From Accumulibacter sp. (GTDB taxonomy: Bacteria; Pseudomonadota; Gammaproteobacteria; Burkholderiales; Rhodocyclaceae), in the NCBI GenBank assembly GCA_017302455.1, contig JAFLDO010000004.1:1-64000 (forward strand): 64,000 bases of DNA, given 5' to 3'. The notes beneath the pieces were generated by a model. It worked only from the letters and a program-made list of their open reading frames with translations. It searched no databases and was not told the DNA's origin. Position numbers and translations under genes: made by a program. Below are positions 1-64,000 of the stretch, piece by piece (within the stretch, counting starts at the first letter, position 1; each line of letters begins with the position of its first letter).

Positions 1-1
1 C

Positions 2-868
2 GTCGAGGGCGAGTTCCCGGCCAGCGGCACGGCGTCCAAGGACTTCCTCAAGCGCGTGCGGGCGCGGCGGGCGATCATCGAGGCATCGGCGACCAGCGCG
101 GCCGGCGTCGAGACGGCTGCCTTCACGGCCAGCCACGCTGCGCTCGCGCAGGCGCAGCGCGCCTTCGACACGGCGCTGCAGGCGGTGAGTGCGCGCTTTC
201 AGGCGGGGTCGGCGCTGGCCGCCGACGTGGCGACGCTCGAGCGCCTGGCGGCATTGCCGGTGGCGGTGCCTCCGACCAGCTTCCCGGTCCTGACGCCCTG
301 GCAGCATGCCCGCCTGCACGACGCGAGCCGCAAGTCGGCGCGCGAAGCCGCTCTCGCCAAACTCAAGGCCGTCGATGACGCACAACTGGCGCTGCGCAGC
401 GCGCAGGCCAGCTACGACCAGGCGCTGCACGCGGCCATGCAAGCCGAGCCCGACGCGACGCCGGCCCAGCTCGACGCGACGACGCTGAGCGTGCAGCGCG
501 CAGCGCTCGACGGCAAGGCGGCCGATCTCGAAGCGGCGCGCACGGCAGTCGACGCCGGCGAGAGGGCAAGCCTGCAGGCCTGGTTCGCCGCCGTTCCAGA
601 CGCGCTCTGGGAAGCGCTGGAAAGCCTCGACAGCGCTCTGGCGCGGCTGACGCTGTTGTCCGGGCCGCCGGCAGCGGCCACGCTGCTGGCCGACCGGGAT
701 GCTGCCGAGGCCGCCCTGGTGAGTGCGCTCAGCGCGGCACGGCTGACGCAGCGCAAGGCGGCCGGGGCCGGCGCGGCGCACCTGCGGGCCAGTGCCGCGC
801 AGTTGGCCGAAAGCGAAACGCAGCGGCAGCGTGCCGATGCGGTCGCCCGCAGCGCGTCCTTGTTCTGA
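2..868 (+). CDS. Alanine-rich helical protein, 5' end cut by the window
   Basis: The frame is open from base 2 with no in-frame stop, and the codons before the GTG at 56 read as ordinary coding sequence, so the true start is probably outside the window. The visible 288 residues are rich in Ala, Leu, Gln, Arg and Asp, with no signal peptide, membrane segment or Cys. They look like long helices or a coiled coil. The stop lies 14 bases before the next gene, so the two are probably co-transcribed. I do not recognise a family. Position upstream of the DUF4157 protein suggests a structural or accessory role in the same system, which is inference from context only. Confidence 0.7.
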   Translation, partial: VEGEFPASGTASKDFLKRVRARRAIIEASATSAAGVETAAFTASHAALAQAQRAFDTALQAVSARFQAGSALAADVATLERLAALPVAVPPTSFPVLTPWQHARLHDASRKSAREAALAKLKAVDDAQLALRSAQASYDQALHAAMQAEPDATPAQLDATTLSVQRAALDGKAADLEAARTAVDAGERASLQAWFAAVPDALWEALESLDSALARLTLLSGPPAAATLLADRDAAEAALVSALSAARLTQRKAAGAGAAHLRASAAQLAESETQRQRADAVARSASLF

Positions 869-882
869 GCACGGAGAAGACC

Positions 883-2196
883 ATGAATGCGAACGACACC
901 CCCGGACTCGGTTGCAGCGGGCTGCCGCTGATCGACCGTTGTGCGGCGAGCCTGCCCGACAATCCCCAGTGCGCGCCGAACTACCACTTCGGCATGCTGC
1001 TCGGCGTCGCCGACCTGCGCGCCGAGCAGGGTTTCCACGTCGGCCGCCTGCGCCGCCATCAGCGCCTGCTGCATGGCAGCGGTGTCGTCGCCGGCTATCC
1101 GGTGCGTTTCGACGCCGACGACTTCGAACTGCACGTTGGTCCCGGCTACGCGATCGACGCGTTGGGGCGCGACCTGCTGCTCGACAGCGAGCAATGCGTC
1201 AGTCTGCCCAAGTGGTGGGAAAAACACGCCGGCGACGACGAATTCGACGATATCGCCTCGGCCAAGGATGCCCGTTTCGACCTCGATGTCGTCGTCTGCT
1301 ACGGCAGTTGTCTCGACCAGCCGGTCCCGGCGATCGCCGAGCCCTGTGCCGGCAGTGCGGCCGACATCGCCTACGCGCGACTCTGTGAAAACGCGCAACT
1401 GGCGCTGCTGCGCCATGTCGACGCGCCGCCTGCAGCCTCGCCGGCCCCCTATCACCTGCTCGGCCGCTGGCTGGGTCTGACCGCCGCGGCCACCGGCAGC
1501 GAAGGCAAGCCGCTGCCTGCCGAGCAGTGGCTCAACGACAGCCTGGCCGGCGTGCAGGCCTTGCCGGCCGCCGAGCAGGCGGCGGCGCGCGCCACGCTGC
1601 TGCGCGAGGTCAGCGCGCGCGCTGTTGCCGACATCTCGCCCTTCGCTCCGGCGCACGCGCCCGACGAGGCGGATCTCTGCCTGACCCTCGCCCGCCTGCG
1701 CGAGGTCCATGTCTGGCAGGACGCCAGCGGCTGGCAGGCCACGATCGGCAGCGTCGAACTCGCTACGCGCAACTCGCTGTTGCCGACGAGCCTGCTGCAG
1801 ACCTTGCTGCTTGCCGAACCGCCGCCGGCAACGGCCGCCGCTGGCGCCGTCGTCGTCGCCGATGGCGCGACGCTGAGCGGCAGCGACGTCAAGCTCGTCT
1901 TCAGCCAGAAGCTGGCGCCGGCCAGCGTCCAGGCGGCGGCTTTCGGTGCCAGCGAGTACATCGACGACGAAGGCTGGAAGACCTTCACGCCGGCAGCGCC
2001 GGTATATGACGAAAGCGATCCCGCGCGACCCGGTGTGACGCTGACGCTCGACCGGGCGCCGGCCGGTTCGCGGTTGCGCATCACGGTCGTCGGCACGGGC
2101 AGCACACCGCTCCTCGGCGCCAATCTGATCCCCGCCGGTGCGCTGCATCCGGGCAGCGACGGTCGCAACCTCACCACCACCATCTTCAGGGGCTAG
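883..2196 (+). CDS. eCIS-locus protein with an N-terminal EQ-H-GxGVVxG segment
   Basis: 437 residues. The ATG at 883 follows GGAGAAGACC, a usable ribosome binding site. Residues about 28-70 contain YHFGMLLGVADLRAEQ and, further on, LHGSGVVAGYPV. A similar pattern (EQ, H, several Arg, GxGVVxG) recurs at the start of the next gene. As I recall, proteins opening with such a segment occur beside contractile-tail-like loci, but I cannot name a Pfam family with confidence. The rest is Ala-rich; the C-terminal part (about 310-437) looks like a beta-sandwich with a stretch on arginine and glycine residues near TLTLDRAPAGSRLRITV. The stop is 2 bases from the next ATG, so the two are translationally coupled. 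Function unknown; a structural or loading role is inferred from neighbours. Confidence 0.75.
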   Translation: MNANDTPGLGCSGLPLIDRCAASLPDNPQCAPNYHFGMLLGVADLRAEQGFHVGRLRRHQRLLHGSGVVAGYPVRFDADDFELHVGPGYAIDALGRDLLLDSEQCVSLPKWWEKHAGDDEFDDIASAKDARFDLDVVVCYGSCLDQPVPAIAEPCAGSAADIAYARLCENAQLALLRHVDAPPAASPAPYHLLGRWLGLTAAATGSEGKPLPAEQWLNDSLAGVQALPAAEQAAARATLLREVSARAVADISPFAPAHAPDEADLCLTLARLREVHVWQDASGWQATIGSVELATRNSLLPTSLLQTLLLAEPPPATAAAGAVVVADGATLSGSDVKLVFSQKLAPASVQAAAFGASEYIDDEGWKTFTPAAPVYDESDPARPGVTLTLDRAPAGSRLRITVVGTGSTPLLGANLIPAGALHPGSDGRNLTTTIFRG

Positions 2197-2198
2197 TC

Positions 2199-5100
2199 AT
2201 GGGCAAAAACGAAATCACCGGCGAGACCGTCGAGATCAGCGTCAAGGACGGCGTCGCCTTCATCGAGCAGGCGAGCCCACTGACCCGCCTGCATTACTTC
2301 GACGGCCAGTTCCTGCGCGCCGACGCCTTCGCGCTCGAACAGGATTACCACCGCACACGCACGCGCCTGGCCAATCTTGCCGGTGGCTGGGGCGTGGTGC
2401 ATGGCCTGGGAGTCGCCATCAGCGGCGCGCAGCTCACTGTCGGCGCCGGCTTGGCGGTGACCGCCGCGGGCAACTTCGTTCTCGCCACGGGCGAGATGCA
2501 GGCGGCAATTGCCGACTTGCTGGCCACCGCCGCGCCGGCGCCGGCGAGCGGCAACGCCGACTTCGCCGATTGTCTGGAAGCGGGCAAGGGCGGGGTCACG
2601 GAAACCACCGGGCTGGCCATCTACGAGATCACCGTCGGCCCCGTCGAAGGGCAGTGCGGCAACGAGCCGGTCTTCGGCAAACTGTGCGAGAGCGCCTGTG
2701 CGAGCGACTCGCGGCATCCGTGGTGGCGCGAAGGCGTCGTCCTGCGCCTGCGCCCGGTCAACCTGAAACTGCCGGCGAGCAGCGCCGTGGCGATGTCGCT
2801 GGTGCATCTGCGCAATCGCGTCGCTTCCGGTTATTTTGCCGCCGAGCCCTGGCTGACGGCGAGCGCCGTCAGTGCCGCGGGTCTCGCCGGCAATCTCTGG
2901 TGCGAGCCGGCCGCTCTGTATGGGCGCGACGAAGTGGTGATCGGCCTGCTCGTTCGCGAAGCCGGCATCAATCGCGTTCTCGACGCCTGGAGCGGCCGCC
3001 GCGAGCGCATGGATACGCAGGCGCGCGGCTACTGGCAGGGACGCATGACGATGCGCCCGTGGAACGTCTTCGTGGCGCAGATCCTGCAATTCCAGTGTCA
3101 GCTCAGCAGCCTCTTCGACGCCGGCAGCGTGGTCATCACGCCGGCCGACGACTGCGCCGAGTTACGCCTGCTGCTCGACAAGACGCGCAAGGAACTCGAA
3201 GCCCTGCAGAAGAAGTATCGTGACAGCGCCGAGAAGATCGTCCAGTCGTTTGCCGACAAGCCCAGCAAGAAGGGCGCGCTGGAAGCTGCCAACGAGGTGA
3301 AGATTGCCTATTCCGAGCTTTACGACCTGAGCAGTCAGCTTGCCGGGGCCGAGTTGGGCAAGGGCGTCCTGCCGGCGCAACGCATGCTCATCAACGCTGG
3401 CTTCATCGAGTTGCCGCCCGCCGGTTACCTGCCGGTAGCGGCCGGCAAGGTGGCGCTCGAGGAGCAACTCGCGCGCATCTTCGGTGAGGGGGTTGCGCTC
3501 CACTACCACGCGGTGCGTGCCGACGAGATTGCCCACTTGTTGAGCGAAGCGCAGCACCTGCAGCGCATTTCACTGACGCATGGCATCGACCGACCCGGTG
3601 AACTCGAGGAGGTCGAGATCTTCGTTCCCGACGGCCAGGTGGTCGACCTGCAGGCGCAGGCTGCCGGCACCTGGTGGCAGGTCGATATGCGGGCAGCGGC
3701 GCTGACGGTCTTCGACTTCGGGAGTGACGACGGCAAGTACGAAGCCGTGGACAAGGCATTCGCCGCGCCAGCCGAAGCCGCGGCGGCGGCCGATGGCACC
3801 ACCGGTGCCGCCGCCGCGAATGCGGACTTCCAGGACCATGCCGGCAGCAAAGCCGACACGTCGCTGGCTACCCTGACGCTCTCGGGAATGGCGCGCAGCG
3901 AAGCGCGCGACGATGGCAGCTATGGTCTGACGCTGACCACCTCGACAGATCCAGCGGAGATTGCGGATCTTGCCCTCGACCGCAAGCAGAACCTGGGACG
4001 GCGTGTCGGTGGTTTCAGCGTCTATGTCGCCGGGGACGTGAGCGGCGATCCTTTCGATCTTGGCATCGGCGACGCGCTTGACGTCAAGGCGGAGCTGCGA
4101 GTGATCGCCGATGGCCGGGGCACCGCCGGCGCGGTGGCTGGCCAACTGACGGTCCTGTCGCGCCGGTCTGTGGACAGTTATGTCGAGTTGCTGGTGCAGA
4201 TCGACATGGTGGCGATTACTACGGTGCATGGCGGAACGGAGACGCCGCGGCCGGACACCCGCCGCAGTACTTTGCGCCTGGCGATGCTGCGTCGGGGCGA
4301 CGGCGACACCGGCAGCTTCATCCTCGACGATCAGCGGCACGACCCGGCGAGTTCGCCGGTGTTCGTCGACTGGCAGGACTCGCCGCGCCGCGCCACCCTC
4401 TCGGTGAGCACCGCCAGCGAGGCCGGCAAGGCCGTGTTGCAGCAACTGGTGCGCGCGCTGGTGAGTACCGATGCTTCGCTTTCCACCAGCGCGATGCTGG
4501 TGGCGCGTCAGGAGTTGCTGGTGATGAGCGCCCTGGCCGGCATGCCCTCGCCGGCGAGCGCGCTCGGTGTGTCGGTGATGAACACGCTGCTGGCCATTGC
4601 CGAAGTGACCGACGATGCCGCTTTCCTGGCTCGCGCGCGCCGGCGCCTGTTTCCGACGCTGGGCGTGCTGCCGGCGCAGCAGGTGCGCGCGGTGCAGGAC
4701 TGGGTGATGTTCCGGCGTGCGCGTACGCATCTCTGCGGTCCGCTGTGCGCGCCGCTCGTCGTCCCGGCGGTCGAGGCCTTCCAGGTCTGGCACCTGCGGC
4801 TGGAGACACTCAAGGATGTCGACCTTTTGAAGGCCGCCCTCGACAAGGGCGATGCCGAGATCCTCGCGCGCTTCAAGTTCCAGCGCGTGGGTATTCTGCG
4901 CTTCCGTGACGAGAGCACCTTTGCCGAAGAGTCCGCCGACCGCGTGTTGGCGATGTGGCGGCTGGCGGCGCCGGCGCCGCAGGTGGTCCTCGGGCGAGTC
5001 TGGGAAAGCGCGCCGGCGACCGGGCAGGGCTGGCAGAACCACTTCCGCCTGCGCAACATGCTGCAGCAGATCGCCAGCCTGACCAAGCCGCCGGCGGCCG

Positions 5101-5579
5101 GCGAAGGGGCGCTGGCGGCTGTTCCGCCACCACCGCCGCCGCTCGCCGATCGCGCGCTCGATGGCGGCATGCTGGTGGTCAGCGTGCTCAGCGGCGAGAC
5201 ACGCAACGCACTGCTGATCTACGGTAACTGGGATGCCCCGAACCATTACCTGACCAAAGAGGCTCCGCGCAGTCCCATGGAGTTTTCCGACAACGCGCCG
5301 CAAGGCTCGGCACTGGCCAACTTCATCGCCTCGCTGAACGCCGACCAGCCAGTGCGTGGCGTCACTCTGGCAACGACCAAAGCAGCACCCGATGCCGGCG
5401 CTGCGGCGCGCCTGAAGACCGTGGTCGAAGCACTGGTGGCCGCCGGCAAGCCGGCTCCGGCAGCCGCCCGTCAGGTCGTCGAACAGATCAACACGCACGA
5501 CCGCGGTCAGCTCAGCGAGATCGGGCTCGTCCCCGACGACTACGACGAAGTCATCTTCTTCGAACTCAACGACGGTTGA
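2199..5579 (+). CDS. Large eCIS-locus protein sharing the GxGVVxG segment
   Basis: 1126 residues, with ATG two bases after the previous stop. Residues about 28-70 (LHYFDGQFLRADAF, EQDYH, GGWGVVHGLGV) resemble the segment in the preceding gene, so the N-termini are probably related. A heptad-rich stretch at about 318-390 (LLLDKTRKELEALQKKYRD and following) should form a coiled coil. A central Ala-rich linker is at about 525-550. Beta-rich sequence follows, then a helical C-terminal half ending in an acidic tail. There is no signal peptide and no transmembrane helix, so it is probably cytosolic or part of a particle. The stop is 15 bases before the DUF4157 gene. I see no catalytic motif and assign no enzymatic role. 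Confidence 0.75.
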   Translation: MGKNEITGETVEISVKDGVAFIEQASPLTRLHYFDGQFLRADAFALEQDYHRTRTRLANLAGGWGVVHGLGVAISGAQLTVGAGLAVTAAGNFVLATGEMQAAIADLLATAAPAPASGNADFADCLEAGKGGVTETTGLAIYEITVGPVEGQCGNEPVFGKLCESACASDSRHPWWREGVVLRLRPVNLKLPASSAVAMSLVHLRNRVASGYFAAEPWLTASAVSAAGLAGNLWCEPAALYGRDEVVIGLLVREAGINRVLDAWSGRRERMDTQARGYWQGRMTMRPWNVFVAQILQFQCQLSSLFDAGSVVITPADDCAELRLLLDKTRKELEALQKKYRDSAEKIVQSFADKPSKKGALEAANEVKIAYSELYDLSSQLAGAELGKGVLPAQRMLINAGFIELPPAGYLPVAAGKVALEEQLARIFGEGVALHYHAVRADEIAHLLSEAQHLQRISLTHGIDRPGELEEVEIFVPDGQVVDLQAQAAGTWWQVDMRAAALTVFDFGSDDGKYEAVDKAFAAPAEAAAAADGTTGAAAANADFQDHAGSKADTSLATLTLSGMARSEARDDGSYGLTLTTSTDPAEIADLALDRKQNLGRRVGGFSVYVAGDVSGDPFDLGIGDALDVKAELRVIADGRGTAGAVAGQLTVLSRRSVDSYVELLVQIDMVAITTVHGGTETPRPDTRRSTLRLAMLRRGDGDTGSFILDDQRHDPASSPVFVDWQDSPRRATLSVSTASEAGKAVLQQLVRALVSTDASLSTSAMLVARQELLVMSALAGMPSPASALGVSVMNTLLAIAEVTDDAAFLARARRRLFPTLGVLPAQQVRAVQDWVMFRRARTHLCGPLCAPLVVPAVEAFQVWHLRLETLKDVDLLKAALDKGDAEILARFKFQRVGILRFRDESTFAEESADRVLAMWRLAAPAPQVVLGRVWESAPATGQGWQNHFRLRNMLQQIASLTKPPAAGEGALAAVPPPPPPLADRALDGGMLVVSVLSGETRNALLIYGNWDAPNHYLTKEAPRSPMEFSDNAPQGSALANFIASLNADQPVRGVTLATTKAAPDAGAAARLKTVVEALVAAGKPAPAAARQVVEQINTHDRGQLSEIGLVPDDYDEVIFFELNDG

Positions 5580-5594
5580 TGAGGCCGACCAGCG

Positions 5595-8500
5595 ATGCCT
5601 GCCGCCGCCCCGCCCGCTGCTGACTTCAAGAAACCGGCGACGCCGTCCGCGGCGGCCGGCCAGGCCGAACACGGCAAGAACCCGGCGGCCGCGGCAAGCA
5701 AGCCGGGGGAGCGGCAGGCCGACGCTGGCAAGCAGGCTCGGCAGGGGCCCGCTGGCGCGCCGCCGGCAACGGCGAAAGCCGGCGCGGCGGCACCTGCCAG
5801 CGGCAACCAGCAACGCTTCGACCGCATGGCCGTGCGCGCCAAGCTGGCGGTCAGCGAGCCGGGTGATGCCGTCGAACGCGAAGCCGATGCGGTTGCCGAG
5901 AGAGTCATGCGCATGCAGGAGTCGGTGGCTGCGCCGGCAGCGGCGCGTGGCGCTGCCCCGGCGAAACCGGCGGAGATCAAGCGCAAGGAAGATCCCCGGG
6001 CACGCGACCCCGCGCAAGGTGCTGCGGCGTCTGCCCCAGGCACCGGAGCAGCGGCGGCAAAGGTACAGACCGGCGCCGGTGGCCAGATCGCTCCAGGGAG
6101 CAAACCGGAAAAGGCGGCAGGACCTGGCGTGGCGCCTTCACTACAGCCGCCAGCAAACGGCCCCGCTGGCCGTCAGGAGGCGGCACCGATCTCCCGTGCG
6201 GTCGCCCAGCAGGAGCCGCAGACCACAGGCAGCACGCCACCCGCCGAGGAAACCGGGGGTGCCGAGCCGGTACGTGGTGCCGATGTCGGCAGTTCCATCA
6301 AGGACCAGCGGGGCCAGGGCGAGCCCCTGAGTGAGGACGTGCGTGCCCGCATGGAAGGCCAGCTCGGGCACGACTTCAGCCAGGTACGCATCCATCAGGA
6401 CTCACGCGCCCACCAGTTGTGCAGGCATTTGGGCGCGCTCGCCTTCACCACCGGTAACGACATCTTCTTCGCTCGCGGCCGCTACCAGCCGAACAGCAAG
6501 GCAGGGCTGGCGCTGCTCGCCCATGAGCTCGCGCACGTGGTGCAGCATCAGGATTGCGGCCCGGTGATCGCACGCAAGATCGATCCGGAGATCGAAGACA
6601 AGTACAAGCCACGCAACCAGACGGCGACGGATGCCGCGCTCAAGGCGCTTGACCAGCTCGACATTCCCGCCGTAAAGGCGCGCCACCTGCCGCTCTACCA
6701 GGGCAATGCCTCAAGTGGAAACCTCAAGCGCAAGCGCGGCTACAGCCGTGGCAATCCTGCTCAGGTCGGCGTCTGGAATTCGGGCATCACGATCAGCGAA
6801 GCCACGATTCGCCAGAAGCTCAAGGACAGGGGCCTCAAGAATGTGCCCGACGATGCCGGCGAGTCTTTCAAACTCCAACTGGGCAACAAGAAGAAACCAC
6901 AATCCAAGAGTATTGCGCAGTTGCAGAAGCTGCTGAAGATCCCGACCTGGACACGCCATGGCATGCCGGTGACGAATGGCTTCCAGGTCGATCACATCGT
7001 CGAGCTGCAGGTCTCGGGCGAGAATGGTACCGGCACGGGCAACAGCCTGGGGAACATGGAGTTGCTCGACCAGCCCAGCAACAGCAGCTCTGGTGGCGCG
7101 ATTCGCGGCGCGATCTACAGCAAGGTTGACGCCTACCTCAACAGCTTCAAGGCCCCACAGCCCAAGCGCAAGACCTTCCTCAAGCAGCACGATCTCGTTT
7201 TCGGAGGCGTCGGCGCCAAGCTCAAGTCGGGCGCCAGCGCAGCCGACAGCGCCTGGTGGAACCTGACGGAGATCAAGGAAGCCAAACCGCTGGAAACCGC
7301 CGAGGCGACGCCGGATGTAGACGAAGAGGGCACCGACAAGGAATTCCTCCTGGCCGATGCGCCTGGGGGAATCATCATCCAGCGCATCAGCCACAAGAGC
7401 GGCCCGGGCAGCTTCGCGATCAGCGGCACGGCGCAATCCGCCATCTCCGGCCTCACCCTCAAGACCATCAACATCACCGAAGCAGCCAAGCAAGGCAGCG
7501 GAAATGTAGGCTCGATCGACGCCACCTGGAAGCTGCCCAAGAAGTGGTCCCACGCCAAGCCGGATGTGGCGCTCACGCTCAGCGGTGACGGGAAGTATCG
7601 CGGCTACCCCGCCAAGCTCGGCAAGCAATCGCTCCACTTTGAAAACCTGAGCCCGGTCGAGTTCGATGATATCCAGATCGATGATGGCAAGATCCTGGGC
7701 GAAGGGAAGCTGACGCCCTCGCTTCCCCTGCTCAATGCCCCGATCATGGTGCGGCTCGATGGCGACGACATCGAGTTCTACATCGAATTCAGCTCCGACC
7801 AGATCAATCTGAGCGCACCGGGCGTGACGGTCGATGAGGCCACGGTGCAGGCCGCCTACTCCGTAGCGCAAGGCTTCAAGCTGGGCGGCGAGATATTCTT
7901 CACCATCACCAATGTGGCCGACGGCTCGCTCAAGGCCACCTTCGCACAAGGCAGCGGCCTGTCGGTCGAAGGCAAGGTCGACTTTCAGAGCGAACTGTTC
8001 GACAAAGCCACCATCGCCGCCTCGTGGAGCGAGAAGGAGAAGTTCGGCGCCAGGGGCGAACTGGAAATCTCCAAGCCGGGCAAGATCAAGGGCATCAAGG
8101 CGGCCAAGCTCACCGTCGGCTACACCCAGCAAAGCCAGACCTTCACGGCCTCCGGCAATGCCGAGACCGATATCCCCGGCGTCAAGAACTTCACTGCCGA
8201 CGCCAGGTTTCAGGACGCCGAGAACTTCAGCATCACCGGCAAGGCCGAGCTGGAAAAGCTGCCCGGCATCAAGAGCGGCAATCTCGACATGACGCTCGCC
8301 AAGGCCAAGGGTGCGTGGTCGCTGGAAGGCAAGGCCAGCGCCGTGCCCGACCTGCCCAAGGGTCTCAGCGGCAGTTTCGAAGGTAGCTACAAGGATGGCC
8401 TGGTCGACCTCAACGGCAAGCTCGGTTATGAAGACAGCAAGGTGTTCTCGGGTAGCGAGATATCGGTCGGCGTCACCAACGGTGGGGCGAGTGACGACGG

Positions 8501-11500
8501 CAAACCGCTTGCCAAGGGTGGTGGCAAGACCTACGTGGTGTATGGCAGCGGCAAGCTCAAGGCCAAGCTGACCGACACCATCACCGGTGAGGCCAACATC
8601 AGGCTCGACAAGAGCGGCAGCGTCTGGATCAGCGGCACCATTACGAAGGCCGAGGCCAAGCTCTTCGAGCGCTTCCCCAAGGAAGAGGATTCCCGCAAGA
8701 CGCTCTTCGAAATGACCTCACCCAAGATCCCGGTACCGGGCTTGGCCATCTCTGTGGGTAGCGTGGCCGTAGGCCTCAATCTCTCGCTCAAAGGTGGCCT
8801 GTACAGCGATGCCTGGGTGGGGCCGGGCGGCTTCAAGAACATCAGCATCGGAGTCAAGGAATTCAATCCGGCCGAGACGACGATCGACAAGCTCAAGCTG
8901 TTCGGCGATGCGAAGTTCGAGGTGCCTGCCTATGCCGGGCTGGCCGCCGACCTGGATGCGCGACTTACCCTTGATGCCGGCATCGCCTCGGTGGGTGGCA
9001 GCGTGGGCGTCGAGGGCAAGGCGGGGATCGCACCCAAGATCGAGGCCAGTCCGAAGTTCTCCTGGAGTTACGACGATGGCCTCGACGTGGAGAGCGCTGT
9101 CACGGCCTCGCTGACGCCCGTGCTTTCGCTGGGCATCAACGGCAAGCTGTTCGCGGAAGCCAACCTCATGGTCAAGACCATCACCTTGTGGGAAAAGAAG
9201 TTCGACGGCCGCAAGTTCACGCTGGATCCCAAACTGTCGCTCTCCGCAACGATCTCGGCGGGCTACAACACCAGTGCCGGCAAGGTGAGATTCGGCCGGC
9301 CGGAGTTCAAGACGCCCGACATCAACGTCAGCGAACTGATGGGCAACATCATGGGCAAAGGCGACGAGCGCGTCGAAACCCATTATGACGAAGAACTCGG
9401 TATCTGCCGCCGTCGCGAATCCGGAGCGACCTCCCTAGCGGGAGCCGCCGATGCTAACCCAAACGGTGTACCAGCACCGCGCGATGCCATTGCCGCCCCC
9501 GGCATGCGTAGCGCCGCGCCAAACCCCCACGCCACTGCGCAACAACTCGATCGCGCCCAGCTTCTCGAACAGATCGGCGAAGGTGTCCCCCTGCCCGACC
9601 GCATTCGCAATGACTTCGAGCAGGCCATGGGCGTCGACCTGAGCCCGGTACGCATCCATACCAACCCTGGCGCCTTCGACACGGCCCGATCGCTGCAGGC
9701 GCGCGCCTTCGCTTTCGACATCCACATTGTGTTCGCGGCGGGTGAATTCCAGCCGCACAGGCCCGAAGGCAAGTCACTCCTGGCGCATGAGCTGACCCAC
9801 GTACTGCAGTCGCGTGATGGCCTGACCGACATTGCGCGCGCCGTCGATCCGGAATCGTCGACCACGCACGAGGGCCGAGAACCGATCGCCCATGAGCTGG
9901 CGCACGTAGCGCAGCAGCAGGGCGGCGGCGATCCGATCGTTCTGCGCTGGCCGGCGGTGACGCGCACGCCGGCGCAGACCTCCGAGACGCCGGCGAGCAT
10001 CCGGGCGATGACGCTGTCCGGCTTCTCGATGCTTACCGAGAGCCAGCTCGATTGGGCGACGAGCCCGGCCTTGCAGGCCGATGCGGCGGCGCTGGCGGCG
10101 TTCCGCGACCTCGATCGCTTTGCCGAGCGGCCGAACGTCCTCGCGGGGGCCGGCGATCTCAATGTCGGCGACATCATCACCAAGGGCATCCCGGCGATTT
10201 ACGCGCCGCTCGAAAAATACGCCGAAGGAGCGGCGACCGACCACACCGCGTGGCTGCGTTCGACCAGCAACATCAACGAGGCCGAGAGCTGGGGGCGCGA
10301 TCTGACGACGCTGGAAGCCGCCTGGCCGGCGGCCAACCTGTCGCTGGTCATGCGCGCGCCGCCGAATCCGGCAGCGAGCAAGGGACCGTTCGAGAAGCTC
10401 GTAGATCCGGCGGCGCCCGAACTGACTAATTTCGTCAGCTACCTGACGAGCTGCACGCCGGTCCTCTCGGCCAACGACGGCAGCGAAGTCGATTCGTTTC
10501 TGGATCTGCGTCGCGAAGGTGCCCTGCCGCATACCTATCACGGCCGCATCAACTATGCGCGCACCTATCACCATTTCACCAAGGGAACGCTCGACGGTCT
10601 GGTCGGCAACGAGGCTTGGCCGCCAGTGGCACAGTGGTCCTGGTCGCCGTTGCGGCGGCCGTTGACCGTCGTGCTCTACCCGGCAGTCGATGACAACGGG
10701 GCTTTCCATCGCAATCTTGGTCTGCAGGCGATGGTCACGAGCAGCGACATCCTGACCATCGTCATCGAAGGGCATGCGACGGTCGGCGGCTATCAGTCGC
10801 AACTGGCGCCGGTCGCCGCGCGCTATGGCATTAACGGCCAGATCCACCAGGCTCTGATCGGCGGGCACGGCAACTCGACGGTACTCAATCTGGCCGGCAG
10901 CGCCGGCGCGGCGATGACCGTCGACGCCCTCGGCACCAGCGGTGCGACGGGCGCCAACACGACGGCCCTGATGACGGCACTGACCGGCTTGATGAGCGGT
11001 AATCCGGCGCAGCGCCGGATCGTTCTCGATGCCTGCCTGACCAACTCGCACGCCGTCGGCACGGCGCTGCGGGCCTTGCCGGCGGACGCCGCCGCCGACG
11101 TCAACACGGCGATTGGTGCCGACCCCAGCCTGCGCGACGTGGTAGCGACAGCGGCCGGTCCAGGCGCCACGGTGCTTGGCGCCGACGCGTCGTTCGCGCC
11201 CTCGCAAACCACCTTCCTCACCCCCGGATCGACCGACATCGGCCTGAGCGTGCCCGGCGACCCCGATCTGGTCGCCGACAAGCTGGTTTACGTCGAATTC
11301 GGGACCGAACCGACCGGCTGTCTGCGCGCCGTACTCGAGTGCTGGGCCCGCGACCAGATCGCCGGCACGCACGCCTGCCGCGATGCCATGTTGCGCCGGA
11401 TCGGCGCCGGGCGATCGACGCACGTCGCCGCGGCGGCGACAGATACCTGGCGCGAAAGCGTCATCCAGCCGCTTTACGATCTGGCCGCCAACCACTATTG

Positions 11501-12356
11501 GGGCAGCGGCGAGGCCATCCGTCAGCTTGGCGAACTGGCCGACCGGATTTTCGTCCTGTACATGGAGAACCACTCGTCTGCCGCCCAGATCGACAACGCG
11601 CTGGCGGTGATCGCCGGCAATGTCGCGCACGTCAATCAAGTATTCGGCCGCGTCACCGCCGACCCGACGAGTACCGGGAACATGCGCGTCGCGATCACGC
11701 TCGAGCAGGTGTGGATGCAGTACAACCACGCGCGTCGCGGCCAGTTCATGACCGAACTGGCCCGTTACGGCAGTTGCGCGCTGGCTTCCCCACACGTCGA
11801 CATGAGCCTCGTCATGCCGCAACTGGCCGATCTGTTGCTCTTGCCACCGGTGGCGGCCCAGCTCAAGGTCGCCTTGCTGGCGGCACGTCATGCGCCGGTG
11901 AGCTCGCCACCGCCGTCGCCGCTGCCGGCGCACATCGCTTACCTGCGCGGCCTGCTCGGCGCCGGTCCGACGTTCCCGGCGGCAGCCGGTATTGATGCCG
12001 CGCTCGGTCCGCTGGGCTCCGAGGAAGACATCCTCGCGGCCATCGGCCGGCCGCTCGCGGGGGCTCCCGATCCGACCCGCCCACCCAATGCCAACATCAA
12101 TCTCGGGCGTGCCGACGTGCCCGACCAGAACGAGTTCGCGGTGACGCCCCTGCGCCGGAACGGTGTGGTAGCGACGGTGCGCGACGATCTGATGGTACGC
12201 AGCCGCCCCACCACCGCGACGAACGCCAACATCTTTGCGCGCCTGCCCGGCGGTACCCGCGTGCAGGTCATCGGTGAATTCCAGACCTGGTACGTCATCG
12301 AGCAACCGGGCAGCACCGGCTTCGTGGCCAAGCGCTACATCACGCTGCTGCCCTGA
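5595..12356 (+). CDS. Giant multidomain DUF4157 (eCIS core) protein, candidate effector or cargo
   Basis: 2253 residues. Order seen: Ala/Lys/Pro-rich low-complexity region (1-240); first DUF4157 domain (about 245-318) ending in LLAHELAHVVQHQ; an HNH-like segment (about 460-505: FQVDHIVELQ, then NSLGNMELLDQPSN); a long beta-rich region with approximate repeats (about 600-1270; GNAETDIPGVKNF, GKAELEKLPGIKSGN, GKASAVPDLPKGLSG); second DUF4157 domain (about 1332-1405, LLAHELTHVLQ); a third isolated PIAHELAHVAQQQ (about 1430); a helical region; a His/Cys pair typical of clan CD peptidases (LIGGHGNS at about 1757, VLDACLTN at about 1814); and an SH3b-like C-terminus (about 2190-2253). DUF4157 (PF13699) is known from proteins linked to extracellular contractile injection systems. 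Sequence supports a multi-module effector or cargo carrier; whether any module is active is inference. Base composition and frame are continuous throughout. Confidence 0.85.
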   Translation: MPAAAPPAADFKKPATPSAAAGQAEHGKNPAAAASKPGERQADAGKQARQGPAGAPPATAKAGAAAPASGNQQRFDRMAVRAKLAVSEPGDAVEREADAVAERVMRMQESVAAPAAARGAAPAKPAEIKRKEDPRARDPAQGAAASAPGTGAAAAKVQTGAGGQIAPGSKPEKAAGPGVAPSLQPPANGPAGRQEAAPISRAVAQQEPQTTGSTPPAEETGGAEPVRGADVGSSIKDQRGQGEPLSEDVRARMEGQLGHDFSQVRIHQDSRAHQLCRHLGALAFTTGNDIFFARGRYQPNSKAGLALLAHELAHVVQHQDCGPVIARKIDPEIEDKYKPRNQTATDAALKALDQLDIPAVKARHLPLYQGNASSGNLKRKRGYSRGNPAQVGVWNSGITISEATIRQKLKDRGLKNVPDDAGESFKLQLGNKKKPQSKSIAQLQKLLKIPTWTRHGMPVTNGFQVDHIVELQVSGENGTGTGNSLGNMELLDQPSNSSSGGAIRGAIYSKVDAYLNSFKAPQPKRKTFLKQHDLVFGGVGAKLKSGASAADSAWWNLTEIKEAKPLETAEATPDVDEEGTDKEFLLADAPGGIIIQRISHKSGPGSFAISGTAQSAISGLTLKTINITEAAKQGSGNVGSIDATWKLPKKWSHAKPDVALTLSGDGKYRGYPAKLGKQSLHFENLSPVEFDDIQIDDGKILGEGKLTPSLPLLNAPIMVRLDGDDIEFYIEFSSDQINLSAPGVTVDEATVQAAYSVAQGFKLGGEIFFTITNVADGSLKATFAQGSGLSVEGKVDFQSELFDKATIAASWSEKEKFGARGELEISKPGKIKGIKAAKLTVGYTQQSQTFTASGNAETDIPGVKNFTADARFQDAENFSITGKAELEKLPGIKSGNLDMTLAKAKGAWSLEGKASAVPDLPKGLSGSFEGSYKDGLVDLNGKLGYEDSKVFSGSEISVGVTNGGASDDGKPLAKGGGKTYVVYGSGKLKAKLTDTITGEANIRLDKSGSVWISGTITKAEAKLFERFPKEEDSRKTLFEMTSPKIPVPGLAISVGSVAVGLNLSLKGGLYSDAWVGPGGFKNISIGVKEFNPAETTIDKLKLFGDAKFEVPAYAGLAADLDARLTLDAGIASVGGSVGVEGKAGIAPKIEASPKFSWSYDDGLDVESAVTASLTPVLSLGINGKLFAEANLMVKTITLWEKKFDGRKFTLDPKLSLSATISAGYNTSAGKVRFGRPEFKTPDINVSELMGNIMGKGDERVETHYDEELGICRRRESGATSLAGAADANPNGVPAPRDAIAAPGMRSAAPNPHATAQQLDRAQLLEQIGEGVPLPDRIRNDFEQAMGVDLSPVRIHTNPGAFDTARSLQARAFAFDIHIVFAAGEFQPHRPEGKSLLAHELTHVLQSRDGLTDIARAVDPESSTTHEGREPIAHELAHVAQQQGGGDPIVLRWPAVTRTPAQTSETPASIRAMTLSGFSMLTESQLDWATSPALQADAAALAAFRDLDRFAERPNVLAGAGDLNVGDIITKGIPAIYAPLEKYAEGAATDHTAWLRSTSNINEAESWGRDLTTLEAAWPAANLSLVMRAPPNPAASKGPFEKLVDPAAPELTNFVSYLTSCTPVLSANDGSEVDSFLDLRREGALPHTYHGRINYARTYHHFTKGTLDGLVGNEAWPPVAQWSWSPLRRPLTVVLYPAVDDNGAFHRNLGLQAMVTSSDILTIVIEGHATVGGYQSQLAPVAARYGINGQIHQALIGGHGNSTVLNLAGSAGAAMTVDALGTSGATGANTTALMTALTGLMSGNPAQRRIVLDACLTNSHAVGTALRALPADAAADVNTAIGADPSLRDVVATAAGPGATVLGADASFAPSQTTFLTPGSTDIGLSVPGDPDLVADKLVYVEFGTEPTGCLRAVLECWARDQIAGTHACRDAMLRRIGAGRSTHVAAAATDTWRESVIQPLYDLAANHYWGSGEAIRQLGELADRIFVLYMENHSSAAQIDNALAVIAGNVAHVNQVFGRVTADPTSTGNMRVAITLEQVWMQYNHARRGQFMTELARYGSCALASPHVDMSLVMPQLADLLLLPPVAAQLKVALLAARHAPVSSPPPSPLPAHIAYLRGLLGAGPTFPAAAGIDAALGPLGSEEDILAAIGRPLAGAPDPTRPPNANINLGRADVPDQNEFAVTPLRRNGVVATVRDDLMVRSRPTTATNANIFARLPGGTRVQVIGEFQTWYVIEQPGSTGFVAKRYITLLP

Positions 12357-12479
12357 CCGGTCTGCGAAACGCCCCGGGTCCGGCAGGCCAGCGGGAGGAG
12401 AAATCCGGATCGGCCCCGCATCGGCACGCGCTCGCCCGGTAGCGGGATGTGCGTGCCGCCCTTGCGGCGTTCGCCGGCC

Positions 12480-13574
12480 TCAGAGCCGTTCGAACGGAAT
12501 CGGCTTGCCGGTGAGGAATCCCTGGATGAGCCGGAAGCCCATGTCGCGGCAGATCTCCGCCTCGGCTTCGAGTTCGATGCCTTCGGCCAGTGGCACCGAG
12601 CCCAAGTCGAGCACCAGCTTGACGAGATCGCTGACGACGCGCCGCTTGCGGTCGCCGGCGAGGTGGATGTCGTGCAGCAGTCCCATGTCGAACTTGACGA
12701 AATGGGCCGGCGCTTCGCCGAGTTCGCTCAAGCGTGCCTGACCGGCGCCGAAATCGTCGTAGGCGAAGCGCACGCCGATATCGCGAAAGCGTGCGGCGAG
12801 ATCGATCAGGCGCGCGGTTTCGGTCACCGCGGTCTCATGGATCTCGATCACCAGATCCAATTCTGGCTGGTGGCGGCGCAGATGGACCAGCGAGGCGAAG
12901 AACTCCCTGCTGAACGTTTCTTTCGGATGCGTGTTGGCAAACAAGGGAAAGCCCGGCAAGCGTGGTGCAATCTCCGCCAGGCTGAAGCGGCGGAAGGCGA
13001 CGCTGAGCTCGACTTCGCGATCGAGTGCGGTGGCCAGCGAGAAGAGGCGAATCGGTGCCGACGGCAGTCGCGGGTGGTTGGCGCGACCGAGCAATTCGTA
13101 GGCGACGGTCTTCCTGCTGATCGAATCGACGATCGGTTGCGCGGCGCCCGACACGCCCTCGCCATCAAGGAGATCGAGGAACTCGGGCTCGTTGGGAACG
13201 AAGAGTTCCGAAAGCGCCAGGCCGTTGGGCACCAGCATGGTTCCCATCTGGTCGATGCGCGTCTGATCCAGCGCACGCATGCGCACGCGGAATTCGGCGG
13301 TTCCGAAATGCACGATGTCGTTCTCGTCGAGCAGGCACGAGCCTTCGATGCGGCGGCGACCGACGAAACTGCCATTGGTACTGTTCAGATCGGTCAATCG
13401 CAGGCGACCACTGATGTCCGCCGTCATTAGCGCGTGATTGCGGCTCAGGCCACGCGAAGCCAGCACCAGATCGTTCTTGGCATCACGGCCGATACGGAAC
13501 GGCAATGGCGTGATCGGATAGGTGAAATGCGAGCCATCCGCGGCAATCGACTCGAGGAACCACTGCCTTTCCAC
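12480..13574 (-). CDS. FHA-EAL domain protein, probable c-di-GMP phosphodiesterase
   Basis: 364 residues, GTG start preceded by GGAGC. Residues about 20-100 are a forkhead-associated domain that binds phosphothreonine: GRDAKNDLVL, SRNHAL and LNSTNGSFVG match the conserved GR, SRxH and NG positions. Residues about 150-360 are an EAL domain: the signature reads ELLGR, and the other ligand positions look kept (Asn in FANTHP, Glu in IEIHE, DD in YDDFGAG, Lys in VKFD, Glu in AEGIE, Gln in IQGFLTGKP). EAL enzymes hydrolyse cyclic di-GMP to pGpG. The pairing implies control by a Ser/Thr kinase, but no kinase lies in this window. It is convergent with the DUF4157 gene, 123 bases away, so a link to that locus is not shown. 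Confidence 0.9.
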   Translation of the reverse strand: MERQWFLESIAADGSHFTYPITPLPFRIGRDAKNDLVLASRGLSRNHALMTADISGRLRLTDLNSTNGSFVGRRRIEGSCLLDENDIVHFGTAEFRVRMRALDQTRIDQMGTMLVPNGLALSELFVPNEPEFLDLLDGEGVSGAAQPIVDSISRKTVAYELLGRANHPRLPSAPIRLFSLATALDREVELSVAFRRFSLAEIAPRLPGFPLFANTHPKETFSREFFASLVHLRRHQPELDLVIEIHETAVTETARLIDLAARFRDIGVRFAYDDFGAGQARLSELGEAPAHFVKFDMGLLHDIHLAGDRKRRVVSDLVKLVLDLGSVPLAEGIELEAEAEICRDMGFRLIQGFLTGKPIPFERL

Positions 13575-14021
13575 GCTAAGCTCCGCTGATCATTGTGAAG
13601 GGGTAGTGACGGTTCCTGCAGTTGATCGTGAAGGCCATGTCAGGGTGTTGGGCTTCCGGTGGATGACGTACCGCTCGCGTGGCTGGCGGCACTTTGCCGG
13701 ACAGGTGCCGGTCCGCCAGCGCCTGCCGTGATCCATGTCACCCCGATAGGGCTGCTGCCTGGCTGATCGCCGACCGACGGGAAGGCGGTTGTCCTGACGC
13801 GCGCCAGTATATTCGGCCCTGTCGACCGCCGTCAATCGCTAACTTGCCGACGCTTTGCGGGGAACCGGACGGGGGGGCAATACCGGGGCGCCTGAGCGTC
13901 CCGTCTGGCCATGATGGCGGTTTGACGTTGGGCGATCGTCGCTTACAATCCGGCACGCTTGCACGCTGTCGGCGCTCCCCCGCTGCCGTCGCTCTTCCCC
14001 AACGTTTGGTGACGCTTTCGC
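13575..14021. other. 447-base gap between divergent genes
   Basis: No convincing gene is seen. Open frames run across it on both strands but show no domain and begin or end inside neighbours. It separates the divergent FHA-EAL gene and the acyltransferase operon, and holds the promoter listed at 13922. Confidence 0.6.
13922..13949 (+). promoter_or_regulatory. Candidate sigma-70 promoter for the acyltransferase operon
   Basis: TTGACG at 13922-13927 and TACAAT at 13944-13949 with a 16-base spacer, about 70 bases before the ATG at 14022. Both hexamers are close to consensus in an otherwise GC-rich stretch. Confidence 0.55.
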
Positions 14022-14762
14022 ATGCAAAGACTCCTTGCTCTCGCCGGCCCGCTGCCGTTCATCGCCCTCGCCATCGTTGCTGCGGGCTTGTCGCTGGGCG
14101 TCGCGGCCTGGCTGTTTGCCGAGGTCTTCGCGGCGCCACTCGAGCCGCTGGCCGCCGTCTGGCGCTACCCGCTGACCGGCCTGGCCCTGGCCACCAGCTA
14201 CTTTGCCTATGGCCTGACGTTGCTGCTGGTTGCCCCGGCATTGAACCTCCTGCTCGGGGGACGACTGCAACCGTATCGGGGCTCGGCGGTGTCGCTGACG
14301 GCACTGCGCTGGTATGTGCATTGCACGCTCACCCTGGTGGTTCGCTACTCGTTCCTCGAGTTCGTCACCCCTTCGCCGTTTGCGCAACTCTACTACCGGC
14401 TGATGGGAATGAAGATCGGGCGCAACGTCACCATCAATTCGACCGCCATTGCCGACCCCTCGCTGATCACCCTCGGGGACGGCGTCACCATCGGTGGCAG
14501 CGCCAGTGTCATGGCCCACTATGCGCAGGGCGGCTACCTGGTCATTGCGCCGGTCCGCCTCGGCGCCGGCGCGACGATCGGACTGCGCGCGATCGTCATG
14601 GGCGGCGTCGAGGTCGGCGACAAGGCCAAGGTGCTCGCCGGCTCCTTCGTCCTGCCGAACACGCGGATTCCTGCCGGCGAGACCTGGGGCGGGATTCCCG
14701 CGCAGCGGCTCGAACTCGAGCGCGGCGAGGAAGCGCGCGGCAACGGCCCAGGCGCCAGCTAG
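14022..14762 (+). CDS. Membrane-anchored left-handed beta-helix acyltransferase
   Basis: 246 residues. The first half has two or three hydrophobic segments (about 8-34, 50-80 and perhaps 95-115). The second half (about 125-230) shows hexapeptide-repeat spacing (IGRNVTI, ITLGDGVTIGG, LGAGATIG, VEVGDKAKV, IPAGETWGGIPA), the fold of O- and N-acyltransferases such as the LacA/NodL group and the C-terminal part of Pls/PosA-type proteins. It probably acetylates a lipid, sugar or polymer at the membrane; the substrate is not shown. The stop overlaps the region of the next start by spacing of 1-4 bases, so it forms an operon with the PAP2-like gene. Confidence 0.75.
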   Translation: MQRLLALAGPLPFIALAIVAAGLSLGVAAWLFAEVFAAPLEPLAAVWRYPLTGLALATSYFAYGLTLLLVAPALNLLLGGRLQPYRGSAVSLTALRWYVHCTLTLVVRYSFLEFVTPSPFAQLYYRLMGMKIGRNVTINSTAIADPSLITLGDGVTIGGSASVMAHYAQGGYLVIAPVRLGAGATIGLRAIVMGGVEVGDKAKVLAGSFVLPNTRIPAGETWGGIPAQRLELERGEEARGNGPGAS

Positions 14763-14766
14763 TGTG

Positions 14767-15390
14767 ATGCCGGAACTGCCGTCACTGGAGGCCATCGGCC
14801 TGCGCTTGCTGGCGATCGCCGGCGGTCTGATCGCCTGGTTCGTCAGCCAGCGCCTGATCGGCGAGCGCCAGCTCGCCGCGGACGGGGGCATCTACGACCA
14901 CCTCCACCGAGTCACCGCTGGTGCGAATGCCTGGCTGCATGCGCATCGCCGCACCGCCAACGCGCTGCTCATCGGCAGCTCGCTGGGCGTCGATGCGGTG
15001 ACCCTGTTCGTTCTCGGCTACGCTGTCCTCGGTCCGAGTTTTGCGCCGTTCTGGGGCCTGCTGGGACTCTTCGTCCTCCGCCAGCTCAGCCAGGCCGTGG
15101 TCGCCCTGCCGGCACCGCCGGGAATGATCTGGCGCCATCCCGGTGTCCCGTCGCTGTTCGTCACCTATGCTGTCGGCAACGACTTCTTCTTTTCCGGGCA
15201 CACCGCGCTGGCGGTCTACGGAGCCCTGCAGTTGGCGACGCTCGGCATCCCGGCTCTCACCGTTATCGGCATCGTGCTCGCCGGACTGCAGATGGCCGTC
15301 GTGATCGTGCTGCGCGCGCACTGGACTCTCGACGTGCTCGCCGGATTGTTTGCCGCCTTGTTGGTCGGCGCACTGGTCTGGCCGGCGTGA
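14767..15390 (+). CDS. PAP2 / sphingomyelin-synthase-like membrane protein
   Basis: About 207 residues from the ATG at 14767; a GTG at 14764 is equally possible. Four or five hydrophobic helices are visible. The motifs NDFFFSGHTA and LRAHWTLDVLAG match the catalytic His and the His/Asp pair of the PAP2-like family that includes sphingomyelin synthases (SGHT and HYTIDV in known members). Such enzymes move or remove phosphate headgroups on lipids. The upstream portion of this open frame overlaps the acyltransferase in another frame and is not part of this gene. The stop overlaps the GTG start of the next gene. The exact reaction is inference. Confidence 0.75.
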   Translation: MPELPSLEAIGLRLLAIAGGLIAWFVSQRLIGERQLAADGGIYDHLHRVTAGANAWLHAHRRTANALLIGSSLGVDAVTLFVLGYAVLGPSFAPFWGLLGLFVLRQLSQAVVALPAPPGMIWRHPGVPSLFVTYAVGNDFFFSGHTALAVYGALQLATLGIPALTVIGIVLAGLQMAVVIVLRAHWTLDVLAGLFAALLVGALVWPA

Positions 15391-16175
15391 GCCACGAGGG
15401 GAAGCTGCCCGTTTCGCCGCTCCCGGAAGGCGCACGGCGCGCCATGGTCGTCCTGTACACGGATTTCGGTAGCGATGATCCTTATGTCGGGCAGATGAAG
15501 GCGGCCCTGTTGCACCATGGCCAGAGCACCCTCCCCATTGTCGACCTGCTGCATCGCGTGCCTGACTTCGATGTGCGGGCCGGCGCCCACCTGCTGGCGG
15601 CCCTGGCGACGAGCTTCGATTCCGGAACCGTCTTTCTCGCGGTCGTTGATCCGGGCGTCGGCAGTGATCGCCCGGCGGTAGTGATCGAGGCCGACGGCAA
15701 ATGGTACGTCGGCCCGGACAACGGCCTTCTCGGTGTCGTTGCGGCGCGGGCACGCGTGCTGCGTACGTGGTGCATCGTCTGGCGTCCTCCCGGGCTCTCG
15801 GCGTCTTTTCATGGGCGCGACCTGTTCGCGCCCATCGCCGCACGTATCGCCACCGGCGATCCCCTGACGACAGAGCTCGTCGAATGTGCTGGCCTCGAGC
15901 ACCCGCAAGCGGCCGACGATCTGGCTGCCGTCATCTACGTCGACCACTATGGCAATGCGCTGACCGGCCTTCGGGCGGCCACCGTTGGGCGGCAGGCGTG
16001 GCTCGCCGTCGGGACGGCGCGAGTCCCGCCGGCGCGGGTGTTTGCCGAAGTGCCGGTGGGGCAGCCGTTCTGGTACGAGAACAGCGTTGGACTGGTGGAG
16101 ATTGCCGTCAATCGGGGCAGTGCCGCGTCGGAACTGCGTCTGGCCGTGGGATCCCCGGTGGTGCCGGAGGCGTGA
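15387..16175 (+). CDS. S-adenosylmethionine hydrolase, DUF62 / fluorinase-fold family
   Basis: 262 residues, GTG start overlapping the previous TGA by 4 bases. The sequence MVVLYTDFGSDDPYVGQMKA near residue 20, VVDPGVGS near 85, YVGPDNGLLG near 110 and FHGRDLFAP near 138 are hallmark motifs of PF01887 (SAM hydroxide adenosyltransferases; the fluorinases and chlorinases share the fold). Known non-halogenating members split SAM to adenosine and methionine. The family's halogenase loop is not recognised here, so hydrolysis is the better call. Why it sits with two lipid or glycan enzymes is unclear; it might limit SAM or be a passenger in the operon. Confidence 0.88.
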   Translation: MSHEGKLPVSPLPEGARRAMVVLYTDFGSDDPYVGQMKAALLHHGQSTLPIVDLLHRVPDFDVRAGAHLLAALATSFDSGTVFLAVVDPGVGSDRPAVVIEADGKWYVGPDNGLLGVVAARARVLRTWCIVWRPPGLSASFHGRDLFAPIAARIATGDPLTTELVECAGLEHPQAADDLAAVIYVDHYGNALTGLRAATVGRQAWLAVGTARVPPARVFAEVPVGQPFWYENSVGLVEIAVNRGSAASELRLAVGSPVVPEA

Positions 16176-16488
16176 CCGCTGCGTGCAGTCACACCGTCGC
16201 TCCGATGGTGCCCGCCTGCGCCGTGAAGATTGGCGACGAGTCCGTGGAGAGGCTCTCGAGTAGATGACATCCGGGCGCGCCGCTGGGCGGTTGTTGCCGG
16301 CGCGACGCGGGGCATCGGCCGTAGGCAGCAGTCCATCGTCCCCGGTTCGTCGGGCTCGCGCCAGTTGATCGACGGGCTGGCACGACATCAGCGGTGAGGC
16401 CGGGCGGCAACTTTCGGCGACGGCATAGCGACGCGGCGTCGTCTGTGGCACTGTCAGACAAGGGGTGATCTGCGGTGCGGCTGAACCC
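16176..16488. other. 313-base gap between convergent genes
   Basis: Lies between the end of the SAM hydrolase and the end of the minus-strand HEAGH gene. I see no gene with recognisable content and no strong hairpin. Confidence 0.5.
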
Positions 16489-17523
16489 TCAGCCAATTCC
16501 CAGTGCCTCCTGCACGACGTGCGCGGCGCGCACCGCGAGTTGCCGCGTGTCCATGCCTGCGAGCGAAGATTTCGTGAGCGCGCCAATCGCCCCCAGGCTG
16601 TCCTTGGTGTTGTGCTCGAGGTCTCCATGCGCACGGGCGCCGGCCACCGTATTGGTCACGTCCACGCCCTCTTGCCTGAGCGTGATGGCCATGAAGGCAT
16701 CGCCCATGTTCTCCTGGAAGTTCCGATAATCGGCGCGGGACTTGATGGCCTGGAAGGACTGACGCACCGCGTCCGCATCGTAGTAGAGGCCATCGTCGCC
16801 GGCGCGAACGCACGCCTGCAGCGCATCGAGCTTGTCCGCCTCGCCGAGCATGAGCCGGCGCACGTCGGGATGTGCGATGGCACCCTCGTCGCTGCCTGCC
16901 CATTCGCGAATGGCGTCGCCGGCCTTCCCCGTGCGATCGTCGAGCGCGGCGACCGCGACGCCCCAGGCGTCGGCGCCGGACTGTTCGGCGTGGTGTACCA
17001 CCATGTGGCCCGCCTCGTGCAGCAGTGTCATGCGCTCGGTCTGGCGGAGCTCGTCAGCGCCAAAGAGGCGGCGAAGGTCGCCGAAGGCGCCTTGCATGAC
17101 GTGGTTGTTCGCGGTGTTGAAGGCGATGAGCGCGAAGCGTTCCTTGTTGCCCGTCTCCGGATCGACGCCGGTTGCCGCCAGAGCGGCCGCCGGCGCCATG
17201 TCCTGGCCGACGAGCATCTTGTTTCTGGCCACGCCACGCCCGAAACGGCTGCCCTCCTGGGCGCTACCGTTGACGTGCGCACGCGCGAAGCGTTTCGCCA
17301 GAGTCGAGACGCTTGCCGAATCATTCACGTCCATGTCCACGAACGTCAGGCCGAACTGCGCACCAACCGTACGTTGGAGCTCGGCGAGTTCCCGCTGGCG
17401 TGCCGCCGGCGAGAAGAGTCGCGCGGTATCGAGCGGCGGCGGCACCCTCCGCCGCGCTGGCGGACCGATGGTGGCCGGAGCCGGTGCGCCGGTGTCGGGC
17501 CTGGTGGCGGACACTCGCTTCAT
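16489..17523 (-). CDS. HEAGH zincin-like protein
   Basis: 344 residues from the ATG at 17523; the frame stays open to an upstream ATG at 17637, which would add a (Pro-Arg-Leu) repeat from the tandem DNA repeat at 17602. Neither start has a good ribosome binding site. The motif TLLHEAGHMVVHH at about residue 190 is the HExxH zinc site of metallopeptidases; a possible third ligand (Glu or Asp downstream, for example in DAFMAITLRQEG) cannot be fixed by eye. The N-terminal 40 residues are Arg/Pro/Ala-rich and there is no clear signal peptide. The family is not recognised. A secreted protease or effector is possible, but there is no secretion gene beside it. Confidence 0.55.
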   Translation of the reverse strand: MKRVSATRPDTGAPAPATIGPPARRRVPPPLDTARLFSPAARQRELAELQRTVGAQFGLTFVDMDVNDSASVSTLAKRFARAHVNGSAQEGSRFGRGVARNKMLVGQDMAPAAALAATGVDPETGNKERFALIAFNTANNHVMQGAFGDLRRLFGADELRQTERMTLLHEAGHMVVHHAEQSGADAWGVAVAALDDRTGKAGDAIREWAGSDEGAIAHPDVRRLMLGEADKLDALQACVRAGDDGLYYDADAVRQSFQAIKSRADYRNFQENMGDAFMAITLRQEGVDVTNTVAGARAHGDLEHNTKDSLGAIGALTKSSLAGMDTRQLAVRAAHVVQEALGIG

Positions 17524-17601
17524 GCGCGGGCGGCCGCCGCTGGGGCGACGCCGGGCCGGCCGTGTTTGCCTTGTCGGCACGGCGCGCGCTGCGCGGGGAA
17601 A

Positions 17602-17646
17602 GCGGGGCAAGCGGGGCAAGCGGGGCAAGCGGGGCAAGCGGGGCGA
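17602..17646. repeat. 9-bp tandem repeat (GCGGGGCAA), about 5 copies
   Basis: Four exact units starting at 17602, 17611, 17620 and 17629, then a partial unit. It lies just upstream of the likely start of the HEAGH gene. A multiple of three, so copy-number change would not shift a frame read through it. Confidence 0.9.
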
Positions 17647-17745
17647 TGGCGGGTTGGACCCGGTTTCTGTGGGGGCCGTGCGCGTGTGTCCCTAATGGAC
17701 TCGGACCTCGGAAGCAAGGTGGTCTCGTGGCGGGGCCCTGGCGTC

Positions 17746-18297
17746 CTACTCGGAATGCGCCGAGAGGAGGACTTTCGGTGCGAGTTCGACATGCTGCCTT
17801 TCGTTGCCCAGCCAGATCACACCATCCTGAACGGTGCATTGCAGGCGCATGGTACGTTCCGCCAGACCGGCCAGCGATTGTCCTTCCCCGGGACTCAGGG
17901 AGAGCACGCGCAGATTCTGTTGGGTCGTGAGCTTCTCGGAATTCTGCCGCCACCAGATGTCGGCGGCCCGACCGCCATAGCTGACGACAGTCACCCTGCG
18001 AGAGCCGTTGCAGGCGCGGCGAATGCTCTTCTCGGCCGGCAGGCCAACATCGATCCAGCACTCGATGTTGCCCGTCGCATCGATATCCCAGAGGTCCGCC
18101 TCATCGTCGGTTGACAGGCCACGCCCGAAGACCAGCGTTGCAGAGGCGTGCAGGATGAAGGCCAACAGACGGATCATCATTCGCTCGTCGGTTTCCGACG
18201 GATGACGGGCGATCGTCAGCGCATAGTCCGAGAAATGCCCTCGGTCGAGGTCGGCAAGTTGAAGATCCACCTTGAAGACGGTTGATTTGATTGCCAT
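17746..18297 (-). CDS. yaeQ: YaeQ family protein
   Basis: 183 residues. The start MAIKSTVFKVDLQLADLDR and the stretch LTIARHPSETDERMMIRLLAF are signature YaeQ sequence (PF07152), at the usual length of about 180. YaeQ has a nuclease-like fold (PD-(D/E)XK-related); an early report linked it to RfaH, and its role remains unsettled. The ATG at 18297 fits the family start. It is alone, with the next minus-strand gene 132 bases upstream. Confidence 0.93.
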   Translation of the reverse strand: MAIKSTVFKVDLQLADLDRGHFSDYALTIARHPSETDERMMIRLLAFILHASATLVFGRGLSTDDEADLWDIDATGNIECWIDVGLPAEKSIRRACNGSRRVTVVSYGGRAADIWWRQNSEKLTTQQNLRVLSLSPGEGQSLAGLAERTMRLQCTVQDGVIWLGNERQHVELAPKVLLSAHSE

Positions 18298-18429
18298 GGG
18301 GCACCCGGGAAAAAGTCAAGTATCGCATGTCGGGCTGCCCGCGCCGGGGACAGTCGCTGCAAGGATCGTGGCGGCTTGGCTCGTCTGCACGCTTTCGGCA
18401 CCCTGCCGGGCAGCGTTCCGGTCCGTGCT

Positions 18430-18768
18430 TCACTGAGGCTTGCGCGTCTGCACCTCAGCCCACAGGGCCCTAGCAAACGCCTTCCAGGCCGGACCGCCGT
18501 GACTTTCGATGCCGACGCCCGCACTTTCCTCCATCGTCCTCAGCATGAGTGCCGCGAGACCGAACAGGTCGACCTTGGCCATCAGCCTGTGGTCGACGGG
18601 GCCGGACTCGGCGAGTCTGATGTCGCTGGCCGAGTGGTCCAGGGCTTTCCTGGCCAAGGCGCGCACCTGAACGTCGTCCGTCCAGTCGACCCCGAGAGCA
18701 AGGCCCTTCCTCTCGATCTCGAGCTCGATCTCCCTGGTGTCTGCGGCATAATCCTCGAAACCAGCCAT
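18430..18768 (-). CDS. Small hypothetical protein
   Basis: 112 residues from the ATG at 18768, chosen because GGAG sits six bases before it; an in-frame ATG at 18780 gives 116 residues. The protein is acidic and helical (DYAADTREIELEIERKGLAL near the start), with no Cys cluster, signal peptide or membrane segment. Family not recognised. Codon use is like the neighbours and the frame is long enough for a real gene, but support is moderate. Confidence 0.55.
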   Translation of the reverse strand: MAGFEDYAADTREIELEIERKGLALGVDWTDDVQVRALARKALDHSASDIRLAESGPVDHRLMAKVDLFGLAALMLRTMEESAGVGIESHGGPAWKAFARALWAEVQTRKPQ

Positions 18769-19294
18769 CGTGTTCTCCATTCAGTCGAAATCCCTACTCT
18801 CCAGGGGACCGGTGTGGCCCCGGATCGTTCGCAATGGCCATCAATGCGGCGGCCCTGCGGCGCCGATCGGCTGAGTAGCGGGGTTCGATCGGCGCGGATG
18901 CCTGTTGCGGCGCTGGTTACGTACGGCGCAGCAACTCGGCCTGTCAGCAGACTACACCGGCGGCGGTGCTTCGCGGTCGCCTTCGCCAGCATGCGGATCG
19001 CCGCAACCGTCATGTCCGAGCGTCGGAGTGTCTCAGTTTTGCATCGTCGACACGCAGGGGAGCGTGCAAGCCGCCAATCGGGGTTGACAGGGCTCCCTCA
19101 ACGCGGGGAACAATAGCACAAGCTTACATGGCCTTGGCCGACATAGTTGAAGTTGCTTGTGACGATTGGTGGCCGGGGGTGAAGCTCGTGCTGATCAGCA
19201 CGCTGGGCGCTCAACAACTGCGCCGGCATGGCCGGCGCCAACGCGCTTGCTGGCCGCCAGTGGCCAGATGGGCTCGCTTCAGTGGGAGAAAGTC
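18769..19294. other. 526-base gap
   Basis: No gene is supported. A short AT-richer patch near 19118-19130 could hold a promoter for the gene at 19295, but no convincing hexamer pair is seen. Confidence 0.5.
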
Positions 19295-19579
19295 ATGGAT
19301 TTTCTGGATGACCCCGCAGCTCGGTTCTCTCCCGGTTCGGCAGGCAACTTCTCGATTCCCGATTCCTCGGAGATGGAGTTCCTCCGCCGGCAGGTGGCCA
19401 CGATCGAAGCGTATGTGGAGCACTTTCCCTCGGATGAGCGGGACTTTCACGCGTTGGCATGGATCGAAGCCCATGCCAGCGAGTATCGCCATGAGTGGCA
19501 GACGCAGGCGGCGGCCGGACGGCCAGTGCCAGCAGAGCCTCCCCGTCGGGTACCCCCTTCCTCATCGACAAGAGTGTGA
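19295..19579 (+). CDS. Small hypothetical protein related to the one at 49138
   Basis: 94 residues from the ATG at 19295, chosen because GGGAGAAAG precedes it; a longer frame begins at 19166 without support. The central part (EFLRRQVATIEAYVEHFP then ALAWIEAHASEYRHEWQ) is clearly related to residues 28-70 of the protein at 49138 (EFFRRQIAAITEYVEAFP, ALAWIEANARQYRQHWQ). This copy ends in a Pro/Arg/Ser-rich tail and lacks the CPDCPLAGG Cys-rich half, so it may be a shortened paralog. Function unknown. Confidence 0.6.
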   Translation: MDFLDDPAARFSPGSAGNFSIPDSSEMEFLRRQVATIEAYVEHFPSDERDFHALAWIEAHASEYRHEWQTQAAAGRPVPAEPPRRVPPSSSTRV

Positions 19580-19741
19580 TGGCAGCGAGCCAAATCAAGG
19601 ACCGACTCGACTGTTCGATGCGACGGCGGCGCAAGCGAACTGCTCTGCGCAAGGCGCCCGATCAGTGCATCACGTTCTCGGGCGCCTGCGGTATCAGCGC
19701 CATCCGCCATCCGCCATGCGGCAATGCGATGGGCTGGCCTC

Positions 19742-21226
19742 CTACTTGGTCATGACGAGAGCCGGCGGCTGCCAGGTACCCTCTCCTGCCGGCAGGATCG
19801 ACGGCGGCGTTTCCTTCGGCCAGTAGAGGCGCATCACCAGATAGATTTCGCCGTCCGGCGCCGGCAGCCAGTTGGCTTCCTTGTCCTTGCCCGGCGAATC
19901 CTTCTGGATGTAGAGCGTAAGCGAACCGTCCTTGTTCTTCTTCATGCCCGACATCATCGGCGAATTGATCAGGTAGCGGTTGATCGGGTTCTTGACCAGC
20001 AGCTGGTTCTTGGCGTCGTACATGGTGACTGACCAGAAGGCGTTGACCGGCGGGAACTGATCCTTGGCGAAGCCCAGGGTGTAGTTGTGCTTCGAACCGT
20101 CGAGCACCGTACCGTCTGCCAGGGTCTTGGCCATCGGATACATGGCCTCTTCGGCGTTGTTGCCGTAGATGCCGGCCCGTGCCGCGGCTGCCCGCAGCAG
20201 CCAGTCGCCGTTGTAGAAGGCGCGGTCGCCGAACAGGGAGCTTATATGCCAGCCGTTGATCGTCTTGCCGAGGCTGGCGACTTTCTCGCTGACCTTCTTG
20301 TCGCCTTCCTTCATGCCGAGCAGGATTGCGGCCTTGTGTTCGAGCGAGAGATCCTTGAAGGCGAACTTCTTGCCGGGGCCGATGCCGATGCTGGCCAGCT
20401 TGGCGCGGATCGCTTCTTCCTCAGGGCCGGCCGGGGCGAACTGCAGCGCGAGGTCGAGATAGTCGAAGAACTCGGTCTTGACCAGATCCTTGTCGAACTT
20501 CGGCCAGTCGACCGCAGCGGCGGCGGGCGGTGCCGGCTGGTTCAGGAATGCCGACAGCGACTGAATCTTGTAGCCGGCCTGGACTGCCTCGACGTTGGGC
20601 ATGTCCTTCCCGTCGACAAGCTGCGTACGGAACGCGGCGAGCGAGAAGTCGGTGGTCGAGTGGAACACCCTCTTGATCCCCTGCGGGGTCTCGCCCTTCC
20701 AGCGCGGGCCGACGATCAAGTAATCGCCGGCTTCGCTGCCGGTGGCGCGGCTGCCGATGTAGCCGTAGTTGAAGGTGTTGCCGTCGTTGAGCATCACCGA
20801 GTAGTAACGCTTGGGATCGACGGCCGGCACCGAAATCACGACCGGTTCGGCACGCAGATCGAGCCAGGCCAGCGAATACGGAGTGTCGCTGTTGGGCGTC
20901 GGGATCGCCGTGTCTTCATAGGTGAAGACACGATGCTCGTTGTAGATGTTATTGAAAGGCGCCTTCCATTGCCCCGAGTTCTTGTCGAGGACGTACTCGT
21001 ACATGACGCCGTAGTTCATGATGAGCGGCAGGCCGTAAACGAAGCCTTCCTCGGCGATGGCCTTGACTTCCGCGATGCCGGGGACGTGGATTTCGGCCTT
21101 CTTGTCGGCCACTTGGGCGGCGGTGACCGGGTCGGCCTTCTTTGCGCAGCCGGGAAGCCCGATTGCGGCGATGGCGCCGCAAAGCAGGGCGGTTAGCGTG
21201 ATGTGCCTTGCTGGATGTGGATGCAT
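19742..21226 (-). CDS. DUF1254/DUF1214 lipoprotein
   Basis: 494 residues from the ATG at 21226, which follows GGAGAAAAATCAA; the frame runs further upstream but without a site. A lipoprotein signal is present (hydrophobic run, then GLPGC with Cys about residue 25). The N-terminal half carries DUF1254 features (EEGFVYGLPLIMNYGVMYEY, PNSDTPYSLAWLDL) and the C-terminal half DUF1214 features (FWSVTMYDAKNQLLVKNPINRYLI, DGSLTLYIQKDSPG, NWLPAPDGEIYLVMRLYWP). This two-domain family is widespread and its biochemical role is not firmly established. It probably faces the periplasm. Confidence 0.9.
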   Translation of the reverse strand: MHPHPARHITLTALLCGAIAAIGLPGCAKKADPVTAAQVADKKAEIHVPGIAEVKAIAEEGFVYGLPLIMNYGVMYEYVLDKNSGQWKAPFNNIYNEHRVFTYEDTAIPTPNSDTPYSLAWLDLRAEPVVISVPAVDPKRYYSVMLNDGNTFNYGYIGSRATGSEAGDYLIVGPRWKGETPQGIKRVFHSTTDFSLAAFRTQLVDGKDMPNVEAVQAGYKIQSLSAFLNQPAPPAAAAVDWPKFDKDLVKTEFFDYLDLALQFAPAGPEEEAIRAKLASIGIGPGKKFAFKDLSLEHKAAILLGMKEGDKKVSEKVASLGKTINGWHISSLFGDRAFYNGDWLLRAAAARAGIYGNNAEEAMYPMAKTLADGTVLDGSKHNYTLGFAKDQFPPVNAFWSVTMYDAKNQLLVKNPINRYLINSPMMSGMKKNKDGSLTLYIQKDSPGKDKEANWLPAPDGEIYLVMRLYWPKETPPSILPAGEGTWQPPALVMTK

Positions 21227-22051
21227 TTGATTTTTCTCCATGGTTGCCTGCATGCGCGACAGATGCGGTCGATGACGCCGTTGAATACTGCCAAATCCGT
21301 TGCGTCCTCGCAATTGGCGTTCGACACTGGTGTTCGACACTTGGCTGGAACTTGAGCTGACCAACAGCAACCATACTCTTTTGACTACCGATGGCGGAGC
21401 AATGAATGCCGGATAGCAGCCGATCTTTCGCGGGTTGTTCTTGGGTCAGCTTGGCCGAGTCGCTGGCTTGGGCTTTTCGGCAGGTCTCCGAAACAGGCCG
21501 CCTTTCGGATGAATGCCCGGCGGGATAGGCGACCGTCCGCAACTGGCCGCAAGCTGCCCCACATCGATACGCCTTGGGCACCAACTTGCGCAGCCTCTGC
21601 CTTGCCTCCGCAACAAACGCGAGACCGGCGTCCTGTGTCTTGGGGCAGCGGCTCGCCCGACAGTTGGGATCTGCTAACACCGCGACCATTACCTTGCCAA
21701 TCCTTGCCAATCATTGCCAATGATGCGCTGGTAGCGGCCACGGTGGACGGCGTCGGTCAGGGCTTCGGCCGTGGGCGTGAAGGCGCGGCGGAGCAGGGCG
21801 CCAGAGTGCGACTGGCTGTCGGTGCGACACGAAACCACATGAAGCGGCGAGGCGGCATTTCGACGATCGCACTCGACGGCAGCCTGGCGTCAAGATGCGT
21901 TCCTGACCTGCATTGCGACGGCAGCAGCCCATCCTTCGTCACGACTCGCCGATATCGGGCCGATCGGTCTTGCCGGCCCGGGGCACACCGTCATGACGCG
22001 CGTCCTCAGCTCCCGTACTGCTGGTGTGTAGCCCCGGCAGTTTCTGATCTG
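21227..22051. other. 825-base gap with short tandem repeats
   Basis: Lies between the DUF1254 gene and the end of the diguanylate cyclase gene. No gene is supported; several frames are open but show nothing recognisable. It holds a 13-bp near-repeat (GTTCGACACTGGT then GTTCGACACTTGG, 21319-21344) about 100 bases upstream of the DUF1254 start, and three 10-bp repeats at 21692. Confidence 0.55.
21692..21721. repeat. Three tandem 10-bp repeats (CCTTGCCAAT)
   Basis: CCTTGCCAAT twice and CATTGCCAAT once, with no spacer, so the units fall on one face of the helix. This spacing suits cooperative binding of a regulator, but no gene starts close by. Confidence 0.8.
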
Positions 22052-23116
22052 TCAGCCTCGAAAGACCACTCGATTTCGCCCTTCTTCCTTGGCCACATAC
22101 AAACGCCGATCGGCTACCCGTACCAGCTCTTCGACAGTGATCTCCCCCACCGCCGCCAACTGGCTGGCCGCTACCAAGCCGACCGAGACGGTCACCGGAA
22201 TCCGCTCTCGATTGAAAACAAAATCGGCGTTGGCCACCGCCAGCCGCAGCCGCTCGGCAAACTGCAGGCCGTTCTGCAAGCCGCCGATGGAGAATCCGTA
22301 AAACTCCTCGCCTCCATAGCGGCCGATCTCATCCTCATGCCGCTTGGTGGCCCGCATCACTTCCGCGAAGCCGAGCAAGACGTGGTCCCCGGCCTGATGG
22401 CCATGGGTGTCGTTCACCGCCTTGAAATGATCCAGGTCCAACAACAGAAAGACAAAGTCGTTGATGTGACCGCGGCGGAGATTGCCGATATTGATCTCGA
22501 TGATCCGTTGGAGGATGGTGCGTTTCGGCAGCTTGGTCAGTTCGTCGAAATAGCCGATTTTCTCCAGCAGATCCTTCTGCTCCATCTCCTTGGTGACCTC
22601 GGTCAGGCAGCCAATGGAGAGACAGATCCGGTCCTCGACAAAGACCTCGATGTTGGCCTGGTCCTTCAGCCAGATCGTCTTTCCTCCCGGCAAGGCCAGC
22701 TGATAGACGAACTCGACCGCCCCCGCCTTCTTCACCTCCTCGCGCAAGCCGTCCTGAGCGCCACGCAACTCGGCCCGCGTGACGATCTCCTCCTCGACCT
22801 TGTGCTCCCGCTCCGCGTACCGGTAGAGCCGCCGATCGACGATACTCTGCCGAAAGACCTCGTCGACTTCCCCCCGATTGCAGCCGAGAAGGGCGAGAAA
22901 CCGCGCTCCGACATGTTCATACCAGATGATCTTCTCGTGCTCGCGCCAGGCGGCGATATAGGGGATGATCGGCGAGGAAATCTTCTCCAAGGCTGCCATG
23001 GCGGTGACGCATTCCGTCAGCCGCTGGCACAGCCGCGGCGAAAACCCGCCCGCGAGAATCTTGCCGCCCGGCCCGGCCAAATCGCTTGCCCTTGTGTGCC
23101 CTTCGCTGTTGCTCAT
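22052..23116 (-). CDS. Diguanylate cyclase (PAS-like sensor plus GGDEF)
   Basis: 354 residues from the ATG at 23116, chosen because GGAGGGG lies eight bases before it. Residues about 40-185 look like a sensory region (PAS-type: WYEHVGARFLALLGCNRGE, then a second strand-rich part FVYQLALPGGKTIWLKDQ). Residues about 195-354 are a GGDEF domain: DELTKLPKR, LLDLDHFKAVNDTHGHQAGD and RYGGEEF, which is the active GGEEF form. RHED five residues before GGEEF matches the RxxD inhibitory site, so product feedback is likely. It makes cyclic di-GMP from GTP. No membrane segment is seen, so a cytosolic sensor is inferred. Confidence 0.93.
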   Translation of the reverse strand: MSNSEGHTRASDLAGPGGKILAGGFSPRLCQRLTECVTAMAALEKISSPIIPYIAAWREHEKIIWYEHVGARFLALLGCNRGEVDEVFRQSIVDRRLYRYAEREHKVEEEIVTRAELRGAQDGLREEVKKAGAVEFVYQLALPGGKTIWLKDQANIEVFVEDRICLSIGCLTEVTKEMEQKDLLEKIGYFDELTKLPKRTILQRIIEINIGNLRRGHINDFVFLLLDLDHFKAVNDTHGHQAGDHVLLGFAEVMRATKRHEDEIGRYGGEEFYGFSIGGLQNGLQFAERLRLAVANADFVFNRERIPVTVSVGLVAASQLAAVGEITVEELVRVADRRLYVAKEEGRNRVVFRG

Positions 23117-23599
23117 GATCATCCCCTCCGTTTCCTCGCCGGCTCCGGCTGCCAGGGCGGCGCCGGCCTTGAAGAGTATAGCGCCCACGGTCGATTACCT
23201 GCCGGCCGCCATCAGACGTGCGTTCAGCTTCGACCAGCGCCATAGCAGGGGCTGTTCAATCTCTGGCGCCTGTCGGCCGGAAACCGTTCGGTGAACTCCA
23301 CGTCTGCACCATTGGAAAAAGCCGAGCACAGAATTCTTGTTGCACGCGCGCGAGGTGCGGCGAGTAGCGGCCGACGACGGCCAGATCGCCGATGGCGAGT
23401 TGCAGCGTAACCGGGCGCGAGAGCGTTATGGCGTCACGGAGACGTGGTGACCCAGGGTAACGCGATGCTTCTGAATCTGCTTCACAAAAATTGCGTCTGC
23501 GCTGCAGCCAGCAGGCGGAATCATCGGACTCTCTCCAGAGCCTGCGGTGTAAAGTAGCAAGCCTGCGCCGTCTGGCATCACAAACCAAGAAGCCGGCTC
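23117..23599. other. 483-base gap
   Basis: No intact gene. It would be the place for the missing N-terminal part of the YgjP-like fragment at 23600, but none of the three forward frames shows it. Confidence 0.5.
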
Positions 23600-23860
23600 A
23601 TGGCCATCAAGAAATCCGACTGGACAAAGTGGGGCGGCTGCAGCCACCGGAGCGGGACCATTCGCCTGAATACCGAGTTGGTCAAGAAGCCCAGGGACTT
23701 GCTTGAGTACGTCGTCGTACACGAAATGCTTCATCTCCTTGAGCCGACGCATGGCGAGCGCTTCGTGGCGCTTCTGGATCGGCACTGCCCGAGTTGGCGG
23801 GAGGCGCGTGCGGAACTGAATGAGTTGCCGCTGGCTGCGGAACGATGGAATGAGAGGTAG
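23600..23860 (+). pseudogene. C-terminal fragment of a YgjP/DUF45 metallopeptidase-like gene
   Basis: 86 residues. DWTKWGGCSHRSGTIRLN, VVHEMLHLLEPTHGERF and the WREARAELNELPLA end match the C-terminal third of YgjP-like (PF01863) proteins, whose usual length is about 230 residues. The HEMLH zinc site and the following Thr-His-Gly are intact. The first two thirds are missing and not found upstream. It could be a short surviving gene, but a remnant is the simpler reading. Confidence 0.7.
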
Positions 23861-24284
23861 CTGAAGGCGGCATTTTAGCGGGCAAGCAGGCGTTGGCGGG
23901 CTGGCCGCTCCAGACCATGAGCGGCCGCTGAGTTCTGGTGTCTTGCTGACGGACACCGCGCCGCAAAGGTCATTCGTCACTCGAACGACTCAACGGCCAG
24001 TCTTTGTGTCAAGCGGTCGCCTGGGCAGCCAGATCACTGCCAGCCTCTCGGCCAATTTCGTCACACAAGCAGCGCTGAGCGAGGGGTAGGTGTCCAACAG
24101 CCAGCAGACCATGGGCGATTGAGCGGATAGCTCATCGGCTATTCCGGTCTGAGGAAACTACCTCGCACTTCAATTGTCGCAGTGTGGGAACTGACCCTAT
24201 TGTCATGCAAGCCAAGCCTTGCAGTTCAATCGGACAGATCGACATGAGGGACAGTGTGCGAGTTTTTGACCTCGAGGGCTTATC
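23861..24284. other. 424-base gap
   Basis: No gene or strong structure recognised. Composition is somewhat less GC-rich than the core regions. Confidence 0.5.
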
Positions 24285-24767
24285 TTGGAAACGACCTTCT
24301 TATGGATTTTGTCTGCTGCCCTGATTTTGTTGGGCCTGGCGGGCACCGTGCTGCCCGTGCTGCCGGGGACCGTGTTGGTTTGGGGTGGCATCGTGCTCGG
24401 CGCGTGGATAGATGACTTCACTCGTGTGGGCATGACCACCGTGGTGGTGGTCAGTGTGCTGGCAGTATTGGCCTGGGGTCTGGACTATGTAGCCGGGCTC
24501 ATGGGAGCCAAGAAAGCCGGTGCCAGCAAAATGGCCCTGATGGGCGCGGCGGTGGGCACGGTGCTCGGACTTTTCATGGGTTTGGTGGGTGTGCTCTTCA
24601 TGCCCCTGGCCGGTGCCGCCGTGGGCGAGTACCTGGCGCAGAAAGACCAAGCGCGCGCCGTCAAAGTCGGCGTCGCCACTTGGGTCGGGATCATGGTGGG
24701 GCTCATCGCCAAAGTGGTGCTGGCTTTCATCATGGTGGGCATTTTTGGCGCGGCCTTGCTGATTTGA
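24285..24767 (+). CDS. DUF456 membrane protein
   Basis: 160 residues, TTG start after GAGGG. Nearly all residues lie in hydrophobic helices (five or so), with Gly-rich packing motifs such as LGLAGTVLPVLPGTVLVWGG near the N-terminus and GAAVGTVLGLFMGLVGVLFMPLAGAA (shown in part) in the middle, both typical of DUF456 (PF04306). Inner membrane, function unknown. The stop is 26 bases from the end of the convergent CopD-like gene. Confidence 0.85.
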   Translation: METTFLWILSAALILLGLAGTVLPVLPGTVLVWGGIVLGAWIDDFTRVGMTTVVVVSVLAVLAWGLDYVAGLMGAKKAGASKMALMGAAVGTVLGLFMGLVGVLFMPLAGAAVGEYLAQKDQARAVKVGVATWVGIMVGLIAKVVLAFIMVGIFGAALLI

Positions 24768-24793
24768 ATCCGCGTCCCGAGGCCAGCGGCCGT

Positions 24794-25261
24794 TCAGCGC
24801 AGCAGTGTGACGAGCAGTACCAGCACGCCAAGCGCCAGATTGATGGAGACCCAGTTGCGGATCTGTGCCAAGGCCGTACCACCAGCGACCCATTCAGACG
24901 CCGCAACCGCACGGTCCAGCGTCTTGTAAAGGACGAAGCGGATGTGCATGAAGATTGCCACCATCGCGACGCCAAGCACCGCCATGAAGGTCCAGGCCAG
25001 CGGCATTTCGAAACTGCCACCGGACTGGACCACTTGCTTGGCCACGCGGCCGAGCATCCACACACCGGTGGCCAACGTCAGCAACGAGGCGGCAAGTACG
25101 GCCTGGAAAAAGCGGCCGAGTACAGCGTGCATGAGTCGTAGCCGCACCGCCGGTTCGAACTGGGCGACGGCGGGGCGCAAGAAGAAGTGCGCAAACACCA
25201 TGCCACCGATCCACACGATGATGGACAGCACATGCAGAGTCTTGAGGGTCGCATAGATCAT
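24794..25261 (-). CDS. CopD-like integral membrane protein
   Basis: 155 residues with four hydrophobic helices. The N-terminus KTLHVLSIIVWIGGMVFAHF is typical of the CopD / DUF2269-type membrane family, where the His in helix 1 may bind haem or copper. HAVLGRFFQAV and MHIRFVLYKTLDRAV are consistent. Function uncertain: CopD proper takes part in copper uptake, but no copC lies next to it. Confidence 0.75.
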   Translation of the reverse strand: MIYATLKTLHVLSIIVWIGGMVFAHFFLRPAVAQFEPAVRLRLMHAVLGRFFQAVLAASLLTLATGVWMLGRVAKQVVQSGGSFEMPLAWTFMAVLGVAMVAIFMHIRFVLYKTLDRAVAASEWVAGGTALAQIRNWVSINLALGVLVLLVTLLR

Positions 25262-25435
25262 TGAAGAAGCCCTTTCAAATTGAGACCCCGTGCCGGATCT
25301 ACTCGCTCCCCAAAATCCATACCACGAGCCCGATCGGCGCTGCGGTCCCGCGAGCTTGCGCCAGGGTGTGCATCGACACCCGCTAGTTAGTCAAGGTCGC
25401 TGCTGCTTCGCATGGCCGCTGCAAGATCGGCGCCG

Positions 25436-26524
25436 TCATGTGTGCTCGCTGGCTGCGACCGGGCGGAGGATCACCATCACCACCAGCGTCACCACGGTCA
25501 GCGGTACGAAAAAGCCCATCATCACGCTCGAGAAGACCGGCAGCGCATCGTGCTGCTGCGCCGCCAGGATCAGGTAGGCCACGTAGGCAACGTAATAGCC
25601 GAGGAACACCCCGCCTTCCCAGCGCGCGATCTCGCGGCCAGTCATGAAAACCGGCAGGCAGGCCAGAGCCACCGCCAGCATCACCCAGATATCGAAGGCC
25701 AGCAGCGATGGCGCCATCGCCAGACCCAGGTTGCCCGACACCAGCCCCGATAAGCCCAGGCAGCCCAGGATGTTGAAGGTGCTGCTGCCGACGACGTTGC
25801 CCACCGCGATGTCGCGTTCGCCCTTGATCGCGGCTGCGATGCTCGTGGCCACCTCGGGCATGCTGGTGCCGGCGGCGACGATGGTCAGGCCGATGACGAG
25901 GTCGCTAACGCCCATGGTCTTGGCGAAACTGACCGAGGCCTGTACCAGGTAGTCCGAGCCAAACACCAGCGCCACCAGGCCGGCGGCGATCAGGCCGATC
26001 TGTGCCGCCCAGTGGCTGTCCCAGGCACCGGCCTCGGCGGGCTGGATCTCCTCGGCAAACTCGTCCTTCGCGGCCTGGGTCTCGCGGCGAGACTGGACGA
26101 CCAGGAACACGGTGTAGGCCACCAGCAGGGCGAACAGGAAACCTCCGTCCAGGAACGAGAGCCTTCCATCCAGCGCGAGTGCCAGCAGCAGGAGGCTTGC
26201 GCCGAGCATGATCGGCACCTCCTGCCGGATCAGCTGGATATTGACCACCAGCGGCGCGATCAGGGCGCTGATTCCCAAAATGAACAGCACATTAAAGATG
26301 TTGCTGCCCACCACATTGCCAATGGCGATGTCGGTCTTGCCGTCGAGCACGGCGCCGAGGCTCACCGCAACCTCGGGCGCGCTGGTGCCAAAGGCGACGA
26401 TGGTGAGCCCGACGACGAGCGGGCTGATACCGAAGGACATCGCCAGTTTGGACGCGCCGCGCACCAGCGTGTTGGCGCCGATGACCAGCAAGATAAGGCC
26501 GCCGAAAAACATGAGAAGGTTCAT
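25436..26524 (-). CDS. CaCA-family calcium/sodium antiporter (YrbG type)
   Basis: 362 residues, about ten transmembrane helices in two inverted halves. Each half has the alpha-repeat signature: GLTIVAFGTSAPEVAVS with GNVVGSNIFN at about 40-75, and GLTIVAAGTSMPEVATS with GNVVGSSTFN at about 205-245. The Glu residues in the two PE motifs are the known ion ligands. A charged loop sits between the halves (about 145-170). It exchanges Ca2+ or related cations for Na+ or H+ across the inner membrane. The ATG at 26524 gives the normal length. Confidence 0.93.
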   Translation of the reverse strand: MNLLMFFGGLILLVIGANTLVRGASKLAMSFGISPLVVGLTIVAFGTSAPEVAVSLGAVLDGKTDIAIGNVVGSNIFNVLFILGISALIAPLVVNIQLIRQEVPIMLGASLLLLALALDGRLSFLDGGFLFALLVAYTVFLVVQSRRETQAAKDEFAEEIQPAEAGAWDSHWAAQIGLIAAGLVALVFGSDYLVQASVSFAKTMGVSDLVIGLTIVAAGTSMPEVATSIAAAIKGERDIAVGNVVGSSTFNILGCLGLSGLVSGNLGLAMAPSLLAFDIWVMLAVALACLPVFMTGREIARWEGGVFLGYYVAYVAYLILAAQQHDALPVFSSVMMGFFVPLTVVTLVVMVILRPVAASEHT

Positions 26525-26645
26525 GATCGATCACCGGAGCTATAGACAGTGGTCCAACGCAGTGCCGCCCGCCTGACGCAGACAGCGACAAGGGTCGAGT
26601 TCCGCGCAGTCATCGCGTCGCACCAGTACGAGGACAGTATATCCG

Positions 26646-27059
26646 TCATGCGATCACCTGACTTGCCGGCTGAGGACCGGAACCGCTGCCGCGGCGGTGC
26701 CACATCGCGATGAGCAGATGCAGCCCTGCGCCCAGCAGGATCAGCAGCACGCTGCCAAGGCCCCAGATCACCCAAGTCAGCACGGTCAGGCCGCCGGCCA
26801 GCGCCGGCGCGGTGTGAAGCAGACTCTCGACGACCGGCGCGAAGCCCGAGAGCAGCGAGGTCATCGTCTGTGCGACCTCCGGCGGTACCCAGGGCGCCAG
26901 CCACTCCGGCAGACGCAGACCCTCGACAGCCGATGCGACGCCGGTCACCGCGCCGACATTCGAGACCGACCACATGGCGACCGCATGCACCGCCCAGGCC
27001 GCCAGCGACCATAGTGCAAAAAGGCCGAACACCAAAAACCAACTGAGTGCGTAGGACAC
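26646..27059 (-). CDS. Small membrane protein, unknown
   Basis: 137 residues. Hydrophobic helices at about 5-30 and 88-115 flank an amphipathic middle (LPEWLAPWVPPEVAQTMTSL). GAGGCGATC precedes the ATG at a good distance. Family not recognised. It is upstream of the antiporter gene on the same strand, 121 bases away, so a joint transcript is possible. Confidence 0.65.
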   Translation of the reverse strand: MSYALSWFLVFGLFALWSLAAWAVHAVAMWSVSNVGAVTGVASAVEGLRLPEWLAPWVPPEVAQTMTSLLSGFAPVVESLLHTAPALAGGLTVLTWVIWGLGSVLLILLGAGLHLLIAMWHRRGSGSGPQPASQVIA

Positions 27060-27293
27060 GATCGCCTCCTGTCTGTAGAGCAGCAGTTCCTATTCTTGCA
27101 CTATTCGAAGTTCGAATAAATCAGTTACAGTGCGATGAATTCATCCGTTTTTTCGATGTAAGTTCGAAGGCAGCGCGGCTGGCAGTGCTTGCTGCGGCAC
27201 TGACCGCTACGGGGCTGCGTGCGATCAGCCGCGCTCCGGCTGCACGGGTTTCACCGCGGTGCGGACGAAGACTCGATCGTGGCGCGCAAAGTC

Positions 27294-27804
27294 TCATTGT
27301 TCGATGAGGCAGCACTCCACCGCCTCGGACCCGGTCTGCGTCTGGTCGCCCCGCACGCCGGACGTCTCGCGCAAGCGCAGGATATTCACCGAGTTGGGCA
27401 CGTCAGGGCGTGTGCGCCCACGACACGGCGGTTGCGGCCTGGACCACCCATAGTCGTCGCGCCAGACCGTGTTACGCCAGCATGTAGGGTAGATGGATGT
27501 GCCCACCCAACACGAGGTCGGCCTCGAACACCTTGGCGTAGCACGCGTACGGGCGGGTCAGCCGCGCCCAAAGGTCGAACAATGCAATGTCGTGGTTGCC
27601 GGGGATAGCCAGAACTGGTGCCCCCAGTCGGTCGACGAAGACCTTGGCCGCGCGAAACTGGGCCGGCCGCGCACGCTGCGTGATATCACCCGACAGCACC
27701 ACCATCACCGGCCGCTGCTGCGCTGCCAGGGCAACCAGAGCTTCAACCACCTTCGGTTGTTCGGTGCCGAAATGGGTGTCGGAGATCTGCAGCAGGACGC
27801 TCAT
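27294..27804 (-). pseudogene. Decayed metallophosphoesterase
   Basis: The intact part (27472-27804, 110 residues) has the first metal motifs SDTHFG, LSGDIT and PGNHDI, then jumps within about 20 residues to ADLVLGGHIHLPY, which in intact relatives lies some 80-90 residues later. The frame then stops. Downstream pieces in other minus frames (VVQAATAVS and DVPNSVNILRL) match the usual C-terminus of this family. So there is an internal deletion and at least one frameshift. The adjacent diacylglycerol-kinase-like fragment is its usual neighbour in related bacteria, as far as I recall. Confidence 0.75.
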
Positions 27805-28403
27805 GGCGCGGCCTCTGGCGCGTCTGTCGTGTTCGCTGCGCCAGTGGCCTGGAGCAGGTACAAGGCCTTGTCGAGGACACGAACGTCGATCGGCGCGCGC
27901 ATGTGTGCCACCTCACCGTCAAATGCCACCACGACCTTCCTGCGGCCGGGTGCCAGCGTGGGCTTCACCACCATGCGGTGGAACTTGAAGCCCTCCACAC
28001 CGGCAGCTTCCCCCAGCCTGCCCATCGCGCCATGCAGCATCAGCCCGATCATCGACAATGTGTCGACGGGCCGCAGCATCAGCGCGGCCATGCTGCCTTT
28101 GCCGGGCGTGCCGGCCGGGGTATCCACCGGCTCTGCACCGAACTGCTGAAGTTGCAGCCGGTTGTTACCCACGAAGAGCGTCAGCGTCTGCACGTCGCGA
28201 ACCGAGGATGCTGTCTCGATAGGCGGGCGTAGTCGTCGCTGTGCGCGCAGTAGCGTGGCACAAGCCGCCACGAACGCCACCCAGCGGCTACGGCCGAACG
28301 GCCGCTTACGCGCTGACCGCCCCAGCCTTGCGCCGCCCGGGCGTGGGCAGCGCCGCAAGGGTGTCACGCTGCCGGATGTGTCACCAATGACCGAGAAAAG
28401 CAC
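27801..28403 (-). pseudogene. C-terminal fragment of a diacylglycerol-kinase family protein
   Basis: 200 residues, of which those after about 30 (FGRSRWVAFVAA, TLTLFVGNNRLQLQQFG, KVVVAFDGEV) match the C-terminal beta-domain of DAGK-catalytic family proteins (PF00781). The N-terminal nucleotide-binding part with GGDGT is absent, and the first 30 residues read as Arg/Pro-rich non-coding sequence. The break lies within 100 bases of the tRNA-Arg terminator. It is probably not functional. It overlaps the phosphoesterase remnant by 4 bases, as an intact operon would. Confidence 0.75.
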
Positions 28404-28435
28404 TCAGGCCAATCCGAAGATTGGCCTGAGTGCTT
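28398..28435 (-). terminator. Rho-independent terminator of tRNA-Arg
   Basis: A 16-bp perfect stem (AAGCACTCAGGCCAAT with its complement) and a short loop, followed on the minus strand by TTTTCTC. It lies 9 bases beyond the tRNA 3' end. Confidence 0.9.
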
Positions 28436-28443
28436 GATTCTGT

Positions 28444-28520
28444 TGGCACGCCCGGAGCGATTCGAACGCCCGACCCCTTGGTTCGTAGCCAAGTACTCTA
28501 TCCAGCTGAGCTACGGGCGC
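28444..28520 (-). tRNA. tRNA-Arg (anticodon ACG)
   Basis: 77 bases including an encoded CCA end. Acceptor arms GCGCCCG and CGGGCGT pair (one G-U), the D-arm is AGCTCAGCTGGATAGAG, the anticodon arm is CTTGG CTACGAA CCAAG with ACG in place (28484-28486), and the T-arm contains GTTCGAATC. Adenosine 34 would be deaminated to inosine to read CGU, CGC and CGA. Confidence 0.97.
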
Positions 28521-28541
28521 CTTGCCGTGGTGAAGGGCGCC

Positions 28542-28570
28542 ATTATACAGAGCGCCTGCGCCTGCCTCAA
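28542..28570 (-). promoter_or_regulatory. Promoter of tRNA-Arg
   Basis: On the minus strand TTGAGG (28570-28565) and a perfect TATAAT (28547-28542) are separated by 17 bases. The -10 is 21 bases before the mature 5' end. Confidence 0.85.
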
Positions 28571-28640
28571 GTACTATGTTGAGGATTCCTGGCCGGCCAA
28601 CGCCATGGCCAGTTAATGGTGACGGCGCCCGCCTCGCCAG

Positions 28641-31289
28641 TCAGTCGAGCGCGCGCCCGACGATCTCGAGGACATCCGCCGACAGGCCATTGGTCGCGCG
28701 CAGGGTTTCCAGCGTGCCGCGTGCGTGCTGCTGTCGGGTGGCGTCAAACCGGCGCCAGCGATCGAAACGCCGCGCCAGGCGCGCCGCCACTTGCGGATTG
28801 ATGGAATCGAGCTGGGCGATCTGTTCGCCGAGGAAGTGGTAGCCGCTGCCGTCGGCGGCGTGAAAATGGACGTGGTTGTTGCCGAAGGTGTTGAGCAGGG
28901 CGTAAACCTTGTTCGGGTTGCGCAGATCGAAGCCGGGGTGAGCGAGCAAACCCCGGACGATCGTCAGCGTCGCCGGAAGACGGCTCGCCGCTTGCACCGA
29001 CAGCCACTTGTCCACGACCAGCGCCTCGCCGTGCCAGCGCTCGTAGAAGGCCGCGAGCGCCTGCGCGCGCTCGCCGCAGTCGTCCTGCGCGAGTGTTGCC
29101 AGCGCCGCGAACTGGTCGCTCATGTTGTCGGCCGATACGAACTGGCGCATGGCCAGCCCTCTTGCTTCGCTGTTCTGCAACTCGCCAAGGGTGCTCAGGC
29201 AGAGGTTACGCAAAGCCCGCCGGCCGGCGGCTGCGGGTGTCGGTCGGTACGGCCCGCTCATGGCGAGCGCGTCGTAGCATTGCCGCAGGGGGGCGGCGAG
29301 TTTTTCGGCGAGGAAGCGGCGCAGTCCGTTGCGGGCATGGTGAAGTGCATCCGGGTCGACCACGGCCATTTCCTCGGCGAGGGTCGCTTCGCCGGGCAGC
29401 GTCAGCACTTCGGCGGCGAAGGCTGGATCCTCGGGGCCGCGCGCGAGAACCTGCGCGGCGGCGTCGACGAAGCTTGGCGGCCAGTGCACCGGCCGTCCCG
29501 CAGCGATCTCCCCGGCCGCGGCAAGGATCAGCCGACCGGCCAGGCGTTGCCCTGCCTCCCAGCGGTTGAACGGGTCGCTGTCGTGGGCGAGGAGGTGGGC
29601 GAGATCTTCATCCCGCCAGGCGTAATCGAGAATCACCGGTGCCGAGAAGTTGCGCAGCAGCGAGGGTACCGGCGGGCTTGCCACGTCCTCGAAGACGAAC
29701 CGCTGTTCGCTCTCCGTCAGCGAGACGACGCGCGTCGTCGCGTCGCGTCTGCCGCCGTCGCAGTCCGAGGCCAGGTGCAGCGGCAGATCCTCGCCGGTCG
29801 GTCCGACCAGGCCGATCGCGATCGGGATATGGAATGGCTGGCTGCTCGCTTCCTCGACGCCGGTCGGTCGCGACTGCGCGAGGGTGAGGACATAGCGCCG
29901 TGTCGCCGGGTCATGGCTGCCGACGGCCCGGACGTGCGGGGTGCCGGCATGCGCGTACCAGCGCTTGAACTGCGTGAGGTCGACTTCCGAGGCGTCGGCC
30001 ATTGCCGCGACGAAATCGTCGCAGGTCACGGCCTGCCCGTCGTGGCGCGCGAAATACAGGTCCATGCCACGCCGGAAGGCTTCCTTGCCGATCAGCGTGT
30101 GGATCATGCGCACGACCTCGGCGCCTTTCTCATAGACGGTGCTGGTGTAGAAATTGTTGATCTCGATGTACGAGTCGGGACGTACCGGATGCGCCATCGG
30201 GCCGGCGTCCTCGGGAAACTGCGCGGCGCGCAGCCCACGCACATCGCGAATCCGGGTGACCGCGCGGCTGTGCATGTCAGCGCCAAACTCCTGGTCGCGG
30301 AAGACGGTCAGCCCCTCCTTGAGCGACAACTGGAACCAGTCGCGGCAGGTGACCCGGTTGCCGGTCCAGTTGTGGAAGTATTCGTGGGCGACGACGCGGT
30401 CGATGTTCTGGTAGTCACCATCGGTGGCGGTGTCGGCGCGCGCCAGAACGTACTTGGTATTGAAGACGTTCAGCCCCTTGTTCTCCATCGCTCCCATGTT
30501 GAAGTCACCGACGGCAACGATCATGTAGTGGTGGAGGTCGCACTCGAGGCCGAACACTTCCTCGTCCCAGCGCATCGCCCGTTTGAGCGCGTCCATCGCG
30601 TGCGCGCACTGATCGAGCTTGCCGGGTTCGACGAAGACCGCAAGCTGGACGCTGCGCCCGCTGCAGGTCGTGAAGCTGTCGCGCAGCACGTCCAGTCGCG
30701 CGGCGACCAGCGCAAACAGATAGCAGGGCTTCGGGAATGGATCTTCCCAGCGCGCCCAATGACGGTCAGTCCCTTCGTCGCCACTCGCCACAGGATTGCC
30801 GTTGGCGAGCAGCACCGGCAGCTTGGCCTTGTCGGCGTGCAGGGTGACGGTGTAGCGCGACATGATGTCGGGGCGATCGGGGAACCAGGTGATTCTGCGG
30901 AAGCCCTGCGCCTCGCACTGCGTGAAGTAGCCGTCCTTCGAGCGATACAGTCCGCAGAGGCTGCTGTTGTGGTCGGCGTCGATACGCGTCAGCGTACTCA
31001 GCAACAACGAGTCCGGAGGCTCGGCAATGTTCAGTATCGTATCGGTGCAGCTGTAGGCGTTCGCGGCGAGGGGTCTGCCGTCGATGGCGACCGAGATGGT
31101 TTCGAGGCCGTGGCCATCGAGTTGCAGCGCTTTTCCGGGCGCGGCGGCCGGATTTCGCCGCAACTGCAGGTGGCTGTTGACCAGCACCTCGTCGGCGAGG
31201 AACTGCACGTCGAGGTCCACGGCATCGACCAGGAACGCGGGCGGCGTGTAGTCTTGGCGACGGACGATCTGCGGGGTTTCGGTTTTCAT
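28641..31289 (-). CDS. pepN: Aminopeptidase N (M1 family)
   Basis: 882 residues, normal for PepN. The exopeptidase motif GAMENKGLN is at about 265, the zinc site HEYFHNWTGNR at about 300 with the downstream Glu in LKEGLTVFRDQEF. An N-terminal beta-domain precedes it, and a helical C-terminal domain follows. It removes N-terminal residues from peptides in the cytosol; there is no signal peptide. AAAGGAAC precedes the ATG. The GDSL esterase lies 76 bases upstream on the same strand. Confidence 0.97.
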   Translation of the reverse strand: MKTETPQIVRRQDYTPPAFLVDAVDLDVQFLADEVLVNSHLQLRRNPAAAPGKALQLDGHGLETISVAIDGRPLAANAYSCTDTILNIAEPPDSLLLSTLTRIDADHNSSLCGLYRSKDGYFTQCEAQGFRRITWFPDRPDIMSRYTVTLHADKAKLPVLLANGNPVASGDEGTDRHWARWEDPFPKPCYLFALVAARLDVLRDSFTTCSGRSVQLAVFVEPGKLDQCAHAMDALKRAMRWDEEVFGLECDLHHYMIVAVGDFNMGAMENKGLNVFNTKYVLARADTATDGDYQNIDRVVAHEYFHNWTGNRVTCRDWFQLSLKEGLTVFRDQEFGADMHSRAVTRIRDVRGLRAAQFPEDAGPMAHPVRPDSYIEINNFYTSTVYEKGAEVVRMIHTLIGKEAFRRGMDLYFARHDGQAVTCDDFVAAMADASEVDLTQFKRWYAHAGTPHVRAVGSHDPATRRYVLTLAQSRPTGVEEASSQPFHIPIAIGLVGPTGEDLPLHLASDCDGGRRDATTRVVSLTESEQRFVFEDVASPPVPSLLRNFSAPVILDYAWRDEDLAHLLAHDSDPFNRWEAGQRLAGRLILAAAGEIAAGRPVHWPPSFVDAAAQVLARGPEDPAFAAEVLTLPGEATLAEEMAVVDPDALHHARNGLRRFLAEKLAAPLRQCYDALAMSGPYRPTPAAAGRRALRNLCLSTLGELQNSEARGLAMRQFVSADNMSDQFAALATLAQDDCGERAQALAAFYERWHGEALVVDKWLSVQAASRLPATLTIVRGLLAHPGFDLRNPNKVYALLNTFGNNHVHFHAADGSGYHFLGEQIAQLDSINPQVAARLARRFDRWRRFDATRQQHARGTLETLRATNGLSADVLEIVGRALD

Positions 31290-31365
31290 CGGTGGGTTCC
31301 TTTTTTCTGCCGGTCGCGTCTCCCCGGCGCTGCCGATCTGCCAAGGCGCCGGCGAGCACCCGCGG

Positions 31366-31995
31366 TCAGGGCTTTTTCAGCAAGCCGGCTCGGCTCAGTT
31401 GTTCGGCAACACCTTCCGCAAGTTTGCGGTAGCCGCTGGCGTTCGGATGAATGGGGTCAGCTTTCAGTGCCGGGTCGGAGAGGACGGCGGCAAGGACACC
31501 CTCGACGACCGGCAGCTTTTCTTCCCTGGCCAATTCGGCGTAGATCGTCGAGTCGGGCAATCTGCTGGTCGCCACGCCGATCAGCGACAGCTTCGGCACG
31601 GCGACCAGAACGACCGGGATGCCGGACTGCCTGATGGCGGCCACGATGGCGCGCAGGTCCTCCTTGACGGCTTTTTCCGGCCGCCGTCTCAGGAAGTCGT
31701 TGCCGCCCAGTTCGACGATCACCAGCGCTGGCCGGGTTTCGCCCAGCGCCGCCCGAATTCGCGCCTGCGCCGCTTCCGCGGTGTCGCCCGGGATGCCGGC
31801 GTTATCGATCTGCCAGCCGCTGATTGCGGCCAGGCGAGCCGGATAGTCCTCGCCGGGAGCCGCGCCACTGCCAAACGTGATGCTGTCGCCGAAGGCGAGA
31901 ACCCGGCTGCCCGGTGGCAGCGACGCCAGCCGCGCCGAATCGTGGCAGCCGGCCAGCAGCAGGCCGGCGAGCAGCAGCAGGCGCAGGCTACGCAT
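31366..31995 (-). CDS. GDSL-family esterase lipoprotein (TesA-like)
   Basis: 209 residues. The N-terminus MRSLRLLLLAGLLLAGC is a short lipoprotein signal with Cys 17. SGNH-hydrolase blocks are all present: FGDSITFG (nucleophile Ser) at about 36, the Gly in DNAGIPGDT, ELGGNDFLRR, and DPIHPNASGY with the Asp-His pair near the end. It is an arylesterase / lysophospholipase of TesA type, acting in the periplasm on short acyl esters. It lies 35 bases after prmB and may share its transcript. Confidence 0.9.
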   Translation of the reverse strand: MRSLRLLLLAGLLLAGCHDSARLASLPPGSRVLAFGDSITFGSGAAPGEDYPARLAAISGWQIDNAGIPGDTAEAAQARIRAALGETRPALVIVELGGNDFLRRRPEKAVKEDLRAIVAAIRQSGIPVVLVAVPKLSLIGVATSRLPDSTIYAELAREEKLPVVEGVLAAVLSDPALKADPIHPNASGYRKLAEGVAEQLSRAGLLKKP

Positions 31996-32030
31996 CGCCG
32001 TTCAGTCGCGCGGGTAGCGTCTTGCGCGAC

Positions 32031-32924
32031 TCACGGCAACTCGTCTCGATGCAGAAGGAAGACATACTGGTCGCCGGCGCTGGTGTCGAGCCACGTGAAG
32101 GGGGTGGTCGGGAACGCCGCCTCGAGTTCCTCGCGGTTGTGGCCGATCTCGACGACCAGCAGACCGTTGGCCTTGAGATGCTTGCGCGCTCCGGCGAGGA
32201 TAGCGCGCGTCAGATCGAGGCCATCTTCACCGCTGGCCAGCGCCAGCTCGGGCTCCCGCCGGTACTCGTCGGGCAGGGTGGCCATCGAACTCGCCTTGAC
32301 GTAGGGGGGGTTGGCGATGATCAGGTCGTAGCGGCGCTGCTTGAGGCCGGCAAAGAGATCTCCCTCGACGAGTCGAATTCGCGTCGCCAGGTCGTAGTCT
32401 TCAACGTTGCGCCTGGCCACCACGAGGGCGTCCGGCGAAACATCGACGGCGTCGATCCTGGCGGCGGGGAAGGCGTGCGCCGCGATGATGGCCAGGCATG
32501 CCGAGCCGGTGCACAGGTCGAGAACGGCGCCGACTGCCTCGGGATCGTCGATCCATGGCGCCAGTTGCTCGCGCAACAGCTCGGCAATGAAGGAACGCGG
32601 CACGATCACCCGCTGATCGACGTAGAAACGGTACTCGCCGAGCCAGGCTTCGTTGGTCAGGTAGGCGACCGGCAGGCGTTCACCGATGCGGCGTTCGATG
32701 ATGCGCAGGAGACCGGCGCGCTCGGCGCTGGTGAGCCGCGCGTCGAGGAAGGGCTCGAGTCGATCGAGCGGCAGGTGCAGGGTGTGCAGCAGCAGATACG
32801 CGGCTTCGTCCCAGGCGTTGTCGGAACCGTGACCGAAGAACAGTTGCGCCTCGTTGAAGCGGCTGACGGCAAAGCGCAGCAGGTCGCGCAGTGTCGCGAG
32901 TTCGGTTTGCGCCTGGTCAAACAT
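32031..32924 (-). CDS. prmB: Ribosomal protein L3 glutamine methyltransferase
   Basis: 297 residues. [16 protein letters not shown] at about 130 is the SAM-binding motif I, and IIANPPYV at about 195 is the NPPY motif of glutamine N5-methyltransferases (PrmB/HemK group). The N-terminal helical region with [18 protein letters not shown] points to PrmB rather than PrmC. It methylates a Gln of ribosomal protein L3. The start overlaps the end of dapE by 8 bases. Confidence 0.93.
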
Positions 32925-34083
32925 TGGCGGGCAGCAATTGCTCGAGGATCCGCCGATAGATGGCGGCCAGTTGCGGCAGGGCGACCAGGTCGACGCATTC
33001 GTTGACCTTGTGGATGGTGGCGTTGACCGGGCCGATCTCGATCACCTGCGGGCAGATCTCGGCGATGAAACGACCGTCCGAGGTGCCGCCCGCGGTCGAC
33101 AGCTCGGCCTCGATACCGGTTTCGGCGCGGATGGCGGCGAGCGAGGCGTCGAGCAGGGCGCCGTGGCCAGTGAGAAAGGGCCTGGCGCCCAGCGTCCAGA
33201 CGATGTCGTAGTCGAGCCCATGCCGTTCGAGGAGCGCACACAGTCTGGCCTGCAGTTCCTCCGGCGTGCTGGCGGTGGCGAAGCGGAAGTTGAAATCGAT
33301 GTCGACGCTGCCGGGGATGACGTTGCCGGCGCCGGTGCCGGCGTGGATATTGGAAACCTGCCAGGTGGTCGGTGGAAAGAATGCGTTGCCGCGGTCCCAT
33401 ACGGTCTGCGCCAGTTCGGCGATGGCCGGCGCCGCCAGGTGGATCGGGTTCTTCGCCAGGTGCGGGTAGGCAATGTGTCCCTGAATACCCTTGATGGTCA
33501 GCTTCCCGGAGAGCGAGCCGCGGCGACCATTCTTGATCATGTCGCCGAGGGTGTCGACCGCAGTCGGTTCGCCGACGATGCAGTAGTCGATTGTCTCGCC
33601 GCGTTGCCGCAAGGCGTCGGTGACGACGACAGTGCCGTCGATGGCGTCGCCTTCCTCGTCGGAAGTGAGCAGGAAGGCGAGCGAGCCGCGATGATCGGGG
33701 CGGGCGGCGACGAAATCTTCCGCGGCAGTGACGAAGGCGGCCAGTGAACCCTTCATGTCGGCGGCGCCGCGCCCGTAGAGGACGCCGTCCCGGCGTACCG
33801 GTCGAAATGGGTCGCTGTGCCATTCGTCGAGTGGTCCGCTGGGAACCACGTCGGTGTGACCGGCCAGACAGAGCAGCGGCCGCTGGCTGCCGCGGCGTGC
33901 CCAGAGGTTGGTGACGCCGGCGCGGTTCATGAAATCGCATTGAAAACCGAGGGCTTCGAGGCGCCGGACGATGATCGGCAGGCAACCGCCGTCGTCGGGG
34001 GTAAGCGAGCGACAGGCAATCAATTGCTCGGCCAGCGCAGCGGTGGGGTCTGGCGGCGCTGCGCGCGTGTTGTCGGTAGTCAT
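32917..34083 (-). CDS. dapE: Succinyl-diaminopimelate desuccinylase
   Basis: 388 residues from the ATG at 34083; an open extension upstream overlaps pilU and is not needed. M20-family motifs: [12 protein letters not shown] (metal His and Asp) at about 75, [10 protein letters not shown] (bridging Asp) at about 107, TSDEEGDA (catalytic Glu-Glu) at about 140 and IHKVNECV (last His) near the end. It cleaves N-succinyl-LL-diaminopimelate to LL-diaminopimelate and succinate in lysine and cell-wall synthesis. It lies 13 bases after pilU and overlaps prmB. Confidence 0.96.
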
Positions 34084-34096
34084 GGTCGGACCCCGT

Positions 34097-35281
34097 CTAT
34101 GGCTCGTCACTGTCGTTGAGGCTGAGCGTGAACTCTTTGTAGGAAGGGCCGTCCGGGTCGGTAATCGATAACTCATAGGGTGTTTCGCTGGCCTTCTCTT
34201 CCCTTCGCGGATGGGTAGGCACCAGCTCGTTGTTGTTGATCAGCCACGACAGGTTCGTCGGTGAGTCGGCATTGTTGAGTGCTTCCTCGAGCGTGATCAC
34301 GTCCGAGCGGTAGAGCCGGAAGAGATCCTGCTCGAAGGTCTGCGAACCGGGAGCGAGACTCTGTTCCATCGCTTCCTTGAGCGCCGGGATGTCGCCGTGT
34401 TCGACCAGTTCCTGCACGTGATAGCTGTTGAGCAGCACCTCGACGGCCGGCACCAGCTGGCCATCCTTGCGCTTGACCAGGCGCTGCGAAACGATCGCCT
34501 TCAGGCTGACCGAGAGGTCCATGTACAGCGAGGTGCGCGTGTCGATCGGGAAGAAATTGATCATCCGGTTGAGCGCGTGGTAACTGTTGTTGGCATGCAG
34601 CGTGCCGAGGCACAGGTGGCCCGTCTGCGCGTAGGCAATCGCCGCCTGCATCGTTTCCTGGTCGCGTATCTCGCCGATCAGAATGCAGTCCGGTGCCTGC
34701 CGCATGGCGTTCTTCAGGGCCTGGTTCCAGCCCAGCGTGTCCATGCCGATCTCGCGCTGATTGACGATCGATTTCTTGTGCCTGAACAGGTACTCGATCG
34801 GATCCTCGATGGTCAGGATGTGCCCCGTGCAAGTGGCATTCCGGTGGTCCAGCATCGACGCGATGGTGGTCGATTTCCCGGAGCCCGTCGAGCCGACGAT
34901 GAGGATCAGGCCACGCCGTTCCATCACCAGGTCGCCGAGAACCGGCGGCAGCGACAGCGAATCCAGCGGTGGGATGTTGCCGAGGATGTAACGCACGACG
35001 ATGGAGATCGAGGCGCGCTGTCGAAACAGGTTGACGCGGAAGTTGCCGAGCTTGGCGACGCCCAGCGAGAGGTTCATCTCCTTCGTCGCTTCGAAGATCT
35101 CGATCTGCTCGGCGTTCATCAGTTCGCCGGCGATCTTCTCGATCATCGCCGGCTCCATCACTTGCTGATTGACCGGCACGATGGTGCCCCGGATCTTGAT
35201 GTGGATCGGCGCGCCGGCGCAGATGAAGATGTCCGAAGCCTGGCGCTCGGCCATCACCTGAAAGAGCTTTTCGAGGATCAT
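34097..35281 (-). CDS. pilU: Type IV pilus retraction ATPase paralog PilU
   Basis: 394 residues. [10 protein letters not shown] at about 132 is Walker [13 protein letters not shown] the Asp box, [12 protein letters not shown] Walker B and [20 protein letters not shown] the His box. The N-terminal PAS-like domain begins [20 protein letters not shown]. Length, the [12 protein letters not shown] variant and the long acidic C-terminal tail fit PilU rather than PilT. It works with PilT to power pilus retraction at the inner membrane. No other pil gene is near; it sits between dapD and dapE, 39 and 13 bases away. Confidence 0.88.
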
Positions 35282-35320
35282 TCGCTTGCCGCTGGTTCAG
35301 GTGGGTCGATCGGGGCGAAT

Positions 35321-36142
35321 TCAGTCGCCACGCAGCAGGTCGTTGATGCTCGTTTTGGCGCGCGTCCCGGCGTCGACCTTCTTGACGATCACGGCGCAGT
35401 AGAGGCTGTAACTGCCGTCCTTGGCGGGCAGGTTGCCGGACACGACGACCGAACCCGGCGGCACACGCCCGTAGCTCACCTGGCCCGTTTCGCGGTCGAA
35501 GATGCGGGTGGACTGGCCGATATAGACACCCATCGAAATGACCGAGCCTTCGCCGATGATGACGCCCTCGACGACTTCCGAGCGAGCGCCGATGAAGCAG
35601 TTGTCTTCGATGATCGTCGGGTTGGCCTGCAGCGGTTCGAGCACGCCGCCGATGCCGACGCCACCCGAGAGGTGCACGTTCTTGCCGATCTGCGCACAGG
35701 AGCCCACCGTCGACCAGGTGTCAACCATCGTACCTTCATCAACATAGGCGCCGATGTTGACGTAGGAAGGCATCAGCACGACGTTCCGGCCGATGAAGGC
35801 TCCGCGACGGGCAGTGGCCGGCGGCACGACCCGGAAGCCGCCGCGCGTGAAGCGCTCGCTGTCGTAGCTCGCGAACTTGCTCGGCACCTTGTCGAAGTAG
35901 CGGAGCGGTCCGCCGTCGACCAGCACGTTGTCCTGGAGTCGGAACGACAGCAATACGGCTTTCTTGATCCACTGGTGGGTGAGCCACTCTCCGTCGATCT
36001 TTTCGGCAACGCGCAGGCTGCCCTCGTCGAGTCGGCCGAGGACTTCGGCAACGGCTTCGCCGATGGCAGCCGGAGCGCTGCCCGGCTGTAGTGCGGCGCG
36101 GTCTTCCCACGCCTTTTCGATGGTCTGCTGGATTGCCTGCAT
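35321..36142 (-). CDS. dapD: Tetrahydrodipicolinate N-succinyltransferase
   Basis: 273 residues, the usual length. It has hexapeptide repeats of a left-handed beta-helix from about 100 to 240 ([60 protein letters not shown]) and ends in a helix with [13 protein letters not shown]. It adds succinate from succinyl-CoA to tetrahydrodipicolinate, the step before DapC. AGGAAC precedes the ATG. The dapC stop is 11 bases upstream. Confidence 0.97.
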
Positions 36143-36153
36143 AGGTGTTGTTC

Positions 36154-37347
36154 CTAGAGTTCTGAAATGAATGAACGGATCCGTTCGGCGGCCTCGACGC
36201 AGTCTGCGAGTGGCGCGACGAGCGCGATTCGCACGAAGCCATCGCCTGGATTGACGCCCTGGGCGGTGCGTGCCAGATAACTTCCCGGGAGAACGACCAC
36301 ATTATAGTCGGCCAGTAGCCGGCGGGCGAAGTCGCTGTCGCTGATCGGCGTTCTCGCCCACAGGTAGAAGCCGGCGTCCGGCAGCGCGGTGTCCAGCACG
36401 TCGGCCAACTGCGGGACGACCGCCGAAAACTTCTCCGCGTACTGGCGGCGGTTGGCAACGACGTGCGACTCGTCGCTCCAGGCAGCGACACTCGCCGCCT
36501 GTACTGCCGGATTCATCGCGCTGCCGTGGTAGGTCCGGTAGAGCAAGAAGGAGTGCAGCGTCGCCGCGTCGCCGGCGACAAAGCCCGAACGCATGCCGGG
36601 AACGTTGGAGCGCTTGGACAGACTGGAGAACATCACCAGTCGCTCGTGACCGCGGCCGAGCAGCCGAGCCGCCTGCAGCGCGCCGAGTGGCGGCCTGTCT
36701 TCGGCGAAGAAGATCTCCGAGTAACACTCGTCCGAGGCGATGACGAAGCCGTAGCGGTCGGCCAGCGCAAACAGCTGTTGCCAGTCGTCGAGGCTGAGCA
36801 CCTTGCCGGTCGGATTTCCCGGCGAGCAGACATAGAAGAGCTGCACGCGTCGCCACTCGGCCTCGCTCAGTGCCGCGAAGTCGAACGCATAATCATTGGC
36901 CGGCAGGGTATTGAGAAAGCGCGGTTCGGCTCCCGCCAGATAGGCCGCTCCCTCGTAGATCTGGTAGAAGGGGTTGGGGCTGACGACCAGCGGTGTGTAG
37001 CCGCGGGAGGGATCGATGACGGTCTGGGCAAACGCGAAAAGGGCCTCGCGCGAGCCGTTGACCGGGATGACCTGCGTTTGCGCGTCGATCCCGCTCAGAG
37101 CGTAGCGGCGTTCGAGCCAGGCGACAATGGCGGCGCGCAGTTCGCCACTGCCGAGCGTGGTAGGATAACTTGCCAGCCCGCCGAGGTTGGCCGTCAGCGC
37201 GTCCCGGATGAAAGCCGGTGTGGCGTGCTGCGGCTCCCCAATCGACAGCTTGATTTCGTGCAGGCGTGGGTTTGGCGTCACGCCGGCAAAGAGCTGTCGC
37301 AGCTTCTCGAAGGGATAGGGTTGCAGCTTGCTGAGGTGGGGTTTCAC
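36154..37347 (-). CDS. dapC: Succinyl-diaminopimelate aminotransferase
   Basis: 397 residues from the GTG at 37347 ([19 protein letters not shown]), which matches the family N-terminus; the upstream open frame runs into the opposite-strand exporter gene and is rejected. Class I/II aminotransferase motifs: the Asn-Pro turn in [10 protein letters not shown] at about 185, [10 protein letters not shown] with the PLP-binding Asp and Tyr, and [17 protein letters not shown] with the Schiff-base Lys at about 250. It makes N-succinyl-diaminopimelate with glutamate as donor. First gene of the dapC-dapD-pilU-dapE-prmB run. Confidence 0.93.
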
Positions 37348-37420
37348 TGGCGCATGCTTCGGGTGGCGGGACGCTGGATTATAAGGGGCATCGAGTGGTG
37401 GTGAAAGGCATCCGGCGGCC

Positions 37421-38332
37421 ATGAAAGACGCCAGCATGCTGCCGGCCGCGAGCGGCGGCGCCGGGCGCGAGCAGCGTCGGGCCGTCGCCGCCTTGCTGGT
37501 CGGTGCGCTGATCTGGGGCTTGATCTGGTATCCGTACCGGGTCTTGCGCGACGCCGGCGTTGATGGTGTTGCCGCCACGACCATCAGTTATGGGCTGGCC
37601 TTCCTGCTTGTCTGGCTGGCGCGTCGTTCGTCGACACCCGTGGTGCCGTCGTGGCCCCTGCTCTGGCTGGGACTGTCTGCCGCTGTCTGCAACCTCGGCT
37701 ATGTACTGGCGACGCTCAGTGGTGATGTGCTGCGCGTTCTCCTGCTGTTCTACCTGGCGCCGCTGTGGACGGTTGTTCTGTCGCGCCTGCTGCTTGACGA
37801 GCGACTCACCGGTGCTGGTGCGCTGGCCATCGCGCTGTCGCTGGGCGGCGCGGTGACGATGCTCTGGCAACCGCGGCTCGGTCTGCCGGCGCCGCAGGAC
37901 GCGGCCGACTGGCTGGGTCTGGCGGCTGGCTTCGCGTTTGCGTTGTTCAATGTGGTCTCCCGCCGGGCTTGCAACATCAGCGTCGAGAACAAGGTGCTGG
38001 CCGCTTTCGCCGGGGTGGTGACGCTCGGCGTGCTGCTCCTGCTGGCCGGCGTCGGCAGCGCCCGGGTGCCGCCCTCGGCGTCGCTCTGGGGCCTGCTCGC
38101 TCTGCTCGCCGTCGTCCTGGTGTTGGCCAATCAGGTGGTCCAGTTCGGCCTGGCGCGGGTCGCCGCCAACCGGGCGATCGTCATCATGCTCAGCGAAATC
38201 GGTTTTGCCGCCGTTGGCGCGTGGTTGCTCGCCGGCGAAGCGATGGCGCTGCGCGACTGGCTGGGCGGCGCGCTGATCATCTCCGCCAGCCTGATAACGG
38301 CGTGGCGCGGGGAGGATGGCACGCGGGCCTGA
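37421..38332 (+). CDS. EamA/DMT-family transporter
   Basis: 303 residues, ten hydrophobic helices in two EamA halves (about 20-145 and 160-295). LLVGALIWGLIWYPYRVLRDAG near the start and LLFYLAPLWTVVLSRLLLDE at the end of the first half are typical of drug/metabolite transporters. Substrate unknown; such exporters often handle amino acids or metabolites. It is divergent from dapC with 73 bases between the starts, and convergent with the YecA gene. Confidence 0.88.
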   Translation: MKDASMLPAASGGAGREQRRAVAALLVGALIWGLIWYPYRVLRDAGVDGVAATTISYGLAFLLVWLARRSSTPVVPSWPLLWLGLSAAVCNLGYVLATLSGDVLRVLLLFYLAPLWTVVLSRLLLDERLTGAGALAIALSLGGAVTMLWQPRLGLPAPQDAADWLGLAAGFAFALFNVVSRRACNISVENKVLAAFAGVVTLGVLLLLAGVGSARVPPSASLWGLLALLAVVLVLANQVVQFGLARVAANRAIVIMLSEIGFAAVGAWLLAGEAMALRDWLGGALIISASLITAWRGEDGTRA

Positions 38333-38368
38333 GGCGGAAGTCCGCTGCGCTGCGGCAAGGCGTACGGC

Positions 38369-39079
38369 CTACGTCGCCCCGCAGCACTTCTTGTATTTCT
38401 TGCCGCTGCCACAAGGGCAGGCGTCGTTGCGGCCGAGCTTGGGCGTTTCGTGCCGGATGGTCTTTACACTGCGCCGTGCGATCCAGAAGCGGTAGATGTC
38501 GGTAACCACCTGCGGCAGCCTTGCCTCGCACTCCTTGCGCATCTGCTCGAGTTCGGTGCCCGCCAGCCACTCCTCGCCGGCGGCGGCGGCCGCCGCTTCG
38601 GCGTCGCCGGTGAGCATGAACAGCGGGAAGAGTTGCTCGTCAAGGTAACAGATCTCTTCGCTGTCTTCCTTGTCGTCTGCTGCACCCAGGGCGTCGAACC
38701 AGTCGATCGGGGCGCTGTCGACCCCGTGCAGATAGGCCTGACACCAGGGGACGTAGTCGCTGTCATCGCTGGCGTCGCCTTCCTTGGCGTAGAGCAGTAG
38801 CACGGGTGGTTCGCCGCACGCCAGCCCCGCCGCCAGTTCGGCCGCCAGGCGGCGCAACAAGTCGGTCGCCTCGCGGCCAGTGTCGTCGGCGCTCGTTGCG
38901 GCATCGCCGAGCACTTCGCCCAACCACTGTGCCTCGGCCATCGGCTGTGGGCCCGCGAGGGCGGCGCACAGGTAGGCCTGCGCTTCATCGAGGCGCATCG
39001 CCTGCTGCAGAGAAGGATCGGCGAGCAGTTGTTCGAGGCGCAGGAGGTCGGCGTCGTTGAGGGGTGCCGCTGAGGTCAT
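38369..39079 (-). CDS. YecA/UPF0149 family protein with SEC-C zinc motif
   Basis: 236 residues. The N-terminal helical part ([22 protein letters not shown], about 10-180) fits the YgfB/YecA (UPF0149) family, and the C-terminus [18 protein letters not shown] is a SEC-C zinc-binding motif, as in SecA. Proteins of this type may bind ribosomes or nascent chains; the role is not settled. It lies 4 bases after queF, so the two are co-transcribed. Confidence 0.9.
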
Positions 39080-39083
39080 GTTG

Positions 39084-39503
39084 TCAGCCCCGGGTGCTGT
39101 ATTGACTGGGAAGGTCGGCGAGTTGAACCGTCGCTGTCGGCGCCCAGCCTTCCTGGCGATACTCCGCGACGACCGTGGTGAAGATGCCGCCGCGCACGTA
39201 GAACTTCGCCGTCAGCTTCATGTAGCGTGGCCGGGTGGCGCTCACCAGATCGTCGAGGATGCGATTGCTCACTTCCTCGTGAAAGCAGCCGGTGTTGCGG
39301 AACGACCAGATGTAGAGTTTCAGGCTCTTCAGTTCGACGCAGGCCTCGTCCGGAACGTAATCGAGAAGCAGCGTCGCGAAGTCCGGCTGGCCTGTCTTCG
39401 GGCACAGGCAGGTGAATTCCGGGATTTCCATGTGTATGTGGAAATCTCTCTGCGGCGCCGGGTTCGGAAAGGTATCGAGAGTTTTCGCCGGCTCTGTGCT
39501 CAT
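39084..39503 (-). CDS. queF: NADPH-dependent preQ0 reductase
   Basis: 139 residues from the ATG at 39503 after GGAGCC; length fits the short type I Que[16 protein letters not shown] holds the Cys that forms the thioimide with substrate, [16 protein letters not shown] is the family signature, and FHEE the substrate-binding Glu pair. It reduces 7-cyano-7-deazaguanine to preQ1 for queuosine. A frame upstream of this ATG is open to 39623 but reaches into the smc leader. I see no preQ1 riboswitch before it. Confidence 0.95.
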
Positions 39504-39695
39504 TGGGGCTCCGGATGCTATCCTGCGGGAAACGAATCGGACAGCCACAATGCTATCATAGCTGTTGATGCCTGAGTCTCGTACGTCTGTTCGCTTGTCG
39601 CCGCCTGCTTGGGTGTGCAGCATTGCCGGGCAGAGTCACCGCGTTTTCCGATTTCTCCCGGCGCGTTTGCGCGGACCGCGCTCCAGTTCTCGTTC

Positions 39696-42600
39696 ATGCG
39701 CCTGACCAAACTGAAACTTGCCGGCTTCAAATCCTTCGTCGACCCGACGACGATCGCCCTGCCCGGTCAACTCGTCGGTGTGGTCGGTCCGAACGGTTGC
39801 GGCAAGTCGAACGTGATGGATGCCGTGCGCTGGGTGCTCGGCGAATCGAAAGCCTCGGAGCTGCGTGGCGAGTCGATGCAGGATGTGATCTTCAACGGTT
39901 CCGGCAGTCGCAAGCCGGTGTCGCGGGCAGCCGTCGAACTCGTCTTCGATAACTCGCTCGGTCGCCTCGGCGGACAGTGGTCGCAGTATGCGGAGTTGTC
40001 CGTCAAGCGCTTGCTGACGCGCAGTGGTCAGTCCGAGTATTACATCAACAACCTGCACGTTCGACGCAAGGACGTGACTGACCTGTTTCTCGGCACCGGT
40101 CTCGGGCCACGGGCGTATGCGATCATCGGCCAGGGGACGATCTCGCGGATCATCGAGGCCAGGCCGGACGAGTTGCGGGTCTTTCTCGAAGAGGCGGCCG
40201 GTGTGACCCGCTACAAGGAAAGGCGGAAGGAAACCGAGAATCGGCTGGCCGATACGCGCGAGAACCTGGCGCGCGTGGAAGACATCCGCCTCGAGCTGGG
40301 TTTGCAGATGGAGCGCCTCGAGGGTCAGGCCAGCGTTGCTCGTCAGTATCGTGAGTACAGCGACGACCTGGTGCGTCGACAGCACCTGCTCTGGCTGCTC
40401 CGCCGCAACGAGGCCCAGGCCGAGCGCGAGCGTCTGGCGCGCGAGGTGGCCCAGGCGGCGAACGATCTCGAGGCGCAGAATGCCGCCCTGCGTGACCTCG
40501 AAGCGCGTCTGGAGGCGGCGCGCGAAGCGCATTTTGCTGCCAGTGACGGCGTCCATGCGGCGCAGAGCGACCTGTTTGCGGCCAATGCCGAAGTCGCGCG
40601 GCTGGAGGCTGAAATCCGGCACCGCCGTGAATCCCAGCGCGAGTACGAGACGCGTCTTGCCCAGTTGACCGACGACCGCACGCACTGGCAGGCCCAGGCC
40701 GAGAAACTGAGCGACGACGACGAACGCTGGCGGAGCCTGCTGGCGCTCGCCGAGGAACGTGTCGAGCAGGGGCAGGCGCGCCTGGCGGCGCGGCATGAGC
40801 GCTTGCCGCTGGCCGAGGAGAGCCATGCCGTGGCGGTCGAGGCGGTGACCCGGCAGCGCGCCGAGATCGCCCAGGCCGAACAGCGGCTGCAGGTCGAGCA
40901 GGCCAATCGTGGACACGCGCAGCGTTCCCTGCAGATCATCGGTGGCCGGCGAGAACGCCTGGCCCTCGAGCGTCAGGCGATGCCGATACCCGATGACGTG
41001 GAGTTTGCCGACAAGCAGGAGCAGGTGCATGGCTTGCGTGAGCGGATCGGCGAGTTGCAGGAGATTCAGCAGGCCCAGCAACAGGATCTGCCGCGTCTTG
41101 AGCAGAACCGACGTGCGGTGCTGGCTGAGGTGCAGCATGCACAGAAAGAGCGCGCCGAGGCGAATGCCCGCCGGATGGCGCTGCAGCAGTTGCAGCAACG
41201 CCTGCAGACCAACGGCAAGCTCGACGAGTGGCTGCGCCGGCATGGATTGCAGCATGGCGCGCCGCTCTGGAAGTCGCTGCACGTCGACGCGGGCTGGGAG
41301 GATGCCGTCGAGGCGGTTCTCCGCGAGCGGCTCGGAGCGCTGGTGGCGACGCAAGCCGACCCGGCGTGGAGCAAGGACCGTCCGGGCAGCAAGTTGACTC
41401 TGCTGCTACCGCTGGCTGACGGCGAAGCGCGCGACGGCCACGGCGGTGCGCGCGACGACCGCCTGCTGGCGCGCGTTCGCTGCGACCATCCCGAGCTGTC
41501 GGCAATTCTTGCCGACTGGCTCGATGCGGTGCTGGCCAGCCCCGATCTGGCGACGGCCCTGGCGCGTCGGGCGGATTTGTCGGGGAATGCCTGTTGCGTG
41601 ACGCCGGGTGGTGACATCGTCACTCGCCAGAGTGTGACGCTCTTTGCCCCGGACAGCGGCGAGCATGGCCTTCTCGAACGTCAGCGGGAGATCGACACGC
41701 TGACCGGGGTGATTGCCCAGCGCGAGGAGACGGTCGATCAGGCGCAGGCGCGGCTGGCGGCGATCGAGCAGAGTCTGGCCGATGCCCAGGACGCCGTGCA
41801 GGAGTCACGTCAGCAGCTGGGTTTGCTGCAGGATCGCGCGCATGCCATTCAGGTCGAAGCACTGAAGCTTGCGCAGGCCCGCGAACGCTTCCGCGAACGG
41901 CAGGCGCAGATCGACGAAAGTCTGGCCGAGATGGCCGTGGAGGAGGAAAGCGAGAGCGAACGCCGGTTCATCGCCGAAGCGGCGATCGACCTGCAGAGCG
42001 AGCGGGTGCGCGAGTTGCAGGCGGTGATGGTCGGCGCACGGGCGCGCCTCGAACAGGCCGAACGGGCACTGCGTGACGAGCGTGACCAGATCAATGCCGA
42101 AGAACGCGAGTTGCGCGAGGCGGAATTCTCGCAGCGGGAGTGTCGCAACAAGCTGGCGGAGCTGAGCAGCAGCCGCGCACTGGCGCAGCAGCAGCTGGAA
42201 CGGATCAGCGATGATTTGGCGCGTTGCGAGGAAAGTGCCACCGCCATGCAGGCCGAGGATCTCGAGCCCGGGCTGCAGGTCGCGCTCAACCATCGGGTCG
42301 CTCGCGAGCATGCGCTGGCGCAGGCACGCGATGCGCTGGAAGCGGCGGCGAACGGCCTGCGCGCGCTCGACGAGGGGCGCATGAAAGTCGAGCAGAGCCT
42401 TGATCCGCTGCGCGATCGGATTGGCGAACTGAAGCTGCGGGAGCAGGCAGCGAGTCTCAATTTCGAGCAGTTGGCGAGCCAGCTGGCCGAGGCGAATGCT
42501 GACGAGGAGTCGTTGGCGGCCGACGTCGTAGGGGCGCGTGCCGGTCCCCTGCAGGCCGCGATTGCTGCGTTGCAGCGTTCGATCGACGCTCTCGGCGCCG

Positions 42601-43211
42601 TTAACCTGGCTGCCCTCGATGAGCTGGCGGCGGCGAGCGAACGCAAAGGCTACCTCGATGCCCAGTCGGAGGACCTGACCCAGGCGATGGAGACGCTGGA
42701 GAGCGCGATCCGGCGCATCGACCGGGAAACGCGGGATCTGCTGCAGGCGACCTACGATTCCGTCAACCGCAGCTTCGGCGAGTTGTTTCCGACGCTTTTC
42801 GGGGGCGGCGAGGCGAAGCTGATCATGACCGGCGACGAGATCCTGGACGCTGGCCTGCAGGTCATGGCGCAGCCGCCGGGCAAGAAGAACTCGACGATTC
42901 ATCTGCTTTCCGGCGGCGAGAAGGCTCTGACGGCAATTGCGCTGGTATTCTCCATGTTTCAGCTCAACCCGGCGCCCTTCTGCCTGCTTGACGAAGTCGA
43001 TGCACCGCTGGACGATACCAATACCGAACGTTTCTGCGCGATGGTGCGACGCATGTCCGGCCACACGCAGTTTCTGTTCATCAGCCACAACAAGTTGACG
43101 ATGGAAATGGCGCAACAACTCGTCGGGGTGACCATGCAGGAATCCGGCGTTTCGCGCATCGTGGAAGTCGATATGGAAGAAGCGCTGCGCCTGCGCGAGC
43201 AGCTCGTTTAG
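39696..43211 (+). CDS. smc: Chromosome segregation ATPase SMC
   Basis: 1171 residues from the ATG at 39696 (MRLTKLKLAGFKSF), the usual SMC start; an in-frame start at 39609 gives an implausible leader. Walker A GPNGCGKSN is at about 30, long coiled coils flank a hinge at about 515-680, and the C-terminal head has LSGGEKALTAIALVFSMFQ (about 1070) and the Walker B FCLLDEVDAPLDD (about 1097). It compacts and separates chromosomes with ScpAB. zipA starts 9 bases later. No scpA or scpB is in the window. Confidence 0.97.
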   Translation: MRLTKLKLAGFKSFVDPTTIALPGQLVGVVGPNGCGKSNVMDAVRWVLGESKASELRGESMQDVIFNGSGSRKPVSRAAVELVFDNSLGRLGGQWSQYAELSVKRLLTRSGQSEYYINNLHVRRKDVTDLFLGTGLGPRAYAIIGQGTISRIIEARPDELRVFLEEAAGVTRYKERRKETENRLADTRENLARVEDIRLELGLQMERLEGQASVARQYREYSDDLVRRQHLLWLLRRNEAQAERERLAREVAQAANDLEAQNAALRDLEARLEAAREAHFAASDGVHAAQSDLFAANAEVARLEAEIRHRRESQREYETRLAQLTDDRTHWQAQAEKLSDDDERWRSLLALAEERVEQGQARLAARHERLPLAEESHAVAVEAVTRQRAEIAQAEQRLQVEQANRGHAQRSLQIIGGRRERLALERQAMPIPDDVEFADKQEQVHGLRERIGELQEIQQAQQQDLPRLEQNRRAVLAEVQHAQKERAEANARRMALQQLQQRLQTNGKLDEWLRRHGLQHGAPLWKSLHVDAGWEDAVEAVLRERLGALVATQADPAWSKDRPGSKLTLLLPLADGEARDGHGGARDDRLLARVRCDHPELSAILADWLDAVLASPDLATALARRADLSGNACCVTPGGDIVTRQSVTLFAPDSGEHGLLERQREIDTLTGVIAQREETVDQAQARLAAIEQSLADAQDAVQESRQQLGLLQDRAHAIQVEALKLAQARERFRERQAQIDESLAEMAVEEESESERRFIAEAAIDLQSERVRELQAVMVGARARLEQAERALRDERDQINAEERELREAEFSQRECRNKLAELSSSRALAQQQLERISDDLARCEESATAMQAEDLEPGLQVALNHRVAREHALAQARDALEAAANGLRALDEGRMKVEQSLDPLRDRIGELKLREQAASLNFEQLASQLAEANADEESLAADVVGARAGPLQAAIAALQRSIDALGAVNLAALDELAAASERKGYLDAQSEDLTQAMETLESAIRRIDRETRDLLQATYDSVNRSFGELFPTLFGGGEAKLIMTGDEILDAGLQVMAQPPGKKNSTIHLLSGGEKALTAIALVFSMFQLNPAPFCLLDEVDAPLDDTNTERFCAMVRRMSGHTQFLFISHNKLTMEMAQQLVGVTMQESGVSRIVEVDMEEALRLREQLV

Positions 43212-43219
43212 GAATTGAA

Positions 43220-44506
43220 ATGACCGACTTGCAAATGGGTCTGATCGGCCTCGGTGGCGCCGCCGTGATTGGCGTGCTGGGCTACAACAAGTGGCAGGAG
43301 CACAAGCATCGCAAGCTCGCCGAGCAGTTGCTGAACGTCCGCCAGGCGGACGTGCTGCTTGACGAGTCGCCACCCGGCGGCGCCAGCGCCGACGACTACG
43401 CCGGTGTTGATGGGGGAGCCGAGGCAGCCGACCCGGGCGCCGGCGGCGGGGCGAGGTCTGCCGGATCCGGTCACGAACGGGTCGAACCGCTGTTGCGGGT
43501 GGAACCTGCGCAGGACGACGGGGCGTACGAAGCGTCGGCGCCTTTCGCCGAGGACTCGGCGCGCGTCGCCCCGGCCTTCCTGTCGCCGCGCGAGGCACCG
43601 GTCGCGGGCCGCTCGGCGTCGCCACAGGCCGTGCCCGGTCGCCCTGACGATGCGCCGGCCAACGCCGGGGGTCAGGCGGCGCCGCTGTATCTGCTGTCGC
43701 CGATGATCGACTACATTGCGGCGATCGAGGTTGCTGAGCCGGCAGCCGCCTACCGGATTCGCGAGGGGCAGCGTGCGGCCCTGGTACGGATTGGCAAGGC
43801 CGTGAACTGGATCGGCTACAACGAAGACTCGCGCGAGTGGGAGCCGATCCTCGAGGACAGCGACAATGCCTACCGGCACATTCGAGCCGGGCTGCAGCTT
43901 GTCGACCGCAAGGGCCCGGTTCGCGACGGGGATCTCTCGGTTTTCCATGTCGCCCTGCTTGACCTGGCGACCGAACTGATGGGGGTCGCCGAGTTGCCGT
44001 TGCGCGAGCCCGCCTTGCAGGCGGCAGCGCAGCTCGACGAGTTCTGTGCTGGGGTCGATATTCAGATCGGTGTCAACGTCATCAGTCAGGGGCAGGTCTT
44101 CCCGGGTACCAAGCTGCGCGCCCTTGCCGAGTCGGCCGGCATGGTCATCGACGCGGACGGCCGCTTCGCCCGTTGTGATGACGAGGGCAACGTGCTCTAC
44201 GTGCTGATCAACCAGGAGACGAAGGGCTTTTCGAGCGAGTCGATGCGGACCATGACTACGCACGGCGTGACCTTCCTGCTCGATGTGCCGCGCGTGGCCA
44301 ACGGCGATCGCGTGCTGACGCAAATGGTCGAGCTGGCGCGTCGTTTTGCCGAAGCCCTGCACGGTGCGCTGGTGGATGACAATCGGCGCCCCTTGTCGGA
44401 AAGTGCTATCGAACCGATCCGTCGTCAGGTGGTGCAGTACCAGACGGCGATGGCCCATCGCCAGCTGCCGGCCGGTGGCCCGTTGGCGTTGCGCCTGTTC
44501 TCCTGA
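43220..44506 (+). CDS. zipA: Cell division protein ZipA
   Basis: 428 residues. An N-terminal membrane anchor (LQMGLIGLGGAAVIGVLGYNKW) is followed by basic residues, then an Ala/Pro/Gly-rich linker to about 155, and a C-terminal FtsZ-binding domain (about 270-420; SVFHVALLDLATELMGVAELPLRE, PGTKLRALAESAGM, GVTFLLDVPRVANG). It tethers FtsZ filaments to the membrane. The C-terminal domain is larger than in E. coli ZipA, with an added segment at about 160-240. Position between smc and ligA supports the call. Confidence 0.87.
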   Translation: MTDLQMGLIGLGGAAVIGVLGYNKWQEHKHRKLAEQLLNVRQADVLLDESPPGGASADDYAGVDGGAEAADPGAGGGARSAGSGHERVEPLLRVEPAQDDGAYEASAPFAEDSARVAPAFLSPREAPVAGRSASPQAVPGRPDDAPANAGGQAAPLYLLSPMIDYIAAIEVAEPAAAYRIREGQRAALVRIGKAVNWIGYNEDSREWEPILEDSDNAYRHIRAGLQLVDRKGPVRDGDLSVFHVALLDLATELMGVAELPLREPALQAAAQLDEFCAGVDIQIGVNVISQGQVFPGTKLRALAESAGMVIDADGRFARCDDEGNVLYVLINQETKGFSSESMRTMTTHGVTFLLDVPRVANGDRVLTQMVELARRFAEALHGALVDDNRRPLSESAIEPIRRQVVQYQTAMAHRQLPAGGPLALRLFS

Positions 44507-46549
<2,043 letters not shown>

Positions 46550-46631
46550 GGCTGCCGCGCAAGGCTTCCGCTGCTCGGTCGCGCCGCCGCGGCAACGGCC
46601 GGCGCGAGCATCCGCCAAGTCAGGAGAAGAC

Positions 46632-47180
46632 ATGATCGACCCGCAGCAGGCGATGGCCATCCTTGCCGCCGCCGACCTCGTCCACTCGGCCGAGAGGGTC
46701 GCCGCCGCGGTCAACCGTGTGGCGCGCGAGATCAGTGAAAGACTTCGCGACAGCAACCCACTGCTGCTGTGCGTCATGCAGGGCGGCGTCCCCCTGGCCG
46801 GTCAGTTGATGACGCGACTGACCTTCCCACTCGAGTTCGACTACGTGCACGTCGGGCGCTACGGCCAGGCGACCAGCGGCGGCGAGCTGGCCTGGCGTGT
46901 CGAGCCGTCGATCCCGGTCAGGGGAAGAACCGTGCTGATCGTCGATGACATTCTCGATGAAGGAGTGACTCTGGCCGCGATTCGCGAGCGACTGCTGCAA
47001 CTTGGCGCCGACGCTTGTTACACGGCCGTGCTGGCGGAGAAGATGAATGGCAGGCACAAGCCGATTCAGGCCGATTTCGTCGCGCTGACGGTTCCCGATC
47101 GCTTCCTCTTTGGTTACGGAATGGATGTTCGCGGCGCCTGGCGCAACCTACCGGCCATCTACGCCATTCGGGAGGACTGA
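46632..47180 (+). CDS. hpt: Hypoxanthine-guanine phosphoribosyltransferase
   Basis: 182 residues; AGGAG precedes the ATG. VLIVDDILDEGVTLAA at about 100 is the PRPP-binding motif of type I phosphoribosyltransferases, and the C-terminal PDRFLFGYGMDVRGAWRNLP fits the purine-binding loop of Hpt. It converts hypoxanthine or guanine and PRPP to IMP or GMP. The next gene begins 1 base after its stop and makes a purine base, so the two likely form a salvage pair. Confidence 0.92.
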   Translation: MIDPQQAMAILAAADLVHSAERVAAAVNRVAREISERLRDSNPLLLCVMQGGVPLAGQLMTRLTFPLEFDYVHVGRYGQATSGGELAWRVEPSIPVRGRTVLIVDDILDEGVTLAAIRERLLQLGADACYTAVLAEKMNGRHKPIQADFVALTVPDRFLFGYGMDVRGAWRNLPAIYAIRED

Positions 47181-47181
47181 C

Positions 47182-47925
47182 ATGCTTGCGGTGATCGGTG
47201 GCAGCGGTCTGACCCAACTCGCAAGCCTTGAGCTGGTGGAGCGTCAGCGGCGACGCACCCCTTACGGCGAGCCGTCGGCGGCCCTGAGCTTCGGCCGGAT
47301 CAGCGGCTGTCCGGTCGTCTTCCTGGCGCGTCACGGCGACGACCATGGCATCCCGCCGCATCAGGTGAATTATCGGGCCAACATCTGGGCGCTGCGGGAG
47401 TGTGGGCCGGTGGGTATCGTCGCGGTCGCCGCCGTCGGCAGCATTCGTGCGAACCTCAGCCCTGGCGATCTGGTCATGCCGGATCAGATCATCGACTACA
47501 CCTGGGGTCGCGAGTCGACCTACCATGAAGGACCGGAGAGGGCGGTCCGACATGTCGACTTCACCGAACCCTTTGATCGGCGGCTGCGCCAGCGTCTGGC
47601 CAGGGCCGCCGCAGCGATCGGTATCGACCTCGCTCACTCGGCGGTCTATGCCGCGACGCAGGGCCCGCGGCTGGAGACGGCGGCCGAGATCAATCGGCTC
47701 GAGCGCGACGGTGCCGACGTGGTCGGCATGACCGCCATGCCTGAGGCGGTTCTGGCGCGCGAACTGGGTGTTCCGTATGCGGCGATCAACGTCGTCGCCA
47801 ACTACGCCGCCGGGCGCGGCGACAGTCGCGAGGGCATCAGCCTGGAGGCGATCCATGATGTTCTGGGGGAGTCCATGCATCAGGTCCTGGCAGTCATCGA
47901 AAGGCTTCTGACCAGCGATGATTAG
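47182..47925 (+). CDS. Methylthioinosine (or methylthioadenosine) phosphorylase
   Basis: 247 residues from the ATG at 47182, one base after hpt and with GGAGG before it. PNP/MTAP family: [10 protein letters not shown] at the start, [23 protein letters not shown] at about 50, [15 protein letters not shown], and [22 protein letters not shown] at about 185. NVVANYAAG places Asn where adenine-specific MTAP has Asp, the pattern reported for the Pseudomonas aeruginosa methylthioinosine phosphorylase. It would release hypoxanthine, the substrate of the upstream enzyme. Substrate choice is inference from one residue. Confidence 0.82.
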
Positions 47926-48451
47926 ACCCGTCCTCAGGATGGGCGACCCGCGCTTGGCGCGCAAGGCCGCTCCCGTCGAACAGTTTGCGACGCCGGCGCT
48001 GCACGCGCTGATTGCCGATATGGAAGAGACCATGCGCCATCTGGACGGTGCAGGTCTGGCCGCGCCGCAGATCGGTGTCGGTCTGCGGCTGGTGATCTTC
48101 GGGGTGGATCGCAATCCTCGTTATCCGGAGGCCGAGCCGGTACCGCGGACGGTATTGATCAACCCGGTGCTCTTCCCGCTTTCGTCGGCGACTGAAGAAG
48201 CCTGGGAAGGCTGTCTGTCGGTGCCCGGCTTGCGCGGCTGGGTGCCGCGCTGGAGCCGCCTGCGTTATACCGGCTTCGACGCCCGCGGCCGTCCGATCGA
48301 TCGTAGCGTCGCCGGCTTTCATGCGCGCGTCGTGCAGCACGAATGTGACCACCTGGACGGCATCCTTTATCCGATGCGGATCCGCGACATGAGCCGTTTC
48401 GGTTTTGTCGAGGAGCTGTTTTCCGAGGGCTCCACCGGTGCAGTTGAATAG
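47918..48451 (+). CDS. def: Peptide deformylase
   Basis: 177 residues, start overlapping the previous gene by 8 bases. The three motifs are [10 protein letters not shown] at about 45, EGCLSVPG at about 93 (Cys ligand) and QHECDHLDG at about 137 (two His ligands, catalytic Glu). It removes formyl groups from nascent proteins. The operon position, away from fmt, suggests a second deformylase, but the rest of the genome is not visible. Confidence 0.93.
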
Positions 48452-48476
48452 CAACTTCTTGAGGAGGGGGCCAGGC

Positions 48477-48968
48477 GTGGCGCCGCGATACCGAATTCTC
48501 TTTGTCTGCATGGGTAACATCTGTCGCTCGCCAATCGCCGAAGCGGTTACCCGCGCCATCGCGCAGCGCGAGGGCCTGGCGACGGCCTTCGAGCTGGACT
48601 CTGCGGGCACGCACGGGCATTACCACGCCGGTGAGGCGCCCGATGCGCGCGCCCGCCGGGTAGCGGCGAAGCGCGGCTACGATCTGTCGAGGATGCGCGC
48701 GCGTTCGGTCATCGACGCGGATTTCGGTCGTTTTGACCGGATTCTGGCGATGGACGAGGCCAACTTGTCGCTCCTGCGGCGCCAGTGCGCAGAGGAAAGC
48801 CGCTCGCGACTCGGTCTGTTTCTTGACTACGCTACCGGACTCGGGATCTCCGAGGTGCCCGACCCCTACTACGGTGCCGAGTCGGGTTTCGAACGCGTGC
48901 TCGACCTCTGCGAGTTGGCGGCAACTGGTCTTCTGGCGGCCTACAAGCGCGGAGAACTATCCCGGTAG
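48477..48968 (+). CDS. Low-molecular-weight protein tyrosine phosphatase
   Basis: 163 residues from the GTG at 48477, chosen for GAGGAGGGGG six bases before it; the frame is open further up inside def. The P-loop CMGNICRSP (CX5R plus Ser) is at about 12, and the general acid Asp is in VPDPYYGAESGF at about 125. It dephosphorylates phosphotyrosine or small phosphoesters in the cytosol. In related loci such enzymes regulate exopolysaccharide kinases, but none is near here. Confidence 0.93.
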   Translation: MAPRYRILFVCMGNICRSPIAEAVTRAIAQREGLATAFELDSAGTHGHYHAGEAPDARARRVAAKRGYDLSRMRARSVIDADFGRFDRILAMDEANLSLLRRQCAEESRSRLGLFLDYATGLGISEVPDPYYGAESGFERVLDLCELAATGLLAAYKRGELSR

Positions 48969-49137
48969 TGCCGGCAGGCGGCGCCCACTTGTCGGCTGGT
49001 TTCGGCGAAATACTGACCAGTGGTGAACGCGCGGTGCCCTTGCTTTGGGCCGTGCCAGGAAACTTCCTGGTGCACCGCAGCAAATCCTGCTATAGTGAGG
49101 TGGCTGGCTTGCCGGCTAACGGTCTTGCAGGATCCAT

Positions 49138-49602
49138 ATGTACATCGTAGACGACCCGACCCTTGCGCTCCTTACCCGTTTCGTAGGGGAATCCTCCGAT
49201 CATGGCCTCTCGGATGCGGAGTTCTTTCGCCGGCAGATCGCCGCGATCACAGAATACGTGGAGGCCTTTCCCGCGCACGAGCGCGAAGAGCGGGCGCTTG
49301 CCTGGATCGAGGCCAACGCCCGCCAATACCGTCAACACTGGCAGAAACACGCCGTGATCGACATTCTGGCGAGGACGCGCTGTCCCGATTGTCCTCTTGC
49401 CGGCGGTAAAGAGCGTCATCCGTGTGCCATCCACACTCGCTGGCTGAAGCTGTTGCAGCGCTACGCTGCGGATGAATTGTCTTCACACCAGTACGTGGAA
49501 AGCAGCCTGACGCTGCTGCGGGCACACAAGGACCTGCTCAGGGTGAGTCGACTGCATGCGTCGCTGCGGTCGTTGCCTTCGACGACGTTCTGTCGAGGCT
49601 GA
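49138..49602 (+). CDS. Hypothetical protein with a Cys-rich motif
   Basis: 154 residues. The N-terminal half (EFFRRQIAAITEYVEAFPAH, ALAWIEANARQYRQHWQ) matches the small gene at 19295. The second half has RCPDCPLAGGKERHPCAIH (three Cys and two His in 19 residues), which could bind a metal, then a helical tail (SSLTLLRAHKDLLRVSR). The ATG at 49138 lies 170 bases after the phosphatase gene, so it likely has its own promoter. Family and function not recognised. Confidence 0.65.
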   Translation: MYIVDDPTLALLTRFVGESSDHGLSDAEFFRRQIAAITEYVEAFPAHEREERALAWIEANARQYRQHWQKHAVIDILARTRCPDCPLAGGKERHPCAIHTRWLKLLQRYAADELSSHQYVESSLTLLRAHKDLLRVSRLHASLRSLPSTTFCRG

Positions 49603-49916
49603 CAGGCGGCACGCTTCCCGGCAGGTGCCGGGTCTTCCACTCGCCAATCCACGGTTCCTTCCAGTGACGCCTGCCCCAGGCGTCTGGCACGGGTCAGCGG
49701 CGTGCACAGGGCACACATGCGCGGGCAGCATTGGCGGTGCGTCGGAGAACCGCGGCGCCTGACTCCGGCTTGCTTCCTGCACGACCGCCGCGGCAGAACT
49801 TCGATCACGCGGGCTCGTTTTCGGCTACCATGTTCCTGCTGGGGTTTCCCCTGGCTTTTTCGGCAGGTCAGCAACTCACCGTTGTTATCCGATGACTTTG
49901 ACAAGGAGGTTTTTTG
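49603..49916. other. 314-base gap before the Cache gene
   Basis: No gene is seen. It ends with a strong ribosome binding site (CAAGGAGG) for the Cache gene. Promoter hexamers are not clear. Confidence 0.5.
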
Positions 49917-50360
49917 ATGCTACGTCGATTGGCTGTTGTTTCAGCACTGGCCGTTGCCGGTCTTGTTGGTACGGCCTCGGCCGCTGAGTATGGTACTCCG
50001 GCGGAGGCCAAAGCCATGCTCGAAAAGGCGGTTGCCGCCGTGAAGGCTGACAAGCCCAAGGCCTTGGTGATGTTTACCAAGGGTGAAGGCGGCTTCAAGG
50101 ATCGTGACCTGTATCCGTACTGCGGTGGTCCGGACGGGAACTTCACTGCGCATCCGACTCTGCTCGGCAAGAGCCTCAAGGATCTCAAGGACAAGGCCGG
50201 CAAACCGCTGGGCGAGGAAGTCTACGCCGCCGCCAAGGAGGGTGCGATTGCCGAGGTCAGCTACATGTGGCCGCGTCCCGGTCAGACCGATCTCGTCACC
50301 AAGGTCGCCTACGTCACCAGGATTGGCGATCAGGTCTGTGCGGTGGGCTACTACAAGTAA
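49917..50360 (+). CDS. Periplasmic single-Cache domain protein
   Basis: 147 residues from the ATG at 49917, after AAGGAGGTTTTTTG; a TTG at 49914 is unlikely. A signal peptide (MLRRLAVVSALAVAGLVGTASA) is cut before AEYG. The mature part is one small Cache domain: YGTPAEAKAMLEKAVAAVKA, FTKGEGGFKDRDLYPYC, VSYMWPRPG and GDQVCAVGYYK. It is free-standing, not fused to a receptor, so it probably binds a small ligand in the periplasm. The strong ribosome binding site suggests high expression. Confidence 0.85.
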   Translation: MLRRLAVVSALAVAGLVGTASAAEYGTPAEAKAMLEKAVAAVKADKPKALVMFTKGEGGFKDRDLYPYCGGPDGNFTAHPTLLGKSLKDLKDKAGKPLGEEVYAAAKEGAIAEVSYMWPRPGQTDLVTKVAYVTRIGDQVCAVGYYK

Positions 50361-50562
50361 GCCTTCGCCAATGTCGTGGGCATGCTCGCGCCTGGTCCGG
50401 GCCGGCGACCCACAACGGTGGATCCGCGAGATCGTCCCCGAACGGCGGGGCGCTGCTTGCAGCGTGGCAGTTGCCGTTCGGGGAGGTCAGTAAGCAAGGC
50501 CGGTTACGTCGGCGCACGCGTAGCGCGGACCGCCGATCTGGCAGGCCCGGCACCGCGGTGCC

Positions 50563-51630
50563 TCAATAGACTTCGGGGATGAAGGTCTGGTCAGACAGAG
50601 GTGGGCGCACGTAGCCGCGCTCGTCCTGACGCGGCGGCAGGACGATTGGTTCGGGTGTCAGGTCCTCATAGTCGATCATGTTCAGCAGGTGCGTGATGAC
50701 ATTGAGGCGAGCCCGCTTCTTGTCGTCGCCATCGACCACATACCAGGGTGCCTGCTTGATGTCGGTGTGCGCAAACATGGCGTCCTTGGCTTTCGAGTAT
50801 TCCACCCAGCGCGCCCGCGACTCGAGGTCCATCGGACTGAGTTTCCAGTGTTTCTCAGGATGGAAGATCCGCTTCTGGAAGCGGCGCTCCTGCTCCTCGT
50901 TGCTGACCGAGAACCAATACTTGATCAGGATGATTCCGCTACGCACGAGCATCCGTTCGAATTCCGGACAGGTACGCAGAAACTCGCGATATTCCTCTTC
51001 CGTACAGAATCCCATGACCCGTTCGACGCCGGCCCGGTTATACCAACTGCGATCGAACAACACCATTTCGCCGCCGGCGGGGAGGTGTTGGACGTAGCGC
51101 TGGAAGTACCACTGGCTCTGCTCCCGATCCGTCGGCGCGGGCAGCGCCGCCACTCGGGTGACCCGCGGGCTGAGGCTCTCGGTAATGCGTTTGATCGTAC
51201 CGCCCTTGCCGGCTGCGTCGCGTCCTTCGAACAGGACCACCACTTTAAGCTTCTTGAACTTGATCCACTCCTGCAGTTTCACCAGTTCGATCTGCAGTTT
51301 CGAGAGAGTCTCTTCGTACAGCTTGGTCTTGAGCGCCGGCTTGCGGACGTGTACGGTCTCGCTCTGGCTGGCCTTGGCCTGGGCTGCGTCTGCCTTCTGC
51401 CCTGCCGGTGCTGCCTTGGCCACCTTGGGATTGGGAGTCTTGGCCTTGGTCGCTTTGGCGGGCGTGCTGCGCTCCCCATTCTTGCCATCGCCTTTCACAG
51501 CGTTCTTGCTTGCCGTCTTGGCGGGGACTTCCTTGACGGGCTCTGCTTCCTGTTGCGCGGTCACGTTCTCGATCTTGGCTGAATCGCCTTCCGGTACGAC
51601 CTCTTCCTGGACAGTCTTGACTTCACTCAT
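50563..51630 (-). CDS. ppk2: Polyphosphate kinase 2
   Basis: 355 residues from the ATG at 51630, after AAGGAGGCATCA. The first 95 residues are Lys/Ala/Pro/Glu-rich low complexity; the core follows. Walker A FEGRDAAGKGG at about 135, DREQSQWYFQRYVQHLP (lid-forming) and Walker B VLFDRSWYNRAGVE at about 190 are the PPK2 signature (PF03976). PPK2 enzymes move phosphate between polyphosphate and nucleotides; a single PPK2 domain of this type usually makes GTP or ADP/GDP-level products, but subclass is not settled. The long charged tail is unusual. Confidence 0.95.
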   Translation of the reverse strand: MSEVKTVQEEVVPEGDSAKIENVTAQQEAEPVKEVPAKTASKNAVKGDGKNGERSTPAKATKAKTPNPKVAKAAPAGQKADAAQAKASQSETVHVRKPALKTKLYEETLSKLQIELVKLQEWIKFKKLKVVVLFEGRDAAGKGGTIKRITESLSPRVTRVAALPAPTDREQSQWYFQRYVQHLPAGGEMVLFDRSWYNRAGVERVMGFCTEEEYREFLRTCPEFERMLVRSGIILIKYWFSVSNEEQERRFQKRIFHPEKHWKLSPMDLESRARWVEYSKAKDAMFAHTDIKQAPWYVVDGDDKKRARLNVITHLLNMIDYEDLTPEPIVLPPRQDERGYVRPPLSDQTFIPEVY

Positions 51631-52285
51631 TGATGCCTCCTTGGTGTGGCTGAAAACGGGTAATAGATAAAACGGCGTCGTGGCAGAGCAGCGTGGCGCA
51701 ACTGGCTGGTGCGGATGTCGTGCGGAGCTGCACGTCACGGTGCCCGGTGGAGGGGTAGGGCGCGACCGCGCCACATCCCGCCACACCGTAAGCTCACGGT
51801 TCAGTGAACGACAGGGACGCGCTGATCGCTGAAAAGGCGCACAGTACCCACGCTGGCACGGTCGGATCGCCGGCACACGCGGACGGGCAATGAACTGTCG
51901 GAGATCCCACCGCCTGGCGAGACGCCAGATTGGGTAGACGGGTGGGCTGTGGGGGACGGGAAACGGTCACGCCGCGTCAGGGTGGCGCGCGCCAAGGGAC
52001 TGCAGGGGGTGGGCAGCCCCTGGTGTCCGGGGGGGCGAGCTTGCGGCCGTACTGTCGATGCGAGCGGCGGCCTCGATAGGTTCCTGAGTCGTTGGCATGG
52101 TTCCATTCCTCTTTGCGCCGGATGGTCCGGGGGCGCCAATTATCGCGCATTTTCTCGCAGGAATGCACAATTCTGCGCACGAAACGTGCAGTCCGGCGGG
52201 TTCTGCCGGCGACCGCCGGTGGTGCCGCGGGCGCCAGACGATTCTGCTGGCGACGCGTCGAACGACAGTAACGGATTGGTGCTTA
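51631..52285. other. 655-base gap left of the mobile element
   Basis: No confident gene. A 43-codon frame on the minus strand (52098-51967, starting MPTTQEPIEAAARID) has a weak ribosome binding site and might be real. An AT-richer patch near 52139-52175 could hold a promoter. No domain seen. Confidence 0.45.
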
Positions 52286-52292
52286 CGCGCGG
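52286..52292. repeat. Left target-site duplication (CGCGCGG)
   Basis: Identical to 56707-56713 and directly outside the matching inverted ends. A 7-bp duplication is within the 4-8 bp range known for IS21-family elements. The sequence is simple and GC-rich, so chance is not excluded. Confidence 0.75.
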
Positions 52293-52341
52293 CCTTGGCG
52301 CTCACCAGAGTTGACCCGCTCCTGCTCACCCGGACTGACCC
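52293..52341 (+). repeat. Left end: two 18-bp transposase-site repeats
   Basis: GCTCACCAGAGTTGACCC at 52300-52317 and GCTCACCCGGACTGACCC at 52324-52341, preceded by CCTTGGC at the tip. Probable IstA binding sites. Confidence 0.85.
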
Positions 52342-52671
52342 ACTGCCCGGGCTTGCCGCGCCGCATGTGAAAGAGAGAAGAGGTCCTGCCACAGGTAGGA
52401 CGGTCTGGGCTGCTGAGATGGCGAGAGACGTGGCCCCGTTGATGCGCAACGGCTCCCGGTGGCGGTCGGTGTTCCTCGTGTGTTATCCGGAGCGATAGCG
52501 CCTCAGTCCGAAGGCGCGTCTTCCTGACGGTGCGGCAGAGAAGCCCCTCGCGGCGCGCGCAGTCCCCAACAAATTCGTCCCGGACCTCATAAGCCCTCCC
52601 ACAGTCAGGAATCACTCCGGCCGCCGTATCTTCCCGCGCGACATCACGACCTCGTGCGGGGAGAACTCACC

Positions 52672-53109
52672 ATGGAATTCCGGCAATGCCAGGCGTGCCA
52701 GGCCCCCTTTCGGCCACGCCCGCAAATTGCAGAGCAACGCTTTTGTTCCGCTGCCGCCTGCCAACGTGAACGGCGACGGCGTTGGCAGGCAACCAGGCGC
52801 CAGAACGATCCGGACTATCGCGAGAACCAGAAGCGGGTGCAACAGGCCTGGGCGGAGCGCCACCCGGACTATTGGCGGAACTATCGACGCCAACACCCGG
52901 AGTACGCCGAGCGCAACCGCGCCCAGCAGCGGCAACGCGCGCAGGACAAGGCGGCCGGGCAGATTGCAAAGATGAACGCGTCAAAGGTTGAAATGCCCCT
53001 TCCTTCAGGTACTTACCGTTTATCCCCGGTGGTGGACGCGTCGCTTGCAAAGAGTGACGCGTGGATGGTCGAAATCACTTTGATTACAGCAGCTTGCGCT
53101 TCACCGTGA
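52672..53109 (+). CDS. Cys-rich small protein of the IS21-like element
   Basis: 145 residues from the ATG at 52672, after GGGGAGA. CQACQAPF and, 13 residues on, RFCSAAACQRERRRRWQ give a C-x2-C ... C-x4-C pattern that could bind zinc, followed by a long Arg/Gln/Tyr-rich helical part with repeated HPDYWRN / HPEYAERN. Very basic, so DNA or RNA binding is likely. The last 40 residues read differently and may be a read-through tail. First gene of the element, 83 bases before the ParB-like gene. An accessory or targeting role is inference. Confidence 0.7.
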   Translation: MEFRQCQACQAPFRPRPQIAEQRFCSAAACQRERRRRWQATRRQNDPDYRENQKRVQQAWAERHPDYWRNYRRQHPEYAERNRAQQRQRAQDKAAGQIAKMNASKVEMPLPSGTYRLSPVVDASLAKSDAWMVEITLITAACASP

Positions 53110-53192
53110 AGGCCTGCTGAGATTGCAAAAGAAGACTCTCTCGCCTTGCCGCCGCCTGGCCGGTACGCTAGGTCCGACAGGAGGTATCTCGC

Positions 53193-54191
53193 ATGGATAA
53201 GTTGGCTGCTGCGGGGGTTCTGAGCCTCGACTTGCACCGCCTCGATTTGCGCTATGCATCGCTTCGCTTGCCGGACCCTCCGGCGATCACGCGTCTGGCC
53301 AGGTCAATCGCGGCCGATGGTCAATTGGTTCCCTGCATTGCGGTCGCCGGGGAGGGCGAGGCGTTCATCCTGGTCGACGGCTATCGACGCATCGCCGCGT
53401 TGCGTCACCTCGGGCGCGATACGGCCGAGGTCGAATGCTGGCAGGCGGATCTCGCGCAGGCGCTGTTGGGCGTGTTGGCGCGGACGCGCAGCCGATCGTT
53501 TGCGCCGATCGAAGAAGCCTTCCTGTTGCGCGAGTTGATTTCGGGCGGGCAGTTGAGTCAACACGAAGTCGCCCGGCGTTGCGGGCGCGATGTGAGCTGG
53601 GTCAGTCGCCGTCTGCAACTGCTCGGGGGGCTGTCGGACGCCTTGCTCGAGGCCGTACGCCAGGGGCAGGTGTCGACCTGGGCGGCGGTCCGCATCCTCG
53701 GACCGTTGGCGCGCGCCAATAGCGCGCACGCCGAACAACTGCTCGCGACCCTGCGCACGACGCCCCTGTCAACTCGGCAATTGGCCAACTGGTTTGCGCA
53801 GTATCAACGCGCTGCGCGACCGGTGCGCGAGCGCATGGTCGAGTCGCCGCAGCTGTTGCTCGAAGCCGTCGCCGCTCGGCAGGAAGAGAAGGTTGCCGAA
53901 CGTCTGCGCGAGGGGCCGGAAGGCGAGGTGCTCGCCGACCTGCGCATCCTGGAAGCCGTCGGTGCCCGTCTGAAGCGGCGTTTGTCCGCCTTGAGTTCGC
54001 CATCGACCGCTATGCCGCCCGCCGTCACGGCGGCGGTGGCTTCTTTGCAACCGGCGCTCGCGTCGCTTCAGCGCCATCTGACCAGGATTTGCCCGCATGA
54101 TATCCCCCGAGATTCGTCAATCCGTCCAGACGCTGCATCAGCAAGGCCTGGCTGTTCGCGAGATCAGCCGGCTCTTGAAGCTGTCGCGTAA
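53193..54191 (+). CDS. ParB/RepB-like protein of the IS21-like element
   Basis: 332 residues; CAGGAGG precedes the ATG. Residues about 15-95 are a ParB N-terminal domain (ITRLARSIAADGQLVPCIAV, then FILVDGYRRIAALRHLG, the box that in ParB binds CTP). Residues about 110-180 are a KorB/ParB-type helix-turn-helix (LSQHEVARRCGRDVSWVSRRLQLL). No ParA is near. The last 32 residues overlap the istA start by 95 bases in another frame. ParB proteins bind DNA sites and spread; here a role in target choice, regulation or maintenance of the element is possible but not shown. Confidence 0.85.
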   Translation: MDKLAAAGVLSLDLHRLDLRYASLRLPDPPAITRLARSIAADGQLVPCIAVAGEGEAFILVDGYRRIAALRHLGRDTAEVECWQADLAQALLGVLARTRSRSFAPIEEAFLLRELISGGQLSQHEVARRCGRDVSWVSRRLQLLGGLSDALLEAVRQGQVSTWAAVRILGPLARANSAHAEQLLATLRTTPLSTRQLANWFAQYQRAARPVRERMVESPQLLLEAVAARQEEKVAERLREGPEGEVLADLRILEAVGARLKRRLSALSSPSTAMPPAVTAAVASLQPALASLQRHLTRICPHDIPRDSSIRPDAASARPGCSRDQPALEAVA

Positions 54192-55488
54192 TACGATTCG
54201 CCGCATCCTGCGAATGCCGGTTCTTGCCGACGCGCGCGAGCCCGCGTGCCCGGCGCCGGTACGCCTCTGGCTCCCTGCCGCTTTTGCGCGCGTGCGCGGC
54301 TATGGGGTCCGCCTACAGGAGATGCTGCAGGCGGAACTGGGCCTCCATCCCGGCTACAGCACGCTCACCCGATGGATCCGGGAAGCCGGTCTGCGCTCGC
54401 CGCCCAAACGCGCTGGCGAGTATGTCTTCGCGCCCGGCCAGGAGATGCAGCACGATACCTCGCCCCATCGCGTGATCCTGGCCGGCAAGACGCTGACGGC
54501 GCAATGCGCGTCGCTGATCCTGGCCTATTCGCGCTGCCTGTTCCTCCAGTACTACCCGCGCTTTACGCGCTTTGAAGCCAAGCAGTTCCTGCTCGAGGCC
54601 GTGCGCTTCCTGGCCGGCTGCTGCCCGACCTGCGTCATCGACAACACCAGCGTGATCGTCGTCGACGGCGCCGGCGACGATGCCGTGTTCGCGCCCGAGA
54701 TGGTGGCGTTCGCGCGCACGCTGGGATTCGCCTTCCGTGCCCACCCGGTGAACCAACCCGACCGCAAGGGGCGCGTCGAAAGACCTTTTGCCTGGGTCGA
54801 AGGCAATTTCCTGGCCGGGCGGACGTTCGCCGATTTCGCCGACCTGAACCAGCAGGCGCGAGCCTGGTGCGAGAAGGTGGCGAATGCCAAGCCGAAGCGT
54901 GTCCTGGGGATGGCGCCAAGCGCGGCCTACGCGATGGAGAGGTCCTGTCTGCAGCCGCTGCCGGCGGTGTTGCCGCCGGTCTATCAGGTGGCCGAGCGGG
55001 TGGTCGATCTGTACGGCTTCGTGTCGATCGAGACCAATCGCTACTCGGTGCCCGAACGTTGGGTGGGCAAGACGCTGACGGTTTATCTGTACGCCAGCGA
55101 ACTCAGGATCTGTGCCCGCGAGCAACTGGTCGCGGTCCACCCGCGGCTGATCGGCGTACGCGATGCCAAGCAGAAGCTGCCCGGGCATCACCCGACGCCG
55201 CAGCGTCAGGATCGTACCCCGCCGCCTGAAGCCACCTTGCTGCAGGGCCACCACCCTGTGCTCGACGCGTACGTCGCGGCGCTCGTCAAGCAGGCGCACG
55301 GGCGCGGGGTGCGGCCCCTACGCCGCTTGCTGGGGTTCCGGCGAAGCTACCCGGAAAGTCCCTTCCTCGCGGCGGTCGCGCAGGCGCTGAAGTTTGGTCT
55401 CTTCGACCTCGGCCGCCTGGAGGCGATGATCCTGCAGCAGGTGGCCGGGGACTTCTTCCGCCTCGACCGCGGAGACGACGATGCGTGA
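54097..55488 (+). CDS. istA: IS21-family transposase IstA
   Basis: 463 residues. N-terminal helix-turn-helix (VREISRLLKLSRNTIRRIL) at about 20-45, then a DDE catalytic core: Asp in MQHDTSPH (about 120), Asp in CVIDNTSV (about 182) and Glu in RKGRVERPFAW (about 228). A beta-barrel-like part follows (YGFVSIETNRYSVPERWVG). It cuts and joins the element ends. It starts inside the parB-like gene and ends in an 8-base overlap with istB, so translation is coupled. Confidence 0.93.
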   Translation: MISPEIRQSVQTLHQQGLAVREISRLLKLSRNTIRRILRMPVLADAREPACPAPVRLWLPAAFARVRGYGVRLQEMLQAELGLHPGYSTLTRWIREAGLRSPPKRAGEYVFAPGQEMQHDTSPHRVILAGKTLTAQCASLILAYSRCLFLQYYPRFTRFEAKQFLLEAVRFLAGCCPTCVIDNTSVIVVDGAGDDAVFAPEMVAFARTLGFAFRAHPVNQPDRKGRVERPFAWVEGNFLAGRTFADFADLNQQARAWCEKVANAKPKRVLGMAPSAAYAMERSCLQPLPAVLPPVYQVAERVVDLYGFVSIETNRYSVPERWVGKTLTVYLYASELRICAREQLVAVHPRLIGVRDAKQKLPGHHPTPQRQDRTPPPEATLLQGHHPVLDAYVAALVKQAHGRGVRPLRRLLGFRRSYPESPFLAAVAQALKFGLFDLGRLEAMILQQVAGDFFRLDRGDDDA

Positions 55489-56296
55489 GCCGCTCAAGGC
55501 GCTGATTGCGCAGATGCGCTGGTCCGGAATGGAGCGCGTCCTCGACGAGGAACTCGACCTCGCCGAACGGCAGGGGACGCCGGTCCCCGAGGTGCTCTTT
55601 CGCCTGCTTCGCGCCGAAGAAGCGGCGCGGCGCGAGAAGAGCCTGGCCTATCGTCTGGCCCAGGCCCATCTACCCTGGCCGTGGACCTTGCAGTCGTTCC
55701 CCTTCGCCCGTCAGCCGAGCGTGAACAAGGCGCAGGTCCTGACCCTCGCGGGGCTCGACTTTCTGCGCCGCGGCGAGAACCTCCTGCTGATCGGCCCGCC
55801 CGGCACCGGCAAGTCGGGAATCGCCATCGGGCTCCTGCGCGAAGCGTGTCTGAATGGCTACCGCGCCCGTTTCTATAACGCACAGGCCTTGCTCGACGAA
55901 CTGTATGCTTCGCTCGCTGACCGCTCGACGATTGGGCTTCTCAATCAGTTGTGCCGCCTGCCGTTGATCGTCATCGACGAACTCGGCTACCTCAACCTAA
56001 AGCCCGAGCAGGTCAACGCGTTCTTCCGCCTGATGGACCAGCGCTACAATCTGCGTCTGTCGACGATTGTCACAACGAATGTCGACCTGCCCGATTGGTA
56101 CGAGTTGTTTCAGAAGAAACCGCTGGTCGATGCGCTGCTCGACCGCCTGCAGCATCGCTGCACCCTCCTGCGCTTGAGTGGTGCGAGTTTGCGCAGCGAG
56201 CCGGCTGGCTCCCAGGCAACCCAAACGACGGCCCCGACAGCTGCCTCCACCCGCGCGACGTCTCGCAGGAAGACCTCGCCAGACGACTCCGCGTAG
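55481..56296 (+). CDS. istB: IS21-family helper ATPase IstB
   Basis: 271 residues. Walker A LLIGPPGTGKSG is at about 105 and Walker B LIVIDELGYL at about 165, with STIVTTNVDLPDW (sensor region) after it: an AAA+ ATPase of the IstB/DnaC-like group. IstB oligomerises on target DNA and recruits IstA. The C-terminal 40 residues are Ser/Thr/Ala-rich and divergent. The ATG overlaps the istA stop. Confidence 0.94.
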   Translation: MREPLKALIAQMRWSGMERVLDEELDLAERQGTPVPEVLFRLLRAEEAARREKSLAYRLAQAHLPWPWTLQSFPFARQPSVNKAQVLTLAGLDFLRRGENLLLIGPPGTGKSGIAIGLLREACLNGYRARFYNAQALLDELYASLADRSTIGLLNQLCRLPLIVIDELGYLNLKPEQVNAFFRLMDQRYNLRLSTIVTTNVDLPDWYELFQKKPLVDALLDRLQHRCTLLRLSGASLRSEPAGSQATQTTAPTAASTRATSRRKTSPDDSA

Positions 56297-56657
56297 CGCT
56301 TGAAGCCACCGGTGAACGGCGGTCGCTTGCTCGCCCAGCATCACCGTTGCTCCTCGATGACCGCCGCGTGGGTCGGACGCCTCAAACGCCGGTCTGCATG
56401 GCAGTAAGCGCGATACTGCCGCCCTTACTGCCACGCCCCAGCGTATCGCCCCTCCGCTGCGTCAAGGGACGCTGCGCCAGGCTGCGAAAAGCCGCAGCCT
56501 GCCCTTGACCCAGCTCCGGGGCGCCTCTCCCTCACCCCCCAAGGCTTCCGCCAGCCACGAAGAAAAAACCCTCCGCACGGCTTGGCGAAGGCCACTTCTT
56601 CAACAGCTTCAACCCTTGCACGCAGCCGCGCTTACCACCTAGGCCTGCGCTACCGCT
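56297..56657. other. 361-base non-coding tail of the element
   Basis: No gene is seen between istB and the right end. A run of A after GCCACGAAG near 56559 and the pyrimidine-rich stretch before it do not form a clear terminator. Confidence 0.5.
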
Positions 56658-56706
56658 GGCTCAATTCTCGTGAGCAAAAAAGGGTCAGGTTTCGTGAGCG
56701 TCAAGG
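56658..56706 (-). repeat. Right end: two 18-bp transposase-site repeats
   Basis: Read on the minus strand: GCTCACGAAACCTGACCC (56699-56682) and GCTCACGAGAATTGAGCC (56675-56658), with tip CCTTGAC to 56706. The 24-base spacing equals that of the left end. Confidence 0.85.
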
Positions 56707-56713
56707 CGCGCGG
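56707..56713. repeat. Right target-site duplication (CGCGCGG)
   Basis: Perfect copy of 52286-52292, directly after the right end. Confidence 0.75.
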
Positions 56714-56940
56714 CGACGAAGATCGCGCCCGGGCGTTCGTCGGGTGGCTTGCGGCCTGCTGCTTCGCGCGCGCCAGTGCGGTCGGTCAGGTCGGAGTGTT
56801 GTGCTGCCAGTTGAGGACCCGCTTCCCGCTCCGCTGGCGGTGTTCGCGGCGAACCGACAAGGACGCGATCGCAGATAGGGGTGGGCGACTAATGGGTGAC
56901 TGGTGGGCGGCCACCTGCCGCCACACTACGCAGGCGCAAC

Positions 56941-56978
56941 AAAAACACCGCATCGGCGAAAAGCGCGACGCGGTGTTT
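56941..56978 (-). terminator. Terminator of the VOC / malonyl-CoA decarboxylase genes
   Basis: On the minus strand a stem of AAACACCGC with GCGGTGTTT, extended by inner pairs, is followed by TTGTTG. It lies 23 bases beyond the end of the VOC gene. Confidence 0.7.
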
Positions 56979-57001
56979 CGGGGGATTGCGGGTTTGCGGT
57001 G

Positions 57002-57475
57002 TCAGCCCAGCTTGGCAAAGGCCTCGACGACTTCCGGCGGCGCTTGAACCATTTCGATCAGCACACCTTCTCCGGCGATCGGAAACTCGGGGCTGGCCTT
57101 CGGATGCAGGAAAGTGATGTCGAACCCGGCGGCACCCTTGCGGATGCCACCCGGCGCGAAGCGCACGCCATTGGCGGTCAGCCACTCAACCGCCTTCGGC
57201 AGGTCGTCGATCCACAGGCCGACGTGGTTGAGGGGTGTGGCGTGAACCGCCGGCTTCTTCTCGGGGTCAACCGGTTGCATCAGATCAACCTCGACCTTGA
57301 ACGGGCCTTTGCCCATTGCGGCGATGTCTTCGTCAACGTTCTCGCGTTCGCTGACGAAGTTGCCGGTGATCTCGAGGCCGAGCATGTCGACCCACAGCTG
57401 ACGAAGCTTCATCTTGTCGGGGCCGCCGATGGCGATCTGCTGGATACCCAGGACTTTGAATGGACGTTGTTGCAT
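57002..57475 (-). CDS. VOC (glyoxalase-fold) family protein
   Basis: 157 residues in two beta-alpha-beta-beta-beta modules (about 8-65 and 80-150). [28 protein letters not shown] is a typical first strand and helix, and [28 protein letters not shown] the second. His and Glu residues at the usual metal positions are present (NHVG, IEMVQ). It could be a lyase, epimerase or dioxygenase-like enzyme. It lies 52 bases after malonyl-CoA decarboxylase on the same strand, so a CoA-ester link is possible, such as methylmalonyl-CoA epimerase, but not shown. Confidence 0.8.
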
Positions 57476-57527
57476 GTGATGTTCTTTCTATTGACAGGAT
57501 CGAAATAAACGTTATGCCCGTGTTGTC

Positions 57528-58913
57528 TCAGTCGCGGGCAGAACGGCGTATTGCGGGGTTCGCAGCCATCTCACCACCGCGTGAAAAAGCCTCGACGTTC
57601 GCTTCGATAGTATCAGGGTCGTACAAATAATTCACCATCAGTCCATACGACTGTCGCCGGCCGCGCGCCGAGGTGTCCGCCAGATAGTTGAGGCGCTCGA
57701 TGCGCGCCCCGTTGCCCAGATGGAAACGGGCAACCGGGTCGTAAGGACGTCCGCCTTTGTCGGGAGTCAGCAGGTAGCGCGCGGCAAGCCGCATCAGGCC
57801 ATGCTGCAGGGCGCGTGCCAAGCGGTCATCATCGGCCCAACCATCGTCGGCGAGCAGCGTCGCCAGATCGCTTGCGTTGTCGATCTTCGTCGTCCCGGCC
57901 GCCTGGTGTCGCCTGATCCGCTCCAGATCGGCTTCGCTGAAAGCCTTCTGCCAGGCTTCCGGATTCTTCTCGGCCCAGCGACGGAAGGAGGGCAGGGGGG
58001 ATAGGGTCGCAAAGTTGATGAGACGCGGGTAGTCGCGCTTCAGATCGTCGACCACGCGCTTGAGCAGGAAGTTACCGAACGACACGCCGCGCAGACCGAC
58101 CTGCGTGTTCGAGATCGAATAAAAGATCGCCGTATTGGCGCGTGGCGCATCGAAGACCGGCGCATGCTCATCGAGCAGGGTCTGGACGTTGTCGGCGAGC
58201 TTGTCGGTCAGCGCCACCTCGACGAAGATCAACGGTTCCATCGGCATGCGTGGGTGGAAGAACGCGTAGCAGCGGCGATCGGAATCAAGGCGGTTCTTGA
58301 GGTCGCTCCAGGAACGGATCTCGTGCACCGCTTCGTACTCGATCAGTTTTTCGAGGAGCGTTGCCGGCGAGTTCCAGGTGATCCGTTGCAACTCGAGGAA
58401 ACCCACGTCGAACCATGCGCTCAGACGGGTTTCGAGTTCTCGGTCGAGCGAGCGCAGGGCGGGATCCTGGCCAATCAGACGGAGCAGATCGGCGCGGAGA
58501 TCGACCAGGAACTTGACGCCTTGCGGCAGGGCGGTGAATTGCGTCAGGACGCGCAGGCGAGACGAACGCATGGCATTGCGTAGCGCCGACTCGGCAGTCC
58601 ACCGGTCGTTGCTGTCGATGGCTGCCTGGTAGTCGGCATGTGCCTTGGCGACCAGCTGCGGATCGGGGCCGAATTCGGTGGCAATGACGCGCAGGAACGT
58701 CGCGCGACCTTCGTCATCAAGACGCAGATAGGCTTCCGCGAGCCGCCCGGCGCGCTGCCTCGCCGAGATTTCGCCGCCGACGCCGCTGGCGCATTCATGC
58801 AGCAACTCGCGGATTCGCACTAGTTGCTTGCCATCGAGACCGCGGAGGCCGGGACCTTCGGCGAGCAGTGTGCGCACCTTGCGCAGCCCCCGGACAACAA
58901 TTCCTGCAGGCAT
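57528..58913 (-). CDS. Malonyl-CoA decarboxylase
   Basis: 461 residues from the ATG at 58913, after GGAGGAGAAG; an upstream ATG at 58928 is possible. The N-terminal helical domain is about 15-150, then the acetyltransferase-like catalytic domain: EVHEIRSWSDLKNRL (read EAVHEIRSWSDL), CYAFFHPRMPMEPLIFVEVAL, FYSISNTQVGLRGVSFGNFLLK and FHLGNGARIERLNYLAD, all typical of MCD (PF05292). It splits malonyl-CoA to acetyl-CoA and CO2. It ends near the VOC gene. Confidence 0.95.
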   Translation of the reverse strand: MPAGIVVRGLRKVRTLLAEGPGLRGLDGKQLVRIRELLHECASGVGGEISARQRAGRLAEAYLRLDDEGRATFLRVIATEFGPDPQLVAKAHADYQAAIDSNDRWTAESALRNAMRSSRLRVLTQFTALPQGVKFLVDLRADLLRLIGQDPALRSLDRELETRLSAWFDVGFLELQRITWNSPATLLEKLIEYEAVHEIRSWSDLKNRLDSDRRCYAFFHPRMPMEPLIFVEVALTDKLADNVQTLLDEHAPVFDAPRANTAIFYSISNTQVGLRGVSFGNFLLKRVVDDLKRDYPRLINFATLSPLPSFRRWAEKNPEAWQKAFSEADLERIRRHQAAGTTKIDNASDLATLLADDGWADDDRLARALQHGLMRLAARYLLTPDKGGRPYDPVARFHLGNGARIERLNYLADTSARGRRQSYGLMVNYLYDPDTIEANVEAFSRGGEMAANPAIRRSARD

Positions 58914-58951
58914 TTTCTTCTCCTCCATCCGCGACCGGCGGCGCCTTCGGG

Positions 58952-59749
58952 TCAGATGCGTCGGCGATGCGCGGAGACGACAAAAACGATTCCGAAGAGG
59001 ACCATCGGCAAGGACAGCCACTGCCCCATGCTGATGGTGTGAGAGAGACCAAAGATACCATCATCCGGCGAGCGGAAATACTCGGCGACCCAGCGCAGAA
59101 GCCCATAGCCGATGAGAAACACGCCGGAAACGGCGCCGCGCGGCTGCGTGTTCCCTGAATACAACCAGAGGACGACAAACAGCGCGAGGCCTTCGAGGCC
59201 CGCCTGATAGATCTGCGATGGATGGCGCGGCAAATCGTCGACCCAGGGGAAGACCATGGCCCATGGCAAGGATGAATCCGCGGGACGGCCCCACAACTCG
59301 CCGTTGATGAAATTGCCGATACGCCCGACGGCGAGGCCGAGCGGCACCAGCGGCGCGATGAAGTCGGTGATCTCGAGCCAGCTCCTCGCGGTCTTGCGCG
59401 CGTACAGTGCCATCGCGACGAGCACGCCGAGGAAGCCGCCGTGAAACGACATGCCCCCTTTCCATACGGCGAGGATCTGCAGCGGGTGCGTCAGGTAGTA
59501 GCCCGGCTCGTAGAACAGCACCTGACCGAGCCGCCCGCCGATGATCACGCCGAGGACGCCGTAGAAGAGCAGATCGTCGAGTTGCTGGACGGTCCAGGAT
59601 GCCTGCGAAAGCTGCGGATGCGTGCGGATGCGGTGTCGGCCGAGCCACCAGAACTGAAGGAAGGCCAGCAAGTACATCAGCCCATACCAGTGCACGCTCA
59701 CAGGGCCCAGCTTGAGTGCGACGGGGTCGAACTGCGGATGAATCAACAC
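58952..59749 (-). CDS. lgt: Prolipoprotein diacylglyceryl transferase
   Basis: 265 residues from the GTG at 59749 ([16 protein letters not shown]). Seven hydrophobic helices. The Lgt signature [15 protein letters not shown] (about 140-155) is exact, and the start [22 protein letters not shown] (catalytic His) and [12 protein letters not shown] are conserved. It attaches diacylglycerol to lipobox Cys, and the window has several such lipoproteins (DUF1254, GDSL, LivK). It is divergent from ilvD with 83 bases between starts. Confidence 0.96.
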
Positions 59750-59786
59750 GGCACCAACACCCTGGGGGCTTTCGGATAGAATCTCG

Positions 59787-59792
59787 ATTATA
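59787..59792 (-). promoter_or_regulatory. Candidate -10 box of lgt
   Basis: A perfect TATAAT on the minus strand, 38 bases before the lgt GTG. No good -35 hexamer is seen at 16-18 bases. Confidence 0.45.
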
Positions 59793-59832
59793 CCGCGCCA
59801 CCCTCTGGCGTGTTCTCGATTGGAGATCGGCA

Positions 59833-61689
59833 ATGCCCCACTATCGTTCCCGCACCTCGACCCATGGCCGCAACATGGCCGGCGCGCGTGCCCTGTGGCG
59901 GGCGACTGGAATGCAGGACGGCGATTTCGGCAAGCCGATCATCGCCGTCGTCAATTCCTTCACCCAGTTCGTTCCCGGTCACGTGCACCTCAAGGATCTT
60001 GGTCAGCTGGTTGCCCGCGAAATCGAGGCCGCCGGTGGCGTCGCCAAGGAATTCAATACCATCGCCATCGACGACGGTATCGCCATGGGGCACGACGGAA
60101 TGCTCTACTCGCTGCCCTCACGCGACCTGATTGCCGATTCGGTGGAGTACATGGTCAATGCGCACTGCGCGGACGCCATGGTGTGCATCTCCAACTGTGA
60201 CAAGATCACTCCGGGAATGCTGATGGCGGCGATGCGGGTGAATATCCCGACGATCTTCGTTTCCGGCGGCCCGATGGAGGCCGGCAAGGTCAAGTGGGGC
60301 GGCAGGGTGATTGCTGTCGATCTCGTCGATGCGATGGTCAAGGGCGGCGACAGCAACTGTTCGGACGACGAAGTGGACGCCTTTGAACGGTCCGCCTGCC
60401 CGACCTGCGGTTCGTGTTCCGGCATGTTCACCGCCAACTCGATGAACTGCCTGACCGAGGCGCTCGGCTTTTCCCTGCCGGGCAACGGCAGCCTTCTTGC
60501 CACCCATGCCGATCGCCGGCAACTGTTCCTCAGGGCTGGCCGCCAGATCGTCGACCTGTGCCGGCGCTACTACGAGCAGGACGACGTTTCGGTCTTGCCG
60601 CGGTCGATCGGCTCGTTCGCCGCGTTCGAGAACGCCATGGCGCTCGACGTGTCGATGGGTGGTTCGACGAACACCGTCCTGCACATTCTGGCGGCGGCGC
60701 AGGAGGGCGGGGTCAACTTCTCGATGGACGACATCGATCGCATTTCGCGTCAGGTTCCGTGTCTGGCCAAGGTGGCGCCAGCCACGCCCGATTACCACAT
60801 GGAGGATGTGCATCGCGCCGGCGGCATCTTCGCGATTCTCGGCGAACTCGATCGTGCTGGCCTGATTCATCGTGAGGTGCCGACCGTGCACGTGCGAACC
60901 CTTGGCGAAGCGATCGACGTTTGGGACGTGATGCGCACGCGCGACCCGGACGTGTTCGAGTTCTTCAAGGCGGCGCCGGGAGGCATCCCGACCCAGACGG
61001 CTTTCTCGCAGGGCCGCCGCTACCCGGAACTGGATCTGGATCGGACGCACGGTTGTATTCGTGACAAGGCCAGTGCCTATTCGCAGGAAGGCGGGCTGGC
61101 TGTGCTCTATGGCAACATCGCGAGCGACGGCTGCATCGTCAAGACCGCCGGTGTTGACGAGAGCATCTGGGTGTTCAGCGGCAAGGCGCGGGTATTCGAG
61201 AGTCAGGATGATGCCGTGCAGGCGATTCTCGGTGATCAGGTCAAGGCGGGAGAGGTGGTCGTCATTCGCTATGAAGGTCCGAAGGGCGGACCCGGCATGC
61301 AGGAAATGCTTTACCCGACGTCCTACCTGAAATCGAAGGGTTTGGGAAAGGTCTGCGCGCTGCTCACCGACGGCCGCTTTTCGGGCGGTACGTCGGGGTT
61401 GTCGATCGGGCACGCTTCGCCGGAGGCGGCGGAAGGCGGGGCGATCGGGCTGATCGAGGAAGGGGACGTGATCGAGATCGACATCCCGCGTCGCATCATC
61501 CATCTGGCGATTGCCGATTCGGAAATGGCCAGGCGCCGCGCCGCGATGGAGTCCACGGGCGAGGCCGCCTGGCGGCCGGCGGTCGAGCGCCGGCGGCTGG
61601 TTTCGCGGGCATTGCAGGCTTATGCCCTGATGGCGACTTCGGCGGCCACTGGCGCGGTCCGCGATCTCGATCAGCTGCACAGACGCTGA
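59833..61689 (+). CDS. ilvD: Dihydroxy-acid dehydratase
   Basis: 618 residues from the ATG at 59833 ([17 protein letters not shown]), after GGAGATC; an earlier in-frame start is rejected. Iron-sulfur Cys are in [13 protein letters not shown] (about 122) and [19 protein letters not shown] (about 195), and the C-terminal [19 protein letters not shown] and [20 protein letters not shown] are the family signatures. It makes 2-keto acids for valine, isoleucine and pantothenate. The length is that of the [4Fe-4S] E. coli type. Confidence 0.97.
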
Positions 61690-61845
61690 CCAGAGGTGGC
61701 GCTGTCAACGCGCCTCGTTCTGGTGGCGTTCAGCGAGAGGTCACGTGTGCTGCCACCAGCCAGGCGGACAAGACGCTTTCCAAGGCGGCGAAACTGAAAT
61801 AATATCGTGGCGTTTCAAACCACCTACCTGAACGGAGTTAAGAGC

Positions 61846-62157
61846 ATGAAAGCAATCTACGTGAGCCTGCTGGCTGCTGCCGGCATTATGTCCGCTGGAG
61901 CTGTCTCGGCTGCTGACGAATCGGCGCTGGCCAAGTCCAAGGGTTGTCTGGCTTGTCACGCCGTGGACAAGAAGGTCGTCGGTCCGGCGTATCAGGAGGT
62001 TGCCAAGAAATACACCGCCAAGGATGAAGCCATGTTGGCCGAGAAGGTCATCAAGGGTGGCAAGGGTGTCTGGGGTCCGGTACCGATGCCACCAAATGCC
62101 TCGGTGACACCCGAAGAGGCCAAGAAGCTGGTCGGCTGGATTCTCAGCTTGAAGTGA
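61846..62157 (+). CDS. Periplasmic class I cytochrome c
   Basis: 103 residues from the ATG at 61846. A signal peptide of about 22 residues (LLAAAGIMSAGAVSA) precedes ADES. The haem motif CLACH is at about 36, and MPPNASVTPEEAKKLVGWIL at the C-terminus gives the Met ligand and the closing helix, as in c551/c552-type electron carriers. It likely delivers electrons to a terminal oxidase or reductase in the periplasm. A terminator follows at 62171, so it is a single-gene unit. Confidence 0.92.
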   Translation: MKAIYVSLLAAAGIMSAGAVSAADESALAKSKGCLACHAVDKKVVGPAYQEVAKKYTAKDEAMLAEKVIKGGKGVWGPVPMPPNASVTPEEAKKLVGWILSLK

Positions 62158-62170
62158 TCGCGTGACGAAA

Positions 62171-62202
62171 AGAAGACCGGCCAAGCGCCGGTCTTCTGTT
62201 TC
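62171..62202 (+). terminator. Terminator of the cytochrome c gene
   Basis: An 11-bp perfect stem (AGAAGACCGGC with GCCGGTCTTCT), a 5-base loop, then GTTTC. It is 13 bases after the stop. Confidence 0.85.
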
Positions 62203-62327
62203 AGGGTGGGCCGCGGCAACCAATGATGCATGCCAAGTGATCATATGCCGGTTGACAAGCTCCTGATGTGCTTGGACAATCCGCCGTTCGCCACCCCAAC
62301 ATAAACACAATATCGGAGATTGAACAT

Positions 62328-63611
62328 ATGAACCATTTACGTGTACCGGGTGTTCTTGTCGTTCTGGCCGCATCTGTGGCCGTGATTGGCTGCGGCAAGA
62401 AGGAAGAACCCAAGGCTGCGGCACCTGCTCCGGCCCCCGCCGCGGCGGCACCTGCGCCGGCGCCGAAGCCGGAGATGGTGGTCAAGATTGGCCACGTTGC
62501 ACCGCTCACCGGAACGATCGCCCACCTCGGCAAGGACAACGAGAACGGCGCGCGCCTGGCGGTCGACGATGCCAACGCCAAGAAGATCGAAATCGACGGG
62601 AAGGTCGTCAAGTTCGAACTGCTCGGTGAAGATGATCAGGCCGACCCGAAGACCGGGACGGTCGTCGCCCAGAAGATCGTCGACGCCAAGGTTGCCGGTG
62701 TCGTCGGCCACCTGAATTCGGGCACCACCATTCCCGCTTCGGCGATCTACAGCCAGGCCGGCCTGCCGCAGATTTCGCCTTCGGCAACCAACCCGAAGTA
62801 CACCCAGCAAGGCTTCAAGACCACGTTCCGGGTGATGGCGAACGACATTCAGCAGGGCTCTGTGGTCGGCACCTACGCGGTCAAGGACTTGGGCACCAAG
62901 AAGATCGCCATCATCGACGATCGTACGGCCTATGGTCAGGGGCTGGCGGATGAGGTCGAGAAAGCGGCCAAGGCCGCCGGTGCGACAATCGTCGCACGCG
63001 AGTTCACCAACGACAAGGCTACCGACTTCAAGGCGATTCTCACCAAGATCAAGGCCAAGAACCCGGACCTCGTCTTCCTGGGTGGAATGGATGCCGTCGG
63101 TGGTCCGATGCTCAAGCAAATGAAGGAATTGGGCATCAAGGCCAAGTTCTCGACGGGTGACGGAGGCTGCACACCCGAGCTGATCAAGCTCGCCGGTGCG
63201 GCGTCGGAAGGGGTGATCTGTACGCAAGCCGGCCTGCCGCCCGACAAGCTGCCGAACGGTCAGAAGTTCGTCGAGGACTTCACCAAGAAGTACGGCCAGA
63301 TCCAGATCTACTCGCCGTACAGCTATGACGCTGTGATGGTCCTGGTCGACTCCATGAAGCGCGCCAACTCGGCCGACCCGGCCAAGTATCTGCCGGAAGT
63401 TGGCAAGACCTCCTATGATGGGGTCACCGGCAAGATCGAGTTCGACGCCAATGGCGATATCAAGAACGGCGCGATCACGGTTTTCGAGGTCAAGGACGGC
63501 AAGCTGGTGACCCTGAAGACCGAAGGCGGTGCGTCAGCGGCGGCTGCACCTGCACCTGCGCCGGCCCCTGCGGCTCCTGCGGCTGCTCCTGCTCCCGAAG
63601 CCAAGAAGTAA
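62328..63611 (+). CDS. Branched-chain amino-acid ABC transporter binding lipoprotein
   Basis: 427 residues from the ATG at 62328, after CGGAGATTGAAC. The signal ends AVIGC, so a lipoprotein with Cys at about 21 is likely. The core (about 48-390) is a type I periplasmic binding protein of the Leu/Ile/Val group (KIGHVAPLTGTIAHLGKDNENGARLAVDD, VVGHLNSGTTIPASAIYSQAGLPQISPSATNP in part, YSPYSYDAVMVLVDSM). Ala/Pro-rich linkers lie at both ends (about 29-47 and 397-425), which is unusual. The permease gene follows. Confidence 0.93.
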   Translation: MNHLRVPGVLVVLAASVAVIGCGKKEEPKAAAPAPAPAAAAPAPAPKPEMVVKIGHVAPLTGTIAHLGKDNENGARLAVDDANAKKIEIDGKVVKFELLGEDDQADPKTGTVVAQKIVDAKVAGVVGHLNSGTTIPASAIYSQAGLPQISPSATNPKYTQQGFKTTFRVMANDIQQGSVVGTYAVKDLGTKKIAIIDDRTAYGQGLADEVEKAAKAAGATIVAREFTNDKATDFKAILTKIKAKNPDLVFLGGMDAVGGPMLKQMKELGIKAKFSTGDGGCTPELIKLAGAASEGVICTQAGLPPDKLPNGQKFVEDFTKKYGQIQIYSPYSYDAVMVLVDSMKRANSADPAKYLPEVGKTSYDGVTGKIEFDANGDIKNGAITVFEVKDGKLVTLKTEGGASAAAAPAPAPAPAAPAAAPAPEAKK

Positions 63612-63625
63612 GGTATGGAAGGTTG

Positions 63626-63658
63626 CGAGGGGATGGCAGTTCGACTGCCATCCCCTCG
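63626..63658 (+). terminator. Strong hairpin between the binding protein and livH
   Basis: A 15-bp perfect stem (CGAGGGGATGGCAGT with its complement) and a TCG loop, 15 bases after the stop, followed only by TTCATCC. It may end part of the transcripts or protect the upstream mRNA. Confidence 0.7.
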
Positions 63659-63774
63659 TTCATCCTGCATCCGCTCAGCATGAACCGGGCCTCGCGTCCG
63701 CACGGCCATATCCCTGGTGCCATGAGTCGGAACCTTTGGTTCGCCACCAGCACCTTGTTGCGGAAAGCCTGACC

Positions 63775-64000
63775 ATGGACACTCTCCTACAGCAGCTGAT
63801 CAACGGCCTCACCCTGGGCGCCGTGTACGCGCTCGTCGCGCTTGGCTACACAATGGTGTACGGGATCATCGGCCTGATCAACTTTGCCCACGGTGAAGTG
63901 GTGATGATCGGGACGATGGTGGCCTTTACGGTCATCGTTTCTCTTGCCGGTTCCGGCATGTCACCACTGCTGGTTCTCGGGGTCGGCCTGCTGGTGTCGG
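63775..64000 (+). CDS. livH: Branched-chain amino-acid ABC permease LivH, cut by the window end
   Basis: The visible 75 residues begin MDTLLQQLINGLTLGAVYAL, then GYTMVYGIIGLINFAHGEVVMIG, the signature start of LivH permeases, with the first two membrane helices. It forms the inner-membrane channel with LivM and takes substrate from the upstream binding protein. The reading frame is open at the window end; about three quarters of the gene is outside. Confidence 0.93.
   Translation, partial: MDTLLQQLINGLTLGAVYALVALGYTMVYGIIGLINFAHGEVVMIGTMVAFTVIVSLAGSGMSPLLVLGVGLLVS

What the first reader, a model, noticed from the sequence alone, without database searches (positions are those of the whole stretch)
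52293..56706. IS21-like transposon that carries its own ParB-like and Cys-rich genes
IS21-family elements normally hold only istA and istB. Here two more genes precede them on the same strand inside the element ends: a Cys-rich basic protein and a ParB-like protein with a helix-turn-helix. Known transposons with accessory DNA-binding proteins use them for target choice, regulation or immunity, so this may be a distinct targeting or control system built on IstA/IstB.
Basis: partly seen in the sequence, partly recalled or inferred. Interest (0 to 1): 0.85.

Follow-up and report, generated by a model that had tools for sequence, protein, structure and literature searches.

The report
Shared control cassette of unrelated transposons
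The extra genes in this bacterial jumping element belong to an apparently unnamed portable control unit, a zinc-finger-like protein with its own set of three matching DNA sites in front of a promoter-like sequence, that also sits in mobile elements moved by completely different enzymes.

Summary
Window 52293-56706 is an IS21-family element with paired end repeats, a 7-8 bp target duplication and four genes in the order cys-parB-istA-istB; relatives are multicopy in related genomes. The interpretation needs changing: ParB is not the core. The constant part is the Cys-rich gene plus three DNA boxes (TTGCAAAGATGGACGC type) in its 3' end and just behind it. The same unit heads IS21 elements of two clades, serine-recombinase gene blocks and triple-tyrosine-recombinase elements; divergent Cys proteins have other triple boxes. 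Box class follows the Cys protein's tree (4 changes, the minimum) while the engine label needs 14. The boxes are conserved as DNA (silent sites, non-coding copies), helically phased (~60/70/80 bp), and in 37 of 52 loci the third stands 30-32 bp before a -10-like hexamer. Best explanation: the Cys protein is a transcription factor, probably an activator, of the recombinase genes, and factor plus boxes travel as one unit. Targeting is not supported: box-1 matches (up to one mismatch) in three host genomes all lie inside elements, and six target duplications show no shared motif. Binding and activity are untested.

The parts
52293..56706 (+). whole mobile element, IS21 family, 4414 bp
   Evidence: homology to copies at other sites starts/stops here; ends and duplications
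52286..52292 (.). left copy of target-site duplication CGCGCGG
56707..56713 (.). right copy of target-site duplication CGCGCGG
52293..52341 (+). left terminal repeat, two units GCTCAC..TGACCC
   Evidence: similar layout in distant relative L285
56658..56706 (-). right terminal repeat (inverted), two units
52672..53109 (+). Cys-rich (C-x2-C-x15-C-x4-C) basic protein, 145 aa; proposed box-binding transcription factor
   Evidence: only protein found in all arrangements
52964..52979 (+). box 1 TTGCAAAGATGAACGC (inside the Cys gene)
53045..53060 (+). box 2 TTGCAAAGAGTGACGC (inside the Cys gene, 81 bp on)
53123..53138 (+). box 3 TTGCAAAAGAAGACTC (after the Cys stop codon, 78 bp on; degenerate here)
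53164..53169 (+). -10-like hexamer TACGCT, 31 bp after the GGAC position of box 3
53193..54191 (+). ParB-like protein (ParB/Noc N-domain + HTH), 332 aa
54097..55488 (+). IstA, DDE transposase
55481..56296 (+). IstB, AAA+ helper ATPase

Best explanation
The front of the element (Cys gene, three boxes, promoter-like sequence) is a portable control cassette. Shown by comparison: the Cys gene stands first before recombinase genes of three chemistries; it comes with three boxes conserved as DNA and helically phased, the last one mostly 30-32 bp before a -10-like hexamer; box sequence follows the Cys protein and not the recombinase; a 1-kb block of Cys gene, boxes and a small HTH gene is alike between tyrosine-recombinase and IS21 elements whose following genes are unrelated. 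Inferred: the Cys protein is a zinc-dependent DNA-binding protein that reads the boxes; bound on one face of the helix, with box 3 covering about -56 to -34 where no -35 hexamer is conserved, it switches on transcription of the recombinase genes (class-II-like activation). A repressor at the same place is less likely but possible.
For: By DNA alone: a pattern of three TTGCAAA words retrieved stretches with the Cys gene in 34 of 119 genome stretches and 1 of 45 viral ones; in 33 of the 34 and in the viral one the gene overlaps the match, in L177 it lies beside it. By protein: of 22 kept loci found by protein search, 21 have at least three class I boxes and the 22nd (L296) has three copies of its own motif; 15 of the 22 are the window or come, but 7 (L284-L289, L296) come from genomes that already held a motif-found locus. 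In a further protein-found sample 19 of 28 loci have a triple array scoring above 15 block shuffles each. Silent sites: third-codon entropy is lowest, Trp columns apart, at box columns 98, 99, 103, 125, 126, 129, 101, 102, 127, 130 (median of the gene 1.66 bits); column 99 reads GCA in 19 of 21, column 126 in 18 of 19 without gap. All three boxes of a 70/70 array lie behind the stop codon in L286 and L177, and box 2 lies outside the shortened ORF in L280 and L281. Phasing: 55 gaps from 53 loci fall at 59-60, 66, 68-71, 78-80; vector length 0.876 at 10.5 bp, 0.815 for 26 distinct type-gap combinations, 0 of 20,000 uniform draws (56-84 bp) as high; 0.816 for 22 gaps of protein-found loci alone. 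Promoter: TANNNT at +30..32 after box 3 in 37 of 52, box 1 0 of 53, box 2 2 of 53; in 50 non-redundant loci 24 at exactly +31, -10 score 172 against at most 151 in 500 shuffles. A box (up to 3 mismatches) upstream of the Cys gene in 0 of 50 loci. Cognate pair: on a tree of 67 Cys N-terminal regions the five motif classes need 4 changes, the least possible (0 of 200 shuffles as low), the engine label 14. The base before TTGCAAA agrees between box 1 and box 3 in 49 of 53 elements, maximum 41 in 5,000 shuffles. Exchange: L110 (three tyrosine recombinases) and L347 (IS21) align at 73% over Cys gene, boxes and HTH gene and not beyond; L094 with L143 at 67% and L107 at 66% likewise. RNA folding z from -1.58 to +0.32 in six stretches.
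Against: No binding or expression data. The AlphaFold model (mean pLDDT 82, pTM 0.46, C-terminal part poor) has no significant relative in the PDB; the top hit, zinc protein YacG, has E 6.5. Box 3 in the window is degenerate and its -10 (TACGCT) weak; a generic scan found no sigma-70 promoter in the element. 15 of 52 loci lack TANNNT at +30..32. The promoter signal is established for class I only: in class II a TA stands 38 bp after the last box start in 5 of 7 loci, but inside coding DNA, and classes III-V show nothing clear. Boxes and Cys protein could be linked merely because the boxes lie in its gene. In the sample, 9 of 28 homologues show no array above shuffles: L320, L321, L334 (degenerate; L320 and L321 stand near a TrfA-type gene), L322, L329, L330, L335, L337, L338 (several truncated); of the older loci rescored there L290 also fails (one direct box; one copy looks inverted) and L067 only ties. 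The tree rows were cut before class I boxes, but a few box-coded residues of classes III and IV remained, and classes IV and V are one row each. Shuffles do not remove relatedness; motif-found loci were required to have boxes 2 and 3 at 58-88 bp.
Confidence: 0.67

Rival explanations
1. The boxes are an internal transposition or recombination site (an enhancer, like the internal activation sequence of phage Mu, recalled), bound by the Cys protein to assemble or license the recombination complex.
For: Box-1 matches lie only inside elements in three genomes and the array is helically phased.
Against: Three unrelated recombinase chemistries would need the same architectural site; the near-fixed distance of box 3 to a -10-like hexamer is not predicted.
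Confidence: 0.15
2. The boxes are parS-like sites of the ParB-like protein, which spreads from them along the element to regulate it or give immunity.
For: The ParB-like protein has the ParB N-domain and HTH and is encoded next to the boxes in the window.
Against: The same boxes occur with no ParB found in Cys-HTH-IS21 and Cys-HTH/CHC2-tyrosine elements; six serine-recombinase regions without a Cys gene hold at most one TTGCAAAG word, five of them annotated with a ParB/RepB pair. The ENxxR motif of CTP-hydrolysing ParB (recalled) is not conserved and GERR reads G[YF]xR.
Confidence: 0.07
3. The boxes act in RNA, as an attenuator or antiterminator between the first gene and the rest.
For: The direct boxes lie in gene 1 or between gene 1 and gene 2 in the orientation of transcription.
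Against: 10.5-bp phasing, no RNA fold better than shuffles, no Rfam match near its gathering score, a -10-like hexamer downstream.
Confidence: 0.05
4. Targeting: the ParB-like or Cys protein picks the insertion site, as TnsD/TniQ do (recalled).
For: ParB-like is DNA-binding by profile, and both genes belong to the element.
Against: 17 of 17 box-1 matches in three genomes lie inside elements; six target duplications share no motif by eye.
Confidence: 0.03

Closest known systems
IS21 family (IstA/IstB)
   Same: IstA and IstB profiles above cut-off, paired terminal repeats at both ends, 6-8 bp duplications
   Different: the family is described as two ORFs between the ends (PMC10122671, passages seen); here two more genes and a box array precede them
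RIT elements (recombinase in trio)
   Same: three adjacent tyrosine recombinases (L110), with TTATGTTGCGAGT-type repeats inverted at the two ends of L110, L286 and L177
   Different: RITs are described as about 3.5 kb, with no convincing repeats besides an inverted repeat and palindrome flanking ritA and ritC (PMC3414803, passages seen); here a Cys gene, boxes and an HTH or CHC2 gene precede the trio inside the ends
GInt islands (ginABCD)
   Same: three integrases with a small fourth gene
   Different: the fourth gene is last in the operon and is likened to TnpC (PMC5385486, passages seen); no Cys gene or array is mentioned in the passages seen
Serine recombinase-ParB-RepB triad on plasmids
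   Same: same three engine genes as the type-B blocks
   Different: six regions with a related recombinase (L305-L310) have no Cys-profile match and no array; 133 plasmid records matched and most were not looked at
Lambdoid immunity regions (recalled)
   Same: a regulator and its operators exchanged as a unit between elements
   Different: protein family, box layout and promoter position differ; there the exchange is between related phages, here between elements with unrelated recombinases

Membership tests
IS21 family | IstA DDE transposase | tested here: met
   NF033546 160.7 bits, cut-off 160; Mu-transpos_C_2
IS21 family | IstB AAA+ helper | tested here: met
   NF038214 214.7 bits, cut-off 200
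IS21 family | terminal inverted repeats each with two repeat units | tested here: met
IS21 family | short target duplication | tested here: met
   6-8 bp in 6 of 6 copies given, one-base shifts allowed
IS21 family | only two ORFs between the ends | tested here: not met
   four ORFs; so an enlarged IS21 element
ParB/Noc | ParB N-domain plus HTH | tested here: met
   profile of 11 relatives matches Spo0J, ParB and Noc structures, best E 1.3e-18; HTH_ParB above cut-off
ParB/Noc | CTP-hydrolysis motifs GERR and ENxxR (recalled) | tested here: not met
   G[YF]xR present, ENxxR not conserved
ParB/Noc | ParA partner | tested here: not met
   none among the four genes of the element
RIT elements (type C relatives) | three adjacent tyrosine recombinases | tested here: met
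   Phage_integrase in all three genes of L110; homologues in L094, L123, L177, L286, L296
RIT elements (type C relatives) | three genes only, about 3.5 kb | tested here: not met
   Cys gene and HTH or CHC2 gene inside the inverted repeats, 4.5-4.9 kb in L110, L286, L177
Any named protein family for the Cys protein | match above cut-off in Pfam or NCBIfam, or a convincing one in PHROGs or PDB | tested here: not met
   best Pfam 16.2 bits (cut-off 26), NCBIfam 12.3 (cut-off 600), PHROGs E 0.0074, PDB sequences none at E 10, PDB folds best E 6.5
DNA-binding transcription factor | binds its boxes and changes transcription | not testable with these tools
   needs bench work

The most novel reading that the evidence does not exclude
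A new family of small zinc proteins forms, with its cognate triple phased boxes and a box-dependent promoter, a self-contained control and cross-talk cassette that circulates among mobile elements regardless of recombination chemistry (two IS21 clades, a single-ORF DDE-like element, large serine recombinases, tyrosine-recombinase trios, perhaps TrfA replicons). Elements sharing a box class would then switch on, or mutually exclude, one another across families.
Probability: 0.5. Interest if true: 0.9.

Novelty: categorically new. Interest (0 to 1): 0.84.

Why it matters
Transposition control is normally thought of as specific to one recombinase family (general knowledge, no call). A cassette that keeps its protein-box pairing while its engine changes between DDE, serine and tyrosine recombinases would show that control and catalysis evolve as separate modules in mobile elements. 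It offers protein-box pairs of five motif classes, two of them seen in many loci, for studying how a DNA-binding protein and its sites change together, and a marker by which unannotated mobile elements can be found from DNA alone. A cautious reader may call it a new variant of the regulator-operator kind; I rate it higher because I know of no control module shared by three recombinase chemistries, and in the lists of nine searches of the held library (titles and abstract starts seen) nothing was on it. That library lacks most subscription papers.

Tried and rejected
ParB as the central actor: dropped when boxes and Cys gene turned up without ParB. Target choice by the accessory proteins: no box-1 match outside elements in three genomes, no shared target motif. 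Boxes as a by-product of coding repeats: rejected by silent-site conservation and non-coding copies. A first codon count (GCA 36 of 36) was circular because copies were picked by TTGCAAA; replaced by the alignment-based count. RNA element: no fold, no Rfam family. The sigma-70 scan of the window gave no promoter; the -10 signal shows only in the comparison. The ends of the serine-recombinase blocks could not be fixed, so that the Cys gene lies inside those as mobile units is inferred from conserved DNA and order. Ends of the class I A2 elements were not fixed either; for the class II relatives they were, with a duplication seen in one (L291) of three copies.

Loci dropped before the 22 (protein-found) and 54 (all) counts as decayed, truncated, near-copies or low-scoring: L045, L047, L048, L050, other G011 copies, L066, L067, L068, L278, L279, L297, L160, L224, the class II group, and matches G531, G762:C342, G766:C367 (these three not fetched with flanks). 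Of the 119 genome stretches and 45 viral stretches found by the DNA pattern, 85 and 44 had no Cys match, also with the class II/V profile; they were not followed up, and many are AT-rich or tandem repeats by their match lists.
Full report
1. The element. Four + strand genes lie between 52293 and 56706. Homology to a G015 copy starts and stops at these bases; both ends begin CCTTGRCGCTCAC with a second repeat unit 24 bp on, and the six copies given to one search have 6-8 bp duplications if one-base shifts are allowed. Relatives: a left part of a 92% copy, cut by the end of contig C26 of the same genome; by ParB protein 95% in G009, 88% twice in G015, nine places at 72-79% in G011, 75% in G022, 72% in G014. 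G014:C127 is letter for letter NZ_SPMY01000126.1, Candidatus Accumulibacter phosphatis, and G014 is told to be of the window's genus, so that genus is probably Ca. Accumulibacter. IstA and IstB pass the IS21 models.

2. The Cys gene leads away from IS21. A protein search of plasmids with the 145-aa Cys protein hit four records at E 1e-3. In Desulforapulum pHRM2a it heads ParB-IstA-IstB; in Methylibium and Variovorax it heads a serine recombinase, a ParB and a RepB-type gene, and in Paraburkholderia, which has no annotation there, the same by homology. The nine stretches printed showed a word of the type TTGCAAAGATGGACGC twice in the 3' end of the gene, 78-81 bp apart, and a third, looser form at or behind the stop.

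3. A scan by DNA alone. 34 of 119 and 1 of 45 hold the Cys gene. Downstream genes: A1 parB-istA-istB, sometimes with a small HTH gene or a CHC2 gene; A2 HTH gene-istA-istB of a second IS21 clade; B serine recombinase-ParB-RepB; C HTH or CHC2 gene and three tyrosine recombinases. Profile searches matched 11 of 398 genomes of the window's phylum (own genome included; some matches are fragments) and 22 of 297 of the phylum of G764 (G764 and G765 included). The Cys gene lies within the element ends in A1, in the class II IS21 group and in C; for B and class I A2 the ends are not fixed.

4. Boxes are DNA sites. Of 22 protein-found loci kept after dropping decayed and truncated ones, 21 have at least three class I boxes; seven of the 22 come from genomes already known to hold a motif-found locus. 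Third codon positions are least variable at the box columns. In L286 and L177 a 70/70 array lies behind the stop codon; in L280 and L281 box 2 lies outside the shortened ORF. Gaps from box 2 to box 3, free of reading-frame limits, fall at 59-60, 66, 68-71 and 78-80 bp (55 gaps from 53 loci, L286 and L177 giving two each; vector length 0.876 at 10.5 bp; 26 distinct combinations 0.815; 0 of 20,000 uniform draws as high; protein-found loci alone 0.816, 22 gaps). That argues for proteins side by side on one face of the helix. RNA folding is no better than in shuffles.

5. Boxes belong to the Cys protein. Divergent Cys proteins carry other triple arrays of like spacing: class II GCGTTACAAGAT (L282, L283, L294, L323, L327, L336), class III TGATACAAGAC (L326, L328), class IV GTGAGATACAAGCCGAG (L324/L325, one element in two genomes), class V CTTGATATACAAGCCCAGTT (L296, tyrosine trio), and perhaps ACCAACGCGT (L067, no better than shuffles). 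In the sample, 19 of 28 loci have an array above 15 block shuffles and 9 do not. On a tree of 67 Cys N-terminal regions (about 90 residues, cut before class I boxes; few columns, many forks open; a few box-coded residues of classes III and IV remain) the five motif classes need 4 changes (minimum) and the engine label 14. IS21-A2-type engines occur with classes I, II and III and tyrosine trios with I and V. Within elements the base before TTGCAAA agrees between box 1 and box 3 in 49 of 53 (shuffled maximum 41). Relatedness is not removed in these shuffles.

6. Exchange of the front. L110 (tyrosine trio) and L347 (IS21) align at 73% over about 1 kb that ends at the stop of the HTH gene; L094 with L143 (67%) and L107 (66%) the same. 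Serine-recombinase regions without a Cys gene exist: six looked at have no Cys-profile match, and 133 plasmid records match the block, mostly over part of it. So the cassette looks added to engines that also exist without it.

7. A promoter. Measured from the GGAC position of box 3, a TANNNT hexamer stands at +30..32 in 37 of 52 loci, against 0 of 53 for box 1 and 2 of 53 for box 2; TG stands three bases before the TA at +31 in 15 of 50 non-redundant loci. No -35 hexamer is conserved. Box 3 then covers about -56 to -34. No box lies upstream of the Cys gene (0 of 50). In the window: box 3 at 53123, TACGCT at 53164-53169, parB start at 53193. Read together: gene 1 makes a protein that acts on a promoter of genes 2-4. 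Because box 3 takes the place of a -35 element I favour activation; repression is possible. In class II a TA stands 38 bp after the last box start in 5 of 7 loci, inside coding DNA; classes III-V are unclear.

8. ParB-like gene. It is a ParB/Noc relative by profile (E 1.3e-18 to Spo0J) without a conserved ENxxR motif (recalled name). It is engine-side: present in A1 and, as another branch, in B; not found in A2 and C. Its role stays open.

9. Limits. No wet data; the Cys model has no fold match; the window's own box 3 and -10 are among the weaker ones; some homologues lack arrays. What would be most surprising if confirmed is the sharing of one control cassette by three recombinase chemistries.

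Noticed in passing
window 50563-51876 (-): The ORF left of the element reads like a polyphosphate kinase 2 (recalled, no profile run); its longest-form start lies about 420 bp from the element's left end, in a probable polyphosphate-accumulating genus.
   Followed up: no
L035 1464-4776; similar-sized breaks in L039 and L041: Three copies in G011 have istA interrupted by about 3.3 kb; in L035 the insert holds a 720-codon frame that looks like a serine recombinase and an HTH-type gene (by eye).
   Followed up: partly
L290-L294, L282, L283, L343, L344: A separate IS21 group, multicopy in G015 and G011, has a longer Cys-type protein; most members have their own GTTACAAGATG triple array. L290-L292 share ends beginning TGTCG or CTGTCG; one of these three (L291) has a CTCAC duplication.
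   Followed up: partly
L339 and L340: A 1907-bp element with 38-39-bp inverted ends (87% alike), a Cys-type gene, GTGAGATACAAG boxes and one transposase-like ORF (rve matches below Pfam cut-offs); CAGCAAATTTTTTTC flanks both sides in L339. Possibly IS1202-like (recalled).
   Followed up: partly
L345 and L346: Cys-type genes with degenerate boxes stand near a TrfA replication initiator gene (PF07042), so the family may also occur on replicons that are not transposons.
   Followed up: partly
L067 4818-5225: A lone Cys-type gene with ACCAACGCGT three times at its end and behind it (90 and 84 bp apart), followed by a CsrA-like frame (recalled).
   Followed up: no
L305-L309: Serine recombinase-ParB/RepB triads occur on plasmids of several proteobacteria without a Cys gene; whether they are mobile units of their own is unclear.
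   Followed up: partly
window 54097-54191: parB and istA overlap by 95 bp in different frames, also in 12 of 12 other copies.
   Followed up: no
L003 (G000:C34) and L004 (G000:C41): Short stretches 78-86% like parts of the element elsewhere in the window's genome suggest remnants or related elements.
   Followed up: no
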